NCBI GenBank assembly: GCA_009699865.1
Contig: WLNJ01000003.1
Coordinates: forward strand, 1 to 64,000
DNA: 64,000 bases
Source: Actinomycetota bacterium
GTDB lineage: Bacteria > Actinomycetota > Thermoleophilia > Solirubrobacterales > Solirubrobacteraceae
Reading direction: 5' to 3'
The translations under genes were made by a program, and so were the position numbers. The notes under the pieces are model-generated. The model did not search any database. It had not been told where the DNA came from and saw nothing but the letters and a program-made list of their open reading frames with translations. Shown in pieces: positions 1 to 64,000 of this stretch (the first letter of the stretch is position 1; the number at the start of each line of letters is the position of its first letter).

Positions 1-1241
1 CTCCAGCTGAGGCTGGGGGCACCGTGTGGTGTCAGTACGACGAGAGCTACTGGGAGACATGCTCGACGACTAAGACCTTCACCGGGCTCGCGGACGGCGT
101 TCACTACCTCTACGTGATGCAAGAAGACGCAGCTGGGAATAACTCCACAGCCTCTCCGAGCAACATGGCTTATGTCTCCTGGCGAGTAGACAACGTCGCT
201 CCCGCAGCCCCAGTGATTAGTGGTCCAGCGGCCTTGACTAATAGCCGGTCAGCGTCCATCCCAGTGTCAACTGAGGGCGGAGCAAGTCTCACATGCTCGG
301 TGGATAGCGGATCGTATTCGGCTTGCACGGCGCCAGTCTCGCTGTCGGGGCTTGCTGACGGTGGGCATAGCCTTTCTGTCAAGGCAACTGATGCAGCTGG
401 TAATACGGGCTCATCTGCTTCAGCTAGTTGGACGATTGATGCGACCCCTCCGTCGACTCCCACCATCAGCGACTCGCCTGCTGCTCGAACGCAGTCGAGT
501 TCCGCGAGCGTCGCGTTCAGTGGCGACGACGGCGCCAGCTTTACCTGTTCGGTTGATGGTGGGGCGTACTCAGCTTGTGCATCGCCTAAGGCTCTGAGCG
601 GGCTTGCTGATGGGGAGCACAGCTTGGCTGTGAAGGCTGTTGATGGTGCCGGTAACGCAAGTGATCCCGCAACAGCGTCTTGGACGGTTGATGCGACCGC
701 GCCAGCAGCCCCAGATGTGACCGGTGTTCCTTCACCAGCGACGATCGCAACAAGGGTGACCGCAGCGATCAGCGGTGAGCCGGATGCAACATTTGCCTGC
801 TCGGTTGACTCGGCCGCCTACACAGCGTGTGGTGCGACGTTGAGCGCGAACAATCTAAGCCTCGGGGTGCATGTCATCCGGGTACAGCAGACCGACCTGT
901 CAGGCAATACCAGCGAGGCTGCTACACGGACCTGGTCCGTCGTTGTACTTAACGCGCCAAGGCTCCTTTCGAAGGTTGGACTCTCATTGGCTCCGAAGAC
1001 GAAGATCGTAACTTTGAAGCTCAACGCAAGCGCTGACAGGTCCTACGGGATCAGCAACTCGGTGACTGCGCTTGAGTACTACAACAAGTTTCCTAGGCCA
1101 AAGGATTCCGTTACACGGAACCTGAGTTTTGTTGTTGGCTACGCGACCACGGTGAAGCTGAGGGCTGGTCAGGTTGCCTGTTGGCTAAGGGTTAGGGACA
1201 ACCTGGGCAAATGGTCCACCTGGTACCGGACGCAGTCCTAG
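1..1241 (+). CDS. Partial surface/secreted protein with cysteine-containing Ig-like repeats
   Basis: The reading frame is open to the left edge (no stop from base 3 onward), so the gene starts outside the window and only its last roughly 410 residues are visible. They hold about three and a half repeats of 85-90 residues. Each repeat has a TCSVDxxxYxAC segment, then LSGLADGxHSLxVKAxDxAGN, then SWTxDATxP. This is the pattern of bacterial Ig-like/hyalin-type beta-sandwich repeats of extracellular proteins. Two cysteines per repeat, about ten residues apart, probably form a disulfide. The last 90 residues are a different beta-rich domain ending in VRDNLGKWSTW, and no sortase motif or membrane anchor follows. 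It is probably an exported adhesin or fibre-like protein. Ligand and anchor cannot be told from this fragment. The stop overlaps the convergent DUF1330 gene by four bases. Confidence 0.75.
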   Translation, partial: PAEAGGTVWCQYDESYWETCSTTKTFTGLADGVHYLYVMQEDAAGNNSTASPSNMAYVSWRVDNVAPAAPVISGPAALTNSRSASIPVSTEGGASLTCSVDSGSYSACTAPVSLSGLADGGHSLSVKATDAAGNTGSSASASWTIDATPPSTPTISDSPAARTQSSSASVAFSGDDGASFTCSVDGGAYSACASPKALSGLADGEHSLAVKAVDGAGNASDPATASWTVDATAPAAPDVTGVPSPATIATRVTAAISGEPDATFACSVDSAAYTACGATLSANNLSLGVHVIRVQQTDLSGNTSEAATRTWSVVVLNAPRLLSKVGLSLAPKTKIVTLKLNASADRSYGISNSVTALEYYNKFPRPKDSVTRNLSFVVGYATTVKLRAGQVACWLRVRDNLGKWSTWYRTQS

Positions 1242-1543
1242 CTAAGACCGTGGAGGTAATAGACCGCGTGCGTTGTTGTCGACGCGTGGCGATGGGCTGC
1301 GAGTTCGCGGTATTCAGGCGAGTTCCACCAGCCCTGTAGCGCTTCCTCGGATGGGAACTGGATCATCACCGTGCGGCCATCTGCGTGCTCGCCCTCAAGG
1401 ACGACTGCGCTGTCGTCGAATGTCACGAACCGTCCGCCGTGTGCCTTGAGAATCGGGAAGAATCCCTTCTCGTACACGCGGTAGCCATCTGGGTCATTGA
1501 CTGTGAAGTGTGCGATGAAATGAACGCCGGGGGATTCAGACAT
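1238..1543 (-). CDS. DUF1330 family protein
   Basis: A 101-residue protein of the DUF1330 (dimeric alpha-beta barrel) family. The signature parts are visible: a beta strand HFTVNDPDGYRVYEKG, then HGGRFVTFDD, then VMIQFPSEEALQGWWNSPEY, the typical order in this family. DUF1330 proteins are small cytoplasmic ferredoxin-fold dimers with no firmly assigned reaction. Full length for the family. The gene is monocistronic and divergent from the dehalogenase gene at 1594, with about 50 bases between the two starts. The promoter for this strand is not obvious. Function unknown. Confidence 0.85.
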   Translation of the reverse strand: MSESPGVHFIAHFTVNDPDGYRVYEKGFFPILKAHGGRFVTFDDSAVVLEGEHADGRTVMIQFPSEEALQGWWNSPEYRELAAHRHASTTTHAVYYLHGLS

Positions 1544-1581
1544 GGATGAGTGGCCTTTCGGTTATTGGCTACCGAGCCTAC

Positions 1582-1587
1582 TAAGCT
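1582..1587 (+). promoter_or_regulatory. -10-like element of the haloalkane dehalogenase gene
   Basis: TAAGCT lies six bases before the ATG at 1594. Transcription would begin at or next to the start codon (leaderless). No clear -35. Confidence 0.4.
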
Positions 1588-1593
1588 CCCCCC

Positions 1594-2475
1594 ATGACCA
1601 CGGGAGCTCTTGAGAAGAAGTACGCGGATGTCAACGGTAAGAGGATGGCTTACCACGAGGCTGGTGAGGGAGAGGCGGTGCTCTTCCTACACGGGAATCC
1701 AACATCTTCATACCTGTGGAGAGATGTGATTCCGCATGTGTCTGGTCTCGCGCGCTGTATCGCCCCAGATCTGATTGGTCACGGCGATTCCGACAAGCTC
1801 GACGACTCTGGCCCGGAGTCTTACCGCTTCGTTGAGCACCGTGCCTACCTGGATGGGCTGCTTGACCAGCTTGATCTCGGCGACCGCATCACCTTGGTAC
1901 TCCACGATTGGGGATCGGGCCTCGGCTTCGACTGGGCCAATCGTCACCGGGAGCGCGTGGCCGGAATTGTTTACATGGAGGGCGTGGTCAAACCACTGAC
2001 CTGGGATGACTGGCCCCAATCAGCCAAGGGGATCTTCCAAGGGATGAGATCGGAGCAAGGAGAGGGGATTGTCTTGGATAAGAATCTGTTTGTTGAGGCG
2101 ATCCTCCCGTCCTCGATAATTCGCGACCTTGCGGATGAGGAGATGGCCGAGTACAGAAGGCCGTTCTTGGAGGCCGGCGAGGCCCGCAGGCCAACGCTTT
2201 CATGGCCTCGACAGCTGCCGATCGACGGAACCCCAGTTGATGTGGTCGCGATTGTCGACGCCTACTCATCATGGCTCGCACGCTCTGAGGTTCCAAAGCT
2301 TTTTGTGAATGCCGATCCTGGATCGATTCTGATCGGCGAGCAGCGTGAGTTCTGTCGAAGCTGGCCAAACCAGACAGAGGTCACTGTTCCCGGCCTGCAC
2401 TTCATTCAGGAGGACAGTGCTGATCTGATCGGGCGTGCAATTGCCCAGTGGCTCACGGGTCTAGCTGCAGCCTGA
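1594..2475 (+). CDS. Haloalkane dehalogenase, HLD-II type
   Basis: An alpha/beta-hydrolase of 293 residues that aligns throughout with DhaA/LinB-type haloalkane dehalogenases, which hydrolyse a carbon-halogen bond to an alcohol plus halide. The halide-binding asparagine is in [11 protein letters not shown] (N35). The nucleophile and second halide-binding tryptophan are in [12 protein letters not shown] (D105, W106). The acid is E129 in VYMEGVV, and the base is H269 in GLHFIQED. The acid placed after strand beta-6 is the HLD-II arrangement. All key residues are intact, so it should be an active cytoplasmic enzyme. A separate MDR oxidoreductase follows 56 bases later. No regulator or alcohol dehydrogenase is adjacent. 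The substrate range cannot be predicted. An epoxide hydrolase is unlikely because the halide-binding N/W pair is present. Confidence 0.9.
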
Positions 2476-2518
2476 CGCGCACACGGGTGGGCTAGGGCTG
2501 CCTGGTGATCCCATGCCG

Positions 2519-2524
2519 TACCCT
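2519..2524 (+). promoter_or_regulatory. -10-like element of the MDR oxidoreductase gene
   Basis: TACCCT lies seven bases before the ATG at 2532 and supports that start over the in-frame GTG at 2505. No clear -35. Confidence 0.4.
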
Positions 2525-2531
2525 GCCAACG

Positions 2532-3506
2532 ATGCGTGCACAACAGATCTCAGAACTAGGCGGACCGGACTCACTCACACTCGTTGACTTGCCTGACCCA
2601 GTAGCCGATGCCGGGTCCGTACTGATTGAGGTTCACGCAGCGGGCGTCAGCTTCCCCGACCTTCTCCTCAGCCAAGGGCTCTACCAAATGAAGCCGGAGC
2701 TTCCTTTCGTACCTGGAGTGGATGTCTCGGGAGTAGTCATCACAGCGCCCGAGGGTTCCGACCTCAAGCCCGGTGATCGTGTTGCCGCCATGACAGGACT
2801 GGGTGGCTTCGCTGAACTTGCAGCCGCTCCCGCGATGCTCACATTTGCAATCCCCGACTCGCTCTCCTTCGAGGCCGCGGCTGGGTTTGTGATGAATCAC
2901 CACACAGCCGTGTTCGCGCTTCAACGCCGTGGGGCGGTGCAGACAGGGGAGACCGTTCTGATACTCGGGGCTGGCGGCGGCGTAGGAACAGCCGCCATCC
3001 AGGTCTCCCATGCCTTGGGGGCCAAGGTCATTGCTGTTGCTTCAAGCGATGCCACCCGTGCGGCGGCAGCGGCCGCTGGTGCCGAGACAGTTCTTGACGG
3101 CGCGGGTGACTGGGGTCCCGAGGTGAAAGAACTGACAGGTGGGCGTGGGGTTGATGTCGTTGTTGATCCCGTCGGCGGCGAGGCGTTCACGGCTGGACTC
3201 CGTTCCCTTGCCCCTGAGGGCCGCCTGCTCGTGATTGGTTTCGCAGCGGGGGCGATACCCGAGATTGCTGCCAACCGGATTCTCCTTCGCAATGTCTCAG
3301 TGGTCGGCGTGAACTGGGGTGGGTTCATTGCGGGACATCCTTCCTATCCGGCTGAAGCAGCAGCTCAGCTAGCCGAATGGCTCGAGCAGGATCTGATCCG
3401 CCCTGAGGTGGGTCTCAGCTATTCCTTTGATGACTCAGCGCAGGCGTTGCGTGATCTTGGCGACCGCAAGGCGGTTGCTAAGTCTGTGATTCGCGTCAAG
3501 ACCTGA
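2532..3506 (+). CDS. Zinc-free MDR NADPH:quinone oxidoreductase-like protein
   Basis: A medium-chain dehydrogenase/reductase of about 324 residues. It has an N-terminal GroES-like fold (PGVDVSGVV, GDRVAAMTGLGGFAE) and a Rossmann domain with LILGAGGGVGTAAIQ for the NADPH pyrophosphate. The cysteine and histidine zinc ligands of alcohol dehydrogenases are missing, as in the quinone oxidoreductase (Qor) branch, which reduces quinones or enones with NADPH. I chose the ATG at 2532 because the family starts here (MRAQQISELGGPDSL) and a -10-like hexamer sits seven bases upstream. An in-frame GTG at 2505 would add nine non-conserved residues. The 3' end overlaps the convergent egtD by 11 bases. Confidence 0.85.
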   Translation: MRAQQISELGGPDSLTLVDLPDPVADAGSVLIEVHAAGVSFPDLLLSQGLYQMKPELPFVPGVDVSGVVITAPEGSDLKPGDRVAAMTGLGGFAELAAAPAMLTFAIPDSLSFEAAAGFVMNHHTAVFALQRRGAVQTGETVLILGAGGGVGTAAIQVSHALGAKVIAVASSDATRAAAAAAGAETVLDGAGDWGPEVKELTGGRGVDVVVDPVGGEAFTAGLRSLAPEGRLLVIGFAAGAIPEIAANRILLRNVSVVGVNWGGFIAGHPSYPAEAAAQLAEWLEQDLIRPEVGLSYSFDDSAQALRDLGDRKAVAKSVIRVKT

Positions 3507-4500
3507 TCTGGGGATTGCTCAGCGACAGGGCAAACTGCCCTGCGCTGTCAGTCTCAAACCAGGCAATCTCGAGTCCAGCGTTGGCCAGGTCCTGCTGAAG
3601 CCTCTCCGGTGTGAATTTGGCGCTCACCTCGGTCAGGATCTCCTCACCCGGCGCAAAGACCACCTTCAGTCCGCCCAGGGCCTGAATAGTCACCTCCTGA
3701 GTCATGGTTGAACGCAGACGCATCTCGATTTGCTCCTGTTGCTCGTTGTAAATGGCCACGTGTTGAAAGGCGTTGGGATCGAAGTCAGCGTCAAGCTCCC
3801 GGTTGATCACCTCAAGAACATTCCGGTTGAAGGCCGCAGTGACTCCCTGCGAGTCGTCATATGCCGCTTCCAACGGCTTGCGGTCCTTGACAAGGTCAGT
3901 GCCTAGTAGGAGGTAGTCATTTGGCCGCAGTATCGAGCTGATTCCGGCTAGGAGATCGGTTCGGTCAACCCCAACAAAGTTGCCGACCGTTCCGCCCAGC
4001 AAAGCGACGATTCGCGGACCATCGCCAGCCGGCACTGCATCCATGTGTCTGAGGAAGTCTCCGGCGACGCCGTGGACTTGGACTCCGGGGTATTCAGCCG
4101 CGATTGCCTCGGATACTTGCCGAAGTTGTTGCTCGGCCACGTCCACCGGAACGTACCTCTGAAGGGTTCCGGCGTTGTCAAGCGCAGTAAGGAGTACGCG
4201 CGTCTTTTCAGCACTGCCGGCACCGAGCTCAACCAGCTCGGTTGCCCTGGTCAGTCGGGCCATCTCAGCAGATTGAGCGACAAGGATTTCTCTTTCAGCC
4301 CGGGTTGGGTAGTACTCGGGGAGCTCGCAGATCCGTTCGAAGAGGTCTGCTCCAGCTGAGTCGTAAAAATGCTTCGGCGGAAGTGTTTTGGGGATTGAAG
4401 TAAGACCGGCGAGTACGTCGTCAGCGAGAGTTCTCTGAGTAGCGTCTGCCAGCAGCGTTGTCACGGTCACATTCTGTGATGAGTGGGGCAAAGGTTTCAC
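3496..4500 (-). CDS. egtD: L-histidine N-alpha-methyltransferase EgtD (ergothioneine biosynthesis)
   Basis: A 334-residue SAM-dependent methyltransferase of the EgtD family. The protein would trimethylate the alpha-amino group of histidine to hercynine, the first ergothioneine-specific step. The family pattern is clear: YDSAGADLFERICELPEYYPTRAE near the N terminus, the SAM motif VELGAGSAEKTR, YVPVDVAEQQL, LLGGTVGNF, and a C-terminal substrate-binding segment LTEVSAKFTPE. Length is standard. It is the second gene of a two-gene operon: its start overlaps the stop of egtB by four bases (ATGA), so the two are translationally coupled. No egtA, egtC or egtE homologue lies in the window. Location is cytoplasmic. 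Confidence 0.93.
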   Translation of the reverse strand: MKPLPHSSQNVTVTTLLADATQRTLADDVLAGLTSIPKTLPPKHFYDSAGADLFERICELPEYYPTRAEREILVAQSAEMARLTRATELVELGAGSAEKTRVLLTALDNAGTLQRYVPVDVAEQQLRQVSEAIAAEYPGVQVHGVAGDFLRHMDAVPAGDGPRIVALLGGTVGNFVGVDRTDLLAGISSILRPNDYLLLGTDLVKDRKPLEAAYDDSQGVTAAFNRNVLEVINRELDADFDPNAFQHVAIYNEQQEQIEMRLRSTMTQEVTIQALGGLKVVFAPGEEILTEVSAKFTPERLQQDLANAGLEIAWFETDSAGQFALSLSNPQIRS

Positions 4501-5609
4501 GCGTCAGCGGCCAGCCGTACGCCAGAAAAGATCTGTTGCCGCTGAGGAAGATCCCAGTTGCGGAATGTGCTGGACGCAACGCGGGGTGAGGTTGCCCAAG
4601 ACCCGCCCCGGAGGACCCTGTACTTATCCCCAAAGTAGACCTCGGAGTACTCGCGATAGGGAAAAGCTTGGAAGCCGGGGTATCCGCGGAAGCTGGTCGA
4701 CGTCCACTCCCAGCCGTACCCGATCTCGTTGAGCAGGCCGGCTGCGGCTGCGGCCTCCCACTCGTGCTCGGTTGGAAGTCGGCATCGCGAGAATCTGGCA
4801 AAGGCCTCCGCCTCATGGAAAGAGACGTTGGTGACGGGGGCGCGAGGGTCGGCAGTTGTCCAGCGCAGCGGTGTCGTTGTCGCTGTCGCGGTTCTCCATT
4901 CCCAGCCGTCCGGGGACCAGAGTTCCTCTCTTGAATACCCCTCGGCCTCGATGAAGTCGGTCCAGAGCTGATGACTGACTGGGCTTGTGGCGATTGCGAA
5001 TGAGTCAAGACTGACCATGTGGCGGGGCCGCTCGTTGTCGTAGGCGAAACCGTCGTTGTCTGCTCCGACGTAGGTCCCGCCCGCTGGGATGACAACGTTT
5101 GGAAGGTCGCTGCCCGCGGCGATCTCAAGTCCGGTTGGCGGCTCATCTGAGCTGAGCAGTTGTCCTAGTGCCATTGTCTGACGCATGGTCTCTGTGTGCT
5201 GGAGTTCATGCCGTATGACCATCTCGTGAAGGAAGTCATGGACGCCTAGTCGGTTGGTGCCCTCGACTACTCTGGCCCGGACGGCCAAGAGGTAATCAAG
5301 AGCCTCAGGGTACGTGAGCAGCTCTAGATCACCACGAACCTGTCTGGGTGACTCAAATGCGTCATACAGGGCTGCGAGTTCAGGATGGAGCAGGTCCATG
5401 CCGAAGGTCCGGTGGGCGAGCCAAAGGTCCTCGTAGGCAGCTATATGGCCCAAGTCCCAGACCAGAGGGCTCATCAGCGGGTCAATCACGCGTTCCATGT
5501 CCGACTTGCTGATCTGCGCGACAAGGGCGAGCGTTTCGCGGCGGGCGGTCTCCAAGGCGGAAAGCTGGTCGGCTTGGTCAGGTAAGTCGCTTGTCCGGGT
5601 GCTTGCCAT
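4497..5609 (-). CDS. egtB: Hercynine oxygenase EgtB
   Basis: A 370-residue protein with an N-terminal DinB-like helical domain and a C-terminal formylglycine-generating/sulfatase-modifying (FGE) fold, the EgtB architecture. EgtB is a non-haem iron enzyme that joins hercynine to a cysteine-containing thiol through a sulfoxide. The three iron-ligand histidines are visible as H55 in DLGHIAAYE and H134/H138 in RHELQHTETMRQ. The C-terminal part holds LRGGSWATSP and the terminal FSGVRLA typical of the fold. It is shorter than the roughly 430-residue mycobacterial enzymes, mainly through shorter loops. Whether it uses gamma-glutamylcysteine or cysteine as thiol donor cannot be decided; the absence of egtC nearby leaves both open. 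Head of the egtB-egtD operon. Confidence 0.93.
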   Translation of the reverse strand: MASTRTSDLPDQADQLSALETARRETLALVAQISKSDMERVIDPLMSPLVWDLGHIAAYEDLWLAHRTFGMDLLHPELAALYDAFESPRQVRGDLELLTYPEALDYLLAVRARVVEGTNRLGVHDFLHEMVIRHELQHTETMRQTMALGQLLSSDEPPTGLEIAAGSDLPNVVIPAGGTYVGADNDGFAYDNERPRHMVSLDSFAIATSPVSHQLWTDFIEAEGYSREELWSPDGWEWRTATATTTPLRWTTADPRAPVTNVSFHEAEAFARFSRCRLPTEHEWEAAAAAGLLNEIGYGWEWTSTSFRGYPGFQAFPYREYSEVYFGDKYRVLRGGSWATSPRVASSTFRNWDLPQRQQIFSGVRLAADA

Positions 5610-5618
5610 CAGAGAGTC

Positions 5619-5624
5619 ACTCTA
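5619..5624 (-). promoter_or_regulatory. -10-like element of egtB-egtD
   Basis: On the minus strand TAGAGT lies nine bases before the egtB ATG (5609), giving a leader of only a few bases. Confidence 0.35.
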
Positions 5625-5645
5625 ACTCCAGCTTCCGTCAGCGGC

Positions 5646-5651
5646 TAGGCT
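5646..5651 (+). promoter_or_regulatory. -10-like element of the DoxX gene
   Basis: TAGGCT lies ten bases before the ATG at 5662. The divergent egtB and doxX starts are only 52 bases apart, so their promoters must overlap. Confidence 0.35.
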
Positions 5652-5661
5652 TTCATTCACA

Positions 5662-6048
5662 ATGCGACTGATCAAATTCCTCTGCGGGCCGTTCTTCATC
5701 TTTGCGGGCGTCATGCATTTCGTACGGCCAGGCTTCTACCTTCAGATCATGCCGCCGTGGCTGCCCGCTCATGAGGCAATGAACTACGCAAGCGGCGCTG
5801 CTGAGGTAGTTGGCGGCGCGGCCCTCATGTGTCCTGATCCGAAGGTCCGGAGGGCAGGTGGTTGGTTCACGCTGCTGACGCTTCTGGCGGTCTATCCGGC
5901 CAACATTCACATGGCGCTGAACCCTGAGGACTATCCCAATGTTCCGGGTGGGCAAGCTGGGCTGATTGCGAGGCTGCCTTTCCAAGCCGTCTTTGTTGCG
6001 TGGGTCTGGGGCGCGATGAATCGCGGCCGGACTAGCTCCGACAGCTGA
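5662..6048 (+). CDS. DoxX-family integral membrane protein
   Basis: A 128-residue protein with four hydrophobic segments (about 5-20, 40-57, 66-83 and 103-119) and the DoxX-family opening RLIKFLCGPFFIFAGVMHFVRP, here split by charged residues. It also has the conserved ASGAAEVVGGAAL segment. DoxX-like proteins are small four-helix membrane proteins linked to quinol or thiol redox chemistry, but most have no proven reaction. It is divergent from egtB and convergent with the P450 gene. A redox link to ergothioneine is possible but only suggested by position. Confidence 0.75.
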   Translation: MRLIKFLCGPFFIFAGVMHFVRPGFYLQIMPPWLPAHEAMNYASGAAEVVGGAALMCPDPKVRRAGGWFTLLTLLAVYPANIHMALNPEDYPNVPGGQAGLIARLPFQAVFVAWVWGAMNRGRTSSDS

Positions 6049-6067
6049 CTCCGCTGCTACCTGCGGC

Positions 6068-7309
6068 CTATGAGGCCCGGGGGCCCAAGGTGACCGGAAG
6101 CGCCTTGAGCTGGTTTACGAACCCGGATACGACATGTGTTGGGGTGCCGTCGAGTTCCATCTCGGGATAGCGGGAGAAGGTTTCCTCCAAGAGGATCTTG
6201 AGCTCAAGTCGCGCGAGCGCTGATCCAAGGCAGAAGTGCCGGCCACCCGCCCCAAAGGACTGGTGGGTTGGGTTTCGCTCCACGTCAAACTCGTCGGCTC
6301 GCTCAAACTCGTCCTCATCGCGCCCGGCTCCGATGTACCACATGACAACCTTGTCGCCCTCCTTAATCTCCTGCCCGTTGATGACCGTGTCCTTGGTCGC
6401 CGTACGGCGGAAGTGAGCGAAAGCAGGGAACATTCTCAGTGACTCTTCAACCGTGCTGGGGACAAGGTCCATGTTCGCCAGCAGCTTGGCCTTCTGGTCT
6501 GGGTGCTCAAGGAGTGCTCTGACCGCGCTTGAGAATGTTGACTTGGTGCTGTCGTTGCCGGCTGCCATCAGGAGGAAGAAGCCCATGATGATCTCGTGGT
6601 CCTCAAGCTTTTCGCCGTCCACCTCTGCGTGGACGAGGACACTGGTGAGGTCCTCGGTTGGGTTCTCGCGGCGGGCGTTGACCAGTGCCTGAGCTTTCTC
6701 GAAGACGAGCGGCATGTCGCGCTCCATGATTGATTGCAGGCCCTCGGGGTTCACATCGGGATCGTTTGCGGCAAGGATCGTGTTGATCAAGTCTGACCAG
6801 ATCAGAACATCCTCATCTGCGATGCCCATGAAGCCGCAGATCACGCGGGCAACAACCGGCTGGGCGATGTCGTGGACTATCTCGCACGTCTCCTGCCCAT
6901 CGAGCTTGTCGAGTTCCTCGCGCACGATTTGACGGATTTCGTCCTCGTGCATCGCAATGCGCTTCGGGGTGAAGCCGCGCTGGAAGAGCGCCTTCAGGCG
7001 GTCGTGCTTGGGAGGGTCCATCGCAATGAACATGCTCTGCATTAGCTCGAGTGGCAGTGCGCCAGTGGCTGCGAGTATGCCTCCGCGCTCTGATGAGAAG
7101 GTTTCCCAGTCGCGGCTGACGGTCCTTAAGTCTTCGGCCTTGGTCAGCGACCAGAAGCCAGGCTCGTCGGGAAAGTCGAGCATGTCGGCTGTGAAGTGCA
7201 CCGGGCATTCGCTGCGGAGCCGCTTGAAGAACTCGTAGGGAGGACCGTCCGCCCACATTTCCTCATCAAATGCTGGGATCTCGTCAAGTGGGATTTCCTG
7301 CTCTGACAT
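6068..7309 (-). CDS. Cytochrome P450
   Basis: A complete bacterial class-I P450 of 413 residues. It has the I-helix oxygen-activation motif AGNDST (250-255), the K-helix ExxR (E289-R292) and the haem-ligand loop FGAGGRHFCLG with the axial cysteine C360. It is soluble and has no signal peptide. Sequence style (AMDPPKHDRLKALFQRGFTP, then AGNDST) resembles actinobacterial P450s of the CYP124/125/142 group, which hydroxylate lipid or sterol side chains, but the substrate cannot be read from sequence. No ferredoxin or ferredoxin reductase is adjacent. It has a good ribosome site (AGGAGAG) eight bases before the ATG, unlike the leaderless genes nearby. Confidence 0.93.
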   Translation of the reverse strand: MSEQEIPLDEIPAFDEEMWADGPPYEFFKRLRSECPVHFTADMLDFPDEPGFWSLTKAEDLRTVSRDWETFSSERGGILAATGALPLELMQSMFIAMDPPKHDRLKALFQRGFTPKRIAMHEDEIRQIVREELDKLDGQETCEIVHDIAQPVVARVICGFMGIADEDVLIWSDLINTILAANDPDVNPEGLQSIMERDMPLVFEKAQALVNARRENPTEDLTSVLVHAEVDGEKLEDHEIIMGFFLLMAAGNDSTKSTFSSAVRALLEHPDQKAKLLANMDLVPSTVEESLRMFPAFAHFRRTATKDTVINGQEIKEGDKVVMWYIGAGRDEDEFERADEFDVERNPTHQSFGAGGRHFCLGSALARLELKILLEETFSRYPEMELDGTPTHVVSGFVNQLKALPVTLGPRAS

Positions 7310-7460
7310 CCGGCTCTCCTCTGCTTAGTGGCGACCAGCTCGAACTTGACGGCTGCGTCAACTTCGGCGTGGTCACATCGTAGCGCGTGGGGAGTCGGAA
7401 GTCACGCTAGGTCACCGCATTAGGTGGCGCATTGCCGCTTGCTAGTCCATACTTCACTGG

Positions 7461-7485
7461 GTCAACTTCTTGACACGCTGTCAAG
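7461..7485 (+). promoter_or_regulatory. Overlapping inverted repeats before an exported-protein gene
   Basis: CTTGACA-CGC-TGTCAAG (7469-7485) is a perfect 7-bp inverted repeat. Its left arm can instead pair with GTCAA at 7461-7465 (GTCAA-CTTC-TTGAC). The two pairings exclude each other. The element ends just before the GGGGGAGAGGG ribosome site of the gene at 7504. It could be a repressor operator or a small RNA switch. Confidence 0.4.
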
Positions 7486-7503
7486 GGACGGGGGAGAGGG
7501 CTT

Positions 7504-8265
7504 ATGAAGAGGATTGGATTGGTTCTGACAGCAGGTCTCGTGGCCGGCGCGTTCGTTGCTCAGGGAGCGGGAGGGGCAACCACCAAGTATGTGCACATGC
7601 GCGGCACGGCCTACGAGTTCAACAGCGTTCACACAATGCTCGCTGGTGCCTTGATCAAGGTCGATGAATATCCAGCCCTCAGTGCCACTGTTGGCAGTAA
7701 TGGCAAGTACGACCTTCAGGTCCCATCGAGGGCCAAGAAGGTGACGCCTTACATCACCATCACCGGTTACAGGACGATCGCCCTTCAGACATTCACGATG
7801 GCCGGCAAGGACCTCAAGAATGTCAACTTCCAAGTGCCAACCCAGTCAGTTGGGAAGTACTTGCAGATGCTCCTCAACATTCCGCCAGTTGACGCTAATG
7901 CCGAGTTCTGGACAATCAGGGACTGCGCGATTGTCTCCACGTTCAACACCAAGAACGTGCACAACCTTGATTACGCAGGATTCATTGCCTACGGTGCACA
8001 TGGTGTTGCTGGCGCGACAGCGAAGGCCTCTCCGAAGCTGAGTGGGCTGTCATCCCCGGTCTACTTCAATGACAACGTTCTGCCAGATCGCACGAAGAAG
8101 TCATCATCGGTCGATGGTGGGGTGATCTTCACCCGCGTTCCTGCGGGGGTCTACACAATTACTGCGGTACACAAGACGGCCAAGTTCGCCACGTTCAAAG
8201 CAACCTGCAAGCCTGGCCGGATTGTCAACGCGAACCCACCATGGGGGCTTTACCAGACCAAGTAG
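7504..8265 (+). CDS. Exported protein with carboxypeptidase-regulatory-like beta domain
   Basis: A 253-residue protein with a clear signal peptide: MKRIGLVL, a hydrophobic core to about residue 20, and an AxA-type site near QGAGGA. The next 80 residues (MRGTAYEFNSVHTMLAGALIKV... then GKYDLQVP... then VTPYITITGY) resemble the carboxypeptidase-regulatory/transthyretin-like beta-sandwich, with its pattern of added content, variation and plain delivery strands. The C-terminal part ends in GGVIFTRVPAGVYTITAVHK, another strand pair of the same style. There are two cysteines (one in RDCAIVS, one in KATCKPG). No catalytic motif is visible. The start is supported by a strong purine-rich ribosome site immediately upstream. 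Role unknown, possibly cell-surface carbohydrate or protein binding. A good intrinsic terminator follows at 8310. Confidence 0.6.
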   Translation: MKRIGLVLTAGLVAGAFVAQGAGGATTKYVHMRGTAYEFNSVHTMLAGALIKVDEYPALSATVGSNGKYDLQVPSRAKKVTPYITITGYRTIALQTFTMAGKDLKNVNFQVPTQSVGKYLQMLLNIPPVDANAEFWTIRDCAIVSTFNTKNVHNLDYAGFIAYGAHGVAGATAKASPKLSGLSSPVYFNDNVLPDRTKKSSSVDGGVIFTRVPAGVYTITAVHKTAKFATFKATCKPGRIVNANPPWGLYQTK

Positions 8266-8309
8266 GGAGTTTGGGCAGTTGGTCTCGGTGAGTTTGTTGA
8301 GTTATTGGT

Positions 8310-8340
8310 TGCGTCCCTGCTGGTGGGGCGCAGCTTTTTC
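8310..8340 (+). terminator. Rho-independent terminator after the exported-protein gene
   Basis: TGCGTCCC (8310-8317) pairs with GGGGCGCA (8325-8332) around a seven-base loop, with one T-G pair. It is followed by GCTTTTTCTC, a real T-run. It separates the exported-protein gene from the thiolase operon. Confidence 0.8.
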
Positions 8341-8383
8341 TCAAGGGTCACGGCGCGATTCCGTCGCAGGCTGAGTACCCTTG

Positions 8384-8399
8384 TTGACTCGTCAGTCAA
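8384..8399 (+). promoter_or_regulatory. Inverted repeat, probable TetR-type operator of the beta-oxidation operon
   Basis: TTGACT-CGTC-AGTCAA is a perfect 6-bp inverted repeat 21 bases before the fadA ATG. Fatty-acid-responsive TetR regulators often bind repeats of this TGACT...AGTCA form. No regulator gene is adjacent. Confidence 0.45.
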
Positions 8400-8420
8400 T
8401 AAGAGATCAGGAGTCAGACG

Positions 8421-9638
8421 ATGGCAAGCAGTGAAGCACTGGTATTCGACGCAATCCGCACGCCCCGCGGCAAGGGCAAATTCAACGGATCCCTCCACGG
8501 CACTAAGCCAGTGGACCTCGTTGTTGGCCTCATGCACGAGATTCTCGCGCGTAACGACCAGCTGGACCCAAATGTCATTGATGATGTTGTCCTCGGTTGC
8601 GTTACCCCGGTCGGCGACCAAGGTGCTGACATCGCCAAGACCGCTGCCATCAAGGCAGGTCTTCCTGACACTGTTGCCGGTGTTCAGCTCAACCGCTTCT
8701 GCGCATCAGGCCTTGAGGCAGTCAACATTGCTGCCCAGAAGGTCGCCTCCGGCTGGGAAGACATGGTCTTCGCTGGTGGTGTTGAGTCAATGTCACGTCT
8801 CCCAATGGGCTCCGACGGTGGTGCTTGGGCAATGGACCCAGAGACCAACTACGACACTTCCTTCGTTCCCCAGGGCGTAAGCGCAGACCTGATCGCGACC
8901 ATCGAGGGGTTCACCCGCGATGACGTCGATTCCTACGCCGTCCGTTCGCAGGACCGCGCCTCGGCCGCTCAGGCTGAAGGTCGCTTCGCGAACTCTGTAG
9001 TGCCAGTCCTTGACATGAACGACCAAGTTGTCCTCGACAACGATGAGTTCATTCGCGCAGGCACGACGACAGAGACACTCGGTGGACTGAAGCCATCCTT
9101 TGCAGCGATGGGTGAGATGGGTGGCTTCGACGCTGTTGCCCTCCAGAAGTTCCACTGGATCGAGAAGATCAACCACGTTCACACGCCAGGTAACTCATCC
9201 GGCATCGTGGACGGCGCCTCACTCGTTGCCATTGGCAACGCTGAAACCGGCGAGAAGATGGGCATGAAGCCACGTGCGCGCATCCTCGCGACGGCGCTCT
9301 CGGGTGACGATCCAACCATCATGCTTACCGGCCCAGCCCCGGCTGCCAAGAAGGCACTCGCGAAGGCTGGAATCACCAAGGACGATCTTGATCTCGTTGA
9401 GATCAACGAGGCTTTCGCCGCGGTCGTGCTCCGCTTCGTGCGGGACATGGACCTTGACATGGAGAAGGTCAACGTCAACGGTGGCGCAATCGCCATGGGG
9501 CATCCACTCGGTGCCACTGGCGCAATGATCCTCGGAACAATCATCGATGAACTCCATCGCACCGGTGGCCGCTACGGCCTCTGCACGCTCTGCGTCGGTG
9601 GCGGCATGGGCATCGCGACCGTAGTGGAGGCGATCTAA
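8421..9638 (+). CDS. fadA: Acetyl-CoA C-acyltransferase (thiolase)
   Basis: A 405-residue thiolase with all catalytic residues: acyl-accepting C94 in NRFCASG, H361 in [11 protein letters not shown] and C391 in [11 protein letters not shown]. The NEAFA motif is also present. It would carry out the last, thiolytic step of beta-oxidation, releasing acetyl-CoA. It is paired with the trifunctional-type protein that begins two bases after its stop, the classical fadA/fadB pairing, which favours a degradative role over acetoacetyl-CoA synthesis. A strong AGGAG ribosome site lies eight bases before the ATG. A palindromic operator candidate (8384-8399) sits in the short 5' region. Confidence 0.93.
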
Positions 9639-9640
9639 AC

Positions 9641-11827
9641 ATGGCTGAAAGCAAGACAATTCGTTGGGATCAGGACGCTGACGGCGTTGTGATCCTGACT
9701 CTTGATGACCCAAACCAGTCCGCAAACACGATGAACCGTGATTACGGCGAGTCGATGGCGGCAACAGTTGACCGTCTTGAGGCCGAGAAGGACTCAATCA
9801 AGGGTGTAATCCTCACATCAGCCAAGAGCACGTTCTTCGCCGGTGGAGACCTCAACGACCTCAGGGGAGCGCAGCCAGAGCAGGCTGGCGAGCTTGAGGA
9901 AATGGTCCGCGAGCTCAAGAGCCAGCTCCGCAGGCTTGAGTCACTCGGTAAGCCAGTTGTGGCAGCCATCAACGGTGCCGCGCTTGGCGGTGGGTTGGAG
10001 ATCGCTCTCGCAACTCATTACCGCATCGCGGTCAACTCACCGAAGGTTCAGCTCGGATTCCCCGAGGTTAAGCTCGGACTGCTTCCAGGCTGCGGTGGAG
10101 TTGTCCGCACAGTTCGCATGCGCGGCATCACTGATGCCCTCATGTCATGGCTGATGCAGGGACAGCAGCGCCGCGTAGACAAGGCTCTGGAGCTTGGCTT
10201 GCTTGACGAGATCGTCGAGTCAGAAGCAGACCTGGTTCCGGCCGCGAAGAAGTGGATTGAAGCCAACCCAGAGGCCGTTCAGCCATGGGATGTAAAGGGC
10301 TACAAGATCCCTGGCGGCACGCCTTCAAACCCAGCCCTGGCAATGAACTTGCCTGCCTTCCCAGCTAACCTGCGTAAGCAGATCAAGGGCGCCAACTATC
10401 CGGCACCGAAGCACATCATGTCCGTTGCAGTCGAGGGCGCGCAGGTTGACTTCGATACCGCCATTGAGATCGAAGGGCGTTACTTCGTTGACCTGCTCAC
10501 GGGCAAGGTTGCCAAGAACATGATTCAGGCGTTCTTCTTCGACCTTCAAGAGGTCAACGGAGATCGTGGCCGTCCAGCCGACATCGAGACATTCGACCCC
10601 AAAAAGGCCGTCGTACTTGGAGCAGGCATGATGGGCGCCGCAATTGCCTATGTCTGTGCCAAGGCTGGAATTGAGGTTGTTCTAAAGGATGTATCCCAGG
10701 AAGCTGCGGATCGCGGCAAGGGCTACTCAGCCAAGCTTGTTGACAAGCAGCTTGAGAAGGGCCGGACCACGCAGGAGAAGGCAGACGCTCTCCTTGCGCT
10801 GATCACGGCCACCGATGACCCAGCTCTTGCTGATGGGGCCGACATGGTCATTGAGGCCGTGTTTGAGGATCCAAAGGTCAAAGAGCAGGTCTACGCGGAG
10901 ATCGAGCCTCACTTGGCTCCCAACGCGCTCCTCGGGTCCAATACCTCAACGCTGCCGATCACTGACCTCGCTGAGGGTGTGTCACGTCCCGATGACTTCA
11001 TCGGCCTTCACTTCTTCAGCCCAGTGGACAAGATGCCACTGTTGGAGATCATTCGCGGCAAGAAGACCACTGACGAGACGCTCTACCGCGCTCTCGACGT
11101 TGCCAAGAAGATCAAGAAGACTCCAATCGTTGTCAACGACAGCAGAGGGTTCTTCACCAGCCGTGTAATCGGTACGTTCATCAATGAGGGCATCGCAATG
11201 CTCAATGAGGGCATTCCTGCCCCAACTATTGAGCAGGCGTCATCACAGGCTGGTTACCCGGCACCTGTGCTTCAGCTTTCAGATGAGCTCAACCTCAACC
11301 TGATGCGTCGCATTCGACTTGCCTATGAGGCAGCCCTAGATGCTGACGGCGGGGTTTGGCATGACCACCCAGCAACAATCGTCATTGACCGTATGCTCGA
11401 CGAGTACAAGCGCGGTGGCCGTCTCGACGGCGCCGGCTTCTACGAGTACGAAGAAGGCAAGCGCGTTGGCCTCTGGCCTGGCATCAAGGAGGCATTCGGG
11501 GGAGATAACCTCGACGCCGACTTCAAGGACCTCCAGGAGCGGATGATGTTCATCGAGTCCCTTGAAACAGTCAAGTGCCTCGACGAAGGTGTTATCGAGA
11601 CAGTTGCTGACGCAAATATTGGCTCCATCTTTGGAATTGGTTTCCCTGGCTGGACAGGTGGAGTGCTCCAGTACATCAATGGTTATGAGGGTGGCGTCGC
11701 AGGATTTGTCGCCCGCTCGAATGAGCTCGCTGAGAAATATGGCGAGCGCTTCGTTCCACCTGCTTCACTGGTCGCTAAGGCCGAAGCAGGCGAGCTTTAC
11801 CTGGATGCAGTGCCCTCACCGGCCTGA
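9641..11827 (+). CDS. fadB: Fatty-acid oxidation complex alpha subunit: enoyl-CoA hydratase / 3-hydroxyacyl-CoA dehydrogenase
   Basis: A 728-residue two-domain enzyme. The N-terminal crotonase domain (about 1-300) has FFAGGDLNDL and NGAALGGGLEIALATHY, which form the oxyanion hole, and GLLPGCGG with the catalytic acid region. The central NAD-binding Rossmann domain begins at about residue 323 with VLGAGMMGAAIAY. It continues through SNTSTLPI and the catalytic LHFFSPVDKMPLLE, and two C-terminal helical domains follow. It would hydrate enoyl-CoA and oxidise the 3-hydroxyacyl-CoA, feeding 3-ketoacyl-CoA to the upstream thiolase. Length and domain order match FadB/FadJ. A perfect 11-bp hairpin follows 23 bases after the stop. 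No acyl-CoA dehydrogenase or ligase is nearby. Confidence 0.93.
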   Translation: MAESKTIRWDQDADGVVILTLDDPNQSANTMNRDYGESMAATVDRLEAEKDSIKGVILTSAKSTFFAGGDLNDLRGAQPEQAGELEEMVRELKSQLRRLESLGKPVVAAINGAALGGGLEIALATHYRIAVNSPKVQLGFPEVKLGLLPGCGGVVRTVRMRGITDALMSWLMQGQQRRVDKALELGLLDEIVESEADLVPAAKKWIEANPEAVQPWDVKGYKIPGGTPSNPALAMNLPAFPANLRKQIKGANYPAPKHIMSVAVEGAQVDFDTAIEIEGRYFVDLLTGKVAKNMIQAFFFDLQEVNGDRGRPADIETFDPKKAVVLGAGMMGAAIAYVCAKAGIEVVLKDVSQEAADRGKGYSAKLVDKQLEKGRTTQEKADALLALITATDDPALADGADMVIEAVFEDPKVKEQVYAEIEPHLAPNALLGSNTSTLPITDLAEGVSRPDDFIGLHFFSPVDKMPLLEIIRGKKTTDETLYRALDVAKKIKKTPIVVNDSRGFFTSRVIGTFINEGIAMLNEGIPAPTIEQASSQAGYPAPVLQLSDELNLNLMRRIRLAYEAALDADGGVWHDHPATIVIDRMLDEYKRGGRLDGAGFYEYEEGKRVGLWPGIKEAFGGDNLDADFKDLQERMMFIESLETVKCLDEGVIETVADANIGSIFGIGFPGWTGGVLQYINGYEGGVAGFVARSNELAEKYGERFVPPASLVAKAEAGELYLDAVPSPA

Positions 11828-11850
11828 CCCAGATCAACTCAAGGCTTGTT

Positions 11851-11877
11851 CTGCGGGGAGCGGTCAGCTCCCCGCAG
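11851..11877 (+). terminator. Strong GC hairpin between fadB and typA
   Basis: CTGCGGGGAGC (11851-11861), a five-base loop, and the exact complement GCTCCCCGCAG (11867-11877) form a perfect 11-bp stem. The tail (CCTGTCTTGCCTTTC) is pyrimidine-rich without a T-run. It probably ends the fadAB transcript. Only 31-40 bases separate it from the typA start. Confidence 0.65.
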
Positions 11878-11917
11878 CCTGTCTTGCCTTTCAAACACAC
11901 AAACAGAATTGAACCCC

Positions 11918-13762
11918 TTGGCTGAACGCTCAGACATCAGAAACGTCGCAATCATCGCCCACGTAGACCACGGTAAGACCACTCTGGTCGACGCCATGCT
12001 CCAGCAGTCAGGAGCCTTCCGACAGGGCGCCGAGCTCAAAGATCGAGTCATGGACTCGATGGATCTCGAGCGGGAGAAGGGAATCACGATTCTCGCCAAG
12101 AACACGTCGATCCAATATGACGATGTCAAGCTCAACATCATTGACACACCCGGACACGCTGACTTCGGTGGTGAGGTTGAGCGCGGACTGTTCATGGTCG
12201 ACGGTGTGCTCCTACTCGTTGACTCGAGCGAAGGCCCACTTCCACAGACTCGGTTTGTTCTCCGTAAGGCGCTTGACGCCAAGCTTCCAGTCATTCTCGT
12301 TGTCAACAAGGTGGACCGTCCGGACGCACGTATCGCGGAGGTTGTCCATGAGGTAGAGGAACTCTTCCTTGACCTTGAGGCCGCAGAGGAACAGCTTGAG
12401 TTCCCCGTCGTCTACACCAACGCCAAGGCCGGAACGGCATCAATGAGTGCTGACAGCCAAGCGGATGACCTGAAGCCGTTGATGGACCTTCTGGTGGAGA
12501 CAATCCCAGCCCCCGTCTATGAGGAGGGTGCTCCGCTGCGGATGCAGGTCACTAACCTCGACGCGTCCGACTACCTTGGCCGCCTGGCGATCTGCCGAGT
12601 GCACGACGGGTATGTCAAGAAGGGGCAGACGGTTGCCTGGTGTCGCCGTGATGGCAGCATCGAGAGCGCCAAGATCACAGAGCTCTTCGTCACACAGGCC
12701 CTAGAGCGCATATCTGCTGATGAAGCTGGCCCCGGTGAGATCGTCGCCGTAGCCGGAATCCCCGAGGTAACCATCGGCGAAACTCTCGCTGACCCGGAGA
12801 ACCCTGTTGCGCTTCCGCTGATCGCAGTTGATGAGCCAAGCCTCAGCGTGACCGTGGGAATCAACACCTCACCACTAGCTGGCACCGACGGGTCCAAGCT
12901 GACCGCAAGGCAGCTCCTTTCTCGCCTTGAGGCAGAGCTGATCGGCAATGTCTCCCTTCGAATCCTTGACACTGACCGGCCCGACTCATGGGAGGTTCAG
13001 GGGCGTGGAGAGCTCGCACTGGCAATCCTCGTGGAGCAACTCCGCCGCGAAGGCTTTGAGATGACGGTTGGTCAGCCTCGCGTGGTTACACGTGAGATCG
13101 ATGGCAAGACCAATGAGCCCGTTGACGCGCTCACGATTGATGTCCCCGAGGAGTACGTCGGTGCTGTTACCCAGCTTCTGGCTAACCGCAAGGGCCGTAT
13201 GGAGGAGATGGGCAATCACGGGACAGGTTGGGTCCGTATGGAGTACCTCGTGCCTGCACGTGGCCTAATTGGCTTCCGTACTGAGTTCCTGACTGAGACC
13301 CGCGGGACAGGAATCGCTCACAGCGTCTTCGACCGCTGGGAGCCTTGGTACGGAGAGCTCCGCACCCGTCCTTCCGGCTCACTTGTCTCAGACAGGTCCG
13401 GTCCAGTCACCGCCCACGCGTGTGGCGCAATGCAGGAACGCGGCGTGCTGTTCGTTGAGCCAGGCGAAACCGTTTATGAGGGGATGATTGTCGGCGAGAA
13501 CAGCAGAGCCGACGACCTTGATGTCAACGCCGTCCGCGAGAAGAAGTTGACCAACATGCGGACATCGAGCGCTGACGAGATGGTCAAGCTTGTACCCAAG
13601 AAGGCACTTTCGCTAGATCAAGCGTTCGAGTTCCTGCGCAGCGATGAGGCCGTAGAGGTCACCCCGAATTTCATCCGGCTCCGTAAGACCGTCCTTGACC
13701 AGACCGGTCGGGTCAGGGAGTCACGTCGTGCCGCAAAGGGCGCGGCAGTTCAGTCTGACTGA
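11918..13762 (+). CDS. typA: Ribosome-associated GTPase TypA/BipA
   Basis: A translational GTPase of about 614 residues. G1 is AHVDHGKTT, the switch region includes the lone-threonine segment EREKGITIL, G3 is DTPGHADFGG and G4 is NKVDRPDA. Domains II, III and V follow, and the C-terminal BipA-specific domain includes NMRTSSADEMVKLVPKK and the YVGAVTQLLANRKG core. TypA helps 50S maturation and growth under stress. The open frame extends upstream through the strong hairpin at 11851, so the real start must be later. TTG at 11918 (then AERSDIRNVAIIAHVDHG) matches the family N terminus; TTG at 11909 is the alternative. Both are rare TTG codons and no ribosome site is evident. The end overlaps the convergent glycosyltransferase by 13 bases. 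Confidence 0.9.
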   Translation: MAERSDIRNVAIIAHVDHGKTTLVDAMLQQSGAFRQGAELKDRVMDSMDLEREKGITILAKNTSIQYDDVKLNIIDTPGHADFGGEVERGLFMVDGVLLLVDSSEGPLPQTRFVLRKALDAKLPVILVVNKVDRPDARIAEVVHEVEELFLDLEAAEEQLEFPVVYTNAKAGTASMSADSQADDLKPLMDLLVETIPAPVYEEGAPLRMQVTNLDASDYLGRLAICRVHDGYVKKGQTVAWCRRDGSIESAKITELFVTQALERISADEAGPGEIVAVAGIPEVTIGETLADPENPVALPLIAVDEPSLSVTVGINTSPLAGTDGSKLTARQLLSRLEAELIGNVSLRILDTDRPDSWEVQGRGELALAILVEQLRREGFEMTVGQPRVVTREIDGKTNEPVDALTIDVPEEYVGAVTQLLANRKGRMEEMGNHGTGWVRMEYLVPARGLIGFRTEFLTETRGTGIAHSVFDRWEPWYGELRTRPSGSLVSDRSGPVTAHACGAMQERGVLFVEPGETVYEGMIVGENSRADDLDVNAVREKKLTNMRTSSADEMVKLVPKKALSLDQAFEFLRSDEAVEVTPNFIRLRKTVLDQTGRVRESRRAAKGAAVQSD

Positions 13763-14490
13763 GGAGCGCTGAGGACAGGCGCAGCGGCGGCCGGACGGCC
13801 GCCGTCCATGCGGAGTCTCAACAGGGAACGGATAACGCGGAAACCATCGGCGGAGGTGAGCTTCTTGCCTTCGCTGGTCGGGCGTGCTGCGTAGTGAACG
13901 GGAAGTTCAACAATCTTCTCGCCGCGCTGAATAAGACGAGCAGTGATCTCAGGCTCGATCGCAAACCCAGTCTCCCTAAGTTCAAGGGACTGGAAGATCT
14001 CGGTCCTGATCACCTTGTGGCAGGTCATGATGTCCCGCAGGTATACGTTGAAGAGGATGTTGCAGGCGAGAGTGACGCCACGGTTGCCGAGTACGTAGAG
14101 AAATGAGTGGCTTGATGAGCCGTCAAATGCGCGGACGCCATACGCGACATTGGCTTTTCCGTCCAACAGAGGGACCATCAGGTCCACTAGGTCTGCTGGC
14201 TCGTACTCAAGGTCAGCGTCGAGAATCGCGGAGTACTCGCCTATGGCTGCTTGCAGTGCCGTACGGACAGCCGCGCCCTTGCCCTGATTCTGGTCATGAA
14301 GGATGACGCGGACTTCCTTCGGCCATTTGGTGCCGGTCAGGATCTCCCGTGTTCCGTCCGTGGAGCCGTCGTCGACGATCACAAGCTCGCGGTCGACGGG
14401 CATCTTTGTTTCGAGGGTCTCTGCGATTGCCCGCTCAACGGTCTTGAGCTCGTTGTAGACCGGCATGAGGATTGAGAGGCGTGGAGTCAT
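13750..14490 (-). CDS. Family 2 glycosyltransferase (dolichol-phosphate-mannose-synthase-like)
   Basis: About 246 residues with a GT-A fold. It opens with LSILMPVYNELKTVERAI, then VIVDDGSTDGTREIL, the nucleotide-binding loop NQGKGAAVRTALQ, and the metal-binding AILDADLEYEP. A C-terminal QRGEKIVELPVHYAARPTSEG-like segment typical of DPM1-like enzymes follows. It would transfer a sugar from a nucleotide donor to a polyprenyl phosphate or related acceptor at the inner membrane face. There are no membrane helices, so the short soluble DPM form. I chose the ATG at 14490, which has TATGAT seven bases upstream. An ATG four codons earlier (14502) overlaps that hexamer. Confidence 0.85.
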   Translation of the reverse strand: MTPRLSILMPVYNELKTVERAIAETLETKMPVDRELVIVDDGSTDGTREILTGTKWPKEVRVILHDQNQGKGAAVRTALQAAIGEYSAILDADLEYEPADLVDLMVPLLDGKANVAYGVRAFDGSSSHSFLYVLGNRGVTLACNILFNVYLRDIMTCHKVIRTEIFQSLELRETGFAIEPEITARLIQRGEKIVELPVHYAARPTSEGKKLTSADGFRVIRSLLRLRMDGGRPAAAAPVLSAPQSD

Positions 14491-14497
14491 TGCCCGG

Positions 14498-14503
14498 ATC
14501 ATA
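14498..14503 (-). promoter_or_regulatory. -10-like element of the glycosyltransferase gene
   Basis: On the minus strand TATGAT, close to the -10 consensus, lies seven bases before the ATG at 14490. Confidence 0.45.
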
Positions 14504-14556
14504 GGACCTGGTGGACAAGGGTGCGGGGAGTGAACGGCTGCTAGCTGAGTTGGCTG

Positions 14557-14973
14557 CTAGCCGGTGATACGGAAGGAGAAAGAGCCGTTCTTCTTGTTGT
14601 ACGCGGTGGCGCTTGCGTACCCGGAGAGATACACGCGTGAGTAGGTCGAGTGAGCACGGCCCTCTCCGTTGCGAGAGAGAACTTGCCCGTTGTCGGAGCT
14701 GGCCCGCTTTTCGCTCTTCTTCTTGATGATCCACCAGGAACATGAGTAGGGAAGCTTCCGGCCTGAGCATGTTGTTTCGATGACTCGACCAGATGACTGT
14801 TTGGAATGAGTCGACTTGATGGCGGCGTAGAGCCTGTCAGCAGCAGATTCGGGCTCGTTGCCCGCGGAGTGTGCCAGGTGCCCTACGGCGCCGGCTGGTA
14901 GGGCGCAGACGGCCACTAGAGAGACGACCGCCGTGATCAGGGAGAGCCTCCGTAGATTCAGGTTCATCGTCAT
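14557..14973 (-). CDS. Small exported protein of unknown function
   Basis: A 138-residue protein that starts MTMNLNLRRLSLITAVVSL and has a typical signal peptide ending at about residue 29 (LPAGAVG or nearby). The mature part has two cysteines in a TCSGRKLPYSCSWW segment that probably form a disulfide, a lysine-rich stretch, and a C-terminal beta-rich region ending SFSFRITG. I do not recognise a family. The same frame stays open far upstream, but that extension lies antisense to the GNAT gene and lacks conserved features. ATG 14973 is also preceded at seven bases by TAGGAT. Probably secreted; function unknown. Confidence 0.6.
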   Translation of the reverse strand: MTMNLNLRRLSLITAVVSLVAVCALPAGAVGHLAHSAGNEPESAADRLYAAIKSTHSKQSSGRVIETTCSGRKLPYSCSWWIIKKKSEKRASSDNGQVLSRNGEGRAHSTYSRVYLSGYASATAYNKKNGSFSFRITG

Positions 14974-14980
14974 GGAGGAA

Positions 14981-14986
14981 ATCCTA
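14981..14986 (-). promoter_or_regulatory. -10-like element of the small exported-protein gene
   Basis: On the minus strand TAGGAT lies seven bases before the ATG at 14973, consistent with a leaderless transcript. Confidence 0.4.
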
Positions 14987-15063
14987 AGCGCAGTTGCCCC
15001 AAGGGCATTGCCTCGCACGGTAAAGCTTTGGTAAAGAGGTCCTGGCTGTGGGACACTGGCTGA

Positions 15064-15531
15064 ATGGACAGAACGATTGAAGGAGTAGGGATAGAGGACC
15101 TTGCGGAGCTCCTTCCGCTGATGAGGAGCTACTGCGACTTCTACGAGGTGAATCCCGCCGATGATGACTTGGAAACCCTCGCAAGAAGGCTTATCTCTAA
15201 CCCAGGAGAGGGGATCCAACTGATCGCCCGCAACGACGATGGAGAGGCTGTGGGGTTCGCCACGGTCTACTGGACCTGGCAAACCCTCTCCGCGGAAAGG
15301 GTGGGAGTGATGAACGACCTCTTTGTCGCGGCCGAGTCCCGGGGTTCCGGTTGGGCCGACGCGCTGATTGAGGCGTGTGCCCAAGAGTGCCGGACCCAGC
15401 AGGTCACGAGCCTCGTCTGGCAGACCGCCTTGGACAACTTGCGAGCCCAAGCTGTTTATGACCGTGTGGGTGCCGTGAGCGAGAGGTGGCTTGACTACTC
15501 ACTCGACGTCAGCGCCAGGCCAGACGGCTAA
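15064..15531 (+). CDS. GNAT-family N-acetyltransferase
   Basis: A 155-residue GNAT domain. The GNAT strands and the acetyl-CoA loop are recognisable: GFATVYWTWQTLSAERVGVMNDLFVAAESRGSGWA is strand beta-4 followed by the R/Q-x-x-G-x-G/A pyrophosphate loop (here ESRGSGWA). Further on are TSLVWQTALDN and AQAVYDRVGAV, the motif-B region. It would acetylate an amine on a small molecule or protein; the substrate is unknown. It is divergent from the small exported-protein gene and convergent with the HExxH-protein gene, overlapping it by four bases. Confidence 0.85.
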   Translation: MDRTIEGVGIEDLAELLPLMRSYCDFYEVNPADDDLETLARRLISNPGEGIQLIARNDDGEAVGFATVYWTWQTLSAERVGVMNDLFVAAESRGSGWADALIEACAQECRTQQVTSLVWQTALDNLRAQAVYDRVGAVSERWLDYSLDVSARPDG

Positions 15532-16694
15532 TTACCCGGGTCTCCGACCGTCATCTTCCACTTGCCGTTTCCGGAGAGGCGTGTGACCTTGATGATGGCC
15601 GCTGAGGTTCCGCAGAGCTGGGCCTTGGCTTTTGTCGAAGTACCCGACAGAGCAAGGGGGCGGCCATCAGCTGAGGTGGCAGTCACTCTGACCCTGAGCG
15701 TGCCGGTGACCGTGGTGAGGTACTCGAGACGCCCATCAAGTGCTGTCCGGATTGCGATTGTCGACACCTGAGTGCCACTGGCCCCAAGTGGCGCCGTCAA
15801 GCTCTGCTTGTGCTGAGCGGCCCAAGGGCTACTTACGTCCTTGGCGACGGCAGCGAGGTTAGTTGTAGTCTGTGTCCACCCGAGCCAAGTGGCGAGGTCG
15901 CTGTCCGGGGCAAAAGATGCCCATGTATCGGGGACAAGGCCCGCGAAGGTTGAGGCATAAACCCGGTAGGACTCTGCCCAAATCTCACCCGGGTTGGAGT
16001 AGTAATAGTCACCCTCATCACCAGGATGCATTTCTCCGGTGGCAGCCTTCTCGCAGACGTGCATTGAGGTGGCCCACCGCTTCGGGCCCCTGCCAAGCGT
16101 GTCCCACGGGTAGTTGACCCGGAAGCCAGCAATGTGGTGGGCGTACTCGTGAGCAGCGATCTGTTGGATGTTGGCTCCGTCCGGCGGAGTCTCGCCTGTC
16201 AGATAAATCTTGCCCTGATCAGGCCAGTAGCAGGAGTCGGCCCATGCGCCACAGAAGTTGTTCGACTGGATCTGATGGAGAGTCGCGATGTAGAGCGTCA
16301 GATGGGATAGCTCTGTTCCGTGTGGCAGTTTGGCGTAGAACAGGGCCCACGAGCGATTGACGGCCGCGTTGGTCGCAAATTGAGACGAGAGCCAGACGGT
16401 GACCTTGACCGTCTTGCCGCCAACGACAACCGAGTACTGCCCACCTGTCCACGGGGCTCTGCTGCTGGAAGCGGATCGGGCAAGGAGGCTGGGTGAATTG
16501 ACTGAAGGCGCGCTGGAGATGATCGTGTCTCGGCCGTGCCCTGATCCCGACGCTTGAGCCGCGGCTTGAAGCGGAGTGAGGGCTTCGGGCTTGGCCGCCG
16601 AGGCTATTCCCGGGGCTGCGGCGAGACCAGCGACGGTGATCCCGCAGAGCAAGGCCAGATGTGTGAGCCGCTGTGGTAGTGGTAAGTAACGCAT
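15528..16694 (-). CDS. Exported HExxH zinc-metallopeptidase-like protein
   Basis: A 388-residue protein with a signal peptide (MRYLPLPQRL then a hydrophobic stretch to about residue 33, AxA site near IASAA). The centre has a zinc-protease signature, AAHEYAHHIAG (H182, E183, H186), followed about 50 residues later by NPGEIWAESYRVY. There E237 or E241 could be the third zinc ligand, as in gluzincin-type enzymes. Four cysteines (C148, C155, C214 and one near the C terminus) suggest disulfides. The last 100 residues form a beta-rich, Ig-like domain. It is not a close match to any peptidase family I can name. Likely substrate is protein or peptidoglycan outside the cell. A compound stem-loop immediately precedes its start codon (16698-16748). 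Confidence 0.7.
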   Translation of the reverse strand: MRYLPLPQRLTHLALLCGITVAGLAAAPGIASAAKPEALTPLQAAAQASGSGHGRDTIISSAPSVNSPSLLARSASSSRAPWTGGQYSVVVGGKTVKVTVWLSSQFATNAAVNRSWALFYAKLPHGTELSHLTLYIATLHQIQSNNFCGAWADSCYWPDQGKIYLTGETPPDGANIQQIAAHEYAHHIAGFRVNYPWDTLGRGPKRWATSMHVCEKAATGEMHPGDEGDYYYSNPGEIWAESYRVYASTFAGLVPDTWASFAPDSDLATWLGWTQTTTNLAAVAKDVSSPWAAQHKQSLTAPLGASGTQVSTIAIRTALDGRLEYLTTVTGTLRVRVTATSADGRPLALSGTSTKAKAQLCGTSAAIIKVTRLSGNGKWKMTVGDPGN

Positions 16695-16697
16695 TGG

Positions 16698-16748
16698 ACC
16701 TGCGTGGAGACTATGCCCTTCGGGGGCAAGACCACGTCAGCCGCAGGT
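16698..16748 (-). promoter_or_regulatory. Compound RNA stem-loop covering the ribosome site of the HExxH protein
   Basis: Nested arms pair across 51 bases: ACCTGCG (16698-16704) with CGCAGGT (16742-16748), GTGG (16704-16707) with CCAC (16732-16735), and TGCCC (16714-16718) with GGGCA (16724-16728). It ends four bases before the start codon at 16694. It is likely a 5' leader structure controlling translation. Confidence 0.5.
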
Positions 16749-16758
16749 AATGATCGGG

Positions 16759-17271
16759 TCAAGTCGCGTGGTTATTGGAAGCGGCGTATTCGGCTCGACT
16801 GCCCGCCAACAGCCCCAATGCTGTGTGGACACCTGGGTCCACGGACTCTGGGAGGTCATGCTCATCAAACCAGTGCGCCTCCGCAATCTCAACTGTTCTT
16901 GGAACGATCGTGCCCGAATAGCACTGCCCGGTGAAGACTGAGATCACATCAGTCCTGAGGTGGTCCTTGACAGGGTGGCTCCCAAGGCTCTTGAGAGGCA
17001 CTCCAGTGACAGCGAGTTCCTCGGCGAGCTCGCGCGTGGCCGCCAGGTCCGGCTCCTCCCGCGTGCGCACTCCGCCTCCTGGGAATGTCCAATGTCTACG
17101 GCCGTAAGTGTGCCTAACCAAGAGGAGTCGGTCATCGCGCCTAAACAGGATCAGCTTCACGCCTCGGCCGTGGGAGGGCCGGATCCTACGATCCATATCG
17201 ATTAGCTGGCTGGCAACGCGGTAACCCCAGCGCATCGTGGCAGTGTTGACTCCGAGTCCTGACTTGCCCAT
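16759..17271 (-). CDS. Nudix hydrolase
   Basis: A 170-residue Nudix-fold protein with a complete Nudix box: GGGVRTREEPDLAATREL continuing into AEELA, matching G-x5-E-x7-REUxEE with the metal-binding glutamates. It would hydrolyse a nucleoside diphosphate linked to another moiety. The substrate cannot be assigned. About 25 residues precede the fold. The ATG is preceded at six bases by TACGCT on the minus strand. The gene is followed after 64 bases by the HExxH protein on the same strand. Confidence 0.85.
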   Translation of the reverse strand: MGKSGLGVNTATMRWGYRVASQLIDMDRRIRPSHGRGVKLILFRRDDRLLLVRHTYGRRHWTFPGGGVRTREEPDLAATRELAEELAVTGVPLKSLGSHPVKDHLRTDVISVFTGQCYSGTIVPRTVEIAEAHWFDEHDLPESVDPGVHTALGLLAGSRAEYAASNNHAT

Positions 17272-17277
17272 GTGGCG

Positions 17278-17283
17278 AGCGTA
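17278..17283 (-). promoter_or_regulatory. -10-like element of the Nudix gene
   Basis: On the minus strand TACGCT lies six bases before the ATG at 17271, again implying a leaderless start. Confidence 0.4.
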
Positions 17284-17328
17284 CCCGGGAGCGGGAGCTG
17301 TGGGAAGTGAATTAGTTGCCCGGGTGAA

Positions 17329-18111
17329 TTAGGAGAAGTGAACGAGCAGAGGCACATGATCCGATGGCTTCTCGCCCTTGCGGAAGTCTCTAACCACGCT
17401 GCAATCATCAAGCTTCTCTGCGAGATCCGCCGAGATAAGGAAATGGTCAATTCGCATGCCGAATCCTCTGTGGAACGAGCCTCCCCTGTAGTCCCACCAG
17501 GTGAACTGGACATCGTCTATCCCGAGGAGGGCGTCGTGGGCATCCACGAGATCGCCTGCCGCGGCAACCGCGGTCAAGGCAGATCTCTCCAACGGAGTCA
17601 CATGGGTAGACCCCTCCAAGGCTGCTGTGTCCCACACGTCAATGTCCCTTGGAGCCACGTTCATGTCCCCAGCGATCAATAGCGGTCCGCTGCCCGCGAG
17701 CTCAGATGCCCGCTTCGCAGCCACACCCAGAAACTCGATCTTTGCGTCAAAGTGCTCGGTTCCAACTTCCCTGCCATTGGGGACATAGACGCTCACCGCT
17801 GTGAGATCACCAATCCGGACCTCAAGCCACCTGGCCTCATCTGGGTTCGGCTGTCCTGGAAGCCCAGACCCGAGCAGAGTCAGATCACTCTCCGATGGAG
17901 CGAGAGCGGCCACTCCGCACCAGCGACCTCCGCTTACATCGACTGCTTTGTAGCCAAACTCGGCAATGGCATCGTGCGGGAACTGCTCGGGGGAGCACTT
18001 GGTCTCCTGCAAGAGGAGGAGGTCAGGCTTGACCTGTTCGAGGAACTCACCGACACGGTCAAGCCTTGCTCGGAGAGAGTTAACATTCCATGTGACGCAG
18101 ATCACGGCCAT
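17329..18111 (-). CDS. xth: Exodeoxyribonuclease III
   Basis: A 260-residue exonuclease/endonuclease/phosphatase-fold enzyme of the ExoIII/AP-endonuclease family. The motifs are in order: TWNVNSLRARL, LLLQETKC (metal-binding glutamate), SVYVPNGREVG, LIAGDMNVAPRDIDVW, FTWWDYRGG, and the C-terminal SDHVPLLV with the catalytic histidine. Full length. It repairs abasic sites and removes 3'-blocking groups in DNA. Its start is divergent from the small exported-protein gene at 18133, with 21 bases between the two start codons. Confidence 0.93.
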   Translation of the reverse strand: MAVICVTWNVNSLRARLDRVGEFLEQVKPDLLLLQETKCSPEQFPHDAIAEFGYKAVDVSGGRWCGVAALAPSESDLTLLGSGLPGQPNPDEARWLEVRIGDLTAVSVYVPNGREVGTEHFDAKIEFLGVAAKRASELAGSGPLLIAGDMNVAPRDIDVWDTAALEGSTHVTPLERSALTAVAAAGDLVDAHDALLGIDDVQFTWWDYRGGSFHRGFGMRIDHFLISADLAEKLDDCSVVRDFRKGEKPSDHVPLLVHFS

Positions 18112-18117
18112 TCAGAG

Positions 18118-18123
18118 TACCTT
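18118..18123 (+). promoter_or_regulatory. -10-like element of the 18133 gene
   Basis: TACCTT lies nine bases before the ATG at 18133, inside the very short divergent region with xth. Confidence 0.35.
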
Positions 18124-18132
18124 TAGGCACCA

Positions 18133-18504
18133 ATGACCGCACTTGCAGCCCTCCTTACGACAATCGCCATTGCCCCAGCTGGTGTGTTCTCAGGCTCGTC
18201 GGCCATGGCCCCCGAGGTCTCCGTGACTGTCCAGAGCGGCCGAGTTGTGTCTGCGTCAGCTTGGACGAGTGTTTTCAAGTGCGAACTGGGCGGCAACGTT
18301 GGCCCGGCTTCGGTTTCAGTCAGGACCTCGGCGCGTATTGCTTCAAACGGATACGTCTCCTTCAGCGCTGGACGGCGCTCGCGGAAGCTGAGTGCTCGCC
18401 TTCGCTACCGCAAGGGTCGCATCTCAGGACGTATCCGGGTGAGCGGAACAATCGGCGGACCGTGCGCGTCGCCGAGCATTCCGGTCAGTCTCCGCCGCCG
18501 CTGA
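18133..18504 (+). CDS. Small exported protein, unknown family
   Basis: A 123-residue protein with an N-terminal hydrophobic signal (MTALAALLTTIAIAPAG, likely cleavage near SSAMA). The mature domain is short and beta-rich: VSVTVQSGRVVSASAW, SVSVRTSARIASNGYVSF, then a basic segment SRKLSARLRYRKG and GRIRVSGTIGGPC. The two mature cysteines are well placed for a single disulfide closing a small beta barrel. It is predicted to be secreted and basic. No recognised family or partner. Coding potential is supported by the -10-like element and the signal peptide. Confidence 0.5.
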   Translation: MTALAALLTTIAIAPAGVFSGSSAMAPEVSVTVQSGRVVSASAWTSVFKCELGGNVGPASVSVRTSARIASNGYVSFSAGRRSRKLSARLRYRKGRISGRIRVSGTIGGPCASPSIPVSLRRR

Positions 18505-18540
18505 GTTCAGCGCTGGGTGGCTATGCGTCAGTAGTTACTT

Positions 18541-18563
18541 GCTCGATCCGCGTTGGACCGAGC
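18541..18563 (-). terminator. Hairpin downstream of tRNA-Leu
   Basis: On the minus strand GCTCGGTCC, a five-base loop and GGATCGAGC form a 9-bp stem (one G-T pair), 11 bases after the tRNA-Leu 3' end. There is no T-run. It is a probable terminator or processing site. Confidence 0.5.
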
Positions 18564-18574
18564 GCGTCTGGCAG

Positions 18575-18658
18575 TGCGGCTGAGAGGACTCGAACCTCCA
18601 CGGGGTTGCCCCCACACGGACCTGAACCGTGCGCGTCTACCAATTCCGCCACAGCCGC
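18575..18658 (-). tRNA. tRNA-Leu (CAG)
   Basis: An 84-base class II tRNA read on the minus strand. The acceptor stem GCGGCTG/CAGCCGC is perfect, with discriminator A. The D-arm contains GAATTGGTAGACGC. The anticodon loop TTCAGGT gives anticodon CAG for leucine CUG codons. A long variable arm GGGGGCAACCCCG and the T-arm GAGGTTCGAGTCCTC are complete. CCA is not encoded. Confidence 0.96.
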
Positions 18659-18775
18659 TTATGCGTGGTGACGATACAGGGCTGGAGGTCAGCGCGGCCA
18701 GCTGGCTCTGTGCGAGTGGGCAACTACGGCCATCCTCCTAAAGCGCTTCATTGCTAGTCTCGACCGCGCAGCCTG

Positions 18776-18846
18776 CCGCTATCGTCTAGGGGACTAGGAC
18801 GCCGCCCTCTCACGGCGGAAACCGGGGTTCGAATCCCCGTAGCGGT
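18776..18846 (+). tRNA. tRNA-Glu (CTC)
   Basis: A 71-base tRNA. The acceptor arms CCGCTAT and GTAGCGG pair, with one T-G. The anticodon stem CCGCC/GGCGG encloses the loop CTCTCAC, so the anticodon is CTC, reading GAG. The T-arm is CCGGGGTTCGAATCCCCG. CCA is not encoded. It is divergent from tRNA-Leu and convergent with the CapA-like gene. Confidence 0.95.
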
Positions 18847-18854
18847 ACTTCTTT

Positions 18855-18873
18855 GGCCAGCTATCAGCTGGCC
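18855..18873. terminator. Bidirectional hairpin between tRNA-Glu and the CapA-like gene
   Basis: GGCCAGCT-ATC-AGCTGGCC is a perfect 8-bp stem with a three-base loop. It starts nine bases after tRNA-Glu and ends two bases beyond the CapA stop codon on the other strand. No T-run on either side, so an 'I-shaped' bidirectional terminator is likely. Confidence 0.6.
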
Positions 18874-18875
18874 TC

Positions 18876-19985
18876 CTAGAGAGGTCGGACAGTAGGGCTG
18901 GAGCCGACCACTCCTGTTGTACGAGCCCACGAGGCGCGTAGCTCGTCCACGGGAGCCCAACCATTCCGAATTGCCTTCTGGATGGGGAGCACCACAAAGT
19001 CGGGGTGGCGCACCCAAACTGGGATGTAGTCAACCCGGGTGGTTCGGGCGCTGGTTCCGTCCACAGTGATGTGAAGAAGTGCCATGTATCCGTCCTGTGA
19101 GGCCTCGGGGCAGCAGTTGACCGTCTGATTTGAGAGGAGGTTCCCCTCACCAAAGACCACCGCTTTGCCATGGATCCAACGGATTGGCTGAACCACATGG
19201 ACATGCTGCCCGACGACGGCTGTTATGTCGGCTGACGCGGTCAGCTTCTGGGCGAGATCGAGCTGGAAAGCGCTCGGCTCGTGCTGGTACTCCTCACCAG
19301 CATGGAGGTTGACTATCACCACTTGGGCCCCTAGCTCGCGTGCTTTCCGGGCGTCGGCGAGGATGACAGGCGCGGATGCGAGCTTCACGGACCATGGGTT
19401 CGGGAGCGGAATGCCATTGGTCATCTCGGTATAGGCCAACCAAGCAACCCGCACGCCCTGAGTGTTCAGGATCAGCGGCTTGGCAGCATCGGCAGCCGAA
19501 GCCCACGAGCCAGTGTGGGCAATCCCATTGCGGTCCAGCTCCGCCAGTGTTTCGTCAAGGCCACTCTGTCCCTGGTCGAGGGTGTGGTTGGACGAGGTGT
19601 CGCAGGCGTTCCATCCCGTGTTGAGGATCGCTGTTGCCAACGTGGAGGGAGCATTGAAGATCGGATAGCCAGAAGGTGGCTTGGCCGGGGTCATTGGAGT
19701 CTCTACGTGGCAGATGGCGAGGTCCGCCGACTTGACGATTGGCTTCACCCGGGACAACATCTCGTCGAAGCTGTACTTCGTCCCACCACCATTCTCAAGC
19801 GCCCGGTGATACACGGGCGAGTGGATCAAAAGGTCCCCGTTCGCTTCGATTGTGATGTGCCGGACGGGCGGCGGTGTGTGGACTGGGGCAGAGGCGTCAT
19901 CCAGGACCGCAGAGGACAATTCTCCGGCCGCGAGGACGGCTGCGGCGATCAGGAGCCCTGGAATGAATAGACGCAGAGCCTTCAC
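18876..19985 (-). CDS. CapA-family metallophosphoesterase-like protein
   Basis: A 369-residue protein with an N-terminal signal or anchor segment (MKALRLFIPGLLIAAAVLAA) and a full CapA/PGA_cap domain. Signature segments: GDLLIH, DLAICHVETPM, IFNAPSTLATAIL, DTSSNHTLDQG, VVIVNLHAGEEYQHEPSAFQ, VVGQHVHVVQPI and VFGEGNLLSNQ. The family was named for poly-gamma-glutamate capsule synthesis, but most members are exported calcineurin-like proteins of unproven activity, and no capBC genes are nearby. The start is a GTG; no ribosome site is obvious. A hairpin follows the stop. Confidence 0.85.
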   Translation of the reverse strand: MKALRLFIPGLLIAAAVLAAGELSSAVLDDASAPVHTPPPVRHITIEANGDLLIHSPVYHRALENGGGTKYSFDEMLSRVKPIVKSADLAICHVETPMTPAKPPSGYPIFNAPSTLATAILNTGWNACDTSSNHTLDQGQSGLDETLAELDRNGIAHTGSWASAADAAKPLILNTQGVRVAWLAYTEMTNGIPLPNPWSVKLASAPVILADARKARELGAQVVIVNLHAGEEYQHEPSAFQLDLAQKLTASADITAVVGQHVHVVQPIRWIHGKAVVFGEGNLLSNQTVNCCPEASQDGYMALLHITVDGTSARTTRVDYIPVWVRHPDFVVLPIQKAIRNGWAPVDELRASWARTTGVVGSSPTVRPL

Positions 19986-20028
19986 AGACTTGATTGTGGC
20001 GTAGCCTGCGGACTAGGAAGCGCAACCA

Positions 20029-20847
20029 ATGCTGAAAGCCATTCACATAACCGATCTCCATGCAGGGCGACACGACCTCGCTGCTGCGGACGAGCTATTG
20101 CTCGATATCGCCTCAGCAGAGGCTGACATTGTCCTCATAGGCGGAGACTTCACGCAGCGTTCCAGGCGCTCAGAATGGGAGCGGGCAGCCGGTTGGTTGG
20201 AACAAATTCCAGTGCCATGGCTTGCGACGCCTGGTAATCATGACATTCCGCTATTTGATCTAGGCAGAAGGATCATCTCTCCATTTGGCCGCTATGCGGA
20301 AACGGTGTCGGCTGATCTGGAGCCGATGGTCGACCTAAATGGCACGCTGTTTGTTACCTCGCGAAGCGCCGCCCCTGGACGCCGCGCTGAGGGCGCTGTG
20401 TCGGGCACCTCCTCTCGGCTCCTGGAGCAACGTCTGGAGAGCTCAATCGCATCAGGACCGAGGGTGCTTATGACACACCATCCACTGGTTCGCCATCCCC
20501 AAGCAAGGCCGGGCCGGCCAGCCCGAGGATGGGAGGAGACCCTGTCAGTCGCTCAAGCTGGTGGCGTGGATCTTCTGCTCAGCGGACACACCCACAGGAG
20601 GCACGACGGGCCCTTCTCAGTCAGCGTTGAAGGCAGAAGCCTTATCGCGGCGCCGTCGGGAACGGCATGTTCAACCCGATTGAGGGGAATGGAACCAGCC
20701 TCATGGCAGGTGCTTGAGCTTGAGCCTGACCGAATTCGCATAGAGCCGCGCATCTGGAGTCCAGACCTAGCCTGTTTTCTGACCGGACCCGTCTCGGAGT
20801 GGGTCGGGACCGCGGGATCTTGGAAACAGGACTCAGCTGGGGCGTGA
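20029..20847 (+). CDS. Calcineurin-like metallophosphoesterase (CpdA/Icc-like)
   Basis: A 272-residue phosphoesterase with all metal-site motifs: ITDLHAG (D-x-H), GGDFTQRS (GD), TPGNHDIP (GNHD), MTHHPLV and SGHTHRR (GHTH). This set matches the class III cyclic nucleotide phosphodiesterase-like family, which hydrolyses phosphodiesters with a two-metal centre. The actual substrate (cAMP, UDP-sugar, other) is not predictable. No signal peptide, so cytoplasmic. The end overlaps the convergent cobalamin adenosyltransferase gene by 15 bases. Confidence 0.85.
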   Translation: MLKAIHITDLHAGRHDLAAADELLLDIASAEADIVLIGGDFTQRSRRSEWERAAGWLEQIPVPWLATPGNHDIPLFDLGRRIISPFGRYAETVSADLEPMVDLNGTLFVTSRSAAPGRRAEGAVSGTSSRLLEQRLESSIASGPRVLMTHHPLVRHPQARPGRPARGWEETLSVAQAGGVDLLLSGHTHRRHDGPFSVSVEGRSLIAAPSGTACSTRLRGMEPASWQVLELEPDRIRIEPRIWSPDLACFLTGPVSEWVGTAGSWKQDSAGA

Positions 20848-21393
20848 TGCGCCGGGCTGCCAGAGCTCGTCGTTCCCGCCATTAGAGCCACGGGCAAGGA
20901 TGAAGAGAAGGTCACTCAGTCGGTTTAGGTACCGCAGCACCTCGGGTGAGAGGCCCTCGCAACCAACTGCGTGGCGCTCGGCTCGACGGCAGACAGTTCG
21001 GCAGACGTGGAGTCGTGCTGCCGCTTGGCTTCCGCCTGGAAGAACGAATGACTTGAGTGGCTCAAGGGTTGAGTTGACCTCATCGCAGCGCTCCTCAAGC
21101 CACTTGGTTTGACTTTCCACAACCCGCAGGCGCTGCTCGCCTTCTACCTCGGGAACGGAGGTATCAGCCCCCACATCGAACAGGTCATTCTGGATCCGTG
21201 CGAGCCATGGTCTGTATGCCTCGGGAAGGTCATCGCAGGTTGCGATGACTACCCCGATCAATGAGTTGAGTTCGTCAACAGTCCCGTATGTCTCGATCCG
21301 AGGGTGAGCCTTGCCTACCCGGCTCATGTCGCCTAGGTGAGTCTCGCCATCGTCTCCGAGTCTCGTGTAGATGCGTGTGAGGTTGACAGCCAT
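20833..21393 (-). CDS. pduO: PduO-type ATP:cob(I)alamin adenosyltransferase
   Basis: A 186-residue four-helix-bundle protein of the PduO family, which attaches the adenosyl group to cob(I)alamin to make coenzyme B12. Family motifs: IYTRLGDDGETHLGD (ATP-binding N terminus), IETYGTVDELNSLIG, VLPGGSQAAARLHVCRTVCRRAER and YLNRLSDLLFILAR. The open frame extends upstream to 21576 but that part overlaps the riboswitch on the other strand. The family start is ATG 21393, preceded at seven bases by TAGCGT. It is divergent from the riboswitch operon, so it is not itself under that riboswitch, but it would convert the imported cobalamin to the coenzyme. Confidence 0.93.
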   Translation of the reverse strand: MAVNLTRIYTRLGDDGETHLGDMSRVGKAHPRIETYGTVDELNSLIGVVIATCDDLPEAYRPWLARIQNDLFDVGADTSVPEVEGEQRLRVVESQTKWLEERCDEVNSTLEPLKSFVLPGGSQAAARLHVCRTVCRRAERHAVGCEGLSPEVLRYLNRLSDLLFILARGSNGGNDELWQPGASRPS

Positions 21394-21400
21394 GGGTTGC

Positions 21401-21406
21401 ACGCTA
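21401..21406 (-). promoter_or_regulatory. -10-like element of the adenosyltransferase gene
   Basis: On the minus strand TAGCGT lies seven bases before the ATG at 21393. No clear -35. Confidence 0.4.
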
Positions 21407-21477
21407 TCGAACGGCGACCCCGTGAGAGGGAAAGTCGGCAAGTGCTGAGGGCACTGGCGCGTGGCCGCTTGCGGTGG

Positions 21478-21483
21478 TAGCCT
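21478..21483 (+). promoter_or_regulatory. -10-like element of the cobalamin-uptake operon
   Basis: TAGCCT would place the transcript start close to 21490, just where the riboswitch RNA begins. No clear -35. Confidence 0.4.
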
Positions 21484-21489
21484 CACGCT

Positions 21490-21662
21490 CGCAGTAGTGG
21501 TCGGTGGTTCATGGGAAGTCCGGTGCAAATCCGGCGCGGTCCCGCCACTGTGACCGGGGATGTCCCCCGCACGCATCGAGAGGTGCAGCCACTGGAGATT
21601 CGTTCTCTGGGAAGGCGCGGGAGGGTTGGCCCGGGAGCCAGGAAACCTGACTCCGACCAGAA
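21490..21662 (+). ncRNA. Cobalamin (AdoCbl-type) riboswitch
   Basis: The diagnostic conserved blocks are present in order: GGTGGTTCATGGGAAGTCCGG (split by pairing positions, 21503-21522), GTGCAAATCCGGCGC, GGTCCCGCCACTGTGA (21538-21553), and the B12 box GAGCCAGGAAACCTGACTC (21635-21653). Peripheral stems lie between 21556 and 21630. It binds adenosylcobalamin or a relative and lowers expression of the downstream genes when cobalamin is plentiful. It precedes the DUF4430/ECF operon on the same strand. A hairpin over the ribosome site of the first gene (21671-21690) suggests control at translation. Edges are approximate. Confidence 0.93.
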
Positions 21663-21670
21663 ATTACATA

Positions 21671-21690
21671 CACCCTCGAGGAAAGGGGTG
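21671..21690 (+). promoter_or_regulatory. Ribosome-site hairpin downstream of the riboswitch
   Basis: CACCC (21671-21675) pairs with GGGTG (21686-21690), trapping GAGGAAAGGGG, the ribosome site of the gene at 21695. It is probably the expression platform of the cobalamin riboswitch. Confidence 0.5.
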
Positions 21691-21694
21691 GCTA

Positions 21695-22471
21695 ATGCCA
21701 TCTATCACCCGTACCCGCAACTGGTCCGTCTGGATCGGTGCAACGCTAGTTGTCCTTGGTCTCGTGCCACTTGCAGGTTCCGCCTCCGCCACGGGCCCGA
21801 AGGTCAGCACCGTGATTGCCAATCGCAGCGGAATTGTCTTCGGTCCGAAGACGACAGAGGCCCACTCCTTCATCACTCAGGTTGGATCCGCAAAGCGGAG
21901 GTGTCAAGTTGCTCAGGGCACACCCCTCGCAGCACTCAAGGGCACTGGGGTTGTCTTTCATCTGAAGGACTTCGGGCGCTGCTCGATGAACACGAGCGCG
22001 TCAGCCGGGCTGTTTCTAGACAAGCTTGTGAACACCACAAACACCGGCACCTCAGGCTGGACATTCAAGGTCAATAACCGCGCTGGAACAGCGGGAGCCG
22101 CTGATCCCAGTGGCCCCTTTGGGTCCGGGCCGCTCACCACCGGCGACAAGGTCATCTGGTTCTGGTGCGTTTTTGACGCCAACTGGGCCTGCCAGCGCAA
22201 TCTTGTGTTGGTTGCTCCCACTACGGCCGCCACCGGATCATCCATCTCGGTTTCGGTTAGGGCCTATGACGACGCGGGAACATGGGTCCCAGCAGTAGGC
22301 GCGCGCGTCAGCCTAGGAACGGCCAAGGTGGTTACTGGACAGTCGGGGACTGTCGCAATCCAGGCCCCCAGCACGCCCGGGTCCTACCTGCTCAAAGCAG
22401 TTGATGCCACCGGAAGCTCTAGAGGTGGGCAGCGAGCTCCATCCTTCCCGACTGCGCTGGCCGTCTCCTAG
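21695..22471 (+). CDS. Exported DUF4430-like (transcobalamin beta-domain-like) protein
   Basis: A 258-residue protein with a signal peptide (hydrophobic 12-28, AxA site SASATG at about 30-33). The first mature domain (about 50-172) resembles DUF4430, the domain related to the C-terminal beta domain of intrinsic factor and transcobalamin. Landmarks are GTPLAALKG, the GWTFKVNNRAG strand-turn and the LTTGDKVIWFWCVF strand. It has four cysteines (C70, C96, C158, C166), likely two disulfides. The last 80 residues form an Ig-like or carboxypeptidase-regulatory domain (SVSVRAYDDAGTWVPAVGARV... then GTVAIQAPSTPGSYLLKA). The start is ATG 21695; the frame runs back through the riboswitch and must not be extended. 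First gene after the cobalamin riboswitch, so probably an extracellular cobalamin-binding partner of the ECF transporter. Cobalamin binding is inference. Confidence 0.75.
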   Translation: MPSITRTRNWSVWIGATLVVLGLVPLAGSASATGPKVSTVIANRSGIVFGPKTTEAHSFITQVGSAKRRCQVAQGTPLAALKGTGVVFHLKDFGRCSMNTSASAGLFLDKLVNTTNTGTSGWTFKVNNRAGTAGAADPSGPFGSGPLTTGDKVIWFWCVFDANWACQRNLVLVAPTTAATGSSISVSVRAYDDAGTWVPAVGARVSLGTAKVVTGQSGTVAIQAPSTPGSYLLKAVDATGSSRGGQRAPSFPTALAVS

Positions 22472-22480
22472 GGAGAAGGG

Positions 22481-23446
22481 ATGCTGAGGCGGCCGCGCAT
22501 GAAGAGTCGGGGATACCTCTTGGGGGTTATTGCCTTGGGGCTCTCGGCCGCCCTAATGGCTGTTGGCTGTGGTCTGGGTCCTGGCGCACAAACTGGGCAG
22601 ATCACGCTCATGGTGACCTCTGATTTCGGGGACGGCCCGATTGGTAAAGCGAGCGCCGAGACTGGGACTGAGTCCGAGACTGCAATGAGGCAGCTTCAGC
22701 GAGCCCGAACCGTCAAGACCCGTTACGGAGGTCGGTTTGTTCAGTCAATTGACGGCCTGGCAGCGTTCTCGTCGAGCGGGCATCCATTCGACTGGTTCTT
22801 CTTCGTGAATGGGATTGAATCCACGGTTGGAGCGGCTGATGTGACCCTCCATGCCGGCGACGACATCTGGTGGGATCACAGAGACTGGTCAGCGGCCACA
22901 CATGTGCCCGCTGTCGTGGGTGCATGGCCACACCCCTTCACCGGTGGGACGGATGGCAAACGCTTACCTACGCGACTCCTGTGTGCCCCTAACGCAGGCA
23001 ACCAATGCAACAAGGTCGAGGCCGCTCTTGCGGCAGCGGGAATCGTTTCGGCCCGCGGACTCCCTGGCATTGCTGGAAAGGGGAGCGGCCTGCGTGTTCT
23101 GGTTGGGACCTGGGATGAGATCCGTACGGATCCCGCTGCGGCCATCCTGTTGGGTGGGCCGAGTGACTCCGGGGTGTATGTCCAACCCAGCCTCCGCGGA
23201 TCTGGATTTGACCTGCTCAACCCGTCTGGCGAGCGTGGCGCCACATATGGAGCTGGCACGGGCCTTGTTGCGGCAACGGTGGTCGGCGATGCCTTGCCAA
23301 CCTGGCTGGTCACGGGCACGGACAACAAGGGCTTGTCCCTAGCGGTTGAGGCCCTGAATCTGAAGGTTCTTGCCCGTCACTTTGCGGTGCTGCTCACTGC
23401 CGGCGGCAGAGTGGTGCCGGCCCCCATCTCGCCGGAGCAAAGGTGA
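22481..23446 (+). CDS. DUF4430 lipoprotein, predicted surface cobalamin binder
   Basis: A 321-residue protein with a lipoprotein-type signal (LGLSAALMAVGC, lipobox cysteine C30), so it should be anchored to the outer face of the membrane. Residues about 62-136 are a clear DUF4430 domain: FVQSIDGLAAFSSSG, then FDWFFFVNGIESTVGAADV, then LHAGDDIWWDH. This matches the beta domain that caps the ligand in intrinsic factor. The remaining 185 residues are a second domain of unknown type with a cysteine pair (LLCAPNAGNQCNK), typical of actinobacterial DUF4430 proteins. It is the second gene of the riboswitch operon and starts ten bases after the first with a GGAGAAGG ribosome site. Its stop overlaps the ecfT start. 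Confidence 0.8.
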   Translation: MLRRPRMKSRGYLLGVIALGLSAALMAVGCGLGPGAQTGQITLMVTSDFGDGPIGKASAETGTESETAMRQLQRARTVKTRYGGRFVQSIDGLAAFSSSGHPFDWFFFVNGIESTVGAADVTLHAGDDIWWDHRDWSAATHVPAVVGAWPHPFTGGTDGKRLPTRLLCAPNAGNQCNKVEAALAAAGIVSARGLPGIAGKGSGLRVLVGTWDEIRTDPAAAILLGGPSDSGVYVQPSLRGSGFDLLNPSGERGATYGAGTGLVAATVVGDALPTWLVTGTDNKGLSLAVEALNLKVLARHFAVLLTAGGRVVPAPISPEQR

Positions 23447-24312
23447 CTAGCCGTACTGGAACAACCGCGCTTTCGGCCGCTCGGGCTGGAGTCGCGGCCA
23501 TCTGGTGCGGGACCTTGATGGCTGCCGCGCTCACCATCGACCATCCGGTTGGCCTGTTCGCACTGCTGGCCGCGGTCATTTGGGCCGGTTGGCTTGCTGG
23601 GGCTGGGCAGCAACTCCGTAAGGCTTCTCGGTTCGCGCTACCGCTCGCCTTGATGGTCGTGGGAGTCAATGCCATCGTTTCGCGCGATGGCATTACAGTC
23701 ATCGCGCGGCTGGGAGAGATCCCTGTGTTGGGAAGACTGGACATCACACTCGAGGGTCTGGTCTATGGGGCTGTTCTTGGACTCCGGGTTGTGTTGGTCA
23801 GCTTGGCCGCTGTTCTGTTTACTGCCGTCGTTGATCAGGATGAGTTGCTTGGCCTGGTTAGAAGGCGGAGCGGCCGCTTTGGGCTAGCAGCCTCTGTGGC
23901 GGGCCGACTGATGCCGCTTCTTGCCGCGGACGGGGCTCGAATGGCTGAGGCGCGCAGGGCGGTCCCGAAGACACTTGCCGTATCCCGCTTTGACTTAGTC
24001 TCATCAATCGCGACCGGTGCGCTCGACCGTGCGGCGGATGCTGCTGCGGCCCTCGAGCTGCGCGGGCTTGGGGAGGGTCCATGTCTCGCTCCGCGGGCAC
24101 ACCGTCCGTGGTCGCGACACGACTTTGGTTTGTTGATCTCCAGCATGGCCTGCTGTGCCGTTGTCACGGCAGCTTTGATTGGTGGGTGGGTCGACTTTCA
24201 GAGTGCGAGCTCGATCCGCGCAGCTTGGGGCCTCGGGCTCGCCATGACGGTCGTTGTGCTTCCCCTAGTTCTTGTCGCCCCCCTGTTTGAACGTCGAGGG
24301 GTTGGAGGGTGA
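23443..24312 (+). CDS. ecfT: ECF transporter transmembrane subunit EcfT
   Basis: A 289-residue membrane protein of the CbiQ/EcfT family. It has hydrophobic segments near the N terminus (about 12-65) and at 100-130, and C-terminal helices (about 225-285). Between them lies the cytoplasmic coupling region with the paired short Ala-Arg-x motifs: MAEARRAVPKT and AALELRGLGEG, the two helices that dock into the ATPase grooves. It links ATP hydrolysis to movement of the substrate-binding S protein. The GTG start overlaps the upstream stop (GTGA). Third gene of the cobalamin-riboswitch operon. Confidence 0.88.
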   Translation: MTSRTGTTALSAARAGVAAIWCGTLMAAALTIDHPVGLFALLAAVIWAGWLAGAGQQLRKASRFALPLALMVVGVNAIVSRDGITVIARLGEIPVLGRLDITLEGLVYGAVLGLRVVLVSLAAVLFTAVVDQDELLGLVRRRSGRFGLAASVAGRLMPLLAADGARMAEARRAVPKTLAVSRFDLVSSIATGALDRAADAAAALELRGLGEGPCLAPRAHRPWSRHDFGLLISSMACCAVVTAALIGGWVDFQSASSIRAAWGLGLAMTVVVLPLVLVAPLFERRGVGG

Positions 24313-25949
24313 TGGAAAGGCGCGTCGCGATTGAACTGACCGATTTCTCCTACAAGCATCCGGACAGCAGCCGTAAAGCGCTGGATGGCATCAATCTTTC
24401 GATTCGCGAAGGGGAGTTTGTGGTTATTGCTGGAGAGTCGGGAGCGGGCAAGTCAACGCTGGTTAGGGCCATTGCCGGTCTTGCCCCGGCCTTTGATGGC
24501 GGAACGGCCGCCGGGAGCATCGTGGTCTGCGGCCTGAACACTCGGGATAACGGCCCAGCTGGGATTGCCCGTGTCTGCGGAACGGTTCTCCAGGATCCTG
24601 AGCGCCAAGTAGTGATGAACACGGTTAGAGCTGAGCTTGCGCTGCCGCTTGAGAGTCGGGGGAACAGCGACGCTTCCACGGCGAGGGGAGTGGAAGAGGT
24701 TGCCCTGCTGCTCGGGATTGGGGATCTTCTGGACCGGCGACTGCAAGACCTCTCTGGTGGAGAGCTTCAGCGCGTCTCCATCGCGGCGGCACTCGCGGTA
24801 CGTCCTGCGGTTCTTCTCTTGGACGAGCCCACTTCACAGTTGGATCCGGTAGCAGCGGATGACCTCGCTTGGAGCCTCCGGCGTCTAAATGAGGAGCAGG
24901 GGATCACCGTTGTGGTCGCCGAGCAGCGCTTGGAGCGGCTCCTCCCGGCAGCGGACAGAGTCTTGGCGTTGGCTGATGGTGCGATCGCCTGTGATGCGGG
25001 GCCAGAGGAGTTCCTCCGTTGGGGGAGCGCCGGCGCTGGATCCCTCAGCACCCCTGCGGCACGGCTGTTTGTTGCTAGTGGGCTCGCTGACTGTCCCATC
25101 TCGGTTAAGGAAGCCAGGGCTTCGCTGGCTCGCCAAGGGTTCACCGCGGTCAGCCCCGAGCCTGAGGAGACGCTTGCATCAGGCAGTCAGCGATCAAGGT
25201 TGGTGGGGAGATTCTCTCGCAAGGATCCCGGCGCAGACGCAGCGCTCTCAATCTCTGGGCTGTGGGATGAACGTCCTGATGGCCGAGCAATCCTGAAGGG
25301 GATTGATCTCACGGTTGAGCCTGGTGAGGTGATCGCCTTGATGGGTCGCAATGGGGCTGGCAAGTCAACGCTCTTGCGTCACGCGGCAGGCTTGCTTAAG
25401 CCCTCTAGGGGGAAGGCCGCGGTCAGCGGCCGGGTTGCGTACCTCTCCCAGACTCCAGGCGCCTACCTCGCCGGTGAGCGACTTGGCGACTGCGTTCCCA
25501 TTGAGCTCCTTGAGGAGGCCGGTCTGGCTGGGCTGGCCGACAGGCATCCACGGGACCTTTCAGGAGGCGAGGTCCAGCGAGCGGCTCTGGCACTTGTTAC
25601 GGCCTCCGGGTCTGGGGTTGAGCCGCCTGCCTTGGTTCTCTTGGATGAGCCAACGCGAGGCATGGACATGGGTAATGCCGAGGGGCTCCTTGCGCGGATC
25701 AGTTACCACGCCAGTCAGGGAGCAGCGGTTGTTGTCGCGACGCACGATCCTGAGCTGGCTGCGGCCGCAGCGCAGAGAACGGTCCTGATGGGGGAGGGCA
25801 CACTCCTAGTGGATGCCCGAAGTGTTGATGTCCTGACTGGCGGCTGGTACTTCGCAACGGAGACCGCTCGTATCCTGGATGGGGCGGGTGGAGCCCTGCT
25901 GCCGCAGCAGGGAGCGGATTTGCTCGCAGCGGCAGGGGTGGGACGATGA
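24309..25949 (+). CDS. ecfA: ECF transporter ATPase, two ABC domains in one chain (EcfA-EcfA')
   Basis: A 546-residue protein with two complete ATP-binding cassettes. The first has Walker A GESGAGKST (42-50), Q-loop LQDPERQ, signature LSGGELQ (148-154) and Walker B VLLLDEP. The second has Walker A GRNGAGKST (346-354), signature LSGGEVQ (417-423), Walker B LVLLDEP (442-448) and the H-loop ATHD. The first domain lacks a standard H-loop histidine (VVAEQRLE follows the D-loop region), so the two sites are probably asymmetric. Most ECF systems use two separate ATPases; the fused form is known in actinobacteria. It energises the EcfT/S-protein pair on either side. Translationally coupled to both neighbours. 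Confidence 0.9.
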   Translation: MMERRVAIELTDFSYKHPDSSRKALDGINLSIREGEFVVIAGESGAGKSTLVRAIAGLAPAFDGGTAAGSIVVCGLNTRDNGPAGIARVCGTVLQDPERQVVMNTVRAELALPLESRGNSDASTARGVEEVALLLGIGDLLDRRLQDLSGGELQRVSIAAALAVRPAVLLLDEPTSQLDPVAADDLAWSLRRLNEEQGITVVVAEQRLERLLPAADRVLALADGAIACDAGPEEFLRWGSAGAGSLSTPAARLFVASGLADCPISVKEARASLARQGFTAVSPEPEETLASGSQRSRLVGRFSRKDPGADAALSISGLWDERPDGRAILKGIDLTVEPGEVIALMGRNGAGKSTLLRHAAGLLKPSRGKAAVSGRVAYLSQTPGAYLAGERLGDCVPIELLEEAGLAGLADRHPRDLSGGEVQRAALALVTASGSGVEPPALVLLDEPTRGMDMGNAEGLLARISYHASQGAAVVVATHDPELAAAAAQRTVLMGEGTLLVDARSVDVLTGGWYFATETARILDGAGGALLPQQGADLLAAAGVGR

Positions 25950-27823
25950 GCTGGGGGCTGGCCTCAATGGTCCTTCTCCTGTTTGCACTTGGCACGCAGC
26001 TACTGGCATTTGAACGGGGGCAGATGTCGGCCAGGTCATTGGCCTTAGTCGCCGCGCTCGCCGCATTGGCAGTGGCTGGTCGACTGGCGTTTGCGCCGCT
26101 GCCCAATGTCAAACCGACAACGGACATTGTTCTGATTGCCGGTTTCGCCCTTGGGGCGTCACCTGGCTTTGCGGTTGGTGCACTGACGGCGTTGGTCTCG
26201 AACATGGTCTTCGGGCAAGGCCCTTGGACGCCATGGCAGATGTTCGCGTGGGGGCTGGTCGGCCTCTTCGGCGCCCTGCTCGCAAGGGTCACCCGCGGAA
26301 GGATCGGACGGTGGCAACTCGCCGCGGCTGGTGCGTTGGCCGGTCTTGGCTACGGCGTCGTAATGGATGTCTCGCAGTGGCTCCTCTACGGCGGGACACC
26401 GAAGCAATCAACGCTGATCGCCTACTCGATTACTTCTCTGCCTTGGAATATCGCTCACGCGGCCGGGAACGCCGTCTTCGCAATTGCATTCGGGCCTGCT
26501 CTGATCTCTGCGGTTCGGCGCGCGTCACAGAAGCTCGAGGCAGTATGGCTGCCGCCTGGAGTTCCGATGCAAGGGCTTGCGATCCCGGCACTCCTAGCGA
26601 TTGTGGTTGGCTTCCCGGCACTCGCCGGGGGCGCTTATGGGGGGACGTCTTCGAAGTCAGCTGGTGACTCGGTCAGGGCAGGGGGCCTGAGATGGCTTCT
26701 TGCCGCCCAGAACCGTGACGGCGGGTTCCCCGAGTCTCCGGGAAGTGGGGCCACATCATCTCCAAGGGAAACCGCTTGGGCGGCATTGGCTCTCGCGGCG
26801 GCAGGAGAGGACCTCTCGAGTCTTCGCAAGCCGGGAGGGCGGTCCGTTGTCGATGCGCTCATTTCGGATTCTCGGGAGATGGAGTCCCAAACAGGTGACT
26901 CGCCAGAGGAGCGGGCTGGCTGGGAGGAGCGGATTGCCCTTGCAGCTGCGGCTGCTGGTGCCAACCCGCACGACTTTGGGGGGCACAACTTGGTCGGCGA
27001 GATCCGCGCTCGGATCGGGAAGTCGGGGGCGGTCAACTACTACGGACCGGGAGACCCCTCTGTCAATTTGACGGCTTACGCAATCCTTGCGCTCAGGGCC
27101 GGTGGGGTAGCGAGCAATGACCGGACCCTTAGCCGAGCAGCACGCTGGCTCGGGCGTCAGCAGCAACGCGATGGAGGTTTCTCCATCTCACCGAGAGGGG
27201 CAATTGTCCGAAGCGGCGATGTGGATACCACTGGGGCCGTGCTCCAGGCGCTCCGGTCGGCCGGCCGCAGTCGCGACGGAGTGGTCGGTCGGGCCCATGC
27301 GTTTCTAGTCTCAGCGCAGGCAGGCGGGGGAGGCTTTGGCGCGTCTACCGGCTCAGGGGCCAATGCTCAATCAACGGCGATGGGGCTGCTCGGCCTTAGG
27401 GCTTTCCGGCTCGGTGGTTCAGCCACATCGGTGAAGGAGGCGTCGGGCTGGCTCGTGCGCTGTCTTGAATCGTCTGGCCGGGTCGACTACTCGCCGGCTT
27501 CTGGGGGTCACTCTGCGTCGCGCCAGACGCCTGTCTGGGTGACCGCTCAGGTGCTTCTCGCGGAGAGCGGACGCAACCTGCCGATTGTGACTTTGGCTCA
27601 TCAGAGGAGTTTTGGGGCAGCAGGATCACAGTCAGCGAATGGAGCCTCAGGGACGCCCGCTTCCGCCGCCGCTGCTCGGAAGAAGAGGGCCAAAAAGGCA
27701 GAGGCCATAAGGGTCAAGCGCATCAGGGTGGATGCCGGGCGGGTTGCGTCCGTGAGGACCGCAGTGGTCGCAGGGCACCTCCTCGGAGTGCTCGTGCGGG
27801 CCTTCAGTGGAGCCAACCGCTAG
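25946..27823 (+). CDS. ECF S-component fused to a terpenoid-cyclase-like alpha/alpha toroid (transcobalamin alpha-domain-like)
   Basis: A 625-residue fusion. Residues 1-195 are a hydrophobic ECF S-component. The typical stretch is PNVKPTTDIVLIAGFALG, then a helix pair ending SNMVFGQGPWTPWQMFAWGLVG, and C-terminal helices with LPWNIAHAAGNAVF. One more membrane helix (about 210-230) should move the rest outside. Residues about 245-580 are squalene-cyclase/prenyltransferase-type repeats with three DGGF-like turns (AAQNRDGGF, RQQQRDGGF, SAQAGGGGF) and intervening TAYAILALRAGG and TGAVLQALRSAG helices. That fold is also the alpha domain of intrinsic factor and transcobalamin. The C-terminal tail is basic (KKRAKKAEAIRVKRIRV) and may end in another hydrophobic stretch. 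It is the last gene of the cobalamin-riboswitch operon. I infer cobalamin capture and transport in one chain. The cyclase catalytic DxDD is absent, so it is not a terpene cyclase. Confidence 0.8.
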   Translation: MSWGLASMVLLLFALGTQLLAFERGQMSARSLALVAALAALAVAGRLAFAPLPNVKPTTDIVLIAGFALGASPGFAVGALTALVSNMVFGQGPWTPWQMFAWGLVGLFGALLARVTRGRIGRWQLAAAGALAGLGYGVVMDVSQWLLYGGTPKQSTLIAYSITSLPWNIAHAAGNAVFAIAFGPALISAVRRASQKLEAVWLPPGVPMQGLAIPALLAIVVGFPALAGGAYGGTSSKSAGDSVRAGGLRWLLAAQNRDGGFPESPGSGATSSPRETAWAALALAAAGEDLSSLRKPGGRSVVDALISDSREMESQTGDSPEERAGWEERIALAAAAAGANPHDFGGHNLVGEIRARIGKSGAVNYYGPGDPSVNLTAYAILALRAGGVASNDRTLSRAARWLGRQQQRDGGFSISPRGAIVRSGDVDTTGAVLQALRSAGRSRDGVVGRAHAFLVSAQAGGGGFGASTGSGANAQSTAMGLLGLRAFRLGGSATSVKEASGWLVRCLESSGRVDYSPASGGHSASRQTPVWVTAQVLLAESGRNLPIVTLAHQRSFGAAGSQSANGASGTPASAAAARKKRAKKAEAIRVKRIRVDAGRVASVRTAVVAGHLLGVLVRAFSGANR

Positions 27824-27826
27824 ATT
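27821..27826 (+). promoter_or_regulatory. -10-like element of the pnt operon
   Basis: TAGATT lies nine bases before the pntAA ATG (27836) and includes the stop codon of the preceding gene. Confidence 0.4.
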
Positions 27827-27835
27827 TTCGCGCCA

Positions 27836-28966
27836 ATGAGAATCGGTGTCCCAAAAGAGACAGCAGTTGGCGAGCAGCGAGTAGCTCTCGTTCCTGACGT
27901 GGTCGCCAAGCTGACCAAGGCCGGTCACGAGGTAATCGTCGAGGCTGGCGCCGGCGCCGGAGCCATGCTGCCCGACGCGGCTTACGCTGAAGCGGGAGCC
28001 AAGATTGCCTCGGCACGTAGCGAGGTGATCGCAGCCGACGTGATCGTCGCTGTTGCCCCACCTTCGCTTGACGAGACGGCAGCCCTTAGGGCTGACTCCG
28101 TTCTTGTCGGATTCCTTCAGCCGCTCAGCAACGGTGAGGGCGTCAAGGCGCTCGCAGCTTCGGGCGTGACCTCATTTGCGATGGAGTCCGTTCCGCGGAT
28201 CAGCCGCGCGCAGTCAATGGACGCGTTGTCCTCGCAGAGCAACGTTGCTGGCTACCGCGCAGCGCTGATCGGCGCTCAGGAGCTCGGCCGGTTCTACCCA
28301 ATGCTGATGACTGCAGCTGGCACCATTCGTCCAGCAACCGTTCTTGTTCTTGGAGCCGGCGTTGCTGGACTTCAGGCAATTGCCACAGCTCGCCGCCTCG
28401 GATCTGTCGTCCAAGCTTTCGATGTCCGTGCAGCTGTTAAGGAACAGGTTGAGTCGCTCGGCGCGAAGTTCCTTGAGTTTGACCTTGGTGGAGACCTTGA
28501 AGGTGAAGGTGGCTACGCCAAGGAGCTCACCGACGAGCAGCGTGCCCGCCAGCAGGAACTTCTTACAGAGGCAATCGGCAAGGTTGACGTGGTCATCACA
28601 ACTGCGCTTGTTCCAGGCCGACCAGCACCCAAGCTGGTGACTGCTGCCGCTGTTGAGGGCATGAAGCCAGGCTCAGTTGTCGTTGACCTCGCAGGCGAGG
28701 CTGGCGGAAACTGTGAACTCACGCAGCCAGGCGAGACGATCATTCACTCGGGCGTAAAGATCTGCGCACCGCTGAACATTCCTTCAACCATGGCCGAGCA
28801 CGCGTCACAGCTCTACGCCAAGAACATCGAATCGATTCTCGGCCTGATGACCGGTGAAGACGGGAATCTCGCACTGGACTTTGAGGACGAGATCATCTCG
28901 GGAGCCTGCATCACCAAGGGTGGTCAGATCGTCAACGAAGGCGCCAAGGCCGCAGCCGGCCAGTAG
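27836..28966 (+). CDS. pntAA: NAD(P) transhydrogenase subunit alpha part 1 (PntAA)
   Basis: A 376-residue soluble NAD(H)-binding subunit (domain I) of proton-translocating transhydrogenase, homologous to alanine dehydrogenase. Landmarks: the opening RIGVPKETAVGEQRVALVPD, the catalytic-loop segment SRAQSMDALSSQSNVAGYRA (20 residues), and the Rossmann motif VLVLGAGVAGLQAIATARRLG. Near the C terminus is VDLAGEAGGNCELT. It passes hydride from NADH to NADP+ on PntB. The split alpha subunit (PntAA plus PntAB) is the Rhodospirillum/Thermus/actinobacterial form. First gene of pntAA-pntAB-pntB. Confidence 0.95.
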   Translation: MRIGVPKETAVGEQRVALVPDVVAKLTKAGHEVIVEAGAGAGAMLPDAAYAEAGAKIASARSEVIAADVIVAVAPPSLDETAALRADSVLVGFLQPLSNGEGVKALAASGVTSFAMESVPRISRAQSMDALSSQSNVAGYRAALIGAQELGRFYPMLMTAAGTIRPATVLVLGAGVAGLQAIATARRLGSVVQAFDVRAAVKEQVESLGAKFLEFDLGGDLEGEGGYAKELTDEQRARQQELLTEAIGKVDVVITTALVPGRPAPKLVTAAAVEGMKPGSVVVDLAGEAGGNCELTQPGETIIHSGVKICAPLNIPSTMAEHASQLYAKNIESILGLMTGEDGNLALDFEDEIISGACITKGGQIVNEGAKAAAGQ

Positions 28967-28978
28967 CCAAAGGAAACC

Positions 28979-29299
28979 ATGGATCTTCTTACTGAAATCG
29001 CAATCCTCGTTCTCGCAGCCTTCGTCGGCTTCGAGGTGATCTCCAAGGTGCCAAACACACTTCACACGCCGCTGATGTCGGGCACTAACGCCATTCACGG
29101 CATCGTTCTCGTTGGTGCGCTTCTTGTTGTTTCGCAGGCATCAAGCACACTTTCGAAGGTGCTCCTAGTGGTCGCGGTTGCCTTCGGCACGATCAACGTG
29201 ATCGGCGGTTTCCTTGTAACTGACCGCATGCTCTCGATGTTTAAGCGCAAACCCGATCCGGTGAAGGAAGAAGCGCCAGCCGACGAGGTTGAGTCATGA
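28979..29299 (+). CDS. pntAB: NAD(P) transhydrogenase subunit alpha part 2 (PntAB)
   Basis: A 106-residue membrane subunit with three hydrophobic helices (about 4-20, 40-58 and 61-80). It has the conserved core GFEVISKVPNTLHTPLMSGTNAIHGIV, interrupted here only for length, and a charged C-terminal tail (KRKPDPVKEE). It forms part of the proton channel with PntB. A good ribosome site (AAAGGAA) precedes the ATG, and the stop overlaps the pntB start. Confidence 0.93.
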   Translation: MDLLTEIAILVLAAFVGFEVISKVPNTLHTPLMSGTNAIHGIVLVGALLVVSQASSTLSKVLLVVAVAFGTINVIGGFLVTDRMLSMFKRKPDPVKEEAPADEVES

Positions 29300-30756
29300 C
29301 ACTCGCAACCGTCTGGTTCCGCAGCCCCGACTTCGTCAACGCTCTTTACATCGTTGCCTTCACGCTTTTCATCATTGGCCTGCGCGGTCTGACCGGCCCA
29401 AACACCGCAGTCCGAGGAAACAAGATTGCGGCAGTAGGCATGGTTATCGCCGTTGTGGCAACTCTTCTTCTTGGCGAACGACAGGTCCACGGAGAGACGC
29501 TCCCAGCCATCATCAGCGGCTGGAGCGATGTCTGGCTGATCGTCCTCGGTCTGGTAATCGGCACGGCGATTGGTATCCCGTCAGCAATCAAGGTCAAGAT
29601 GACCGCTGTTCCGCAGATGGTCGCGCTCTTCAACGGCGTTGGTGGTGGAGCCGTCGCCCTGATCTCGTGGTCTGAATATAGGCACGCGCTTGAGTCAGGT
29701 GGCAACCCTGAACTTCAGATCTTGATCCCGACACTCTTTGCGGCGATCATCGGCTCCGTTTCATTCTGGGGTTCCAATATCGCCTTTGGCAAGCTCCAGG
29801 AGATACTTCCCGGGCGTCCGATCCAGCTTCCAGGTCAGCAGTTCATCAACCTCGCTCTTCTGATCATCTCAGTCGGCTGCGCGGTCCTGATTGCCACCGG
29901 AAGAGAGTCAGAAGGGCTGTTCATCGGCATTCTCGTCTCAGCGGCCCTGCTCGGCAACCTTGTCGTGCTGCCTATTGGCGGAGCTGACATGCCCGTCGTC
30001 ATCTCGCTGCTTAACGCGTTCACCGGTCTGTCGGCCGCTGCTGCGGGTATCGCGCTTCAGAACACTGTGCTGATTGTCGCCGGAATGATTGTCGGCGCTT
30101 CAGGCACGATCCTCACCAACTTGATGGCAGTGGCAATGAACCGCTCGGTACCTTCAATCATCGCGGGTGGCTTCGGTGGCGGAACAATCGCTACCGGCGG
30201 TGGTGACGACGACACTGAAGGCAAGAGCGTTCGTTCTACCAGCGCCCAAGATGTCGCGATTCAGCTCGCCTTCGCGCGGCTCGTGGTGATCGTCCCCGGA
30301 TACGGCATGGCTGTCGCTCAGGCTCAGCACGCAGTCAAGGAGCTCACCCGTGTGCTCGAGGGCAAGGGTGTCGAGGTTCGGTTTGGCATCCACCCAGTGG
30401 CCGGGCGTATGCCAGGTCATATGAATGTTCTGCTTGCCGAGGCTGATGTTCCTTACGACCAGCTCAAGGAGATGGACGACATCAACCCTGAGTTCCCTCG
30501 CACGGATGTTGTCTTGGTCATTGGTGCCAACGATGTGACTAACCCTGCAGCCAAGGACTCTCCGGAATCCCCAATCTACGGAATGCCGATCCTCGAGGTC
30601 AGTAACGCGGGCGCAGTAGTTGTCCTCAAGCGTTCGATGGGAGCCGGCTTTGCTGGCATTGACAACCCTCTGTTCTACGACGAGAAGACATCACTTCTGT
30701 TCGGTGACGCCAAGGAATCGGTCGGCGAAATCACCGCTGAGGTTCAGTCGCTCTAA
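29296..30756 (+). CDS. pntB: NAD(P) transhydrogenase subunit beta (PntB)
   Basis: A 486-residue subunit. About nine hydrophobic helices fill the first 290 residues, including the conserved MVALFNGVGGGAVALI. A soluble NADP(H)-binding domain follows, with VIVPGYGMAVAQAQHAVKEL, the GIHPVAGRMPGHMNVLLAEA loop and DVVLVIGANDVTNPAA. This is the complete beta subunit, which couples inward proton flow to NADPH formation. The ATG overlaps the pntAB stop, so the three genes form one translationally coupled operon. Confidence 0.95.
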   Translation: MTLATVWFRSPDFVNALYIVAFTLFIIGLRGLTGPNTAVRGNKIAAVGMVIAVVATLLLGERQVHGETLPAIISGWSDVWLIVLGLVIGTAIGIPSAIKVKMTAVPQMVALFNGVGGGAVALISWSEYRHALESGGNPELQILIPTLFAAIIGSVSFWGSNIAFGKLQEILPGRPIQLPGQQFINLALLIISVGCAVLIATGRESEGLFIGILVSAALLGNLVVLPIGGADMPVVISLLNAFTGLSAAAAGIALQNTVLIVAGMIVGASGTILTNLMAVAMNRSVPSIIAGGFGGGTIATGGGDDDTEGKSVRSTSAQDVAIQLAFARLVVIVPGYGMAVAQAQHAVKELTRVLEGKGVEVRFGIHPVAGRMPGHMNVLLAEADVPYDQLKEMDDINPEFPRTDVVLVIGANDVTNPAAKDSPESPIYGMPILEVSNAGAVVVLKRSMGAGFAGIDNPLFYDEKTSLLFGDAKESVGEITAEVQSL

Positions 30757-30788
30757 TCACCTTTTGCTTGGCCGCCCGATTAGCGTTC

Positions 30789-30794
30789 TAATCT
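30789..30794 (+). promoter_or_regulatory. -10-like element of glpD-folP
   Basis: TAATCT lies ten bases before the glpD ATG at 30805. TTGCTT at 30764 is a distant candidate -35. Confidence 0.4.
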
Positions 30795-30804
30795 GTAGGA
30801 AGTA

Positions 30805-32487
30805 ATGCTCAGCAGAGACCAAGCCCTCAAAGCCCTGACCACGCAGTCCTTCGACGTCCTAGTCGTTGGCGGTGGGATCACAGGGGCAGGAGTTGCCCTC
30901 GACGCGGCTTCACGGGGGTACAGCGTTGCCCTAGTTGAGCGGAACGATTATGCCTCTGGCACCTCGAGCCGTTCAAGCAAGCTAGTCCACGGCGGATTGC
31001 GTTATCTCCAGAGCTTCGACCTAGGGCTCGTGCGGGAAGCTCTGCTGGAGAGGCAGGTCAATGTCCACATGGCGCCGCATTTGGTCAAGCCACTGAAGAT
31101 GGTTGTCCCGGCCTTTGAGGGTGAGCACCCCGACCGGCTCGTGGGAGTTGCGCTGAACATGTATGACGGTTTGGCTCTGCCAACGCTACGCAGTGCGCGT
31201 AAGAGGAAAGATGCTGCGGATGTCGAGCCGGACCCAGCCGACTGGAGTCCAGACCGGCACAGAGAAATCAGCGGGGAGGAAGTCGTCAACCTCCTCCCAG
31301 CGCTGAAGGACCGCAAGCCGACAGGCGGATACCTTTTCTATGACTGCCAAACGGACGATGTTCGACTTGTCCTGACCGTGCTTGAGGAGGCCTGCCGCTG
31401 GGGAGCTGTCGTAGCCAACCGCGTCAATGTCACTGGACTTGTTGAGTCCGGTGGGCGCGCTACCGGGGTGACGGCGGAGATCTCCGGTGGCGGAGAGGTG
31501 ACTATTAAGGCCGCGCATGTCATCAATGCGACCGGAGTGTGGGCTGACCGACTGCGTCCTGGGGAACTCCGTGACGAGGCTGAAGTCCCACGCATCCGAC
31601 CAAGTCGCGGGACTCACATCCTGATTGACCGAGATCTTCTGCCACTGAACTCTGGCGTGATCGTGCCAGCTGGAGAGGGGCGCTCGATCTTTGCTCTGCC
31701 GTGGCTTGGGCGCTCTCTAATTGGGACGACCGATAACGACTATGAGTCCGAGTCCCTAGAGAATGTTCCGCCCTCAGATACTGATGTGGACTATCTCCTC
31801 AACGCCGTCAACGAGTTCTTCGAGACGGATCTTGGACCTGGCGATGTTGCCGGGGCCTTCGCCGGCGTGCGGCCTCTCATCGCTCCCGCTGAGGGGAAGA
31901 AGTCAGTGGACATTTCACGCAAGGCAGAGCTCTATGAAACGTCCTCCGGGATGATCACGATCACCGGCGGGAAGCTGACTACTTGGCGCGCAATGGCTGA
32001 AATGACCGTCGATAGGATTGTCGCCCGCGAAGGCGCAGATGCCCCTTGCCGAACCCGTGAGACTGCGCTTGGGCGTCCCATAAATCCTGAGGACCTGCCA
32101 CGCGTTGAGGGTGTTCCCGACGCTTCGTACGCAGCGCTTGCTGGCCGTTATGGCAAGGCCGCGGAAGGGGTCTTGGCCGTGGCGGCAGAGCGAGGTGAGC
32201 TTGCGCAGCCTGTGGTTGCTGGGCTCGATGACATCCTCGCCGAGGTTGTCTGGGCCGTTCGCGAGCAGCAGGCGGCGACGGTGGCCGATGTTCTGCTTCG
32301 GCGCACGAGGTTGGCCTTGCTGGCCGGGCGTGAAGCAGCTGACATTGGCTCAGGAGTAGCAGCGCGTGTCGCAGATGCACTTGGGAACGAGCTTGGCTGG
32401 GATGAGGACCGTAAGGCGCTTGAGGTCTCCGCCTTCATTGCCGAGGCTGAAGCTGAGGGTGTTTCGGTTCCAGCTGTTCCAGCATGA
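30805..32487 (+). CDS. glpD: Glycerol-3-phosphate dehydrogenase (FAD, quinone-linked)
   Basis: A 560-residue flavoprotein. The FAD-binding motif is at the N terminus (VLVVGGGITGAGVALDAASRG), followed by RSSKLVHGGLRYLQ, LFYDCQTDDVRL, a second dinucleotide segment (HVINATGVWAD), and LPWLGRSLIGTTDNDY. The GKLTTWRAMAE segment near the C terminus precedes the helical GlpD C-terminal domain. It oxidises glycerol-3-phosphate to dihydroxyacetone phosphate and reduces quinone at the membrane. It overlaps folP by four bases. Regulation by a GlpR-like factor is not visible. Confidence 0.93.
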   Translation: MLSRDQALKALTTQSFDVLVVGGGITGAGVALDAASRGYSVALVERNDYASGTSSRSSKLVHGGLRYLQSFDLGLVREALLERQVNVHMAPHLVKPLKMVVPAFEGEHPDRLVGVALNMYDGLALPTLRSARKRKDAADVEPDPADWSPDRHREISGEEVVNLLPALKDRKPTGGYLFYDCQTDDVRLVLTVLEEACRWGAVVANRVNVTGLVESGGRATGVTAEISGGGEVTIKAAHVINATGVWADRLRPGELRDEAEVPRIRPSRGTHILIDRDLLPLNSGVIVPAGEGRSIFALPWLGRSLIGTTDNDYESESLENVPPSDTDVDYLLNAVNEFFETDLGPGDVAGAFAGVRPLIAPAEGKKSVDISRKAELYETSSGMITITGGKLTTWRAMAEMTVDRIVAREGADAPCRTRETALGRPINPEDLPRVEGVPDASYAALAGRYGKAAEGVLAVAAERGELAQPVVAGLDDILAEVVWAVREQQAATVADVLLRRTRLALLAGREAADIGSGVAARVADALGNELGWDEDRKALEVSAFIAEAEAEGVSVPAVPA

Positions 32488-33383
32488 CCCGGTTCGAAGT
32501 TCCTGCCTGCGACCGAACGCTGGTCATTGAGGACCGCCCGTGGCTAATGGGGGTCGTGAACGCCACCCCGGACTCTTTCTCCGATGTTGGCGGCGCCAAG
32601 ACCGTGGATGACCGTGTTGAGCTGGCTTCGCGTCTGCTCGCGGACGGAGCAGACATCATCGACATTGGTGGTGAGTCAGGCATCACAAACAAGCCAGCAG
32701 TTGATGCCCAGGACGAAGTGGATCGGGTAGTCCCAGTAATTGAGCGAGTGGCAGGTGAGTTGGGAGCCGTCGTCTCGGTCGACACATACAAGCCGCTGGT
32801 AGCGCGCGCGGCCATTGAAGCTGGGGCGGTGATCATCAATGACGTCAGTGGGCTACGGGACCCAGAGTTGGCCGATGTTTGTGCTGAAACGGGTGCAGCT
32901 CTGGTGATCATGCACACCCGGGCAAAGCCCAAGGAGAAGCTCCTTGATCGCAGCATGGACGGTCGGATGCTTGACGATGTGGTCGCGTTTCTTGAGGAGA
33001 GGATTGCTTTTGCAGTGTCAAGAGGGGTGGCTGAGGCGTCGATCATCACGGATCCTGGGCCTGACTTCGGCAAAACGCCGGCGCAAACAGTCGAGGTTCT
33101 CAGGGGGCTTGGCAGGGTGGAGGCTCTCGGCAGACCAGTCCTCCTTGCTCTTAGCCGTAAAGACTTCATCGGGGCTGCCACTGGTCGCCCGCCGCGGGAG
33201 CGCGATGCTGGCACATTGGCTGCGCTTGGTTGGGGTGCCCGCCGCGGAAACCACATTTTCCGTGTTCACGATGTTGCCGCTTGCAGGGACTTCCTGACAG
33301 TCCAAGGCTTGCTCGATGGCAGTCAAGATCTCCCATCTGAAGCCGTGCTCTCCGAGGAGCTTCGTAGAGAAGAGCAGGCCTGA
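32484..33383 (+). CDS. folP: Dihydropteroate synthase
   Basis: A 299-residue TIM-barrel enzyme of folate synthesis that joins p-aminobenzoate to dihydropterin pyrophosphate. Signatures: GVVNATPDSFSDVG, ADIIDIGGESG, VSVDTYKP, INDVSGL, IMHTRAKPKE, ITDPGPDFGKT and LLALSRKDFIGAATGR with the phosphate-binding SRK. Residues 1-20 form an extra strand. It is coupled to glpD by an ATGA overlap, an unusual partner since folP normally sits with folK, folB or folC, none of which are in the window. Confidence 0.93.
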   Translation: MTRFEVPACDRTLVIEDRPWLMGVVNATPDSFSDVGGAKTVDDRVELASRLLADGADIIDIGGESGITNKPAVDAQDEVDRVVPVIERVAGELGAVVSVDTYKPLVARAAIEAGAVIINDVSGLRDPELADVCAETGAALVIMHTRAKPKEKLLDRSMDGRMLDDVVAFLEERIAFAVSRGVAEASIITDPGPDFGKTPAQTVEVLRGLGRVEALGRPVLLALSRKDFIGAATGRPPRERDAGTLAALGWGARRGNHIFRVHDVAACRDFLTVQGLLDGSQDLPSEAVLSEELRREEQA

Positions 33384-33409
33384 GAGCGACGCTAGGGCCG
33401 CTGGGGCGC

Positions 33410-33415
33410 TAGGCT
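33410..33415 (+). promoter_or_regulatory. -10-like element upstream of the Rho-like gene
   Basis: TAGGCT would give a transcript start near 33422, with a 70-base leader that contains the short ORF at 33429. Confidence 0.35.
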
Positions 33416-33428
33416 CGATTACGCAACC

Positions 33429-33488
33429 ATGAGTCGCTGGTCACTGTGTTCAACGTGGCCAGACGCCCACCGATCACACAAGGAGTAA
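33429..33488 (+). CDS. Short leader ORF (19 codons) before the Rho-like gene
   Basis: ATG at 33429 opens a 19-residue frame (MSRWSLCSTWPDAHRSHKE) that stops at 33486-33488, six bases before the Rho-like start. Its last codons, AAG GAG TAA, contain the AAGGAG ribosome site of the downstream gene, so translating ribosomes would sit on that site. It lies just after the -10-like TAGGCT. A leader peptide used for attenuation or coupling is plausible. The ORF is short enough to be chance. Confidence 0.35.
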   Translation: MSRWSLCSTWPDAHRSHKE

Positions 33489-33494
33489 CAACAA

Positions 33495-34724
33495 ATGTCA
33501 GTTCTTTCCCGCGAGGCCCTCGAGGCCAGCCCACTTGCAGACCTGCATCAGATAGCAGCAGGCTTCGGAATCGACGGTTACCGCCGACTTCGTAAGGCCG
33601 ATCTGATTGATCGCATGATCGAGTCCCAAGGAGGAGATCCTTCTGAGGGTAAGTCAGCTGAGACCGAGTCAACATCGCCACCGCGTGAGCGTCGTCCGCG
33701 TTCCCGCGAGCAGCGTGAGCCGCGTGAATCCCGTGAGTCCCGTGAGCCCCGCGATCGTTCAGATTCATCGCGCGATAGATCTGAATCTCGCCGCCGCGAC
33801 GACCGCGGTCCAAAGCAGACAGAGCCATCCGAGCCAGTTGAGGGAACCCTTAGCGTTCACGGCTCCGGATCGGGTTTCCTGAAGCCAAAGGGTGGAGGGG
33901 CAGAGGTCTATGTTTCCGCAGCGCAGATTCGCAGGCTCGAACTTAGCGACGGCGACACGATCGGCGGGCCGGTAAGGGCGCCCCGGCGTTCCGAGCGGCA
34001 TCCTTCGCTCGTGCGGATTGAGACCATTAATGGCGCCAGCGCTGATGATGTGGCTCCAGTAGCACCAACGCGCTCTGCGAAGCCAGCCCCGATCTCCCTC
34101 CCAACTGAGCACATCGCACTCGGCGGGGACGCGACACTTGCTGAAATTGACAAGGTTGCCCCGATCGGCAAGGGTTCTCGCGTTGTATTCCACGGTGGGC
34201 CACACTCAGGTAAGAGCACGGCTCTGAGGGCACTTGCAGCGACTCTGAGGGCATCCGACGGGGTTGAGGTCTTCACGGTCCTCAGCGGCGTTAGACAGGA
34301 GGAAGAGGGCGAGTGGGCTCCAGTTGAGCCACTTGCCGTTGAAACCCTTGATAGCTCGCCTGATTCCCGCGCACGGGCGGTTGAGCGCGCACTGGACAAG
34401 GCCAAGCGTTCTACCTCTAGGGGTGGCGCTGCCGTAGTGCTTGTTGATTCCGTGGATGACCTTCCAGGGGCAGCTGTCCGCAAGGCTCTTGCCTCGGCTG
34501 GGATGAAGCCCAAGGGCGGCTCCCTGACGGTGGTTGTTGTAGCCAGCAGCCCAATTGGTGGCGAGACAACTGTTGTCGCGTTTGATCAGGCCAAGGCCGC
34601 AGCTGCGAAGTTCCCATCGGTGGATATCAACCGGAGCTCAACGATCAGGCCGGACCTGTTGCTTGACGGTCGTGGATTGAAGGGCTACCAAAAGGCTCAC
34701 GCGGACGCGCTCAAGAAGCGCTGA
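33495..34724 (+). CDS. Degenerate Rho transcription-termination-factor paralogue
   Basis: A 409-residue protein with Rho domain order: an N-terminal Rho_N helix bundle (1-45, ADLHQIAAGFGIDGYRRLRK), an Arg/Glu/Ser-rich linker (60-110), a cold-shock/S1-like RNA-binding domain (115-180, SGFLKPKGGGAEVYVSAAQIRR), and a RecA-type ATPase domain (200-392). APIGKGSRVVFHGGPHSGKST keeps the Walker A (234-242), and VVLVD (314-318) is the Walker B. The secondary-channel Q-loop and R-loop regions of real Rho are deleted or replaced (VDDLPGAAVRKAL). The arginine-finger stretch RKIAEKRVFPAID becomes QAKAAAAKFPSVD. It is shorter by roughly 40 residues than the core of canonical Rho without its linker. It is therefore probably not a standard helicase. 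The frame is intact with a strong AAGGAG site, so it is not a decayed gene. Confidence 0.85.
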   Translation: MSVLSREALEASPLADLHQIAAGFGIDGYRRLRKADLIDRMIESQGGDPSEGKSAETESTSPPRERRPRSREQREPRESRESREPRDRSDSSRDRSESRRRDDRGPKQTEPSEPVEGTLSVHGSGSGFLKPKGGGAEVYVSAAQIRRLELSDGDTIGGPVRAPRRSERHPSLVRIETINGASADDVAPVAPTRSAKPAPISLPTEHIALGGDATLAEIDKVAPIGKGSRVVFHGGPHSGKSTALRALAATLRASDGVEVFTVLSGVRQEEEGEWAPVEPLAVETLDSSPDSRARAVERALDKAKRSTSRGGAAVVLVDSVDDLPGAAVRKALASAGMKPKGGSLTVVVVASSPIGGETTVVAFDQAKAAAAKFPSVDINRSSTIRPDLLLDGRGLKGYQKAHADALKKR

Positions 34725-34756
34725 AGTCCGGTTGGGTGAAGTGCGGCTGAGGGCGT

Positions 34757-34778
34757 TAAAAAAGCGCTCTTGGCGCTT
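34757..34778 (-). terminator. Rho-independent terminator of the minus-strand gene at 34804
   Basis: On the minus strand AAGCGCC-AAGA-GCGCTTTTTTAAC forms a 6-bp stem directly followed by a T-run, 26 bases after the stop codon of the gene at 34804. On the plus strand it lies 33 bases after the Rho-like gene but has no T-run there. Confidence 0.75.
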
Positions 34779-34803
34779 GGTACTCAGTGTTTCTTAGCTG
34801 ATC

Positions 34804-35274
34804 CTAGTGGTGCTCCCTGGGGATGTAGACCACGCGGCCCCATGATGGTTCGCTCTGGAGCTGTATTGGCTCTCCGCCGCGTGTTGGCTGGATGTAGCGG
34901 AAGCCTCCGAGGTCAGAGTCCCAGCGGATGTCCAGTTCGCCTTCCTTGACTCGCTGGTCTAGCCAAGCACCCCGGAAGACAAGTCGCCTGAGCCAATGGA
35001 CCAGTGACCGCTCTGAAGGGCCTGTGAGCTGATGCCAGCACTCGTTTACATGCTCACCTAGGGCAGATGCGGATTGAGAAACCTCGCCGTTAACAACGAG
35101 GTTGACTAGGTCTTCGCGCTCCTCTGCGCCCAGCCCTGTGCCCACGAACCCCAGCCGCACTGCGGCTTGTTCGCATCTTTCCTCGAAGTCCCGCTCGTTG
35201 AAGGTGAACCGGAGTTCCCCATACTCGAGCACGAACTCGTCACCGGAGTCGTAGTCGCCTCTTATTTCGTTCAT
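34804..35274 (-). CDS. Conserved-looking hypothetical protein, unknown function
   Basis: A 156-residue acidic, soluble protein with no signal peptide or membrane helix. It has an N-terminal beta strand pair (EFVLEYGELRFTFNE), a predicted helical middle (EERCEQAAVRLGFVG, then DLVNLVVNGEVSQSASALGEHVNECW, split here only for length), and a tryptophan-rich C-terminal half (WLRRLVFRGAWLDQ, DIRWDSDLGGFRYIQ, WGRVVYIP). I do not recognise the family. It is a single gene with its own intrinsic terminator. It is divergent from the response regulator across a 202-base region full of inverted repeats. Confidence 0.65.
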   Translation of the reverse strand: MNEIRGDYDSGDEFVLEYGELRFTFNERDFEERCEQAAVRLGFVGTGLGAEEREDLVNLVVNGEVSQSASALGEHVNECWHQLTGPSERSLVHWLRRLVFRGAWLDQRVKEGELDIRWDSDLGGFRYIQPTRGGEPIQLQSEPSWGRVVYIPREHH

Positions 35275-35284
35275 TAGATCGATA

Positions 35285-35386
35285 GCTGCCGACGAATGGA
35301 GACATCTGTAGTCCGACGGCGGCAGCGTCGTGATCCTAAGCGGGACTCCTTCTTAGGCCCCTCAGGTGCACAGCCCATTGCACCTG
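35285..35386. repeat. Three consecutive inverted repeats in a divergent intergenic region
   Basis: Three separate hairpins in tandem: GCTGCCG (35285-35291) with CGGCAGC (35320-35326); CCTAAG (35335-35340) with CTTAGG (35352-35357); CAGGTGCA (35363-35370) with TGCACCTG (35379-35386). They fill half of the 202-base gap between the hypothetical gene and the response regulator. This could be a small structured RNA, a 5' leader or tandem operators. It matches no RNA class I know. Confidence 0.5.
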
Positions 35387-35476
35387 TGTGAGCCACGAGA
35401 TCACAGGCGAATTGCGGCTGGTCTCGACTCGAAACTCGGTGGGGCGAAGAATGGAAGTTGCCGGACTAGGGGTTGT

Positions 35477-36199
35477 ATGAACGATCAAGAGAAGTTCACA
35501 ATTCTGGTGGCCGAGGACGATGACGCGACGAGAACATTTCTCGCGGACAACCTAACGGCCGATGGCTACGAGCTGTTGGTAGCTGACTGTGCACGTCACG
35601 CACTGCGGCTGATGGAAACCAAGTTCCCGGACTTGGTTGTCTTGGATCTCGGTCTACCCGATCAGGATGGACTTGACGTTGTCCGCTCCGTCAGGGCAAG
35701 CGACGGGATTGCGAGCAGGCTTGATCCCTCTGTTCCCATGATTGTCGTGACGGGGCGCTCGGGGGAATTGGATCGCTTGCGCGGATTTGACCAGGGTGTG
35801 GATGACTATCTCGTGAAGCCGTTCTCCTATCCCGAGTTGAGAGCTAGGGTCGCTGCCTTACTTAGGCGTTCTAACCACAGGCGCAGCGAAGGAAGGATTC
35901 GCGTGGGACCGCTTGAGATTGATCCTCCGTCCCGGGATGTGACCCTGAGGGGACGGAAGATGGCGTTGTCGCAGAAGGAGTACGCGCTGCTTCGGGCGCT
36001 CTCAACTGAGCCGACCAGAGTCTTCACCAAGGAGGAGCTTCTGCGGGATGTCTGGGGGTTCAGGTCACTGGGCTCAACCAGAACGCTTGACTCGCATGCG
36101 TGCCGGCTGCGGCAAAAGCTCTCCGTCGAGGGAGATCACCTGGTTGTGAACGTTTGGGGAGTGGGCTACCGACTTGTTGATGGGCCGGTTGCGGCATGA
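35477..36199 (+). CDS. OmpR/PhoB-type response regulator
   Basis: A 240-residue two-domain regulator. The receiver domain has the acidic pocket AEDDD (13-17), the phospho-acceptor D57 in LVVLDLGLPD, VTGRS with the conserved threonine, and LVKPF with the lysine. A C-terminal winged-helix DNA-binding domain follows (LSQKEYALLRAL, RDVWGFRS, STRTLDSHACRLRQKL, VWGVGYRLV). I chose ATG 35477; the longer frame from 35366 adds 37 unrelated residues across the intergenic hairpins. It is coupled by a four-base overlap to the histidine kinase and heads the Tad operon, so it probably controls that operon. Confidence 0.9.
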   Translation: MNDQEKFTILVAEDDDATRTFLADNLTADGYELLVADCARHALRLMETKFPDLVVLDLGLPDQDGLDVVRSVRASDGIASRLDPSVPMIVVTGRSGELDRLRGFDQGVDDYLVKPFSYPELRARVAALLRRSNHRRSEGRIRVGPLEIDPPSRDVTLRGRKMALSQKEYALLRALSTEPTRVFTKEELLRDVWGFRSLGSTRTLDSHACRLRQKLSVEGDHLVVNVWGVGYRLVDGPVAA

Positions 36200-36876
36200 C
36201 TTCGTTGGCTTGGCTGCTTGGGGGTGCGGCGATGGCGGGGTTGGTCCTGGTCAACTGGGCGCTCCTTCATCGCCGGAGCGGGTTGCTACTTGACGCGATT
36301 CATGAGGCCCGGCGTCCTCTTGCTGCGGTCATGCTTGGCCTTGACTGTGTTGCAAGGGAGGCTTCTAATCAACGCGTGGATTCACACTGCACTGCGCTCA
36401 GAGGGGAGATTGGACGAGCTGCTCTGGCGCTGGACTCGATGGGAGGCCGTCGGCGGTGCCCAGTCCTTGTCCCAGTGGATCTCTCGAGTGTCGCTGAGCA
36501 GCTTGCCCGTGCTTGGGCGCCCCTCGCGTCAGGGAGGGGAGGGTCGATATCGCTGGGGTCGAAGGTTTCAGGTGGTTTGGCGGAGGCGCTGGGTGACCCG
36601 ACTGAGGTGGCCCAAGCTGCGTCCAATCTTGTTGCCAATGCCGTAGAGCATGGGAGCGGTCCAGTGGAGATTGGCATCCAGCGGACGGCTGGCAGGGTTT
36701 CGCTGGTGGTCACCAACCCAAGCCCGCAGGCGGACCGGCCACACGGACCTACCCGGGGCCGCGGTCTTCGGATTGCTTCGCGACTTGCCCGCAGGAGCGG
36801 GGGACAGCTCAACATCAGAAGTGGGGCAGTCCATCGGGCGTCGCTGGAGTTGGTGTCAGCTAGCGATGAGCAGTGA
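36196..36876 (+). CDS. Short sensor histidine kinase
   Basis: A 226-residue kinase reduced to essentials. It has one N-terminal membrane helix (about 3-23) without a recognisable sensor domain, an H-box IHEARRPLAAVMLGLD with the phospho-acceptor histidine near residue 36, an N-box VAQAASNLVANAVEHGSG, and a G-box TRGRGLRIASRLARRSGG. Typical kinases are twice as long. The input signal must come through the membrane helix or a partner. It is partner of the upstream response regulator, and its stop overlaps the start of the CpaB-like gene. Confidence 0.85.
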   Translation: MTSLAWLLGGAAMAGLVLVNWALLHRRSGLLLDAIHEARRPLAAVMLGLDCVAREASNQRVDSHCTALRGEIGRAALALDSMGGRRRCPVLVPVDLSSVAEQLARAWAPLASGRGGSISLGSKVSGGLAEALGDPTEVAQAASNLVANAVEHGSGPVEIGIQRTAGRVSLVVTNPSPQADRPHGPTRGRGLRIASRLARRSGGQLNIRSGAVHRASLELVSASDEQ

Positions 36877-37493
36877 AGCGGTATCGGCGTCAAATTGTGA
36901 TCGGGCTTGTGAGCCTGACCGTCGGTATTTGGGCTGAGGGGCGGATGGAGGCCCGGGAGACCGCCCTACAGGCGGAGATAGGGCCTGTGACCAGGGTTGC
37001 GACTGTCAGGACCCGGGTTGAGGCTGGAACCCTGCTCTCAGCGGCAAATGTCGTTCTGGTTGAGGTCCCAACGCGCTGGGCTGCTCCCGGTGTGGTTACC
37101 ACTGAGGATGCGCTGGCTGGCCTCGTGAGCACTGTTGAGCTCCCAGCGGGAAGTCTGCTCGGGCCCGGGACAACCCGCCCGGCCTCGGGTGGCGGGCAGG
37201 CCCCGCTCCGAGCGGGTGAACGAGTTGCGACAGTTGAGGCGGTGGCGCCTCTGTCTCTCTTGAAGCCTGGAGGGGTCGTCGATGTTCTCGTGATGATGCC
37301 TGGGCATCGGCCGCGCTTCCTCGGACGGCGTATGGAATTGCTGGGTGTGAGGCATGCGATGGATCAGGACGGGACCAGGGGCAATCGAGTCGTTGCCGAC
37401 CTGCGCGCATCCGTCAGATCGGCTCTGGCGCTCGCCGGCGCCGCGTCCGCTGGAGCAGAGGTCCGGCTACTTCCCCTTGAGCGGTCTGGGTGA
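36873..37493 (+). CDS. cpaB: CpaB/RcpC-like Flp pilus assembly protein (SAF domain)
   Basis: A 206-residue protein with an N-terminal membrane segment (KRYRRQIVIGLVSLTVGIWA) and a SAF domain at about 45-100. Landmarks are VRTRVEAGTLLSAANVVLVEVPTRWA, split by its strand turn, and STVELPAGSLLGPG. A CpaB C-terminal part follows, with GERVATVEAV, the LKPGGVVDVLVM segment and a final ALALAGAASAGAEVRLLP. CpaB proteins sit at the outer face of the membrane and help organise Flp pilus export. It is somewhat shorter than usual. Coupled to the kinase upstream; five bases before the ATPase gene. Confidence 0.75.
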   Translation: MKRYRRQIVIGLVSLTVGIWAEGRMEARETALQAEIGPVTRVATVRTRVEAGTLLSAANVVLVEVPTRWAAPGVVTTEDALAGLVSTVELPAGSLLGPGTTRPASGGGQAPLRAGERVATVEAVAPLSLLKPGGVVDVLVMMPGHRPRFLGRRMELLGVRHAMDQDGTRGNRVVADLRASVRSALALAGAASAGAEVRLLPLERSG

Positions 37494-37497
37494 AGAG

Positions 37498-38679
37498 GTG
37501 ACGGACGATGTGATCACATGGCTCAAATCCATCGCCCTCGACGAGACCAGTCACGATCAGGCGCTGAGCGTCGAGGGAATCATGAGCAATGTTGTCTTGA
37601 GAGAAGCATCCGTACTTCCTGAGGAGGAAAGGGCAGCGCTCGTTGCGCGACTGGTTGCAGAGGCAAGAGGGCTAGGAGCGGTTGAGGCGCTGATGCGAGA
37701 CCCAGCGGTGACTGAGGTGATGGTCAACGGCCCTGCTGAGGTCTGGGTGGAACGAGGCGGGGAGATTGAGCGGACCGACCTCACCTTTGGCTCAAGGCAG
37801 GACCTTCGAGAGGCCATTGATCGGATGTTGGCGGGCTCCGGGAGGAGGGCTGACGATTCGGCTCCTATCGCCGACGCCCGGCTGCCGGATGGATCGCGAC
37901 TAAATGTTGTCCTTCCACCGCTTGCTCCGAACGGCCCCCTAGTGACGATCAGAAGGTTTAGATCCGAGGGAATGTCCCTCGATGACCTCATCGAAGAGGG
38001 GACGGTCGAGCCGGATCTTGCCGCGTTGCTCGTGGGCGCAGTGGAAGGCGGATTGAATCTGATGATCAGCGGTGCGACGGGGTCTGGGAAGACCACAACT
38101 CTCGCTGCTCTGGCTCGGTGCATTCCCCCATCGGAACGAGTCGTGACCATTGAGGACGCAGCAGAGCTGCGGTTGGACCATCCCCATGTGGTTGGGCTTG
38201 AGTCCAGGCCTCCCGGGGTGACATCGAGGGGTGAGGTTTCAATCAGGGACCTAGTGCGCAACGCATTGAGGATGCGTCCAGACCGAATCATCTTGGGTGA
38301 AGTTAGGGGTGCGGAAGCTCTTGACTTGCTGGATGCTCTGGGCACAGGACACGGGGGCTCCCTGTCAACCATCCACGCGTCCTCGCCCGCAGGCGCGATT
38401 GAGCGCCTCACAGGGCTTGTGCATCAGGCCGCGTCAGGCCTTCCCCATGCGGCGATTGAGACAAGGATTCGGAGTTCACTTGATCTCTTCGTTCATCAGG
38501 AGAGAGACCAGGAGGGGGTTCGGCGAGTCACGCGGGTGTCGGTATTTCGGGATACGGCTGGATTAGCCACGGAGGATGTCTACTTCGACCCTGGCCTCGG
38601 ACTCCCGCCGAAATGGAGGGCCTGTGGAGAGCCACGGGTGGCTGCACTGCTCAGGATTCCCACCGGAGGTAGTTGGTGA
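37498..38679 (+). CDS. cpaF: CpaF/TadA-type secretion ATPase
   Basis: A 393-residue hexameric secretion ATPase of the Tad/Flp branch. After a helical N-terminal region with the family segment VEALMRDPAVTEVMVNGP come NVVLPPLAPNGPLVTIRRF, Walker A SGATGSGKTTT (191-201), the Asp box VTIEDAAELRL, MRPDRIILGEVRGAEALDLL (Walker B) and the His box LSTIHASSPAGAIERL. It powers pilin polymerisation by TadB/TadC. The frame runs further upstream inside cpaB. Start is GTG 37498 or GTG 37510, the latter having GAAGAGG at a longer but acceptable distance. Confidence 0.92.
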   Translation: MTDDVITWLKSIALDETSHDQALSVEGIMSNVVLREASVLPEEERAALVARLVAEARGLGAVEALMRDPAVTEVMVNGPAEVWVERGGEIERTDLTFGSRQDLREAIDRMLAGSGRRADDSAPIADARLPDGSRLNVVLPPLAPNGPLVTIRRFRSEGMSLDDLIEEGTVEPDLAALLVGAVEGGLNLMISGATGSGKTTTLAALARCIPPSERVVTIEDAAELRLDHPHVVGLESRPPGVTSRGEVSIRDLVRNALRMRPDRIILGEVRGAEALDLLDALGTGHGGSLSTIHASSPAGAIERLTGLVHQAASGLPHAAIETRIRSSLDLFVHQERDQEGVRRVTRVSVFRDTAGLATEDVYFDPGLGLPPKWRACGEPRVAALLRIPTGGSW

Positions 38680-39362
38680 CCGGAAGTGGGATTGCCGCAG
38701 CAGGCGTTGTGAGCAACTTGCTGGTGGTCGCATCAGGCTCGGCGACGCTCCGCCGTTGTGGCATGAGAGGGAGGGATAGCGGCCGCCTTCTGATCAGCCG
38801 TGCCGCTGGTGGGCGCCGGCGGAGAGCCATTCAAAGCTCGGTGCCGGGTCTGCTCAGAGCGCTTGCTGATGGGGTTGAGGCTGGAGAGACAGTGATGGAG
38901 GCAGCTAGATCAGTGGGTCGTTCAGGGAACGGGCCGGGGAGTCGAGCTTTGCGAGTGCTAGCCAATGACTGCGAAAGGGGGAGTTCGGTGGACCGCTCTC
39001 TGAGGCGGCTTACTGCGGGACCGAGTGGGGACCTCTGGGCTCCAGCGGCCTTCTCGATCTCGATCCATCAGCGCTGCGGAGGCGACCTTGTGAGGTCGCT
39101 CCGCGCGGTTGCATCAGCTGGTGAGTCGGCTCAACGCACGAGGAATGATGCACGGGCCGCCACTGCGCAGGCGCGGTTCACGGCGAATCTGGTCTGCTCA
39201 ATGCCAGTCCTTGCGTTGCTCGGGTTGGGGTTGGTCGCGCCCGGCCGCTTGTCTCGGGTTTGCTCCAATCCTTTGAGCATCGGGATGCTGCTTGTGGCTG
39301 GTGTGCTGCAAGGGACAGGCCTGCTTGTCGTCCGGCAACTTGCCTCATTTCCGCTGCGATGA
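38676..39362 (+). CDS. tadB: TadB-like type II secretion F-domain membrane protein
   Basis: About 228 residues with N- and C-terminal hydrophobic helices (about 4-20, 178-200 and 205-225) around a T2SSF cytoplasmic domain: LLRALADGVEAGETVMEAARSVG, then NDCERGSSVDRSLRRL and FSISIHQRCGGDLVRSLRAVA, each with the helix-turn pattern of the family. It forms the inner-membrane platform with TadC. The start is GTG 38676, with GGAGG seven bases before and a GTGA overlap with the ATPase stop. It is shorter than typical TadB because the first membrane region is reduced. Confidence 0.8.
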   Translation: MTGSGIAAAGVVSNLLVVASGSATLRRCGMRGRDSGRLLISRAAGGRRRRAIQSSVPGLLRALADGVEAGETVMEAARSVGRSGNGPGSRALRVLANDCERGSSVDRSLRRLTAGPSGDLWAPAAFSISIHQRCGGDLVRSLRAVASAGESAQRTRNDARAATAQARFTANLVCSMPVLALLGLGLVAPGRLSRVCSNPLSIGMLLVAGVLQGTGLLVVRQLASFPLR

Positions 39363-39946
39363 TCTCCGTTGGTCAGCTTGGGGCTGGAGTAGCAGGGCTA
39401 TTTGGGTCAGCTGCACTAATGGCAGCAGTGGGAGGGCATGCGCGTGTTGATCGGACTCGACACCGACGCTTACTTCAGGTCAAGCTCCCTAGCGGCTGGG
39501 GGGAGACCCGTCGCGTGTCTGAGGCCGTGCCCGAGGTGGCAGCGGACTTAGCGACCGGCCTTGCGGCTGGACTGGGCCCCTTCGATGCTCTGGACTACGC
39601 CTGCAGGCATCGTTCGGACCCACTCTCTCTGGCTGCTCGCAGGGCATGCGCGATGGCTGAGGTTGGGGCTCCCGTCCGGGTTGCGCTGGATGTGTTCACT
39701 CAGGTTGGGGGAGACCCCCGTGTGTCGAGCTTGAGGATGGCGCTGGAGTCAGAGTTCCGGAGTGGTGGTTCGGCGCTGGAGCCTGTGACGGCCGTGGCGA
39801 GAGCGGCCTCAGCAGAGCAGACGGTGCGTCGGACCGAGCGTGCCGCCAAGGTAGCTCCGCTGATTCAGCTTGTCGTTGCGCTTGTGCTTGTCCCGTCGGC
39901 GCTCCTCCTGGCGGGTGCGGTTGCTGTCGCCGGACTGCCCGGATGA
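39359..39946 (+). CDS. tadC: TadC-like type II secretion F-domain membrane protein
   Basis: About 195 residues: one N-terminal hydrophobic segment (about 3-22), a T2SSF domain (VPEVAADLATGLAAGLGPFDALDYA, then MAEVGAPVRVALDVFTQVGG and LRMALESEFRSGGSALEPV), and a C-terminal helix (LIQLVVALVLVPSALLLAGAV). The real start is ATG 39359, overlapping the tadB stop (ATGA). The longer frame from 39260 is out of frame with TadB and is not coding. Last gene of the Tad operon. No pilin, TadE/F or prepilin peptidase follows before mraZ. Confidence 0.8.
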   Translation: MISVGQLGAGVAGLFGSAALMAAVGGHARVDRTRHRRLLQVKLPSGWGETRRVSEAVPEVAADLATGLAAGLGPFDALDYACRHRSDPLSLAARRACAMAEVGAPVRVALDVFTQVGGDPRVSSLRMALESEFRSGGSALEPVTAVARAASAEQTVRRTERAAKVAPLIQLVVALVLVPSALLLAGAVAVAGLPG

Positions 39947-39970
39947 GCCCGGCGGAAAGACTTGAATGGG

Positions 39971-39984
39971 TTCCTTGCAAGGAA
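39971..39984. repeat. Perfect 14-bp palindrome downstream of tadC
   Basis: TTCCTTGCAAGGAA is its own reverse complement. It lies 25 bases after the tadC stop and about 220 bases before mraZ. It could be a dimeric regulator site. The rest of the 258-base gap holds the mraZ promoter region and nothing else I can identify. Confidence 0.35.
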
Positions 39985-40074
39985 ATGCAGAGTTAGTGCG
40001 ATGAGCGATCCCACGGGGGAATCCCTTTAGGCACGGGGCGTAGCTGTGTTTTGCGAGCCCAAATGACATCATTG

Positions 40075-40120
40075 TGGGGCGAAGTGGATAAACATAGTTG
40101 CAAGGTGGGGCGAAGTGGGC
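40075..40120 (+). promoter_or_regulatory. MraZ-type operator boxes (two TGGGN pairs)
   Basis: Two identical arrangements: TGGGG-CGAAG-TGGAT (40075-40089) and TGGGG-CGAAG-TGGGC (40106-40120). MraZ is known to bind direct TGGGN repeats separated by five bases upstream of its own gene. Here the spacing is exact and the spacer CGAAG is the same in both pairs. The second pair lies inside the mraZ promoter spacer. Confidence 0.75.
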
Positions 40121-40126
40121 TAGTGT
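40098..40126 (+). promoter_or_regulatory. Promoter of the dcw cluster (mraZ)
   Basis: TTGCAA (40098-40103), a 17-base spacer and TAGTGT (40121-40126) make a good housekeeping promoter. It would start transcription near 40133, about 70 bases before mraZ. MraZ boxes occupy the spacer, so MraZ binding should block it. Confidence 0.6.
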
Positions 40127-40204
40127 CCCGGTTGTTGGATCGATAGCCGGGGCGCGAGGTTCCTCCCAACCAAACGCCCCGGCGCCAATCCACTCGAGAT
40201 CAAA

Positions 40205-40639
40205 ATGTCTTTCCTCGGCACCTACGACCACACCTTGGACGCGAAGAACCGGCTCACCGTGCCGGTCAAGTTCCGCGGGCCACTCGGTGAGGGAGCCATC
40301 ATCTCCAGAGGTATTGAGACCTGCGTCAGCGTTTGGACTCCCAAGGGGTACGACGAGTGGAGCAAGTCCATGCTCGATGCTCTCGGTGGCATGACTCCTG
40401 AAGCACGACGGTTCCGCAGGGTGCTCTCCGCTAGTGCGTTTGAGACTGAACTTGACGCAGCAGGTCGGATAATGATCCCGGCCAAGCTCATGGAACACGC
40501 TGTGATCGAGCGTGAAGTTGCCGTGATTGGCAACGACGATGCCTTTGAAGTCTGGGACCGCAAGGCCTGGGCTGCCTATGACGCTGAAGTTTCTCCGACC
40601 ATCCTCGACCTCACCGACGCAATCGGCGCCGATGCTTGA
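40205..40639 (+). CDS. mraZ: Transcriptional regulator MraZ
   Basis: A 144-residue protein with two AbrB/SpoVT-like swapped-hairpin domains, the MraZ architecture. The N-terminal domain has GTYDHTLDAKNRLTVPVKFR and the C-terminal domain ETELDAAGRIMIPAKLMEHA; both carry the D-x(3)-R signature. MraZ forms a ring-shaped oligomer that represses the dcw operon by binding TGGGN repeats upstream. Such repeats are present (40075-40120). First gene of the division and cell-wall cluster. Its stop overlaps the rsmH start region. Confidence 0.95.
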   Translation: MSFLGTYDHTLDAKNRLTVPVKFRGPLGEGAIISRGIETCVSVWTPKGYDEWSKSMLDALGGMTPEARRFRRVLSASAFETELDAAGRIMIPAKLMEHAVIEREVAVIGNDDAFEVWDRKAWAAYDAEVSPTILDLTDAIGADA

Positions 40640-41579
40640 GATGGTTTCAACTCACGTCCCCGTACTCGCAGGGGAGGTCATTGACCTCCTCGCACCGGCC
40701 CGCGGGGAACGCGTCGTGGACGCAACCTTTGGGGGCGGTGGCCATGCTGGTCTGCTGGCTGACCGCATTGGATCAAAGGGCCACTTAACAGCAATTGACA
40801 GAGACCCAGCCGCAGAGGAGAGATTTGCCGAATTTGCAGCGGTTTCTCCCGCGGACACCACCTTCATTCGGTCGGACTTTGTAGAAGGTCTACGGGGCCT
40901 CGCGGCGAAGGAATTCAGAGCCGACATGGTGCTTCTTGACCTCGGCGTCAGCTCTATGCAAATCGACACACGAGACCGGGGCTTTTCATATTCCTGCGAC
41001 GTACCGCTGGATATGAGAATGGACCCAACAACCGGTCTAACAGCCGCAGATCTGGTCAATGATTGGGATGAGCGCAGGCTCTCGAACACGTTTAGAGAGT
41101 TCGGCGAGGAACGCCACGCAGTGGTTATTGCCCGAGAGATCGTCAGAACTCGCGCTAGGGCGCCGATCACCACCACAGGCGAGCTTGTGTCATGCATTGA
41201 GCGTGCTGTTCCAGCGCCCGCCCTATTTGCCGGCGGGCACCCTGCCAAGCGCACCTTTCAGGCCCTGCGGATTGCAGTCAACGACGAGCTCGGGCAGCTC
41301 GATGAGGCACTTCCGGCAGCATGGGAGATTCTCGCCCCAGGCGGGCGTCTCGCCGTGATCTCCTTCCACTCCCTCGAGGACCGGCGAGTCAAGCACTTCC
41401 TAGCCAAGCGATGCAAGGGCTGCATCTGCCCACCAGACCTCCCAGTCTGCGGATGCGGCCGAACGCCGGAAGGGGAGCTCATCACCCGCCGGTCCGTTGT
41501 GCCAACCGCCGGGGAGATCGCAATGAACCCGAGGTCAAGGTCGGCCCGGCTCCGTGTAGTCCGCAAGGTTGAGGCATGA
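40632..41579 (+). CDS. rsmH: 16S rRNA (cytosine-1402-N4)-methyltransferase RsmH
   Basis: A methyltransferase of about 315 residues. It opens HVPVLAGEVIDLL, then SAM motif VDATFGGGGHAGLL, VLLDLGVSSMQID, RGFSYSCDVPLDMRMD, and ends HSLEDRRVKHFL with a cysteine cluster (CKGCICPPDLPVCGCG) and TRRSVVPTAGE. It methylates C1402 in the ribosomal P site and is the standard second dcw gene. The frame extends upstream inside mraZ. ATG 40632 (or 40641) matches the family start. Confidence 0.93.
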   Translation: MLEMVSTHVPVLAGEVIDLLAPARGERVVDATFGGGGHAGLLADRIGSKGHLTAIDRDPAAEERFAEFAAVSPADTTFIRSDFVEGLRGLAAKEFRADMVLLDLGVSSMQIDTRDRGFSYSCDVPLDMRMDPTTGLTAADLVNDWDERRLSNTFREFGEERHAVVIAREIVRTRARAPITTTGELVSCIERAVPAPALFAGGHPAKRTFQALRIAVNDELGQLDEALPAAWEILAPGGRLAVISFHSLEDRRVKHFLAKRCKGCICPPDLPVCGCGRTPEGELITRRSVVPTAGEIAMNPRSRSARLRVVRKVEA

Positions 41580-42499
41580 CCCCTTCCGCCGCCACAGCAG
41601 CCGCGAGGACAATGCCCGCAGATGTGGGATCCCGCCGGCGTCATGTTGTGGCACTTGTTGAGGCGCCGCGCCCGGCTCGGCCCGCAAAGCCAGCTGCACC
41701 GGCGAGAAGCAGGCCGGCCTCAGTTCAGCGCCCGGGTGTGCGAGCAGGCAGAGGCAGCGCTCGCCGCTTTTCCGGACGGGCGACAAGAGCATCGGTAGCC
41801 GCAGTTGGCCTGAGCAGCAGCCCAGCAGTGGAACTTTCGCTCCCTGCCGTTGAGCTTCCAAGGATTCAGCTTCCGAGCTTTGATCTCAGCGGCCTCAGGC
41901 CTCACCGTCCAGCACTGAGAGTCCCTAGGCCCAAGGACATTGTCGGTGTCGTCCGGACGGCCCCCGACCATGCCGTAACAGAGTTTCTTGCGAGCACACG
42001 GGTTTGGATCGGGGTGGTCGCAGTGCTCCTTGTAGGGCTTGTCTTCATGCAAGTAAAACTTCTCCACATCAACGCCGGAATCGGCACAAACGTCGCGAAA
42101 ATCTCTCTACTCGAGAGGCAGAACGCGGAGCTTCGTATGGGAGTGTCAGCCCTCGGCTCTGACAGCAGGATCGTCGCGGAGGCACAGCGGATGGGCTTTG
42201 TAGAGCCACCAGTTGGATCAAGCCACTTTGCCTCCTGGAGGGCCGGGTCAGCCAGTCGCGCTCTCGCCCTCCTCTCACCCTTGGGAAGTAACGGCGCGGG
42301 CATGGTCGACGGGAGCGGAAATACAGCCTCTAACCAATCTTCTACGGCGTCCAGCGCACCATCCGTTCCCCAATCCCAAGGCACCACAACAGTTGCTAGC
42401 TCGCAGTCACAACCTTCAGCGCCTTCTCACCAAGCACCGAAGACCCCGAGTACGACAGCCGCTGCCACGGATGGCGGTTCGGCTCCGCTCAGCGGGTAG
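41576..42499 (+). CDS. ftsL: FtsL-like divisome protein with long N-terminal extension
   Basis: A 307-residue single-pass protein in the ftsL position between rsmH and ftsI. The membrane helix is at about 142-162 (TRVWIGVVAVLLVGLVFMQV) and is followed by a short coiled coil with heptad leucines (ISLLERQNAELRMGVSALG) and MGFVEPP, the FtsL core. In place of a short cytoplasmic tail there are about 140 residues rich in proline, alanine and arginine. The C-terminal 60 residues are Ser/Thr/Gln/Pro-rich and low in complexity. FtsL bridges FtsQ/B and FtsW/I in septal synthesis. Identification rests on position and topology more than on sequence similarity. Confidence 0.75.
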   Translation: MTPSAATAAARTMPADVGSRRRHVVALVEAPRPARPAKPAAPARSRPASVQRPGVRAGRGSARRFSGRATRASVAAVGLSSSPAVELSLPAVELPRIQLPSFDLSGLRPHRPALRVPRPKDIVGVVRTAPDHAVTEFLASTRVWIGVVAVLLVGLVFMQVKLLHINAGIGTNVAKISLLERQNAELRMGVSALGSDSRIVAEAQRMGFVEPPVGSSHFASWRAGSASRALALLSPLGSNGAGMVDGSGNTASNQSSTASSAPSVPQSQGTTTVASSQSQPSAPSHQAPKTPSTTAAATDGGSAPLSG

Positions 42500-42502
42500 C
42501 GG

Positions 42503-44179
42503 GTGGCCCGGCCGAAGCAACGCAGCTTCGATCTCCGCGCCCAACGGCTTAAGTTCCTGTTGGGGGCTGTTGTTGTGCTCGCGGGAGCCAGGGCTTTTCA
42601 GGTTGGGGTCGTTGACGCAGCAAGCCTGAAGAAGGACGCTGCCGTTCAACAGTCGATAACCGCCTCAGTGCCAGCAGCTAGGGGCGATATCACTGATCGA
42701 CACGGGGTTGAACTTGCTGTTTCGCAGCCGATGGTGACCGTCACGGCCGATCCAATGATGATCTCGCATCCGGCACGGGTTGCCTCCCAACTGGCTCCGC
42801 TTCTGGGACGCAATGTTGCGGAAATCCAGGCCAAGCTTTCTAACCGCAATCAGCAATATGTCCGGCTAGCTCGGAGAGTGTCCGTATCGGATGCCAAGCG
42901 GGTACGCAAGCTGAAGATTGACGGGATTGACTTCGAGAAGACCATGGGCCGGTCCTACCCGCGGGGAGCTCAGGCTGGGCAGCTGATCGGGCTTGTTGGG
43001 GATGAAGGTCATGGACTCTCTGGTTTGGAACTCTCGTTCGACAAGACACTCGCTGGGACGGATGGGCAACGGACAACGGTTACTGACCGACTTGGGCAGC
43101 CCATCTTGGTGACGGACTCGAAAGCTGTGCGCACGGGTTCCACCTTGCAGCTGACAATTGATGCTCCGGTCCAAGATCAGGTTGAACGGGTCCTCGCTGG
43201 TGTAGGTCGCGTGTTTCAGCCCAAAGGCGCAACAGCCATTGTTATGGACCCTAGGACCGGGAACATCTTGGCCCTCGCTAACTGGCCGGCCGTCAACGCA
43301 AACACGATTGGCAACGCGTCGGACTACGCGCAGATGAACCGGGCCAGCGGCTTCACCTATGAGCCGGGTTCAACATTCAAGGCGTTCACGGTTGCTAGTG
43401 CGCTTGAGGAAGGGGAGGTGACTCCATCAACACCCTTCAACCTTCCGACCCTGTTGCACATCGGCGATAAGACCATCAAGGACGCGCACGACCGCGGGGA
43501 TGAGACGCTCAGTGTGTCAGAGATTCTCGCCCAGTCGAGCAATGTCGGAGCGGCGCTGATTGGGCTCCAGATGAAGCGGCAGAAGCTCGATCACTGGATC
43601 AGACGGTTCGGGTTTGCCAGTCCAACGAAGTCAGGCTTCCCTGGTGAGGAGCAAGGCTTGGTTCTCCCACTCTCGAAGTACTCATCTGCCACGGTTGGCA
43701 ACGAGGCGATGGGACAGGGGCTGTCCGTCACGCCCCTTCAGATGGTGCAGGGGTACGCGGCACTCGCCAACGGGGGAATTCTCCGGTCTCCAAGGATTGC
43801 TCAACGAGCCAACGGGGTTTCCATCCCAGCAACTCCCGGACATCGCGTGATTTCTGAACGGGTTTCACGTCTGATCCGCAAGATGCTCCGTGGCGTGCTC
43901 GCAGAAGGCGGCACGGCTTCAGGGGCAGAGATCCCAGGCTTCGATCTGGCGGGAAAGACCGGAACCGCACAGAAGGTTGACCCGGCAACGGGGACGTATT
44001 CCGACTCGCGCTACATCGCCTCGTTTATCGGCTTTGCGCCCGCCAAGAGCCCCAAGCTGCTCACCGCTGTTCTTGTAGATGAACCCCAAGGGGACATCTA
44101 CGGAGGCTCAGTAGCTGCCCCAGCGTTCTCACGAATCATGGCCTTCGCCCTGCCCTACCTGGGCATTTCACCGCGCTGA
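42503..44179 (+). CDS. ftsI: Septal peptidoglycan transpeptidase FtsI (PBP3)
   Basis: A 558-residue class B penicillin-binding protein. It has an N-terminal membrane helix (about 17-37) and a pedestal domain beginning PAARGDITDRHGVELA. The transpeptidase domain has catalytic S290 in EPGSTFKAF (S-x-x-K), SSN at 345-347 and KTG at 485-487 (AGKTGTAQK). There is no C-terminal PASTA domain. It crosslinks septal peptidoglycan with FtsW. The start is GTG 42503, three bases after the upstream stop. Confidence 0.95.
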   Translation: MARPKQRSFDLRAQRLKFLLGAVVVLAGARAFQVGVVDAASLKKDAAVQQSITASVPAARGDITDRHGVELAVSQPMVTVTADPMMISHPARVASQLAPLLGRNVAEIQAKLSNRNQQYVRLARRVSVSDAKRVRKLKIDGIDFEKTMGRSYPRGAQAGQLIGLVGDEGHGLSGLELSFDKTLAGTDGQRTTVTDRLGQPILVTDSKAVRTGSTLQLTIDAPVQDQVERVLAGVGRVFQPKGATAIVMDPRTGNILALANWPAVNANTIGNASDYAQMNRASGFTYEPGSTFKAFTVASALEEGEVTPSTPFNLPTLLHIGDKTIKDAHDRGDETLSVSEILAQSSNVGAALIGLQMKRQKLDHWIRRFGFASPTKSGFPGEEQGLVLPLSKYSSATVGNEAMGQGLSVTPLQMVQGYAALANGGILRSPRIAQRANGVSIPATPGHRVISERVSRLIRKMLRGVLAEGGTASGAEIPGFDLAGKTGTAQKVDPATGTYSDSRYIASFIGFAPAKSPKLLTAVLVDEPQGDIYGGSVAAPAFSRIMAFALPYLGISPR

Positions 44180-44187
44180 GGTCCTCC

Positions 44188-45621
44188 GTGCGGCTAGGCG
44201 ACATTCTTCTGGAGTCTGAAGGCCCGGAGGCTGCCCTTGAGGTCACCAATCTCGCCTATGACGATCGGCTGGCGTCGAGCGACACACTCTTCTTCTGCGT
44301 CCCAGGCTTCACGCGCGACGGCCACGATTTTGCGCAGCTCGCGATAGATCGGGGTGCGGTCGCACTTGTAGTAGAACGGCCACTTGACCTTGGAGTTCCT
44401 GAGGTGGTTGTCCCGGATGTACGGCAAGCGATGGGCCCCGCCGCGTCTAGGTTCCATGGCAATCCATCCCACGACCTGAACGTCTTGGGTGTTACAGGCA
44501 CAAATGGGAAGACAACAACCGCTTACCTAGTCCGGACAATCTTGGAACAAGTAGGGATCAGGTGCGGTCTGTTGGGCACGGTTGAGTCTGTTGTTGCCGG
44601 GGAAGTGCTTGAGGCGGGGCGGACTACTCCGGAGGCCATCGATCTCCAAGCGTTACTGGCACGCATGAGGGACGGCGGAGATACGGCGGCCGCAATAGAG
44701 GTTTCCTCTCATGCGCTTGATCTGGGGCGGGTCGACGGCGTTGAGTTTGCTGCCTCCATCTTCACAAACCTGACTCAGGACCACCTTGATTATCACGGGA
44801 CCATGGCTGAGTATTGGGATTCGAAACGACGTCTGTTCACTGAACTTCCGAGGGGAGTCCCGGTGATCAACATCGACGACCCGCATGGCGCGATCCTCGC
44901 AGCCGAGGTCGAGGACGCAGTGACATTTGGCATTACCGGTGGTGCTGACTGGAGTGTGATCGGATTAGAGACCGACATCAGGGGCTCCCGGTTCGTGCTC
45001 GTTGGCCCCGATGGCGAGGCGGCAGTTGAGACGGCACTACCTGGGGCTTTCAATGTTTCCAATGTGCTCGGGGCGGCTGCTGGCGCGCACGCTCTAGGCG
45101 TTGGCTTCGACCAGATTGTTGGAGCCCTCCCACTCGCTTCCCGTGTACCGGGGCGCTTTGAGCCGGTAGACCGTGGGCAGCCATTCGCTGTCCTCGTGGA
45201 CTACGCCCACACACCGGATTCGCTCGAAAACGTTCTAATGGCTGCTCGCCAGATCGCTACCGGCCGTGTGCTCTGCGTGTTCGGTTGCGGAGGGGACCGC
45301 GACACCGGTAAACGCCCTCAGATGGGCATGATCGCCGAGCGGAATGCGGACATCGCGATCGTAACCTCAGACAACCCGCGATCGGAAGACCCCGCATCCA
45401 TTGCCGCGGCTGTGGCCGCCGGGGCAGAGAGCGGCTGCGAAATCATTCTCGACCGGGCTGAGGCGATAGCCGCGACCCTTGGGCTTGCCTCGTCCGGCGA
45501 TGTTGTGGTGATCGCAGGCAAGGGGCATGAGTTGGGACAGGAGTTTGCTGAGGGCCGGAAGATTCCATTCGACGACAGGGTTGTTGCCGCCGAGGCACTC
45601 CGCGGGCTGGGCTGGGCATGA
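44188..45621 (+). CDS. murE: UDP-MurNAc-L-Ala-D-Glu ligase MurE, meso-diaminopimelate type
   Basis: A 477-residue Mur ligase with ATP loop VTGTNGKTTTAYL, ATTPEAIDLQ-like substrate segment (RTTPEAIDLQALL), EVSSHALDLGRVDG and NLTQDHLDYHG. The amino-acid-specificity motif is DNPRSEDP. DNPR is the form found in enzymes adding meso-diaminopimelate, so the stem peptide should carry meso-DAP. The start is GTG 44188, eight bases after ftsI. It overlaps murF by four bases. Confidence 0.95.
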   Translation: MRLGDILLESEGPEAALEVTNLAYDDRLASSDTLFFCVPGFTRDGHDFAQLAIDRGAVALVVERPLDLGVPEVVVPDVRQAMGPAASRFHGNPSHDLNVLGVTGTNGKTTTAYLVRTILEQVGIRCGLLGTVESVVAGEVLEAGRTTPEAIDLQALLARMRDGGDTAAAIEVSSHALDLGRVDGVEFAASIFTNLTQDHLDYHGTMAEYWDSKRRLFTELPRGVPVINIDDPHGAILAAEVEDAVTFGITGGADWSVIGLETDIRGSRFVLVGPDGEAAVETALPGAFNVSNVLGAAAGAHALGVGFDQIVGALPLASRVPGRFEPVDRGQPFAVLVDYAHTPDSLENVLMAARQIATGRVLCVFGCGGDRDTGKRPQMGMIAERNADIAIVTSDNPRSEDPASIAAAVAAGAESGCEIILDRAEAIAATLGLASSGDVVVIAGKGHELGQEFAEGRKIPFDDRVVAAEALRGLGWA

Positions 45622-46970
45622 GCCGAGCTAGCTTCACCGCACAGGAGATCGCTGACATCACGGGAGCGCAGCTCGTCAACGCTGGGCAGGGGCATCCGAA
45701 TGGTTTTTCCAGCGATTCTCGCGAGATTGAGCTTGGGAATCTGTTCATCGGAATCCCGGGGGAGAGGGTCGATGGGGGAACAAAGACAGCCGAGGCGATC
45801 TCGGCGGGAGCATGGGGCGGGCTTGTGTCGCCTGCGGGCGCAGATGGCTTGGTCCTCCCTCAGACCGGTGGGCTTCTCGTTCATCCCGACCCCGTAGAGG
45901 CCTTGGGTCTTCTTGCTGCCGCCTGGCGTTCCCAGCTCTCCTGTCCAGTGATCGCAATCACCGGTTCGACCGGCAAGACGTCCACGAAGGACATCCTTGG
46001 CGCGATCCTAGGAAGCGCCGGGACCACATTTAGTTCGGCAGGTAACCGCAATACGGAGGTCGGACTTCCTCTGGAACTGCTGCGGATTGACGACGAGGTT
46101 TCATTCGTTGTCCTTGAGTTGGCAATGCGAGCGGAGGGAGAGATAGCTCACCTCACCCAGATCGCCGCCCCAACAGTGGGAGTGGTCCTCAACGCTGGAC
46201 CAGTTCACCTTGAGACACTGGGCTCCATCGAGGCTGTGGCCAAGGCGAAGGCAGAACTCATCGCAGGCCTTCCTCTAGGTGGCGTCAGCGTCACTCCTGC
46301 GCTTGATGGGCTTCTGGCCCCATACTTGCGTCCCGAGTTGAGGTCGGTGACCTTTGGTCCTGGTGGTGATTGCAGGCTCGTTGGGTCTGAAGGCAGGACT
46401 CTGACGGTTGACCTTGCGGGGGATGAATACATGGTCGAGGTGGACTTCGATCAACCTCACAACCGGCTCAATCTGTTGGCAGCTGTTGCTGCCGCTGGAG
46501 CGGTCGGTGTGCAGCCACCCAAGCGCTTGAAGGTGCCTTTCTCAGGTCTCAGAGGGCAGCGAAAGGCCATTGAAGGGGGGATTGTCGTCATCGACGACTG
46601 CTACAACGCAAACCCTATGTCTATGCGCGCAGCGCTTGCGGATCTTTCCGAGGAGTCGCTGCGCCGAGGAGGGAGGGCCGTGGCAGTGCTGGGCGACATG
46701 CTTGAACTCGGACCCGACGAGGTCTCCCTCCACACCCAGCTTGGCGCTGACATCCTGGCCGCCGGGGTTGATGTTCTGGTCACGGTCGGCCCACTATCAG
46801 CGGTTTCCGGAAAGGCCTTTGGAGCAACAGCCGTTGTGGTGGAGTCGGCTCAAGAGGCCTCTGAACGCTTGGCTGACCTGGTTCAGTCCGGCGACACCGT
46901 TCTTGTAAAGGGCTCGCGGGGCATCGGCCTTGAGGTTGTAGCCCAAAGCCTTGGGGCGGTTGACGGCTGA
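45618..46970 (+). CDS. murF: UDP-MurNAc-tripeptide D-Ala-D-Ala ligase MurF
   Basis: A 450-residue Mur ligase with ATP loop ITGSTGKTSTKDIL, the carbamate-lysine region (AGNRNTEVGLPLELL), ELAMRAEGEIAHLTQIA and VLNAGPVHLETLGS. The C-terminal domain has IDDCYNANPMSMRAAL and LGDMLELG. It adds D-Ala-D-Ala to make the UDP-MurNAc-pentapeptide. It is coupled to murE by an ATGA overlap and followed one base later by mraY. Confidence 0.95.
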   Translation: MSRASFTAQEIADITGAQLVNAGQGHPNGFSSDSREIELGNLFIGIPGERVDGGTKTAEAISAGAWGGLVSPAGADGLVLPQTGGLLVHPDPVEALGLLAAAWRSQLSCPVIAITGSTGKTSTKDILGAILGSAGTTFSSAGNRNTEVGLPLELLRIDDEVSFVVLELAMRAEGEIAHLTQIAAPTVGVVLNAGPVHLETLGSIEAVAKAKAELIAGLPLGGVSVTPALDGLLAPYLRPELRSVTFGPGGDCRLVGSEGRTLTVDLAGDEYMVEVDFDQPHNRLNLLAAVAAAGAVGVQPPKRLKVPFSGLRGQRKAIEGGIVVIDDCYNANPMSMRAALADLSEESLRRGGRAVAVLGDMLELGPDEVSLHTQLGADILAAGVDVLVTVGPLSAVSGKAFGATAVVVESAQEASERLADLVQSGDTVLVKGSRGIGLEVVAQSLGAVDG

Positions 46971-46971
46971 A

Positions 46972-47940
46972 ATGGGACGCGTACTGATAGCGGGCACAGC
47001 CTCGTTGCTGATCTGCCTCTTTCTTGCGCCTAGCTTCATTGCGTTCATTGCCCGTCGGGAGTTTGGTCAGAACATCCGCGAGGACGGGCCGAAAGGTCAC
47101 ATGTCTAAGGCCGGAACTCCCACGATGGGCGGAATCATCATCTTCGCTTCCATCGCAATTCCATTCCTCATCCTGACCGCAGGTGGATGGGAAGAAATGG
47201 CTGTGTTTGGAACCGCACTGGCATGCGCCCTTGTCGGCTTTGCTGACGATTACACGAAAATCGTCAAGAAGCGCTCGCTCGGCCTGAGGGCGAGAACAAA
47301 GCTTGGCGTGACGATGATCATCTCGGTTGCTCTCTGGTGGGTGGCGACCAGGAAGGTAGGTCTTCCTGAGACGGTCAGACTCCGCTTTGTGGATGCCGAG
47401 GTTGACCTCGGCTGGCTCTATCCAGTCTTCATCTACCTAGTTGTCGCTGGTTCCACTTCCGCGGTCAACTTGACGGATGGCCTGGATGGGCTTGCGGCGG
47501 GCTGCTGCGCCATTGTTCTATTGGCATACATCGGAATAACGTTTCTCACGACAGGACAGTCGGAACTCGCGCTGCTCTGTGGGTGCCTGGTCGGTGCCTG
47601 TGTCGGGTTTCTCTGGTTTAACAGTTTTCCGGCGAGCATCTTCATGGGAGACACGGGTTCTCTCGGTTTAGGCGGGGCCTTAGCTGCCCTCGCTGTTATG
47701 ACCCAAACTGAGATTCTGCTCGTGCTCCTCGGGGGAATCTTTGTACTCGAAGCACTCTCTGTTGTGATCCAGGTGATCTCGTTCCGTTTCTTCCGCCGGA
47801 GAGTCTTTCTGATGGCGCCTATTCACCACCATTTCGAGCTCAAACAGTGGTCTGAGACCAAGATCATTCTCCGTTTCTGGATCGTAGCCGCGGCGTTCAG
47901 CGCCATTGCGTTCACGCTCTACCAATCGAGCATCCGATGA
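46972..47940 (+). CDS. mraY: Phospho-MurNAc-pentapeptide translocase MraY
   Basis: A 322-residue polytopic membrane enzyme with about ten helices. Diagnostic segments: GPKGHMSKAGTPTMGGI, FADDYTKIVKKRSLGL with the catalytic aspartates, NLTDGLDGLAAG, FNSFPASIFMGDTGSLGLG, and the HHH-containing loop MAPIHHHFEL. It makes lipid I. ATG 46972 starts one base after the murF stop; the frame could begin seven codons earlier within murF but that is not family-like. It overlaps murD by four bases. Confidence 0.95.
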   Translation: MGRVLIAGTASLLICLFLAPSFIAFIARREFGQNIREDGPKGHMSKAGTPTMGGIIIFASIAIPFLILTAGGWEEMAVFGTALACALVGFADDYTKIVKKRSLGLRARTKLGVTMIISVALWWVATRKVGLPETVRLRFVDAEVDLGWLYPVFIYLVVAGSTSAVNLTDGLDGLAAGCCAIVLLAYIGITFLTTGQSELALLCGCLVGACVGFLWFNSFPASIFMGDTGSLGLGGALAALAVMTQTEILLVLLGGIFVLEALSVVIQVISFRFFRRRVFLMAPIHHHFELKQWSETKIILRFWIVAAAFSAIAFTLYQSSIR

Positions 47941-49268
47941 TTGGGCACAGAAACCCCCGGCCGGAAGTGCCGCACGGCCCTTGGCTGGTCGTCGGGCTAG
48001 CTCGCTCCGGGCAGGCGGCGGCGCATGCTTTGGTGGCACGGGGAGAGTCGGTGATCGGAGTTGACTCCGGGTCACCAGAGGGAGCAGTGGACCTTGAAGA
48101 GATTGGCGTAGATGTTCACCTTGAACACAACGGACTGGAGTTTCTCGATTCTGTCGCGGGGGTCATAAAGAGCCCCGGCGTACCAACTGCTGCTCCAGTG
48201 ATTCAAGCTGCCCAAGATTCGGGCATCGCGGTCATGGGGGAACTCGAACTCGGCTGGCGCCTCAGCTCTGGTCCAGTCGTTGCTGTCACCGGGACTAATG
48301 GCAAGACGACAACCGTCGAGATGATCGGCCACATCTTTGCCAAGGCTGGAACTTCCTGTGAGGTAGTGGGGAACGTTGGGCGTCCCATTACTTCACTTGC
48401 TGGGTCAGCTGAGGCTGATTCCACGCTGATCCTCGAGGCCTCGTCCTTCCAGCTAGAGGACGCTGCTCAGTTCGCGCCAGAGATCGCGGTTGTTCTAAAT
48501 GTTGGGTCTGACCACATCGATCGCCATGGCACCATCACTGAGTATCACGAGGCCAAACTGAGGATTCTCGACCGGCAGGGCGAGCAGGATGTTGCTGTGG
48601 TTCCCCACGACTTGGATGTGTCGGGCCGTGGCCTGGCTAGGAGAGTTACGTTCGGTTCCCCTGACAGTACGTTGGCTTTCAAGGAGGGAAATCTGCTCTG
48701 GGAAGGTGAGGCCGTCGCGGAGCAGGCCGACGTCGTTCTACCCGGAGCGCACAACCTACTCAACGCTCAGGCTGCCGCAGCCGTTTGCCTCATCAGCGGA
48801 GTTGAGCCAGCCCAGTTGGTAGAGGGGCTTAGAAGCTTTCACGGTGTTGCCCACCGTTTGGAGCTGGTTCTGGAGTCGAGGGGAGTCAGGTGGATCAACG
48901 ACTCAAAGGCCACCAATGTTGATTCCACACTGACCGCGCTTGAGTCCTTCGATGGGGATGTACACCTCATCCTGGGTGGTGACGGCAAAGGGCAGGACTT
49001 CACTCCGCTGCGGGCGGCCGTTGCCGCCAAGTGTCTCTCGCTCCATCTCATTGGAGAGTCTGCCGGCCAGCTGGAAGAGGCCCTATTAGACAGCGGTGTT
49101 CACATCCAGCACGATGGAGACCTCCGGCTTGCCGTGGCCTCGTGTGCCAGAACCGCCCGGAACGGGGATGTCGTCCTTCTATCACCTGCGTGCGCCAGCT
49201 TTGACCAGTTCAACAACTTCGAGGAGCGCGGTCTCGCGTTCCGAGGCCTCGTTGAGGCTGCAGAATGA
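47937..49268 (+). CDS. murD: UDP-MurNAc-L-Ala D-Glu ligase MurD
   Basis: A 443-residue Mur ligase. It has an N-terminal Rossmann segment WLVVGLARSGQAAAHALVARG, ATP loop VTGTNGKTTTVEM, VGNVGRPIT, LEASSFQLE, NVGSDHIDRHG, and a C-terminal HRLELVLESRGVRWINDSK and GGDGKGQDF. It adds D-glutamate to UDP-MurNAc-L-alanine. About ten extra residues precede the usual start. It is coupled to mraY and ftsW by four-base overlaps. Confidence 0.95.
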   Translation: MIGHRNPRPEVPHGPWLVVGLARSGQAAAHALVARGESVIGVDSGSPEGAVDLEEIGVDVHLEHNGLEFLDSVAGVIKSPGVPTAAPVIQAAQDSGIAVMGELELGWRLSSGPVVAVTGTNGKTTTVEMIGHIFAKAGTSCEVVGNVGRPITSLAGSAEADSTLILEASSFQLEDAAQFAPEIAVVLNVGSDHIDRHGTITEYHEAKLRILDRQGEQDVAVVPHDLDVSGRGLARRVTFGSPDSTLAFKEGNLLWEGEAVAEQADVVLPGAHNLLNAQAAAAVCLISGVEPAQLVEGLRSFHGVAHRLELVLESRGVRWINDSKATNVDSTLTALESFDGDVHLILGGDGKGQDFTPLRAAVAAKCLSLHLIGESAGQLEEALLDSGVHIQHDGDLRLAVASCARTARNGDVVLLSPACASFDQFNNFEERGLAFRGLVEAAE

Positions 49269-50587
49269 GCGCCCGTCCACGGAAGGGTGGGAAGCCACTG
49301 CCTGCAAAGTCTCGCGTGCAGACGAGCACCAAGCCCAAAGCCGCGCCCTCCCGGCGGGTCAAGCGGACGCTGGTCTTCCCTAGTGAACACCGCGTAATCA
49401 GCACGGTTGTGGCGATTCTGGTCTCGCTGGGCGTGGTGATGATCTACAGCGCCTCTTCCGCTAAGAACGCGCTTCAGTCAGGCGGCAGCGGCAGTCAGCA
49501 GCTTGTGCGAACGCTGGTTCTAGGCCTGCTTCCCGGGCTAATCCTGTGCTTGTATCTGCAGCGCGTATCGCTCTCGAAGATCAGGTCATGGGGGGCTCCG
49601 CTGATGTTGGGATCGCTCGCGCTTGTCACCGTGGTCCTGATCCCAGGCATCGGCCAGCAGATCAACGGTGCGCGACGGTGGATCAATGCCGGCCTAACGA
49701 ACTTCCAGCCAAGCGAGCTGGTCAAGGTCGGGCTGATCCTCTGTGTAGCCGACCTTGCGCTCCGCCATAGGGACGCTATGGGGTCAATCACAGAGGCTCT
49801 CAAGATGATTCTTTGGCCTGTGATCCTCGGCGGGCTCCTGATTGCTCTCGAGCCGGATCTTGGTACGGCCATGGTTTGCGTGGTCACCGGACTGATCATC
49901 GTCTGGATGGCGGGCATGCCGTGGCGGGTGCTCGGGCCAATCACAGGGGTGATTGTGGGGTCGGGAGTTATCTATGCAGTGATGGAGCCGTACCGCTTTG
50001 CGCGGCTTACAGCGTTCCTTGACCCTTGGGCGAGTGGAGCCCGCAATAGCACCGGCTTTCAGTCGGTGCAGGGTCAGATTGCCCTTGGATCAGGCGGAAT
50101 CTTTGGGGTCGGTCCGGGGCAGTCCGTTCAGAAGATCTTCTACCTTCCAGAGGCCCACACAGACTTTATCCTCGCGGTGATCGGAGAGGAGCTGGGCCTC
50201 CTGGCGGTGCTTGCGATCTTGGGACTGTTTGGGGCTCTCATGCGTGCCGGCCTCAACCTTGCGCGGGATGCCGTGGATCCGTATGCCAAGCTCACTGCTG
50301 CAGGACTTACAGCCCTGATCACATGCCAAGCAATGCTCAACATCTGCGTAGTTCTCGGAATTGCGCCATTAACTGGAGTGCCTCTCCCATTCATCTCTTT
50401 CGGACCGACCAATCTCGTTGTACTGCTTGGCTCCACGGGGCTCTTGCTGAACATTGCGGCAACGGGCGGAGCCGAGCTGCGCTCTGTCCCGGACTCGCGC
50501 GGAGAGAGCAGTGGGGAAGCCAATGAGAGTCATGATCGCGGCCGGGGGTACGGCCGGGCACGTGATTCCAGCGCTCAGCGTCGCTGA
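49265..50587 (+). CDS. ftsW: Septal peptidoglycan glycosyltransferase FtsW
   Basis: A 440-residue SEDS-family membrane protein with ten predicted helices. Conserved points: MIYSASSA, INGARRWINAGLTNFQPSELVK (split over its two strands), ALEPDLGTAMVC, the catalytic-loop segment GGIFGVGPGQSVQKIFYLPEAHTDFI (split by length) and GVPLPFISFGPTN. An arginine/lysine-rich cytoplasmic N terminus of 40 residues precedes the first helix. The last 22 residues are encoded in the region shared with murG, an unusually long overlap of 65 bases. Confidence 0.94.
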   Translation: MSARPRKGGKPLPAKSRVQTSTKPKAAPSRRVKRTLVFPSEHRVISTVVAILVSLGVVMIYSASSAKNALQSGGSGSQQLVRTLVLGLLPGLILCLYLQRVSLSKIRSWGAPLMLGSLALVTVVLIPGIGQQINGARRWINAGLTNFQPSELVKVGLILCVADLALRHRDAMGSITEALKMILWPVILGGLLIALEPDLGTAMVCVVTGLIIVWMAGMPWRVLGPITGVIVGSGVIYAVMEPYRFARLTAFLDPWASGARNSTGFQSVQGQIALGSGGIFGVGPGQSVQKIFYLPEAHTDFILAVIGEELGLLAVLAILGLFGALMRAGLNLARDAVDPYAKLTAAGLTALITCQAMLNICVVLGIAPLTGVPLPFISFGPTNLVVLLGSTGLLLNIAATGGAELRSVPDSRGESSGEANESHDRGRGYGRARDSSAQRR

Positions 50588-51581
50588 GCTCCTGGCCGCG
50601 GCCGGCGCGGAGGTTGAGTTTGCTGGAGGGGATCGAGCGGAGTCCGACTTGGTGCCTTCTGCTGGCTTTGCGTTCCACAGGCTCGACGCCGAAGGACTTA
50701 GTCGCACCTCCCTGCTGAAGGCCTCCCGAGCTGCCCTGCGAGCGGTGCCTGCGTTCTTCTCGGCGGTCAGGCTAATCCGTGCTCGACGACCTGATGTCGT
50801 CATGGGAGGCGGGGGATATGTGGCGGGGATTGTCGGTGCGGCTGCGGTTGTAACACGCACACCGTTGGTCCTTACGGAGGCAGACAGTCACCTTGGTATC
50901 TCCAACCGACTAATAGCTAGGTTCGCTAAGAAGGTTTGTCTCGCGTTTCCGCTCGAGGGCCGGACCGCATCTCGCTATGTGGTGACGGGCCGCCCGGTGC
51001 CGCCTGCGGTTAGAGACCGGTCCTCCGCTCGGGCAAGATTCAAGATCCCGCTTGATGCAACCTGTGTCCTTGTGACGGGCGGCTCTCTTGGTGCGTCGTC
51101 GATCAATCAAGCGGCCGTGGACGCCTTTGCGGACTCGGAGTTTGAGGTCTTGCACCTTGCTGGGGAAAGGGATTTCCCTGCCCTGACTGCGCCTCGGGAC
51201 GGGTATCACCTCTTGAGCTACATCGATGACTTTGGCGATGCAGTTGAGGCCTGTGACCTTGCCGTTGCCCGGGCAGGTGGGTCTGTCTTTGAACTGGCGT
51301 CTCACGGCACCCCAGCAGTGCTTGTTCCCTATCCCCAGGCGGCCGGGGATCACCAAACTGGGAATGCTCGTTGGATGGAGACTGCTGGAGCCGCGGTGAT
51401 CATCTCTGACAGCCGGCTGACGGCGGACCTCCTGCGGGAGACCGTTGAGGGGATCCTTGGCGACCGGACTCTCCTGAACCAGATGTCTGCGGCTAGCTCC
51501 GGCCTGGCGCGCCCTCAAGCGGCCGCTGATGTCGCTGCATTTGTGCGCGCTGCAGCACAGGGACCGGGAGTCAAGCAATGA
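50523..51581 (+). CDS. murG: Lipid II synthase MurG
   Basis: A 352-residue GT-B glycosyltransferase that adds GlcNAc to lipid I. It opens MRVMIAAGGTAGHVIPALSVA with the glycine-rich lipid loop. Further on are MGGGGYVAG, HLGISNRLIARFAKKV, VTGGSLGASSINQA and the acceptor/donor region GGSVFELASHGTPAVLVPYPQAAGDHQTGNA, split by length. The start is ATG 50523, inside the end of ftsW, with GGGGAAG six bases upstream. The longer frame from 50454 adds nothing conserved. Confidence 0.95.
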   Translation: MRVMIAAGGTAGHVIPALSVAELLAAAGAEVEFAGGDRAESDLVPSAGFAFHRLDAEGLSRTSLLKASRAALRAVPAFFSAVRLIRARRPDVVMGGGGYVAGIVGAAAVVTRTPLVLTEADSHLGISNRLIARFAKKVCLAFPLEGRTASRYVVTGRPVPPAVRDRSSARARFKIPLDATCVLVTGGSLGASSINQAAVDAFADSEFEVLHLAGERDFPALTAPRDGYHLLSYIDDFGDAVEACDLAVARAGGSVFELASHGTPAVLVPYPQAAGDHQTGNARWMETAGAAVIISDSRLTADLLRETVEGILGDRTLLNQMSAASSGLARPQAAADVAAFVRAAAQGPGVKQ

Positions 51582-52912
51582 CCGAGGCGAGCTTCCCTTG
51601 GGCGGGGCGGCAACTCCACTTCGTTGGTATCGGCGGCGCCGGGATGAGTGGACTTGCTCGGATTAGCCTTGAACTGGGCGCTGTGGTGAGCGGGTCAGAC
51701 CGGGCGGCTGGGGTTGTTCTTCAGGAGTTGGGCGGTCTTGGGGCGGATGTCATGGTGGGTCACCAGGCGGACAATCTTCCTGAAGGGGCTGAGCTTGTTT
51801 ACAGCTCGGCTGTAGGCGAGGAGAACTCCGAACGGTCAGCTGCTGCCGCTCGGGGTCAGACGCAAATGCATCGCAGCGAACTCTTGGGAGAGCTGACGCA
51901 ACTAAAGCCAACCATTGCGGTGACTGGGACGCACGGCAAGACAACTACCTCGGCGATGGTGCTCGCAGCTCTCGAAGGCGCTGGGCTAAGGCCGGGATGG
52001 GTGATTGGGGCTCAGTTGGCTGGTGGCAGGCCCTCCGCGGGCTGGGGATCCTCGCCGTGGCTCGTTGTAGAGGCGGACGAGTCAGACAGGTCTCTTCTTG
52101 CCCTTCACACTGAGGTAGCGGTGGTTACCAACTGCGAGCTTGACCACCACGCGACCTATTCATCCCTTGATGACCTCAGGGCAACTCTGAGCGAGTTCCT
52201 TGGCGGGGCGCAAAGTGCCGTTGTCTGGGACCAGCCTGACCTTGTGTCACTGGTTCCCAGCGGGACCGCGGTGTATCCCTACGATGCCTTAGCGCCTGGA
52301 AGTGAAAACGGCCGGGCGGAGTTCACATGGCGGGGGGTGTCGATCCGGCTTGCAGTTCCAGGACTCCACAACGGTGTCAACGCTTCTGGTGCCCTAGAGG
52401 CAGCGTCACTGACGGGTGTTGATCAGTCCGGTTTGATCAGCGGGATTGAGGCCTTTCGCGGCACCGCCAGACGCTTTGAGGAGCTTGGCGTTTCGTCAGC
52501 TGGAGCAAGGCTCGTAGATGACTATGCCCACCACCCAACTGAGGTTGCCGCAACCATTCAGGCTGCTCGATCCCTCAACCCTAAGCGAGTGGTTCTAGCG
52601 TTCCAGCCGCACCTTTTCTCGCGGACTCAGGAGCTGGCTGACGAGTTCGGTTCAGCGCTAGCCGGGGCAGATGTTGTACTTGTCTCGGATATTTACCCGG
52701 CTCGTGAGGTGGCTGAAGACTTCCCAGGAGTTGACGCTGGAATGCTCGTCTCGGCAGCGGGGACGCTGAGCTCAGGGTCGCGTGCCACGGCCTCCGGTGA
52801 CCTAGCCCAGACCCAGGCAGCGCTCGAAGCTGAAATGCAGGCTGGAGACCTGGTGATCCTGATGGGCGCAGGGGACATTGGGACGCTCGGCAGACGCTTG
52901 GTGGGGTCATGA
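51578..52912 (+). CDS. murC: UDP-MurNAc-L-alanine ligase MurC
   Basis: A 444-residue Mur ligase with N-terminal HFVGIGGAGMSGLARI, ATP loop VTGTHGKTTTSAMV, VEADESDRSLL, TNCELDHHATY, and a C-terminal RRFEELG, VDDYAHHPTEVAATI and FQPHLFSRTQEL. It attaches the first amino acid (L-Ala) to UDP-MurNAc. It is coupled to murG and murB by four-base overlaps. Confidence 0.95.
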   Translation: MTEASFPWAGRQLHFVGIGGAGMSGLARISLELGAVVSGSDRAAGVVLQELGGLGADVMVGHQADNLPEGAELVYSSAVGEENSERSAAAARGQTQMHRSELLGELTQLKPTIAVTGTHGKTTTSAMVLAALEGAGLRPGWVIGAQLAGGRPSAGWGSSPWLVVEADESDRSLLALHTEVAVVTNCELDHHATYSSLDDLRATLSEFLGGAQSAVVWDQPDLVSLVPSGTAVYPYDALAPGSENGRAEFTWRGVSIRLAVPGLHNGVNASGALEAASLTGVDQSGLISGIEAFRGTARRFEELGVSSAGARLVDDYAHHPTEVAATIQAARSLNPKRVVLAFQPHLFSRTQELADEFGSALAGADVVLVSDIYPAREVAEDFPGVDAGMLVSAAGTLSSGSRATASGDLAQTQAALEAEMQAGDLVILMGAGDIGTLGRRLVGS

Positions 52913-53835
52913 CTGTGCCTTCACCTAGGCGACTCGCTAAGGGCGAGTCGATGGCCAGCTACACAACAGTGAGAACAGGTGGCCCTGCTGAGTTCTTCAC
53001 GAGATGTGGGACAAGTGAGGAGTTAGTCGAGGCCATAGCCTGGGCATCCGAGGGCCAGCATGCATTGCACATCCTTGGGTCGGGGTCAAACCTTCTGGTA
53101 GCTGATGAGGGAGTTTCAGGTCTCGTCATCAAGCTCGACGGTGAGCTTGCGCGGATTGAGATAAGCGGTCCTCAGGTCACCTGCGGCGGTGGGGCACGGC
53201 TTCCGAGCGTCGCAGCCAAGGCTGCTGCTGCCGGTTTGAGTGGAATTGAGTTTGGCGTGAGTATCCCGGGCACTGTTGGCGGTGCAGTCCGGATGAACGC
53301 GAATGCCTACGGGGGAGACCTTGCTCGCACGCTTGATTGGGTGGATGTCGTCACTGCGGACGGTGTGGAACGCCGAACGCCTGAGTCGTTCGAGTTCGGT
53401 TACCGGCGGTCCAACCTGATTGAAGGTGAGGTCGTGGCAGGAGCTGGGTTCACCCTCGAGCCGGCTGACCCGGAAACCGCGAAGCTTGCCCTCGCGGGAC
53501 TGCGGGAGCAACGCAAGGACACACAGCCTTGGGGCGTTAAGACATTCGGGTCGACTTTCAAGAATCCGGACAAGGAGGCTTCGGGTGGGAGATCGTCCGG
53601 GCAGCTACTTGACGCGGCGGGCTGCCGGGACTTGAGGATCGGCGGGGCTGGGTTCTCCGAGAAGCACGCGAACTTCGTCATCAACCATGGTGATGCCACG
53701 ACAGCTGATGTTGTTGCCGTGATGGCAGAGGGGCGCAGGCGAGTGTTTGAGGAGTTCGGGGTTGAGCTTGAACCCGAGGTTCAGACGCTTGGGCCGGTCC
53801 AGCTCCCAGAGGATTGGTCCTGGGAGCCCCAATGA
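52909..53835 (+). CDS. murB: UDP-N-acetylenolpyruvoylglucosamine reductase MurB
   Basis: A 308-residue FAD enzyme that reduces the enolpyruvyl group to make UDP-MurNAc. Landmarks: TTVRTGGPAEFF, ILGSGSNLLVADEGV (FAD pyrophosphate), IEFGVSIPGTVGGAVRMNANAYGG with the active arginine region (split over two strands), FGYRRSNL, GSTFKNP with the catalytic serine, and EKHANFVIN. The short type IIb-like ending lacks the extra loop. It overlaps ftsQ by four bases. Confidence 0.95.
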   Translation: MTVPSPRRLAKGESMASYTTVRTGGPAEFFTRCGTSEELVEAIAWASEGQHALHILGSGSNLLVADEGVSGLVIKLDGELARIEISGPQVTCGGGARLPSVAAKAAAAGLSGIEFGVSIPGTVGGAVRMNANAYGGDLARTLDWVDVVTADGVERRTPESFEFGYRRSNLIEGEVVAGAGFTLEPADPETAKLALAGLREQRKDTQPWGVKTFGSTFKNPDKEASGGRSSGQLLDAAGCRDLRIGGAGFSEKHANFVINHGDATTADVVAVMAEGRRRVFEEFGVELEPEVQTLGPVQLPEDWSWEPQ

Positions 53836-54572
53836 TGAGGCGATCGATGAAGTGGGTAGCCGGTGTAGTGGTTCTAGGTGTCCTGCTGGGAGGCCTCTTC
53901 CTGCTGGTCAGCAGTAGCAGCCTCTCGGCAGTCAAGAAGGTTGAGATTCACGGTCTATCCGGGGATCGCGCCAGCCGAGTCAAGGCCGCCGCGCTCGGGC
54001 AGAGCACGCTTTCGTTCGATGAGGGTCCGTTGCGTTATGCGGCAGCCGGGCACCCTCCGGTCAAGACGCTTACGGTGAAGACGCACTTCCCTGATTCGGT
54101 CGAGGTGTCTGTGGCGCTCTATCGGCCTGTGGCGGCAGTTGGGCTTGACGCGAACTCGATGCAGGCTGTTGCCGGCGACGGCACGGTTCTTCCGGATGTT
54201 CCGACAGCAGGGCTTCCGTCGATCGAAGGGCGGGTTGTCGGCGGCGTCGTGAGGGATCGGTTCGTTAAGCAGGCGCTGATGGTTCTTGATCAAGCCGGCC
54301 GAAGCTTCCGCACGAGGATCGACTCTCTGGCGAGTGATCCGAAATTTGGCCTCTACGCAGTGATGACCCGTGGGCCCAAGATCTACTTCGGTGACTCGTC
54401 GGATGCACGGGCGAAGTGGGCCGCTATTGCTCAGGTGCTTTCAGACATCGCAACGCGCGGAGCGACCTATGTGGATGTTCGGGTTGCACATAGGCCAGCT
54501 GTAGGTGGTCTCAAGGGTGGGGTTCAGGGCGGGATCGACCCATCTGATCCGAACCAGCCAGTTTCCCAATAG
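53832..54572 (+). CDS. ftsQ: FtsQ/DivIB-like divisome protein
   Basis: A 246-residue bitopic protein: an N-terminal basic stretch, a membrane helix at about 9-28 (VVVLGVLLGGLFLLV), then a POTRA domain starting SAVKKVEIHGLSGDRASRVKAAA (split at the turn), and the FtsQ domain with VKTHFPDSVEVSVALYRPVAAVG and a later YFGDSSDARAKWAAIAQVL segment. The C-terminal tail is glycine-rich. FtsQ recruits FtsL/B. It is coupled to murB (ATGA overlap) and is the last gene before the ftsZ promoter. Confidence 0.9.
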   Translation: MMRRSMKWVAGVVVLGVLLGGLFLLVSSSSLSAVKKVEIHGLSGDRASRVKAAALGQSTLSFDEGPLRYAAAGHPPVKTLTVKTHFPDSVEVSVALYRPVAAVGLDANSMQAVAGDGTVLPDVPTAGLPSIEGRVVGGVVRDRFVKQALMVLDQAGRSFRTRIDSLASDPKFGLYAVMTRGPKIYFGDSSDARAKWAAIAQVLSDIATRGATYVDVRVAHRPAVGGLKGGVQGGIDPSDPNQPVSQ

Positions 54573-54599
54573 GACTGGGTTCTAGCCCTAGCCTCAAGT

Positions 54600-54632
54600 G
54601 AGAGTTGAGGGTTGCCCTTCCAGTCAACTCTC
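54600..54632 (+). terminator. Inverted repeat after ftsQ, candidate terminator or attenuator
   Basis: GAGAGTTGA (54600-54608) pairs perfectly with TCAACTCTC (54624-54632), and a small GGG/CCC pair lies in the loop. It is 28 bases after ftsQ and has no T-run. Confidence 0.5.
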
Positions 54633-54658
54633 AATGTCAAGTTGAGGGTTTCCCCTCC
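54603..54658 (+). repeat. Tandem direct repeat upstream of ftsZ
   Basis: AGTTGAGGGTTGCCCTTCC (54603-54621) and AGTTGAGGGTTTCCCCTCC (54640-54658) match at 17 of 19 bases, 37 bases apart. They lie just upstream of the ftsZ promoter and could be paired regulator sites. The first copy overlaps the inverted repeat. Confidence 0.5.
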
Positions 54659-54686
54659 GTCAATACGCAATAAACCAACCCATTCG

Positions 54687-54716
54687 TTGACCCGGGAAGG
54701 ACTTTGGGTCTATCCT
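54687..54716 (+). promoter_or_regulatory. ftsZ promoter
   Basis: TTGACC (54687-54692), an 18-base spacer and TATCCT (54711-54716) form a good housekeeping promoter. It gives ftsZ its own transcript with a leader of about 65 bases. An AAAGGAG motif at 54721 is too far from the ftsZ ATG to be its ribosome site. Confidence 0.65.
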
Positions 54717-54789
54717 GACGAAAGGAGCACGAGTCGCAGAGTGTTCTGTAGAACTCTCAACCCCTACATGAGGGCGGTACTCAGTAACA

Positions 54790-55857
54790 ATGGAAAGCGG
54801 CAGTTACTTGGCAGTTATCAAGGTGGTCGGAGTTGGCGGAGGCGGAACCAATGCGGTTAATCGCATGGTTGAGTCTGGCGTTCGCGGGGTTGAGTTCATC
54901 GCCGCAAACACGGATTCGCAGGCACTCCAGGTCAGCGAAGCCGACATCACTCTTCAGATCGGTCACGACCTGACAAAGGGCCTTGGCGCAGGCGCCAACC
55001 CTGAAGTCGGACACGGGGCTGCTGCTGAGTCGCGCGATGAAATCAAGGAGGCACTCAAGGGTGCTGACATGGTCTTCGTAACCGCAGGTGAGGGCGGCGG
55101 CACAGGAACAGGCGCCGCACCTGTCATCGCCGATATTGCCAAGAACGAGATTGGTGCCCTGACAGTCGGTGTTGTCACGCGCCCGTTCAGCTTCGAAGGT
55201 TCACAGCGCACGCGATCAGCTGACTCAGGAATTGCCCATCTGCGTGAGAACGTAGACACCCTCATTGTCATTCCGAACGAACGGCTCTTGAGCGTTGTCG
55301 AACGCCGCACGACGATGGTAGAGGCCTTCGAAATGGCTGACAATGTTCTGCGTCAGGGCGTTCAGGGGATTACCGACCTGATCACGATTCCGGGGCTCAT
55401 CAACCTCGACTTCGCTGATGTACGCACCATCATGCATAACTCTGGTTCAGCCCTGATGGGCATTGGTACGGCTGCAGGGGAGACTCGGGCTGTTGACGCA
55501 GCCAATGAGGCAATTGCATCGCCACTGCTTGAAGAGTCAATCGATGGCGCAACCGGCATCCTGCTCAACATCACTGGCGGCAAGCAGCTCGGTCTGTTTG
55601 AAGTCAACGAGGCTGCTGAAGTTGTGGCCAACGCTGCTGATCCAGGCGCCAACATCATCTTCGGCTCAGTAGTTGACGAGGCGATGGGTGACAACGTCCG
55701 TATTACCGTCATTGCGACAGGCTTTGAACATGGACGCCGACGCGCCTCACGCAGCGCGCCCGCATCTGAGCGTCCTCGCCGTGACAGGGACGACTCCTCG
55801 GCATCGCCTGATGTCGGCGATGTTGACGTTCCTGAGTTCCTGCGCGACGACTCCTAG
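54790..55857 (+). CDS. ftsZ: Cell division GTPase FtsZ
   Basis: A 355-residue tubulin-like GTPase. It opens [18 protein letters not shown], has the tubulin signature [12 protein letters not shown] (G-box 102-108), FVTAGEG, and the T7-loop region with [11 protein letters not shown]. The C-terminal peptide [11 protein letters not shown], which binds FtsA/SepF-type partners, follows a short basic linker. It forms the Z-ring. It is separated from ftsQ by 217 bases holding its own promoter and repeats. The ATG lacks a strong ribosome site. Confidence 0.96.
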
Positions 55858-55904
55858 AGGGGCGTCGCGCCTAGGTAGGTCGGCACCCTGGCGGGCCCGG
55901 ATTG

Positions 55905-55910
55905 TATGCT
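55905..55910 (+). promoter_or_regulatory. -10-like element of the gcv operon
   Basis: TATGCT lies seven bases before the gcvT GTG (55918). A leaderless GTG transcript is predicted. No glycine riboswitch fits in the 60-base gap after ftsZ. Confidence 0.45.
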
Positions 55911-55917
55911 CGCCTGA

Positions 55918-56997
55918 GTGTCTGCCAACGCCCTGCTTCTGACGCCCCTTCACGCCCGGCATGGTGCCGCTGGCGCACGCTTGGTTCCCTTCGCGGGCTG
56001 GGAGATGCCAGTCCAGTATGTGGGAGTCATGGATGAGCACAGGGCCGTCCGCGGTGATGCCGGTGTCTTCGATGTTTCCCACATGGGACAGGTACGCAGC
56101 TCCGGGCCACAGGCGCTCGACTTCCTTCAACGGCTGACAAGCAACGATGTCTCGACCATCCCAGTTGGGGGCGCTCAGTACGGCCTTCTCTGCTCTGAGG
56201 ACGGCGGTGTCCTTGATGATCTCTTCACCTACCGAATTGCTGATGACATCTACCTCACTGTCACTAACGCGGGCAACCATCCGCAGGACTATGCCCGCTT
56301 TGAGGAAGTCGCTGAGGGGTTCGATGTTGAGGTTGTGGACGCCGCGCATGGGACGGCAATGCTCGCTGTTCAGGGGCCCAACGCAAGGGCGCTCCTGAGC
56401 TCACTGTCAACTGAGGCCTTGCCCGAACGCATGCAAGCCAAGACCATTTCGGTCGCCGGAGTTGAGGTGTTTGCTGCTGGGACTGGCTACACGGGCGAGG
56501 ACGGACTTGAACTGCTCGTTCAAAACGAAGGCGCTCTTGAGCTGTGGGATGCCGTTGTCGCGGCTGGGGCGGTTCCCTGTGGGCTTGGGGCCCGCGACAC
56601 GCTTCGGTTGGAAGCGTGCTTCCACCTTTACGGCAACGACCTCAACACGGACCGGAACCCGATCGAGGCCGGGCTCGGCTGGGCGTGCAAGGAGGCCACC
56701 GGGTTCATCGGTTCAGAAGCCGTCGCAGGGTTCAGGGCCAACGGCACCGCCCAGCGGCTGGTCGCTTTCAGCATGACTGGCGACGGTATTGCCCGCTCGG
56801 GCAATGAGGTTGTAGGCGGGGGAGTGGTCTCCAGCGGTACCTTCTCCCCAACGCTTGAGGTTGGGATCGGCATGGCCTATCTCCCAACCGAGGCATCATC
56901 TGTTGGTAATGAGTTTGAAATCGACGTTCGCGGCAAGCAGCGCCCCGCAGTGGTGCGCGACAAGCCGCTCTACCGAAAGGCTGACCCAAGTGTCTGA
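55918..56997 (+). CDS. gcvT: Glycine cleavage system T protein (aminomethyltransferase)
   Basis: A 359-residue tetrahydrofolate-dependent aminomethyltransferase. Conserved parts: [25 protein letters not shown] (N-terminal folate site; split by turns), [42 protein letters not shown] and [21 protein letters not shown], which ends with [14 protein letters not shown]. It releases ammonia and transfers the methylene to folate. The start is a GTG. It is first of gcvT-gcvH-gcvPA-gcvPB and overlaps gcvH by eight bases. Confidence 0.95.
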
Positions 56998-57382
56998 AGC
57001 TAGTTATCCAGAGGATCTTCTTTACCACCAGGAGCATGACTGGGTCCGCTTCGAGGCTGACGGGCAGACCGCGCTCTTCGGCATCACTTGGTACGCACAG
57101 GATGCGCTTGGCGAGGTTGTCTTCTACGACGCTCCCGAGGTCGGCGCAACGCTGGTCAAGGACGAGTCCTACGCTGAGATTGAGTCGGTCAAGGCCGTGT
57201 CCGATGTTTTCGCCCCAATGAGTGGCGAGGTGGTTGAGGTCAACTCTTCAATTTCCGATGAGCCCGGGGTTATCAACGACGACCCTTACGGAGAGGGCTG
57301 GTTGGTCAAGGTTCGTTTGACGTCCGTAGAGGAAAAGGAAGCCCTGATGGACTCGGCTGCCTACACGGAGATGCTTGGCTAA
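56990..57382 (+). CDS. gcvH: Glycine cleavage system H protein
   Basis: A 130-residue lipoyl-carrier protein. The lipoyl lysine is K68 in AEIESVKAVSDVFAP. Further landmarks are YHQEHDWVR, FGITWYAQDALGEVVFYD, and VINDDPYGEGWLVKV. It shuttles the aminomethyl group between P and T proteins. The GTG start at 56990 lies within the gcvT end; the longer frame from 56855 is inside gcvT and not conserved. Confidence 0.95.
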   Translation: MSEASYPEDLLYHQEHDWVRFEADGQTALFGITWYAQDALGEVVFYDAPEVGATLVKDESYAEIESVKAVSDVFAPMSGEVVEVNSSISDEPGVINDDPYGEGWLVKVRLTSVEEKEALMDSAAYTEMLG

Positions 57383-57400
57383 CAAGCCGGAAAGAACCGA

Positions 57401-58777
57401 ATGAGCTTTTACACAGCAGCTACACAGCAGGACATTGAGGAGATGCTCGCCGCTATTGGCGTGTCGTCGATCGACGACCTGTTCGCTGAGATCCCTGAGG
57501 GCGTGAGGTTTGATCGGGCACTGGACCTTCCAGCCGGTAAGCCGGAGCAGGAAGTGTTTGCAGAGCTAAACGCACTCGCTGCAAAGAACACGAGCGCTGA
57601 CGATGAGATTTCATTCCTCGGAGCTGGTATGTACGACCACTATGTACCTGCCCTGATTGACACGCTGCTGGGCAGGGCTGAGTTCCTCACCCCGTACACG
57701 CCCTACCAGCCCGAGGTATCGCAGGGCAACCTCCAAGTCATGTTTGAGTACCAGACCGCGATCAGCGAATTGACTGGCCTCCCAGTCAGTAACGCATCGG
57801 TTTACGAAGGACCATCGGCAGTCGGTGCAGCGGCGTACTTGGCGAAGTTGGCCAATGGCCGTAAGCGGCACTTAGTCTCCCGCGGCGTCCATCCACATTC
57901 CAGGGAGACGTTGGAGACGCTGGCTGTTGGCTACGGAACGACGATGGAGGAGATCCCTCTCTCGGCTGGCATCACCGACCTCGCAGCGCTCAAGGAGATG
58001 CTGAGTGACGACGTTGGAGCTGTGATCCTTCAGCAGCCGAACTTCCTCGGCTCAGTCGAGGACCTCGCAGCGCTCGCTGCTGCGGCCAAGGAACACGGCG
58101 CGGTTGTCATTTCTTCGTGTGATCCGATTCCACTTGGAATTCTTGAACCACCGGGAGCTCTCGGCGTTGACGTAGCTGTGGGCGAGGGTCAATCGCTCGG
58201 TAACCGGCTTGACTTCGGCGGGCCTTCGTTCGGCTTTTTTGCTGCCACTCAGGAACACATCCGCCGCATGCCCGGCAGGATCGCCGGCGAGACGCGCGAC
58301 GTTGATGGCAGGCGTGGCTGGGTCCTGACGCTGCAGACCCGTGAGCAGCACATCCGTCGCGAGAAGGCGACATCCAACATCTGCACCGCCCAGGCCCTCA
58401 ACGCGCTTGCTGGCGTTGTCTACCTCGGCTGGCTTGGGAAGCAGGGCTTTGTTGAACTTGGCGAGCTGCTTGCCCGCCGCACCGCCTATGCGAGGGAGAC
58501 TCTTACCGCCATCGACGGTGTGACTGCGCTCCATTCCCAGCCAGTGGTGAGGGAGTTTGCTGTTGAGCTAGATGCCCCAGTGGAGGCAGTCATTGCCCGT
58601 TGCCAAGACCAGGGAGTCAACCCCGGCTACGCGCTCGGCCGTGACTACCCAGAGTTTTCGAATGGACTGTTGGTTGCGATCACCGAGCGCCGTGATCGCG
58701 CGCAGATCGATCGGCTTGCCGAGGTACTCGCGTCAGCCATCGCGGCTGAGCGCGGAGCGGTTGAGGTTGCCGGATGA
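57401..58777 (+). CDS. gcvPA: Glycine dehydrogenase (decarboxylating) subunit 1 (GcvPA)
   Basis: A 458-residue subunit, the N-terminal half of the P protein. Landmarks: FLGAGMYDHYVPALIDTLL, TPYTPYQPEVSQGNLQVMFEYQT, YEGPSAVGAAAYLA, VHPHSRETLETLA, and DFGGPSFGFFA followed by RRMPGRIAGETRDVDG and REQHIRREKATSNICT. Each is a hallmark of GcvPA. With GcvPB it makes the PLP-dependent decarboxylase. The two-gene P protein is common in Firmicutes, Thermus and some deep actinobacteria. The ATG has a GGAAAG ribosome site. Confidence 0.95.
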   Translation: MSFYTAATQQDIEEMLAAIGVSSIDDLFAEIPEGVRFDRALDLPAGKPEQEVFAELNALAAKNTSADDEISFLGAGMYDHYVPALIDTLLGRAEFLTPYTPYQPEVSQGNLQVMFEYQTAISELTGLPVSNASVYEGPSAVGAAAYLAKLANGRKRHLVSRGVHPHSRETLETLAVGYGTTMEEIPLSAGITDLAALKEMLSDDVGAVILQQPNFLGSVEDLAALAAAAKEHGAVVISSCDPIPLGILEPPGALGVDVAVGEGQSLGNRLDFGGPSFGFFAATQEHIRRMPGRIAGETRDVDGRRGWVLTLQTREQHIRREKATSNICTAQALNALAGVVYLGWLGKQGFVELGELLARRTAYARETLTAIDGVTALHSQPVVREFAVELDAPVEAVIARCQDQGVNPGYALGRDYPEFSNGLLVAITERRDRAQIDRLAEVLASAIAAERGAVEVAG

Positions 58778-60372
58778 GCGACATGGCATCAGCCCAGACA
58801 GCTGCTCAGCATGCTGCCGGCGAACTTGGCGAAGAGACAGTGCAGGTAAATAGTTCGGTTCCATCAGCGGGTGAGACTCCTCAGCAGCGCGATGGCGCGA
58901 AGACGATCTACGAGAAGTCCAAGGTCGGCCGGCGCGCCTTCATGGTTCCCGAGACCGATGTTCCGGACACGCCGCTTGATCAGCTGATTCCCAGCGCACT
59001 GCTCAGGAAGGATCCAGCCAAGCTGCCGGAAGTTGCCGAGCCAGAGCTTGTTAGGCACTACACGCGCATCAGCAAGCGCAACTTCGACTTGGATTCAGGC
59101 TTCTACCCACTGGGCTCCTGCACGATGAAGCACAACCCCCGCTTACATGAACGCGTTGCCGCACTACCTGGGAACAGCCGTCTTCACCCACTTCAGTCGG
59201 ACTCACACGCACAGGGCGCGCTGGAGCTGATGTACAACCTCCAACATGCGCTCGGTGAGATCGCCGGTCTGCCGCATGTCTCGCTGCAACCATCGGCGGG
59301 TTCACACGGCGAGCTCGCCGGAGTGCTCCTCACCAAGGCCTACCACGAGGATCGTGGTGATCAGCGGACCAAGGTTCTGACACCGGACACGGCCCACGGG
59401 ACCAACCCGGCGACGGTGACGATGTGTGGCTATGACGTTGTCAAGGTGGGAACTAACCCAGATGGCGGCGTTGATCTGGAAGACCTGCGGGCCAAGGCTG
59501 ATGACCAAGTTGCCTGCCTGATGCTGACCAACCCCAACACGCTTGGCCTGTTTGACCCGAACATCGAGGAGATCGCCAAGATCGTTCACGACGTTGGCGC
59601 GACCCTCTATTACGACGGCGCAAACCTGAATGCCGTGATGGGCAAGAGCAGGCCTGGTGACATGGGCTTTGACATCGTTCACTTCAACCTCCACAAGTCG
59701 TTCACGCAACCGCATGGCGGCGGCGGACCGGGCGCAGGGCCGATCGCGGTCTCAGAGCGGATTGAACCGTTCATCACCCGGCCACAGGTCGTGAAGGCGG
59801 AGAGCAGTAACGGTGACGGTCCCCGGTTCGAACTTGACTACGACCGCCCCAAGTCAATTGGCCGACTGAGAGGCTTTCAGGGCAATTACGGCGTTTTTGT
59901 GCGCTCGTACGCTTACATCCGTTCGTTGGGCGCAGAGGGGCTTAAAGAGGCCTCTGAGCTGGCAGTACTCAACGCCAACTACCTTCTTGCGCGTCTCAAA
60001 GAGGCGGGAGTGGCCGAATACCTTCCTGTTGCCTTTGATCGGATCTGCATGCACGAGTTTGTTCTCTCGGGCGCTCCAATGAAGAAGGAACTGGGCATCA
60101 GGACCCTTGACCTTGCCAAGCGCCTGCTCGACCACGGCTATCACCCACCGACGGTCTACTTCCCGCTGCTTGTTGAAGAGGCGCTCTTGGTTGAGCCCAC
60201 GGAGACAGAGACCAAAGAGACGCTTGACGCTTTCGCCGATGCGGTTGCCGACATTCTGAGAGAAGCCAAGGCTGATCCGACGATTGCTCAGTCGGCTCCA
60301 TACTCAACACCTGTGCGCAGGCTTGACGAAGCAGCCGCCGCGAAGAACCCAGTCGTACGCCAACCGCTCTGA
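58774..60372 (+). CDS. gcvPB: Glycine dehydrogenase (decarboxylating) subunit 2 (GcvPB)
   Basis: A 532-residue PLP-binding subunit. The cofactor lysine is in HFNLHKSFTQPHGGGG. Other family segments: SKRNFDLDSGFYPLGSCTMKHNP, LQPSAGSHGELAGVLL, TAHGTNPATVTMCGY and MLTNPNTLGLFDPNI. About 45 residues rich in Ala, Gln and Glu precede the normal start (RRAFMVPE), longer than usual, so an internal start is possible. It overlaps gcvPA by four bases. Confidence 0.95.
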   Translation: MSDMASAQTAAQHAAGELGEETVQVNSSVPSAGETPQQRDGAKTIYEKSKVGRRAFMVPETDVPDTPLDQLIPSALLRKDPAKLPEVAEPELVRHYTRISKRNFDLDSGFYPLGSCTMKHNPRLHERVAALPGNSRLHPLQSDSHAQGALELMYNLQHALGEIAGLPHVSLQPSAGSHGELAGVLLTKAYHEDRGDQRTKVLTPDTAHGTNPATVTMCGYDVVKVGTNPDGGVDLEDLRAKADDQVACLMLTNPNTLGLFDPNIEEIAKIVHDVGATLYYDGANLNAVMGKSRPGDMGFDIVHFNLHKSFTQPHGGGGPGAGPIAVSERIEPFITRPQVVKAESSNGDGPRFELDYDRPKSIGRLRGFQGNYGVFVRSYAYIRSLGAEGLKEASELAVLNANYLLARLKEAGVAEYLPVAFDRICMHEFVLSGAPMKKELGIRTLDLAKRLLDHGYHPPTVYFPLLVEEALLVEPTETETKETLDAFADAVADILREAKADPTIAQSAPYSTPVRRLDEAAAAKNPVVRQPL

Positions 60373-60707
60373 TGGGCCCGTGGCCGCTGCTGGGGTTGGC
60401 GATTCTTGCTGAAGTTGCCGCGACCACGGCGCTGAGAGCTTCAAATGATTGGACGGGGGGAGCCAGAATTGGCGCATTTGCAGCCGTCGTGATCGGATAT
60501 GGGGTGTCGTTTTGGCTCCTGACCTTGGTTCTCAAGAAGATGGAACTTGGTATTTCCTACGCTGTCTGGGCCGGGGTTGGCACGGGACTAACAGCGATCG
60601 TCGGCATCCTGATGTTTGGTGAGGGCGTGAGCCTTGCCAAGTTCGCCTGTATTGGATTGATCATCTTGGGCGTGGCTGGCCTTGAGGTCACTGGTGCCCA
60701 CGGCTAA
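60372..60707 (+). CDS. Small multidrug resistance (SMR) family transporter
   Basis: A 111-residue four-helix membrane protein. The essential membrane-embedded glutamate is E14 in LAILAEVAATTAL. Further conserved parts are SFWLLTLVLKKMELGISYAVWAGVGTGL, split at the loop, and GILMFGEGVSLAKFACIGLIILGV. It is a dual-topology proton-coupled exporter of cations. EmrE-like drug export or guanidinium export (Gdx) are both possible; no guanidine riboswitch precedes it. The ATG overlaps the gcvPB stop by one base, so it is co-transcribed with gcv. Confidence 0.88.
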   Translation: MGPWPLLGLAILAEVAATTALRASNDWTGGARIGAFAAVVIGYGVSFWLLTLVLKKMELGISYAVWAGVGTGLTAIVGILMFGEGVSLAKFACIGLIILGVAGLEVTGAHG

Positions 60708-60723
60708 CCACCGCGCACGAAGG

Positions 60724-60729
60724 TAGCCT
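60724..60729 (+). promoter_or_regulatory. -10-like element of trpS
   Basis: TAGCCT lies seven bases before the trpS ATG at 60737, another probable leaderless start. No T-box or leader peptide is present. Confidence 0.4.
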
Positions 60730-60736
60730 GCGAGAC

Positions 60737-61723
60737 ATGAGAATCTTTTCCGGAATCCAGCCGACAGGTCAGAAGCATCTGGGCAACCTGATCGGCGCCA
60801 TTGACCAGTATGTCGCTGGCCAGGACAGGGGAGAGGGCCTCTACTGCATTGTTGACCTCCACGCGACCACAGTCGCTTATGACCCCACTGAGCTCCGGGC
60901 AAGGACCTACGACACGGCCGCAATTCTCCTTGCGGCTGGCCTTGACCCTGACCGATGCGTGTTCTTCAGGCAAGGCGATGTGATGGAACACACCGAACTC
61001 TGCTGGCTGCTCTGCTCGGTCACCTCATGGGGCGACCTCAACCGGATGCACCAGTTCAAGGAGAAGGCCGGTAACGAGCGCGAGCTGGTCAGTGCTGGAC
61101 TGTTCTTCTACCCTGTTTTGCAAGCTGCTGATGTTCTTGCCTATCGCGCCAATGAGGTTCCCGTAGGAGATGACCAGAGGCAACACATTGAACTGATGCG
61201 CGACATTGCTGAGCGCTTCAATTCACGCTTTGGCGACACGCTCGTGGTCCCTGAGCACCGGATCCCTGAGGTGGGAGCGCGAATCATGGACCTCCAGAAC
61301 CCAACCATGAAGATGTCCACATCAAGTGAGGGTGAACAGGGCCGTATTCACGTGCTTGACGATCCTGCTGTGATCCTCAAGAAGTTCCGCTCTGCGGTCA
61401 CGGATTCGGGCTCAGAGGTCCGACGCGGTGAGGGCAAGGAGGGCATTGCCAACCTGATCGACATTCTTGCTGCTGTCAAGGGGACGACGCCAGACGCCAT
61501 CGAAGCTGAGTTCGCTGACTCACGCTACGGCGACTTTAAAACCGCTGTCGCGGAGGCTGTCATTGACCGGCTCGCTCCACTCCAAGCCCGGTACACGGAG
61601 CTGCGCGCCGATGAAGACGCCCTTGAGGCCGCATTCAAGAAGGGTGCTGAGAAGGCCCAAGTCATCGCCAGCGCGACTCTCGCTGATGTGAGAGAAGCAA
61701 TGGGAGTCGGACCCCGCTCCTAA
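60737..61723 (+). CDS. trpS: Tryptophanyl-tRNA synthetase
   Basis: A 328-residue class Ic aminoacyl-tRNA synthetase. The HIGH-type motif is GIQPTGQKHLGNLIGAI, the tryptophan pocket contains LYCIVDLHATT and YPVLQAADVLAY, and the KMSKS-type motif is MKMSTSSEGE. It charges tRNA-Trp with tryptophan. Full length and of the short bacterial type. Monocistronic between the gcv-SMR operon and scpAB. Confidence 0.95.
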   Translation: MRIFSGIQPTGQKHLGNLIGAIDQYVAGQDRGEGLYCIVDLHATTVAYDPTELRARTYDTAAILLAAGLDPDRCVFFRQGDVMEHTELCWLLCSVTSWGDLNRMHQFKEKAGNERELVSAGLFFYPVLQAADVLAYRANEVPVGDDQRQHIELMRDIAERFNSRFGDTLVVPEHRIPEVGARIMDLQNPTMKMSTSSEGEQGRIHVLDDPAVILKKFRSAVTDSGSEVRRGEGKEGIANLIDILAAVKGTTPDAIEAEFADSRYGDFKTAVAEAVIDRLAPLQARYTELRADEDALEAAFKKGAEKAQVIASATLADVREAMGVGPRS

Positions 61724-61752
61724 CCCTTTGCGGCGCCGTCGGGTGCCGTCGG

Positions 61753-61758
61753 TAGCTT
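61753..61758 (+). promoter_or_regulatory. -10-like element of scpA-scpB
   Basis: TAGCTT lies eight bases before the GTG at 61767 and only two before the ATG at 61761, favouring the GTG as start. Confidence 0.35.
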
Positions 61759-61766
61759 TCATGCCC

Positions 61767-62537
61767 GTGAGAGCTGCTGATCTGGACCTCGATCTTGAAG
61801 TCTTCACAGGTCCATTCGACCTGCTGCTGACGCTCGTCCTCAGGGACGAGATTGACCTTCTCGAAGTTGACCTCGCCGAGATCGTTCTCTCGTACATGGA
61901 TCACCTTGAGCTACGGGGCGAAATTGACCTAGAGGTTGCGACTGAATTCCTTGTTCTGATCGCCGCGCTACTGGAACTCAAGAGTCGAATGCTGCTCCCT
62001 GGTGAGCAGGAGGAAGAGCTTGAACTTGACGCAGGGGAGGCCGCTGAGGAGCTGTTTGAGCGGCTGATGGCGCAGCATCGCAATAGGGGAGCAGCGGAGT
62101 GGCTGCGAGAGCGGCTGGCTGAGCAGTCGGGCCATCGCTTCAGAAGCGCTCCACTCCCTAAGGGCCTTAGGCGAGCATCACTTGAGCACGCAAAGAAGTC
62201 ATACGAGGTCGCGCGATTGGGCGAGGCAATGGGAACGCTGCTCACCCCGCCACCAAAGATTCAGGTTGGGCATCTCCACCGACCTCAGGTCACGGTGGGG
62301 GAACGGCTTTCAACACTTCGCGCCCTTCTGACCAAGGGCAGCTTTGACTTTGAGCGTGCGGTAGCCGGCGCTGACAGGGTGACCGTGGCCGTCACGCTCT
62401 GGGCGCTGTTGGAGATGTACCGGCGCGGCGAAGCGACCTGGAATCAGAGCGAGCCATTTGGCCCGATTCTCGTTGCTGCCGCTCCAGCGCAGGCCGTCCG
62501 GCCACTGCTCTCAGTTGTTTCGGATCAGGCGGCATGA
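61767..62537 (+). CDS. scpA: Chromosome segregation and condensation protein ScpA (kleisin)
   Basis: About 256 residues. The N-terminal kleisin helices that bind the SMC neck begin LEVFTGPFDLLLTLVLRDEIDLLEVDLAEI and continue ELATEFLVLIAALLELKSRMLLP (first residues vary); the winged-helix end is at about 200-250 (RVTVAVTLWALLEMYRRGE). ScpA closes the SMC ring and, with ScpB, loads condensin on DNA. Start is GTG 61767 or ATG 61761, two codons apart. It is coupled to scpB by a four-base overlap. Confidence 0.93.
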   Translation: MRAADLDLDLEVFTGPFDLLLTLVLRDEIDLLEVDLAEIVLSYMDHLELRGEIDLEVATEFLVLIAALLELKSRMLLPGEQEEELELDAGEAAEELFERLMAQHRNRGAAEWLRERLAEQSGHRFRSAPLPKGLRRASLEHAKKSYEVARLGEAMGTLLTPPPKIQVGHLHRPQVTVGERLSTLRALLTKGSFDFERAVAGADRVTVAVTLWALLEMYRRGEATWNQSEPFGPILVAAAPAQAVRPLLSVVSDQAA

Positions 62538-63364
62538 CCGAGGTCGAGCCGCTCGTGCGGAACCTTGAGGCTCTGCTCTTCCTCGCCCCAGAGCCACTGA
62601 GGGTCACTGATCTGGCAGAAGCGTGCGAAGCAACTGAAGATGAGGTCCGCGACGCACTCACCAATGTTGCAAAAGAGCTTGGCGAGCAGGGTAGGGGGAT
62701 CGTCCTGCGGGAAGTTGCTGGGGGTTGGTCCCTGTCGAGCAACCCTGAGTCAGAGGACGCAGCCCGGCGAATGTTTGCTGCACCACGGACTCCTCCACTG
62801 ACCGCTGCTCAGGCAGAGACCCTCGCGATCGTCGCCTACTTGCAGCCGGTGTCCCGTCCCGAGATCGCCAGGATCCGGGGTGTCAACGCGGAATCCGCTG
62901 CGGCAACACTGCTTGAACGCGGTGTGATTGAAGAGGCCGGCCGGTCGCCGTTTGGCGCTGTCCTATATCGCACTAGTGAGCTGTTCCTCCGACTGTTTGG
63001 ACTTGGGTCGATTGAGGACCTGCCAGACATTGGTGCTTGGGATCCTGCCCCAGAGGTTGAGGAGGCCCTGCGCGAGAGGCTGCTCAAGGTCGGGGCGGAG
63101 CGTTCTGGTGATTCAACTACCGAGGGACAAGGAACGCTTGAGAACACCGAGGACGACAGGGAGCTTGCTGTGGTCCCGTCAGCTGAGAGTGACGACGAGC
63201 TAGCTGAGGGCAATGAAGACGGACAGGCTGAAGCGGACGGCGACGAGACTCAGTCTGAGAGCGAGTCGGACCCTGAGTCGGTTGAGCCGGACGCTTCGGA
63301 TGAGGATTCGCCGGAAGTCGATTCGGAGATTGATCCGGACATTGACTTGCCCGCAGCCAACTGA
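62534..63364 (+). CDS. scpB: Segregation and condensation protein ScpB with long acidic tail
   Basis: A 276-residue protein. The two winged-helix domains of ScpB span about residues 5-185: VRNLEALLFLAPEPLRVTDLA, then AETLAIVAYLQPVSRPEIARIRGVN and LYRTSELFLRLFGLGSIEDLP. After residue 195 there is an extra 80-residue tail made almost only of Glu, Asp, Ser, Gly and Pro, not part of normal ScpB (about 200 residues). The last 115 bases of the gene overlap rlmN on the opposite strand. ScpB pairs with ScpA in the SMC complex. Confidence 0.93.
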   Translation: MTEVEPLVRNLEALLFLAPEPLRVTDLAEACEATEDEVRDALTNVAKELGEQGRGIVLREVAGGWSLSSNPESEDAARRMFAAPRTPPLTAAQAETLAIVAYLQPVSRPEIARIRGVNAESAAATLLERGVIEEAGRSPFGAVLYRTSELFLRLFGLGSIEDLPDIGAWDPAPEVEEALRERLLKVGAERSGDSTTEGQGTLENTEDDRELAVVPSAESDDELAEGNEDGQAEADGDETQSESESDPESVEPDASDEDSPEVDSEIDPDIDLPAAN

Positions 63365-64000
63365 CCACACGCTGCTGCGATGTCTTGGCCGCGAGTGAGG
63401 CGAACGGTGGCCGTGACGCCCTTACCGTTGAGGATGGCGCTGAAGTTCTCGATCGTGTCCTTGTCCGACCCGTCGTAGCTGCCAGTCGGGTTGTAGGGGA
63501 TCAGGTTGACCTTGTAGGTCTTCGAGTTGAGCAGCTCAGCTAGCTCGATCGCCAACTCCGGCGAGTCGTTGACGCCCTTCAGCATCACGTACTCAATGAA
63601 CACCTTGCGGCGGTGCTTTGCCGCGTACTCGTCGCAGGCGTCCATCACCTCAGCGATTGGATGCTTGTCATTGATGGGCATGATCTTCGAGCGAAGAGCG
63701 TCGTTGGGAGCGTGGAGGGAGAGCGCCAAGCGGATCTGTCCACCCTCCTGAGTGAGGCGACGGATACCAGGGACCCAGCCCACTGTGCTGATTGCCGTAT
63801 GGCGGGTTGATATCCCAAGGTCGGGCAGCCGCTCACATGCTTCTAGGACGTTGTCAAGATTCATCATCGGCTCGCCCATGCCCATGAATACGCAGTGGTC
63901 GATGTCCTCTATCCGGCGCAGGTGAAGCGCCTGGTCCAAGATCTCGTCCGTGGTCAGGTTCCGCCCGAACTTCATGGTTCCAGTGGCGCAGAAGGTGCAA
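63250..64000 (-). CDS. rlmN: 23S rRNA (adenine-2503-C2)-methyltransferase RlmN, partial at 5' end
   Basis: The gene runs off the right edge. The visible 250 residues start inside the radical-SAM cluster motif: the last cysteines read CTFCATGTMKFGRNL. Next come HCVFMGMGEPMMNLDNVL, STVGWVPGIRRL, LALSLHAPND and YVMLKGVNDSPELA, with the radical-SAM SAM-binding strands. The methyl-carrying cysteine is in RGQDIAAACGQLAAGK. RlmN methylates A2503 of 23S rRNA and tRNA A37. After the conserved end there are about 30 extra residues of almost pure Ser, Gly, Asp and Glu, encoded antisense to the ScpB tail. Confidence 0.95.
   Translation of the reverse strand, partial: CTFCATGTMKFGRNLTTDEILDQALHLRRIEDIDHCVFMGMGEPMMNLDNVLEACERLPDLGISTRHTAISTVGWVPGIRRLTQEGGQIRLALSLHAPNDALRSKIMPINDKHPIAEVMDACDEYAAKHRRKVFIEYVMLKGVNDSPELAIELAELLNSKTYKVNLIPYNPTGSYDGSDKDTIENFSAILNGKGVTATVRLTRGQDIAAACGQLAAGKSMSGSISESTSGESSSEASGSTDSGSDSLSD

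What the first reader, a model, noticed from the sequence alone, without database searches (positions are those of the whole stretch)
21490..27823. A bacterial cobalamin-capture operon built from the domains of animal transcobalamin
Seen: a cobalamin riboswitch precedes five overlapping or tightly spaced genes: two exported DUF4430 proteins, EcfT, a double ATPase, and an ECF S-protein fused to terpenoid-cyclase-like alpha/alpha repeats. Known: animal intrinsic factor, transcobalamin and haptocorrin consist of an alpha6/alpha6 barrel of that fold plus a DUF4430-type beta domain, with cobalamin held between them. Inference: this operon splits the same two domains over a membrane-anchored alpha toroid (on the transporter itself) and one or two surface DUF4430 proteins. 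Cobalamin would close the pair and be handed directly to the S-protein. That would be a capture-and-import mechanism distinct from BtuF/BtuCD and from plain CbrT-type ECF transporters. I am not aware of a description of this arrangement.
Basis: partly seen in the sequence, partly recalled or inferred. Interest (0 to 1): 0.92.

Follow-up and report, generated by a model that had tools for sequence, protein, structure and literature searches.

The report
Bacterial transcobalamin-like vitamin B12 uptake operon
This bacterial operon almost certainly imports vitamin B12, and next to its pump it encodes, as separate surface proteins, the same two kinds of domain that form the B12-carrying proteins of animal blood and stomach; that bacteria use them in the same way is likely but not yet shown in the laboratory.

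Summary
A cobalamin riboswitch (RF00174, 85.6 bits) precedes five tightly packed genes: two exported DUF4430 proteins (the second a lipoprotein), EcfT, a double EcfA ATPase, and an S-component fused to an α6/α6 toroid. The S-domain is homologous to CbrT, a proven B12 S-component (PDB 6FNP, E 2.5e-17). The genome has B12-dependent enzymes but no detected BtuC or CobS, and this is its only B12 riboswitch. The divergent neighbour is a cobalamin adenosyltransferase. All 36 related loci with intact upstream sequence carry the riboswitch.

The DUF4430 model's best structural matches are transcobalamin, intrinsic factor and haptocorrin. The toroid has 12 helices but lies closer to terpene cyclases. 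Fusions of toroid and DUF4430 in one protein occur in Lactobacillus, directly behind cobalamin riboswitches, and in Vescimonas.

Likely mechanism: cobalamin is caught between a DUF4430 lipoprotein and the membrane-tethered toroid, then imported by ECF-CbrT. B12 import is close to certain. Closure of the two parts around B12, and hand-off, are inferred. The DUF4430-CbrT link was already known in lactobacilli as an annotation; I found no description of the toroid component or the transcobalamin comparison.

The parts
21488..21668 (+). Cobalamin riboswitch aptamer (RF00174)
   Evidence: 85.6 bits, full length; ribosome-binding-like GGAAAGG at 21680-21686 and ATG at 21695 follow at once, and no terminator-like site lies between, so translational control is likely (inference)
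21695..22471 (+). Gene 1: exported DUF4430-type protein; DUF4430-like domain at about 21818-22204
   Evidence: N-terminal signal-peptide-like segment; PF14478 13.8 bits, below cut-off; family profile against the gene-2 profile 99.3%
22481..23446 (+). Gene 2: DUF4430 lipoprotein; Cys30 codon at 22568, DUF4430 domain about 22568-22891, then a second alpha/beta domain (protein residues about 144-316)
   Evidence: PF14478 49.4 bits; Cys30 invariant in 34 homologues; AF2 pLDDT 92.9; best fold matches haptocorrin, transcobalamin, intrinsic factor
23443..24312 (+). Gene 3: EcfT transmembrane component
   Evidence: PF02361 CbiQ 34.4 bits
24309..25949 (+). Gene 4: fused double ATPase EcfA-EcfA'
   Evidence: two ABC_tran domains; TIGR04520 ECF ATPase 250 bits, below that model's cut-off
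25946..26548 (+). Gene 5, N-terminal part: CbrT-type S-component, with one extra N-terminal hydrophobic helix
   Evidence: residues 29-194 match PDB 6fnp_A (CbrT), E 2.5e-17, the only PDB hit (identity of 6FNP)
26573..26629 (+). Gene 5, hydrophobic linker (residues 210-228), predicted to carry the chain outside
   Evidence: hydropathy peak 2.11 after a basic stretch; in many homologues it ends in AxA like a signal peptide
26651..27625 (+). Gene 5, C-terminal alpha6/alpha6 toroid (residues 236-560)
   Evidence: SQHop_cyclase_C 40.6 bits; AF2 pLDDT 93.1, pTM 0.92, 12 main helices
27626..27823 (+). Gene 5, basic tail with a weak C-terminal hydrophobic segment (residues 599-623)
   Evidence: sequence and hydropathy; many homologues have a clear C-terminal membrane segment
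20833..21393 (-). Divergent neighbour: PduO-type ATP:cob(I)alamin adenosyltransferase
   Evidence: PF01923 208.7 bits; a homologue lies near the operon in many relatives

Best explanation
The operon is a cobalamin-repressed vitamin B12 uptake system built on a dedicated ECF-CbrT transporter, with a two-part surface capture module of transcobalamin type. The gene-2 lipoprotein (and the exported gene-1 protein) supplies the DUF4430 beta domain. The alpha6/alpha6 toroid, tethered outside the membrane to the CbrT-type S-domain, supplies the alpha domain. Cobalamin is first held by DUF4430, the toroid closes over it as in animal transcobalamin, and because the toroid is fused to the S-domain the vitamin is released next to the S-domain's pocket. 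EcfT and the double ATPase then drive import, and the neighbouring adenosyltransferase makes coenzyme B12. Shown here by computation: riboswitch, gene identities, CbrT homology, folds, natural toroid-DUF4430 fusions and co-occurrence. Inferred: extracellular toroid, binding at the interface, and hand-off.
For: RF00174 at 85.6 bits and 36 of 36 assessable relatives. S-domain homologous to CbrT. B12-binding proteins including methionine synthase, but no FecCD/BtuC and no CobS hit, in a 92% complete genome. Adenosyltransferase next door. DUF4430 model: the 15 best VIA rows are transcobalamin, intrinsic factor, haptocorrin and the R. gnavus DUF4430 protein 3u7z only (4kki Z 13.3, 1.9 A over 95 residues); human transcobalamin 333-405 is itself PF14478. 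Toroid: 12 helices, pLDDT 93; conserved polar residues at the N-terminal ends of the inner helices (D427, T429, N473, S476, T533) correspond by motif to transcobalamin T134, D176 and N224. Fusions in one chain: L. brevis and L. kefiranofaciens (toroid plus PF14478 at 49.3 and 51.6 bits; RF00174 directly upstream); Vescimonas fastidiosa (PF14478 26.6 bits, toroid E 1.2e-25); two actinobacterial genomes. Toroid plus DUF4430 plus ECF in another phylum: L. curvatus, toroid with LPXTG anchor. Phylum-wide: 31 of 50 toroid genes have a same-strand riboswitch within 12 kb upstream, many of the rest being cut by contig ends.
Against: No binding or interface evidence. The toroid is closer in sequence and fold score to squalene-hopene and other class II cyclases than to the animal alpha domain; toroid against the transcobalamin alpha domain by profile gives only 2%. 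Typical lactobacillal CbrT clusters have DUF4430 without a toroid beside it, so a toroid is not always needed. One genus-level group keeps its toroid gene away from the operon (L066-L068). The transcobalamin beta domain alone was crystallised with cyanocobalamin (5np4, listed), so DUF4430 may suffice.
Confidence: 0.72

Rival explanations
1. ECF-CbrT B12 importer in which DUF4430 alone is the extracellular B12-binding lipoprotein; the toroid is a structural or regulatory lid or spacer that does not contact cobalamin.
For: Lactobacillal clusters nrdJ-DUF4430-S-adenosyltransferase lack an adjacent toroid; the transcobalamin beta domain was solved with cyanocobalamin on its own (5np4).
Against: Single-chain toroid-DUF4430 fusions behind cobalamin riboswitches; toroid genes as first gene 50-540 bases behind the riboswitch in many genomes; conserved polar residues at one mouth of the barrel.
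Confidence: 0.18
2. The toroid is an active or former terpenoid-cyclase-like enzyme fused by accident to the transporter.
For: Best sequence and fold matches are squalene-hopene and drimenyl diphosphate synthases; many homologues keep DVDDT, resembling the DXDD motif of class II cyclases.
Against: The full DXDD is present in only 33 of 70 homologues and the window has DVDT (motif list); surface location (signal peptides, C-terminal or LPXTG anchors); constant link to B12 riboswitches, DUF4430 and CbrT.
Confidence: 0.04
3. Same architecture, but the ligand is another corrinoid (cobinamide, pseudocobalamin) or a broad range of corrinoids rather than cobalamin itself.
For: L. delbrueckii CbrT transports cobinamide as well as cobalamin (PMC5997447); the riboswitch only reports cobalamin-type regulation.
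Against: No CobS hit in the genome, so cobinamide would be hard to use; B12-dependent enzymes are present.
Confidence: 0.06

Closest known systems
ECF-CbrT of Lactobacillus delbrueckii (Rempel et al. 2018, PMC5997447, PDB 6FNP)
   Same: Homologous S-component; EcfT and EcfA partners; gene neighbourhood with adenosyltransferase (nrdJ-cbrS-cbrT-pduO). A DUF4430 protein sits in the cbrS position in L. intestinalis, and a proteomics paper lists an 'additional lipoprotein component of putative cobalamin ECF transporter' (PMC9963975).
   Different: Dedicated T and double A genes instead of a shared module; S-component fused to a surface toroid; two DUF4430 proteins; control by a cobalamin riboswitch.
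Animal transcobalamin, intrinsic factor, haptocorrin (PF01122 + PF14478)
   Same: DUF4430/beta domain of the same Pfam family and fold; alpha6/alpha6 toroid partner; polar motifs at the inner-helix ends; alpha then beta in one chain in the lactobacillal relatives.
   Different: Split over separate proteins here; toroid tethered to a transporter; no PF01122 match; no His173 equivalent seen; bacterial import instead of receptor-mediated endocytosis.
BtuFCD B12 ABC importer
   Same: ATP-driven B12 import with an extracytoplasmic binding partner (established knowledge).
   Different: No FecCD-family permease was found in this genome; different protein families throughout.
SCO2321 family membrane protein (NCBIfam NF053823, Streptomyces)
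   Same: Toroid region matches (69 bits); a large-genome actinomycete, probably Streptomyces (G226), has a T-A-S-toroid-DUF4430 gene order.
   Different: Score far below that model's cut-off of 300; not fused to an S-component there; the model carries no functional name.
R. gnavus RUMGNA_00854 (PDB 3U7Z)
   Same: DUF4430-type fold (Z 12.3).
   Different: Deposited as a putative metal-binding protein; no toroid in that structure.

Membership tests
ECF-CbrT cobalamin transporter | S-component homologous to CbrT | tested here: met
   6fnp_A E 2.5e-17 over residues 29-194; 3.7e-25 by profile
ECF-CbrT cobalamin transporter | EcfT and two ECF ATPase domains present | tested here: met
   CbiQ and two ABC_tran domains in the same operon
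ECF-CbrT cobalamin transporter | Genetic link to B12 metabolism | tested here: met
   RF00174, adenosyltransferase neighbour, 36 of 36 relatives
ECF-CbrT cobalamin transporter | ATP-dependent cobalamin transport | not testable with these tools
   needs uptake assays
Animal cobalamin carrier (transcobalamin/intrinsic factor/haptocorrin) | Beta domain of PF14478 family and fold | tested here: met
   P0002 49.4 bits; 4kki Z 13.3, 1.9 A, 95 residues; 2v3n Z 12.5; human TC 25.0 bits
Animal cobalamin carrier (transcobalamin/intrinsic factor/haptocorrin) | Alpha domain matching PF01122 | tested here: not met
   no PF01122 hit in P0005; toroid profile against TC alpha 2%
Animal cobalamin carrier (transcobalamin/intrinsic factor/haptocorrin) | Alpha6/alpha6 toroid fold, compared directly with the TC alpha domain | tested here: inconclusive
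   12 main helices as a toroid, but transcobalamin is not among the 50 rows shown for this model
Animal cobalamin carrier (transcobalamin/intrinsic factor/haptocorrin) | Alpha and beta domains in one chain | tested here: not met
   split in the window; met in L. brevis, L. kefiranofaciens and V. fastidiosa relatives
Animal cobalamin carrier (transcobalamin/intrinsic factor/haptocorrin) | Cobalamin bound between the two domains | not testable with these tools
   no co-folding or binding assay available
Class II terpene cyclase (squalene-hopene type) | QW-type toroid repeats | tested here: met
   SQHop_cyclase_C 40.6 bits; 2sqc Z 29.3, 2.8 A, 279 residues
Class II terpene cyclase (squalene-hopene type) | Catalytic DXDD motif | tested here: not met
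   window has DVDT; full motif in 33 of 70 homologues (motif list)
BtuFCD | FecCD-type permease (BtuC) in the genome | tested here: not met
   no PF01032 match in G000, 92% complete
SCO2321 family (NF053823) | Score above the curated cut-off | tested here: not met
   69.3 bits against 300

The most novel reading that the evidence does not exclude
Toroid plus DUF4430 is an old bacterial B12-capture module, found split, tethered to ECF-CbrT, or in one chain, and animal intrinsic factor and transcobalamin descend from it. This operon would be a living split version in which cobalamin itself assembles the two halves on top of the transporter.
Probability: 0.4. Interest if true: 0.93.

Novelty: new variant of a known kind. 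Interest (0 to 1): 0.84.

Why it matters
How Gram-positive-type bacteria without BtuF capture B12 before import is poorly known, and DUF4430 has had no assigned function. The evidence ties a domain of unknown function and a terpene-cyclase-like toroid to B12 capture across at least two phyla (Actinomycetota, Bacillota). It offers a testable bacterial counterpart, and possible source, of the human B12 carriers. It also predicts the function of many proteins now annotated only as DUF4430, 'SCO2321 family', 'DUF5776' or 'LPXTG' proteins.

Tried and rejected
Sequence-only searches of PDB with the toroid+S profile and the DUF4430-protein profile returned no transcobalamin chain; the beta-domain link appears only through Pfam on human TC, profile comparison and fold. 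Toroid against the TC alpha domain by profile was not significant. The absence of transcobalamin among the 50 toroid rows says nothing either way. The C-terminal part of a Conexibacter arvalis toroid protein looks DUF4430-like by eye but failed every test, so it is not used. The C-terminal domain of two actinobacterial fusions was not called by Pfam and was accepted only after a family profile gave 94.6% with a reversed control of 0.5%. In one search the line 'full DxDD: 0 of 70' is an indexing error of my script; the printed motif list gives 33 of 70. Direct cytoplasmic or terpenoid function of the toroid was considered and set aside. Literature searches found no paper describing the toroid component; the library lacks most subscription papers, including Rodionov 2009.
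Full report
What is there. One search places a full-length cobalamin riboswitch at 21488-21668 (85.6 bits). A ribosome-binding-like GGAAAGG and an ATG (21695) follow immediately, and no terminator-like site lies between, which suggests control of translation (inference). Five genes follow, most of them overlapping. Pfam gives DUF4430 (gene 2, 49.4 bits), CbiQ/EcfT, two ABC ATPase domains, and, in gene 5, an ECF S-domain plus squalene-cyclase-type toroid repeats. Gene 1 is below Pfam's DUF4430 cut-off (13.8 bits), but its family profile matches the gene-2 profile at 99.3%.

The ligand. The S-domain's only PDB match by single sequence is 6fnp_A, E 2.5e-17. 6FNP is the ECF-CbrT cobalamin transporter of L. 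delbrueckii, whose B12 and cobinamide transport was demonstrated (PMC5997447). The divergent gene at 20833-21393 is a cobalamin adenosyltransferase (208.7 bits). The window's genome (92% complete) has three B12-binding-domain proteins, one a methionine synthase, but no FecCD/BtuC and no CobS hit, and one B12 riboswitch only. So the cell needs B12, probably cannot make it, and shows no BtuCD. Import of B12 through this operon is close to certain.

Conservation. Among 61 related genomes, 45 gave an S or S-toroid gene that could be placed; 36 of 36 with intact upstream sequence have RF00174 on the same strand (median distance 4.6 kb) and nine are cut by contig ends. DUF4430 genes lie between riboswitch and EcfT in the intact operons. 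Named loci are Solirubrobacterales, Conexibacter and relatives. Across the phylum the toroid is usually a separate gene next to S, or the first gene behind the riboswitch; 31 of 50 toroid genes tested have a same-strand riboswitch within 12 kb upstream, and many of the others sit near contig ends. Those genomes were picked because they had a toroid hit, so this is a co-occurrence count, not an unbiased prevalence.

The domains. AlphaFold2 gave confident models (toroid pLDDT 93.1, gene-2 protein 92.9). The toroid has 12 main helices. The DUF4430 part of gene 2 finds haptocorrin, transcobalamin, intrinsic factor and the R. gnavus protein 3u7z before anything else (15 best VIA rows, Z 11.6 to 13.3). 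Human transcobalamin 333-405 itself scores as PF14478. For the toroid the best matches are class II terpene cyclases (2sqc Z 29.3), a shared fold that shows no function. The cyclase DXDD motif is incomplete in the window (DVDT) and complete in 33 of 70 homologues. Positions conserved in all or nearly all homologues lie at the N-terminal ends of inner helices (D427, T429, N473, S476, W531, T533). The matching motifs in transcobalamin contain T134, D176 and N224, which I recall as cobalamin contacts; the contact statement is from memory.

Do toroid and DUF4430 belong together? The strongest evidence is natural fusion. In L. brevis (L242, plasmid p47-5) and L. kefiranofaciens (L241) one protein carries the toroid at the N-terminus (tblastn to the L. 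curvatus toroid; own profile 17-18 bits) and DUF4430 at the C-terminus (49.3 and 51.6 bits), with RF00174 directly upstream; on the L. brevis plasmid, cobS and a CbrT-like ECF operon lie nearby. In Vescimonas fastidiosa both domains are in one 1566-residue protein with solid scores (PF14478 26.6 bits, toroid E 1.2e-25). Two actinobacterial genomes (L214, L215) fuse the toroid to a DUF4430-type domain that is a neighbouring separate gene elsewhere. In L. curvatus, toroid (with LPXTG anchor), DUF4430, EcfT, double ATPase and S are consecutive genes.

Where the toroid lies. Separate toroids have signal peptides and C-terminal membrane or LPXTG anchors. In gene 5 a hydrophobic segment (residues 210-228) follows a basic stretch after the S-domain and in many homologues ends like a signal peptide. 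With the usual cytoplasmic C-terminus of S-components (general knowledge), this puts the toroid outside. This is inference.

Mechanism. The simplest reading is a split transcobalamin: lipoprotein DUF4430 binds cobalamin, the toroid tethered to the S-domain closes over it, and the vitamin passes to the S-domain. Proteolytic halves of intrinsic factor that reassemble around cobalamin would be a precedent (from memory). The counter-case is that lactobacillal CbrT clusters can work with DUF4430 and no adjacent toroid, so the toroid may only raise affinity.

Known or new. The pairing of a DUF4430 lipoprotein with CbrT is prior knowledge at annotation level: the gene cbrS in PMC5997447 and the 'additional lipoprotein component' entry in PMC9963975; searches show DUF4430 in that position in related species. 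I found no description of the toroid component, the fusions, or the link to animal carriers in the searchable library, which is incomplete.

Noticed in passing
L201:74-2755 (G170) and similar riboswitch-to-DUF4430 gaps in G138, G127, G253, G242, G231: In L201 the first gene behind the cobalamin riboswitch is an exported protein of about 900 residues with PQQ-type beta-propeller repeats and DUF5719. It may be a further B12-binding surface protein, by analogy with BtuG of Bacteroides (from memory). The other genomes have a gap of similar size, not read.
   Followed up: partly
L231:7645-16674 (Conexibacter arvalis DSM 23288, G025 contig 4): Two divergent cobalamin riboswitches each drive a toroid gene and a DUF4430 gene, with no ECF genes found by my profiles: capture module apparently without its own transporter.
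   Followed up: partly
L243:5212-9912 (Vescimonas fastidiosa): A 1566-residue secreted protein joins DUF4430 (N-terminal) and a toroid (C-terminal) with a cadherin-like domain; no RF00174 hit in the stretch fetched.
   Followed up: partly
window 22910-23430 (gene 2, residues 144-316): The second domain of the lipoprotein resembles domains of BcsB and the N-terminal domains of GH67/GH115 glucuronidases (Z about 10-11); it has two conserved cysteines (168, 176). Role unknown.
   Followed up: no
L066, L067, L068 (genus g28 genomes): The ECF operon lacks a toroid; a lone exported toroid gene lies elsewhere, next to an isoleucyl-tRNA-synthetase-like gene in L066, without a nearby riboswitch.
   Followed up: partly
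L071 (G056 contig 4): Apparently decayed operon: riboswitch, DUF4430, then a truncated EcfT and toroid, with no ATPase or S gene.
   Followed up: no
L076, L092, L137, L107: Genome records titled Bifidobacterium breve MAG (three) and Chlamydiae (one) carry this Solirubrobacterales-type operon; the organism names look wrong.
   Followed up: no
linker between S-domain and toroid in homologues (alignment A1, columns 205-290): Many fused homologues keep an internal signal-peptide-like segment ending in AxA, so the toroid might be cut free after translation.
   Followed up: no
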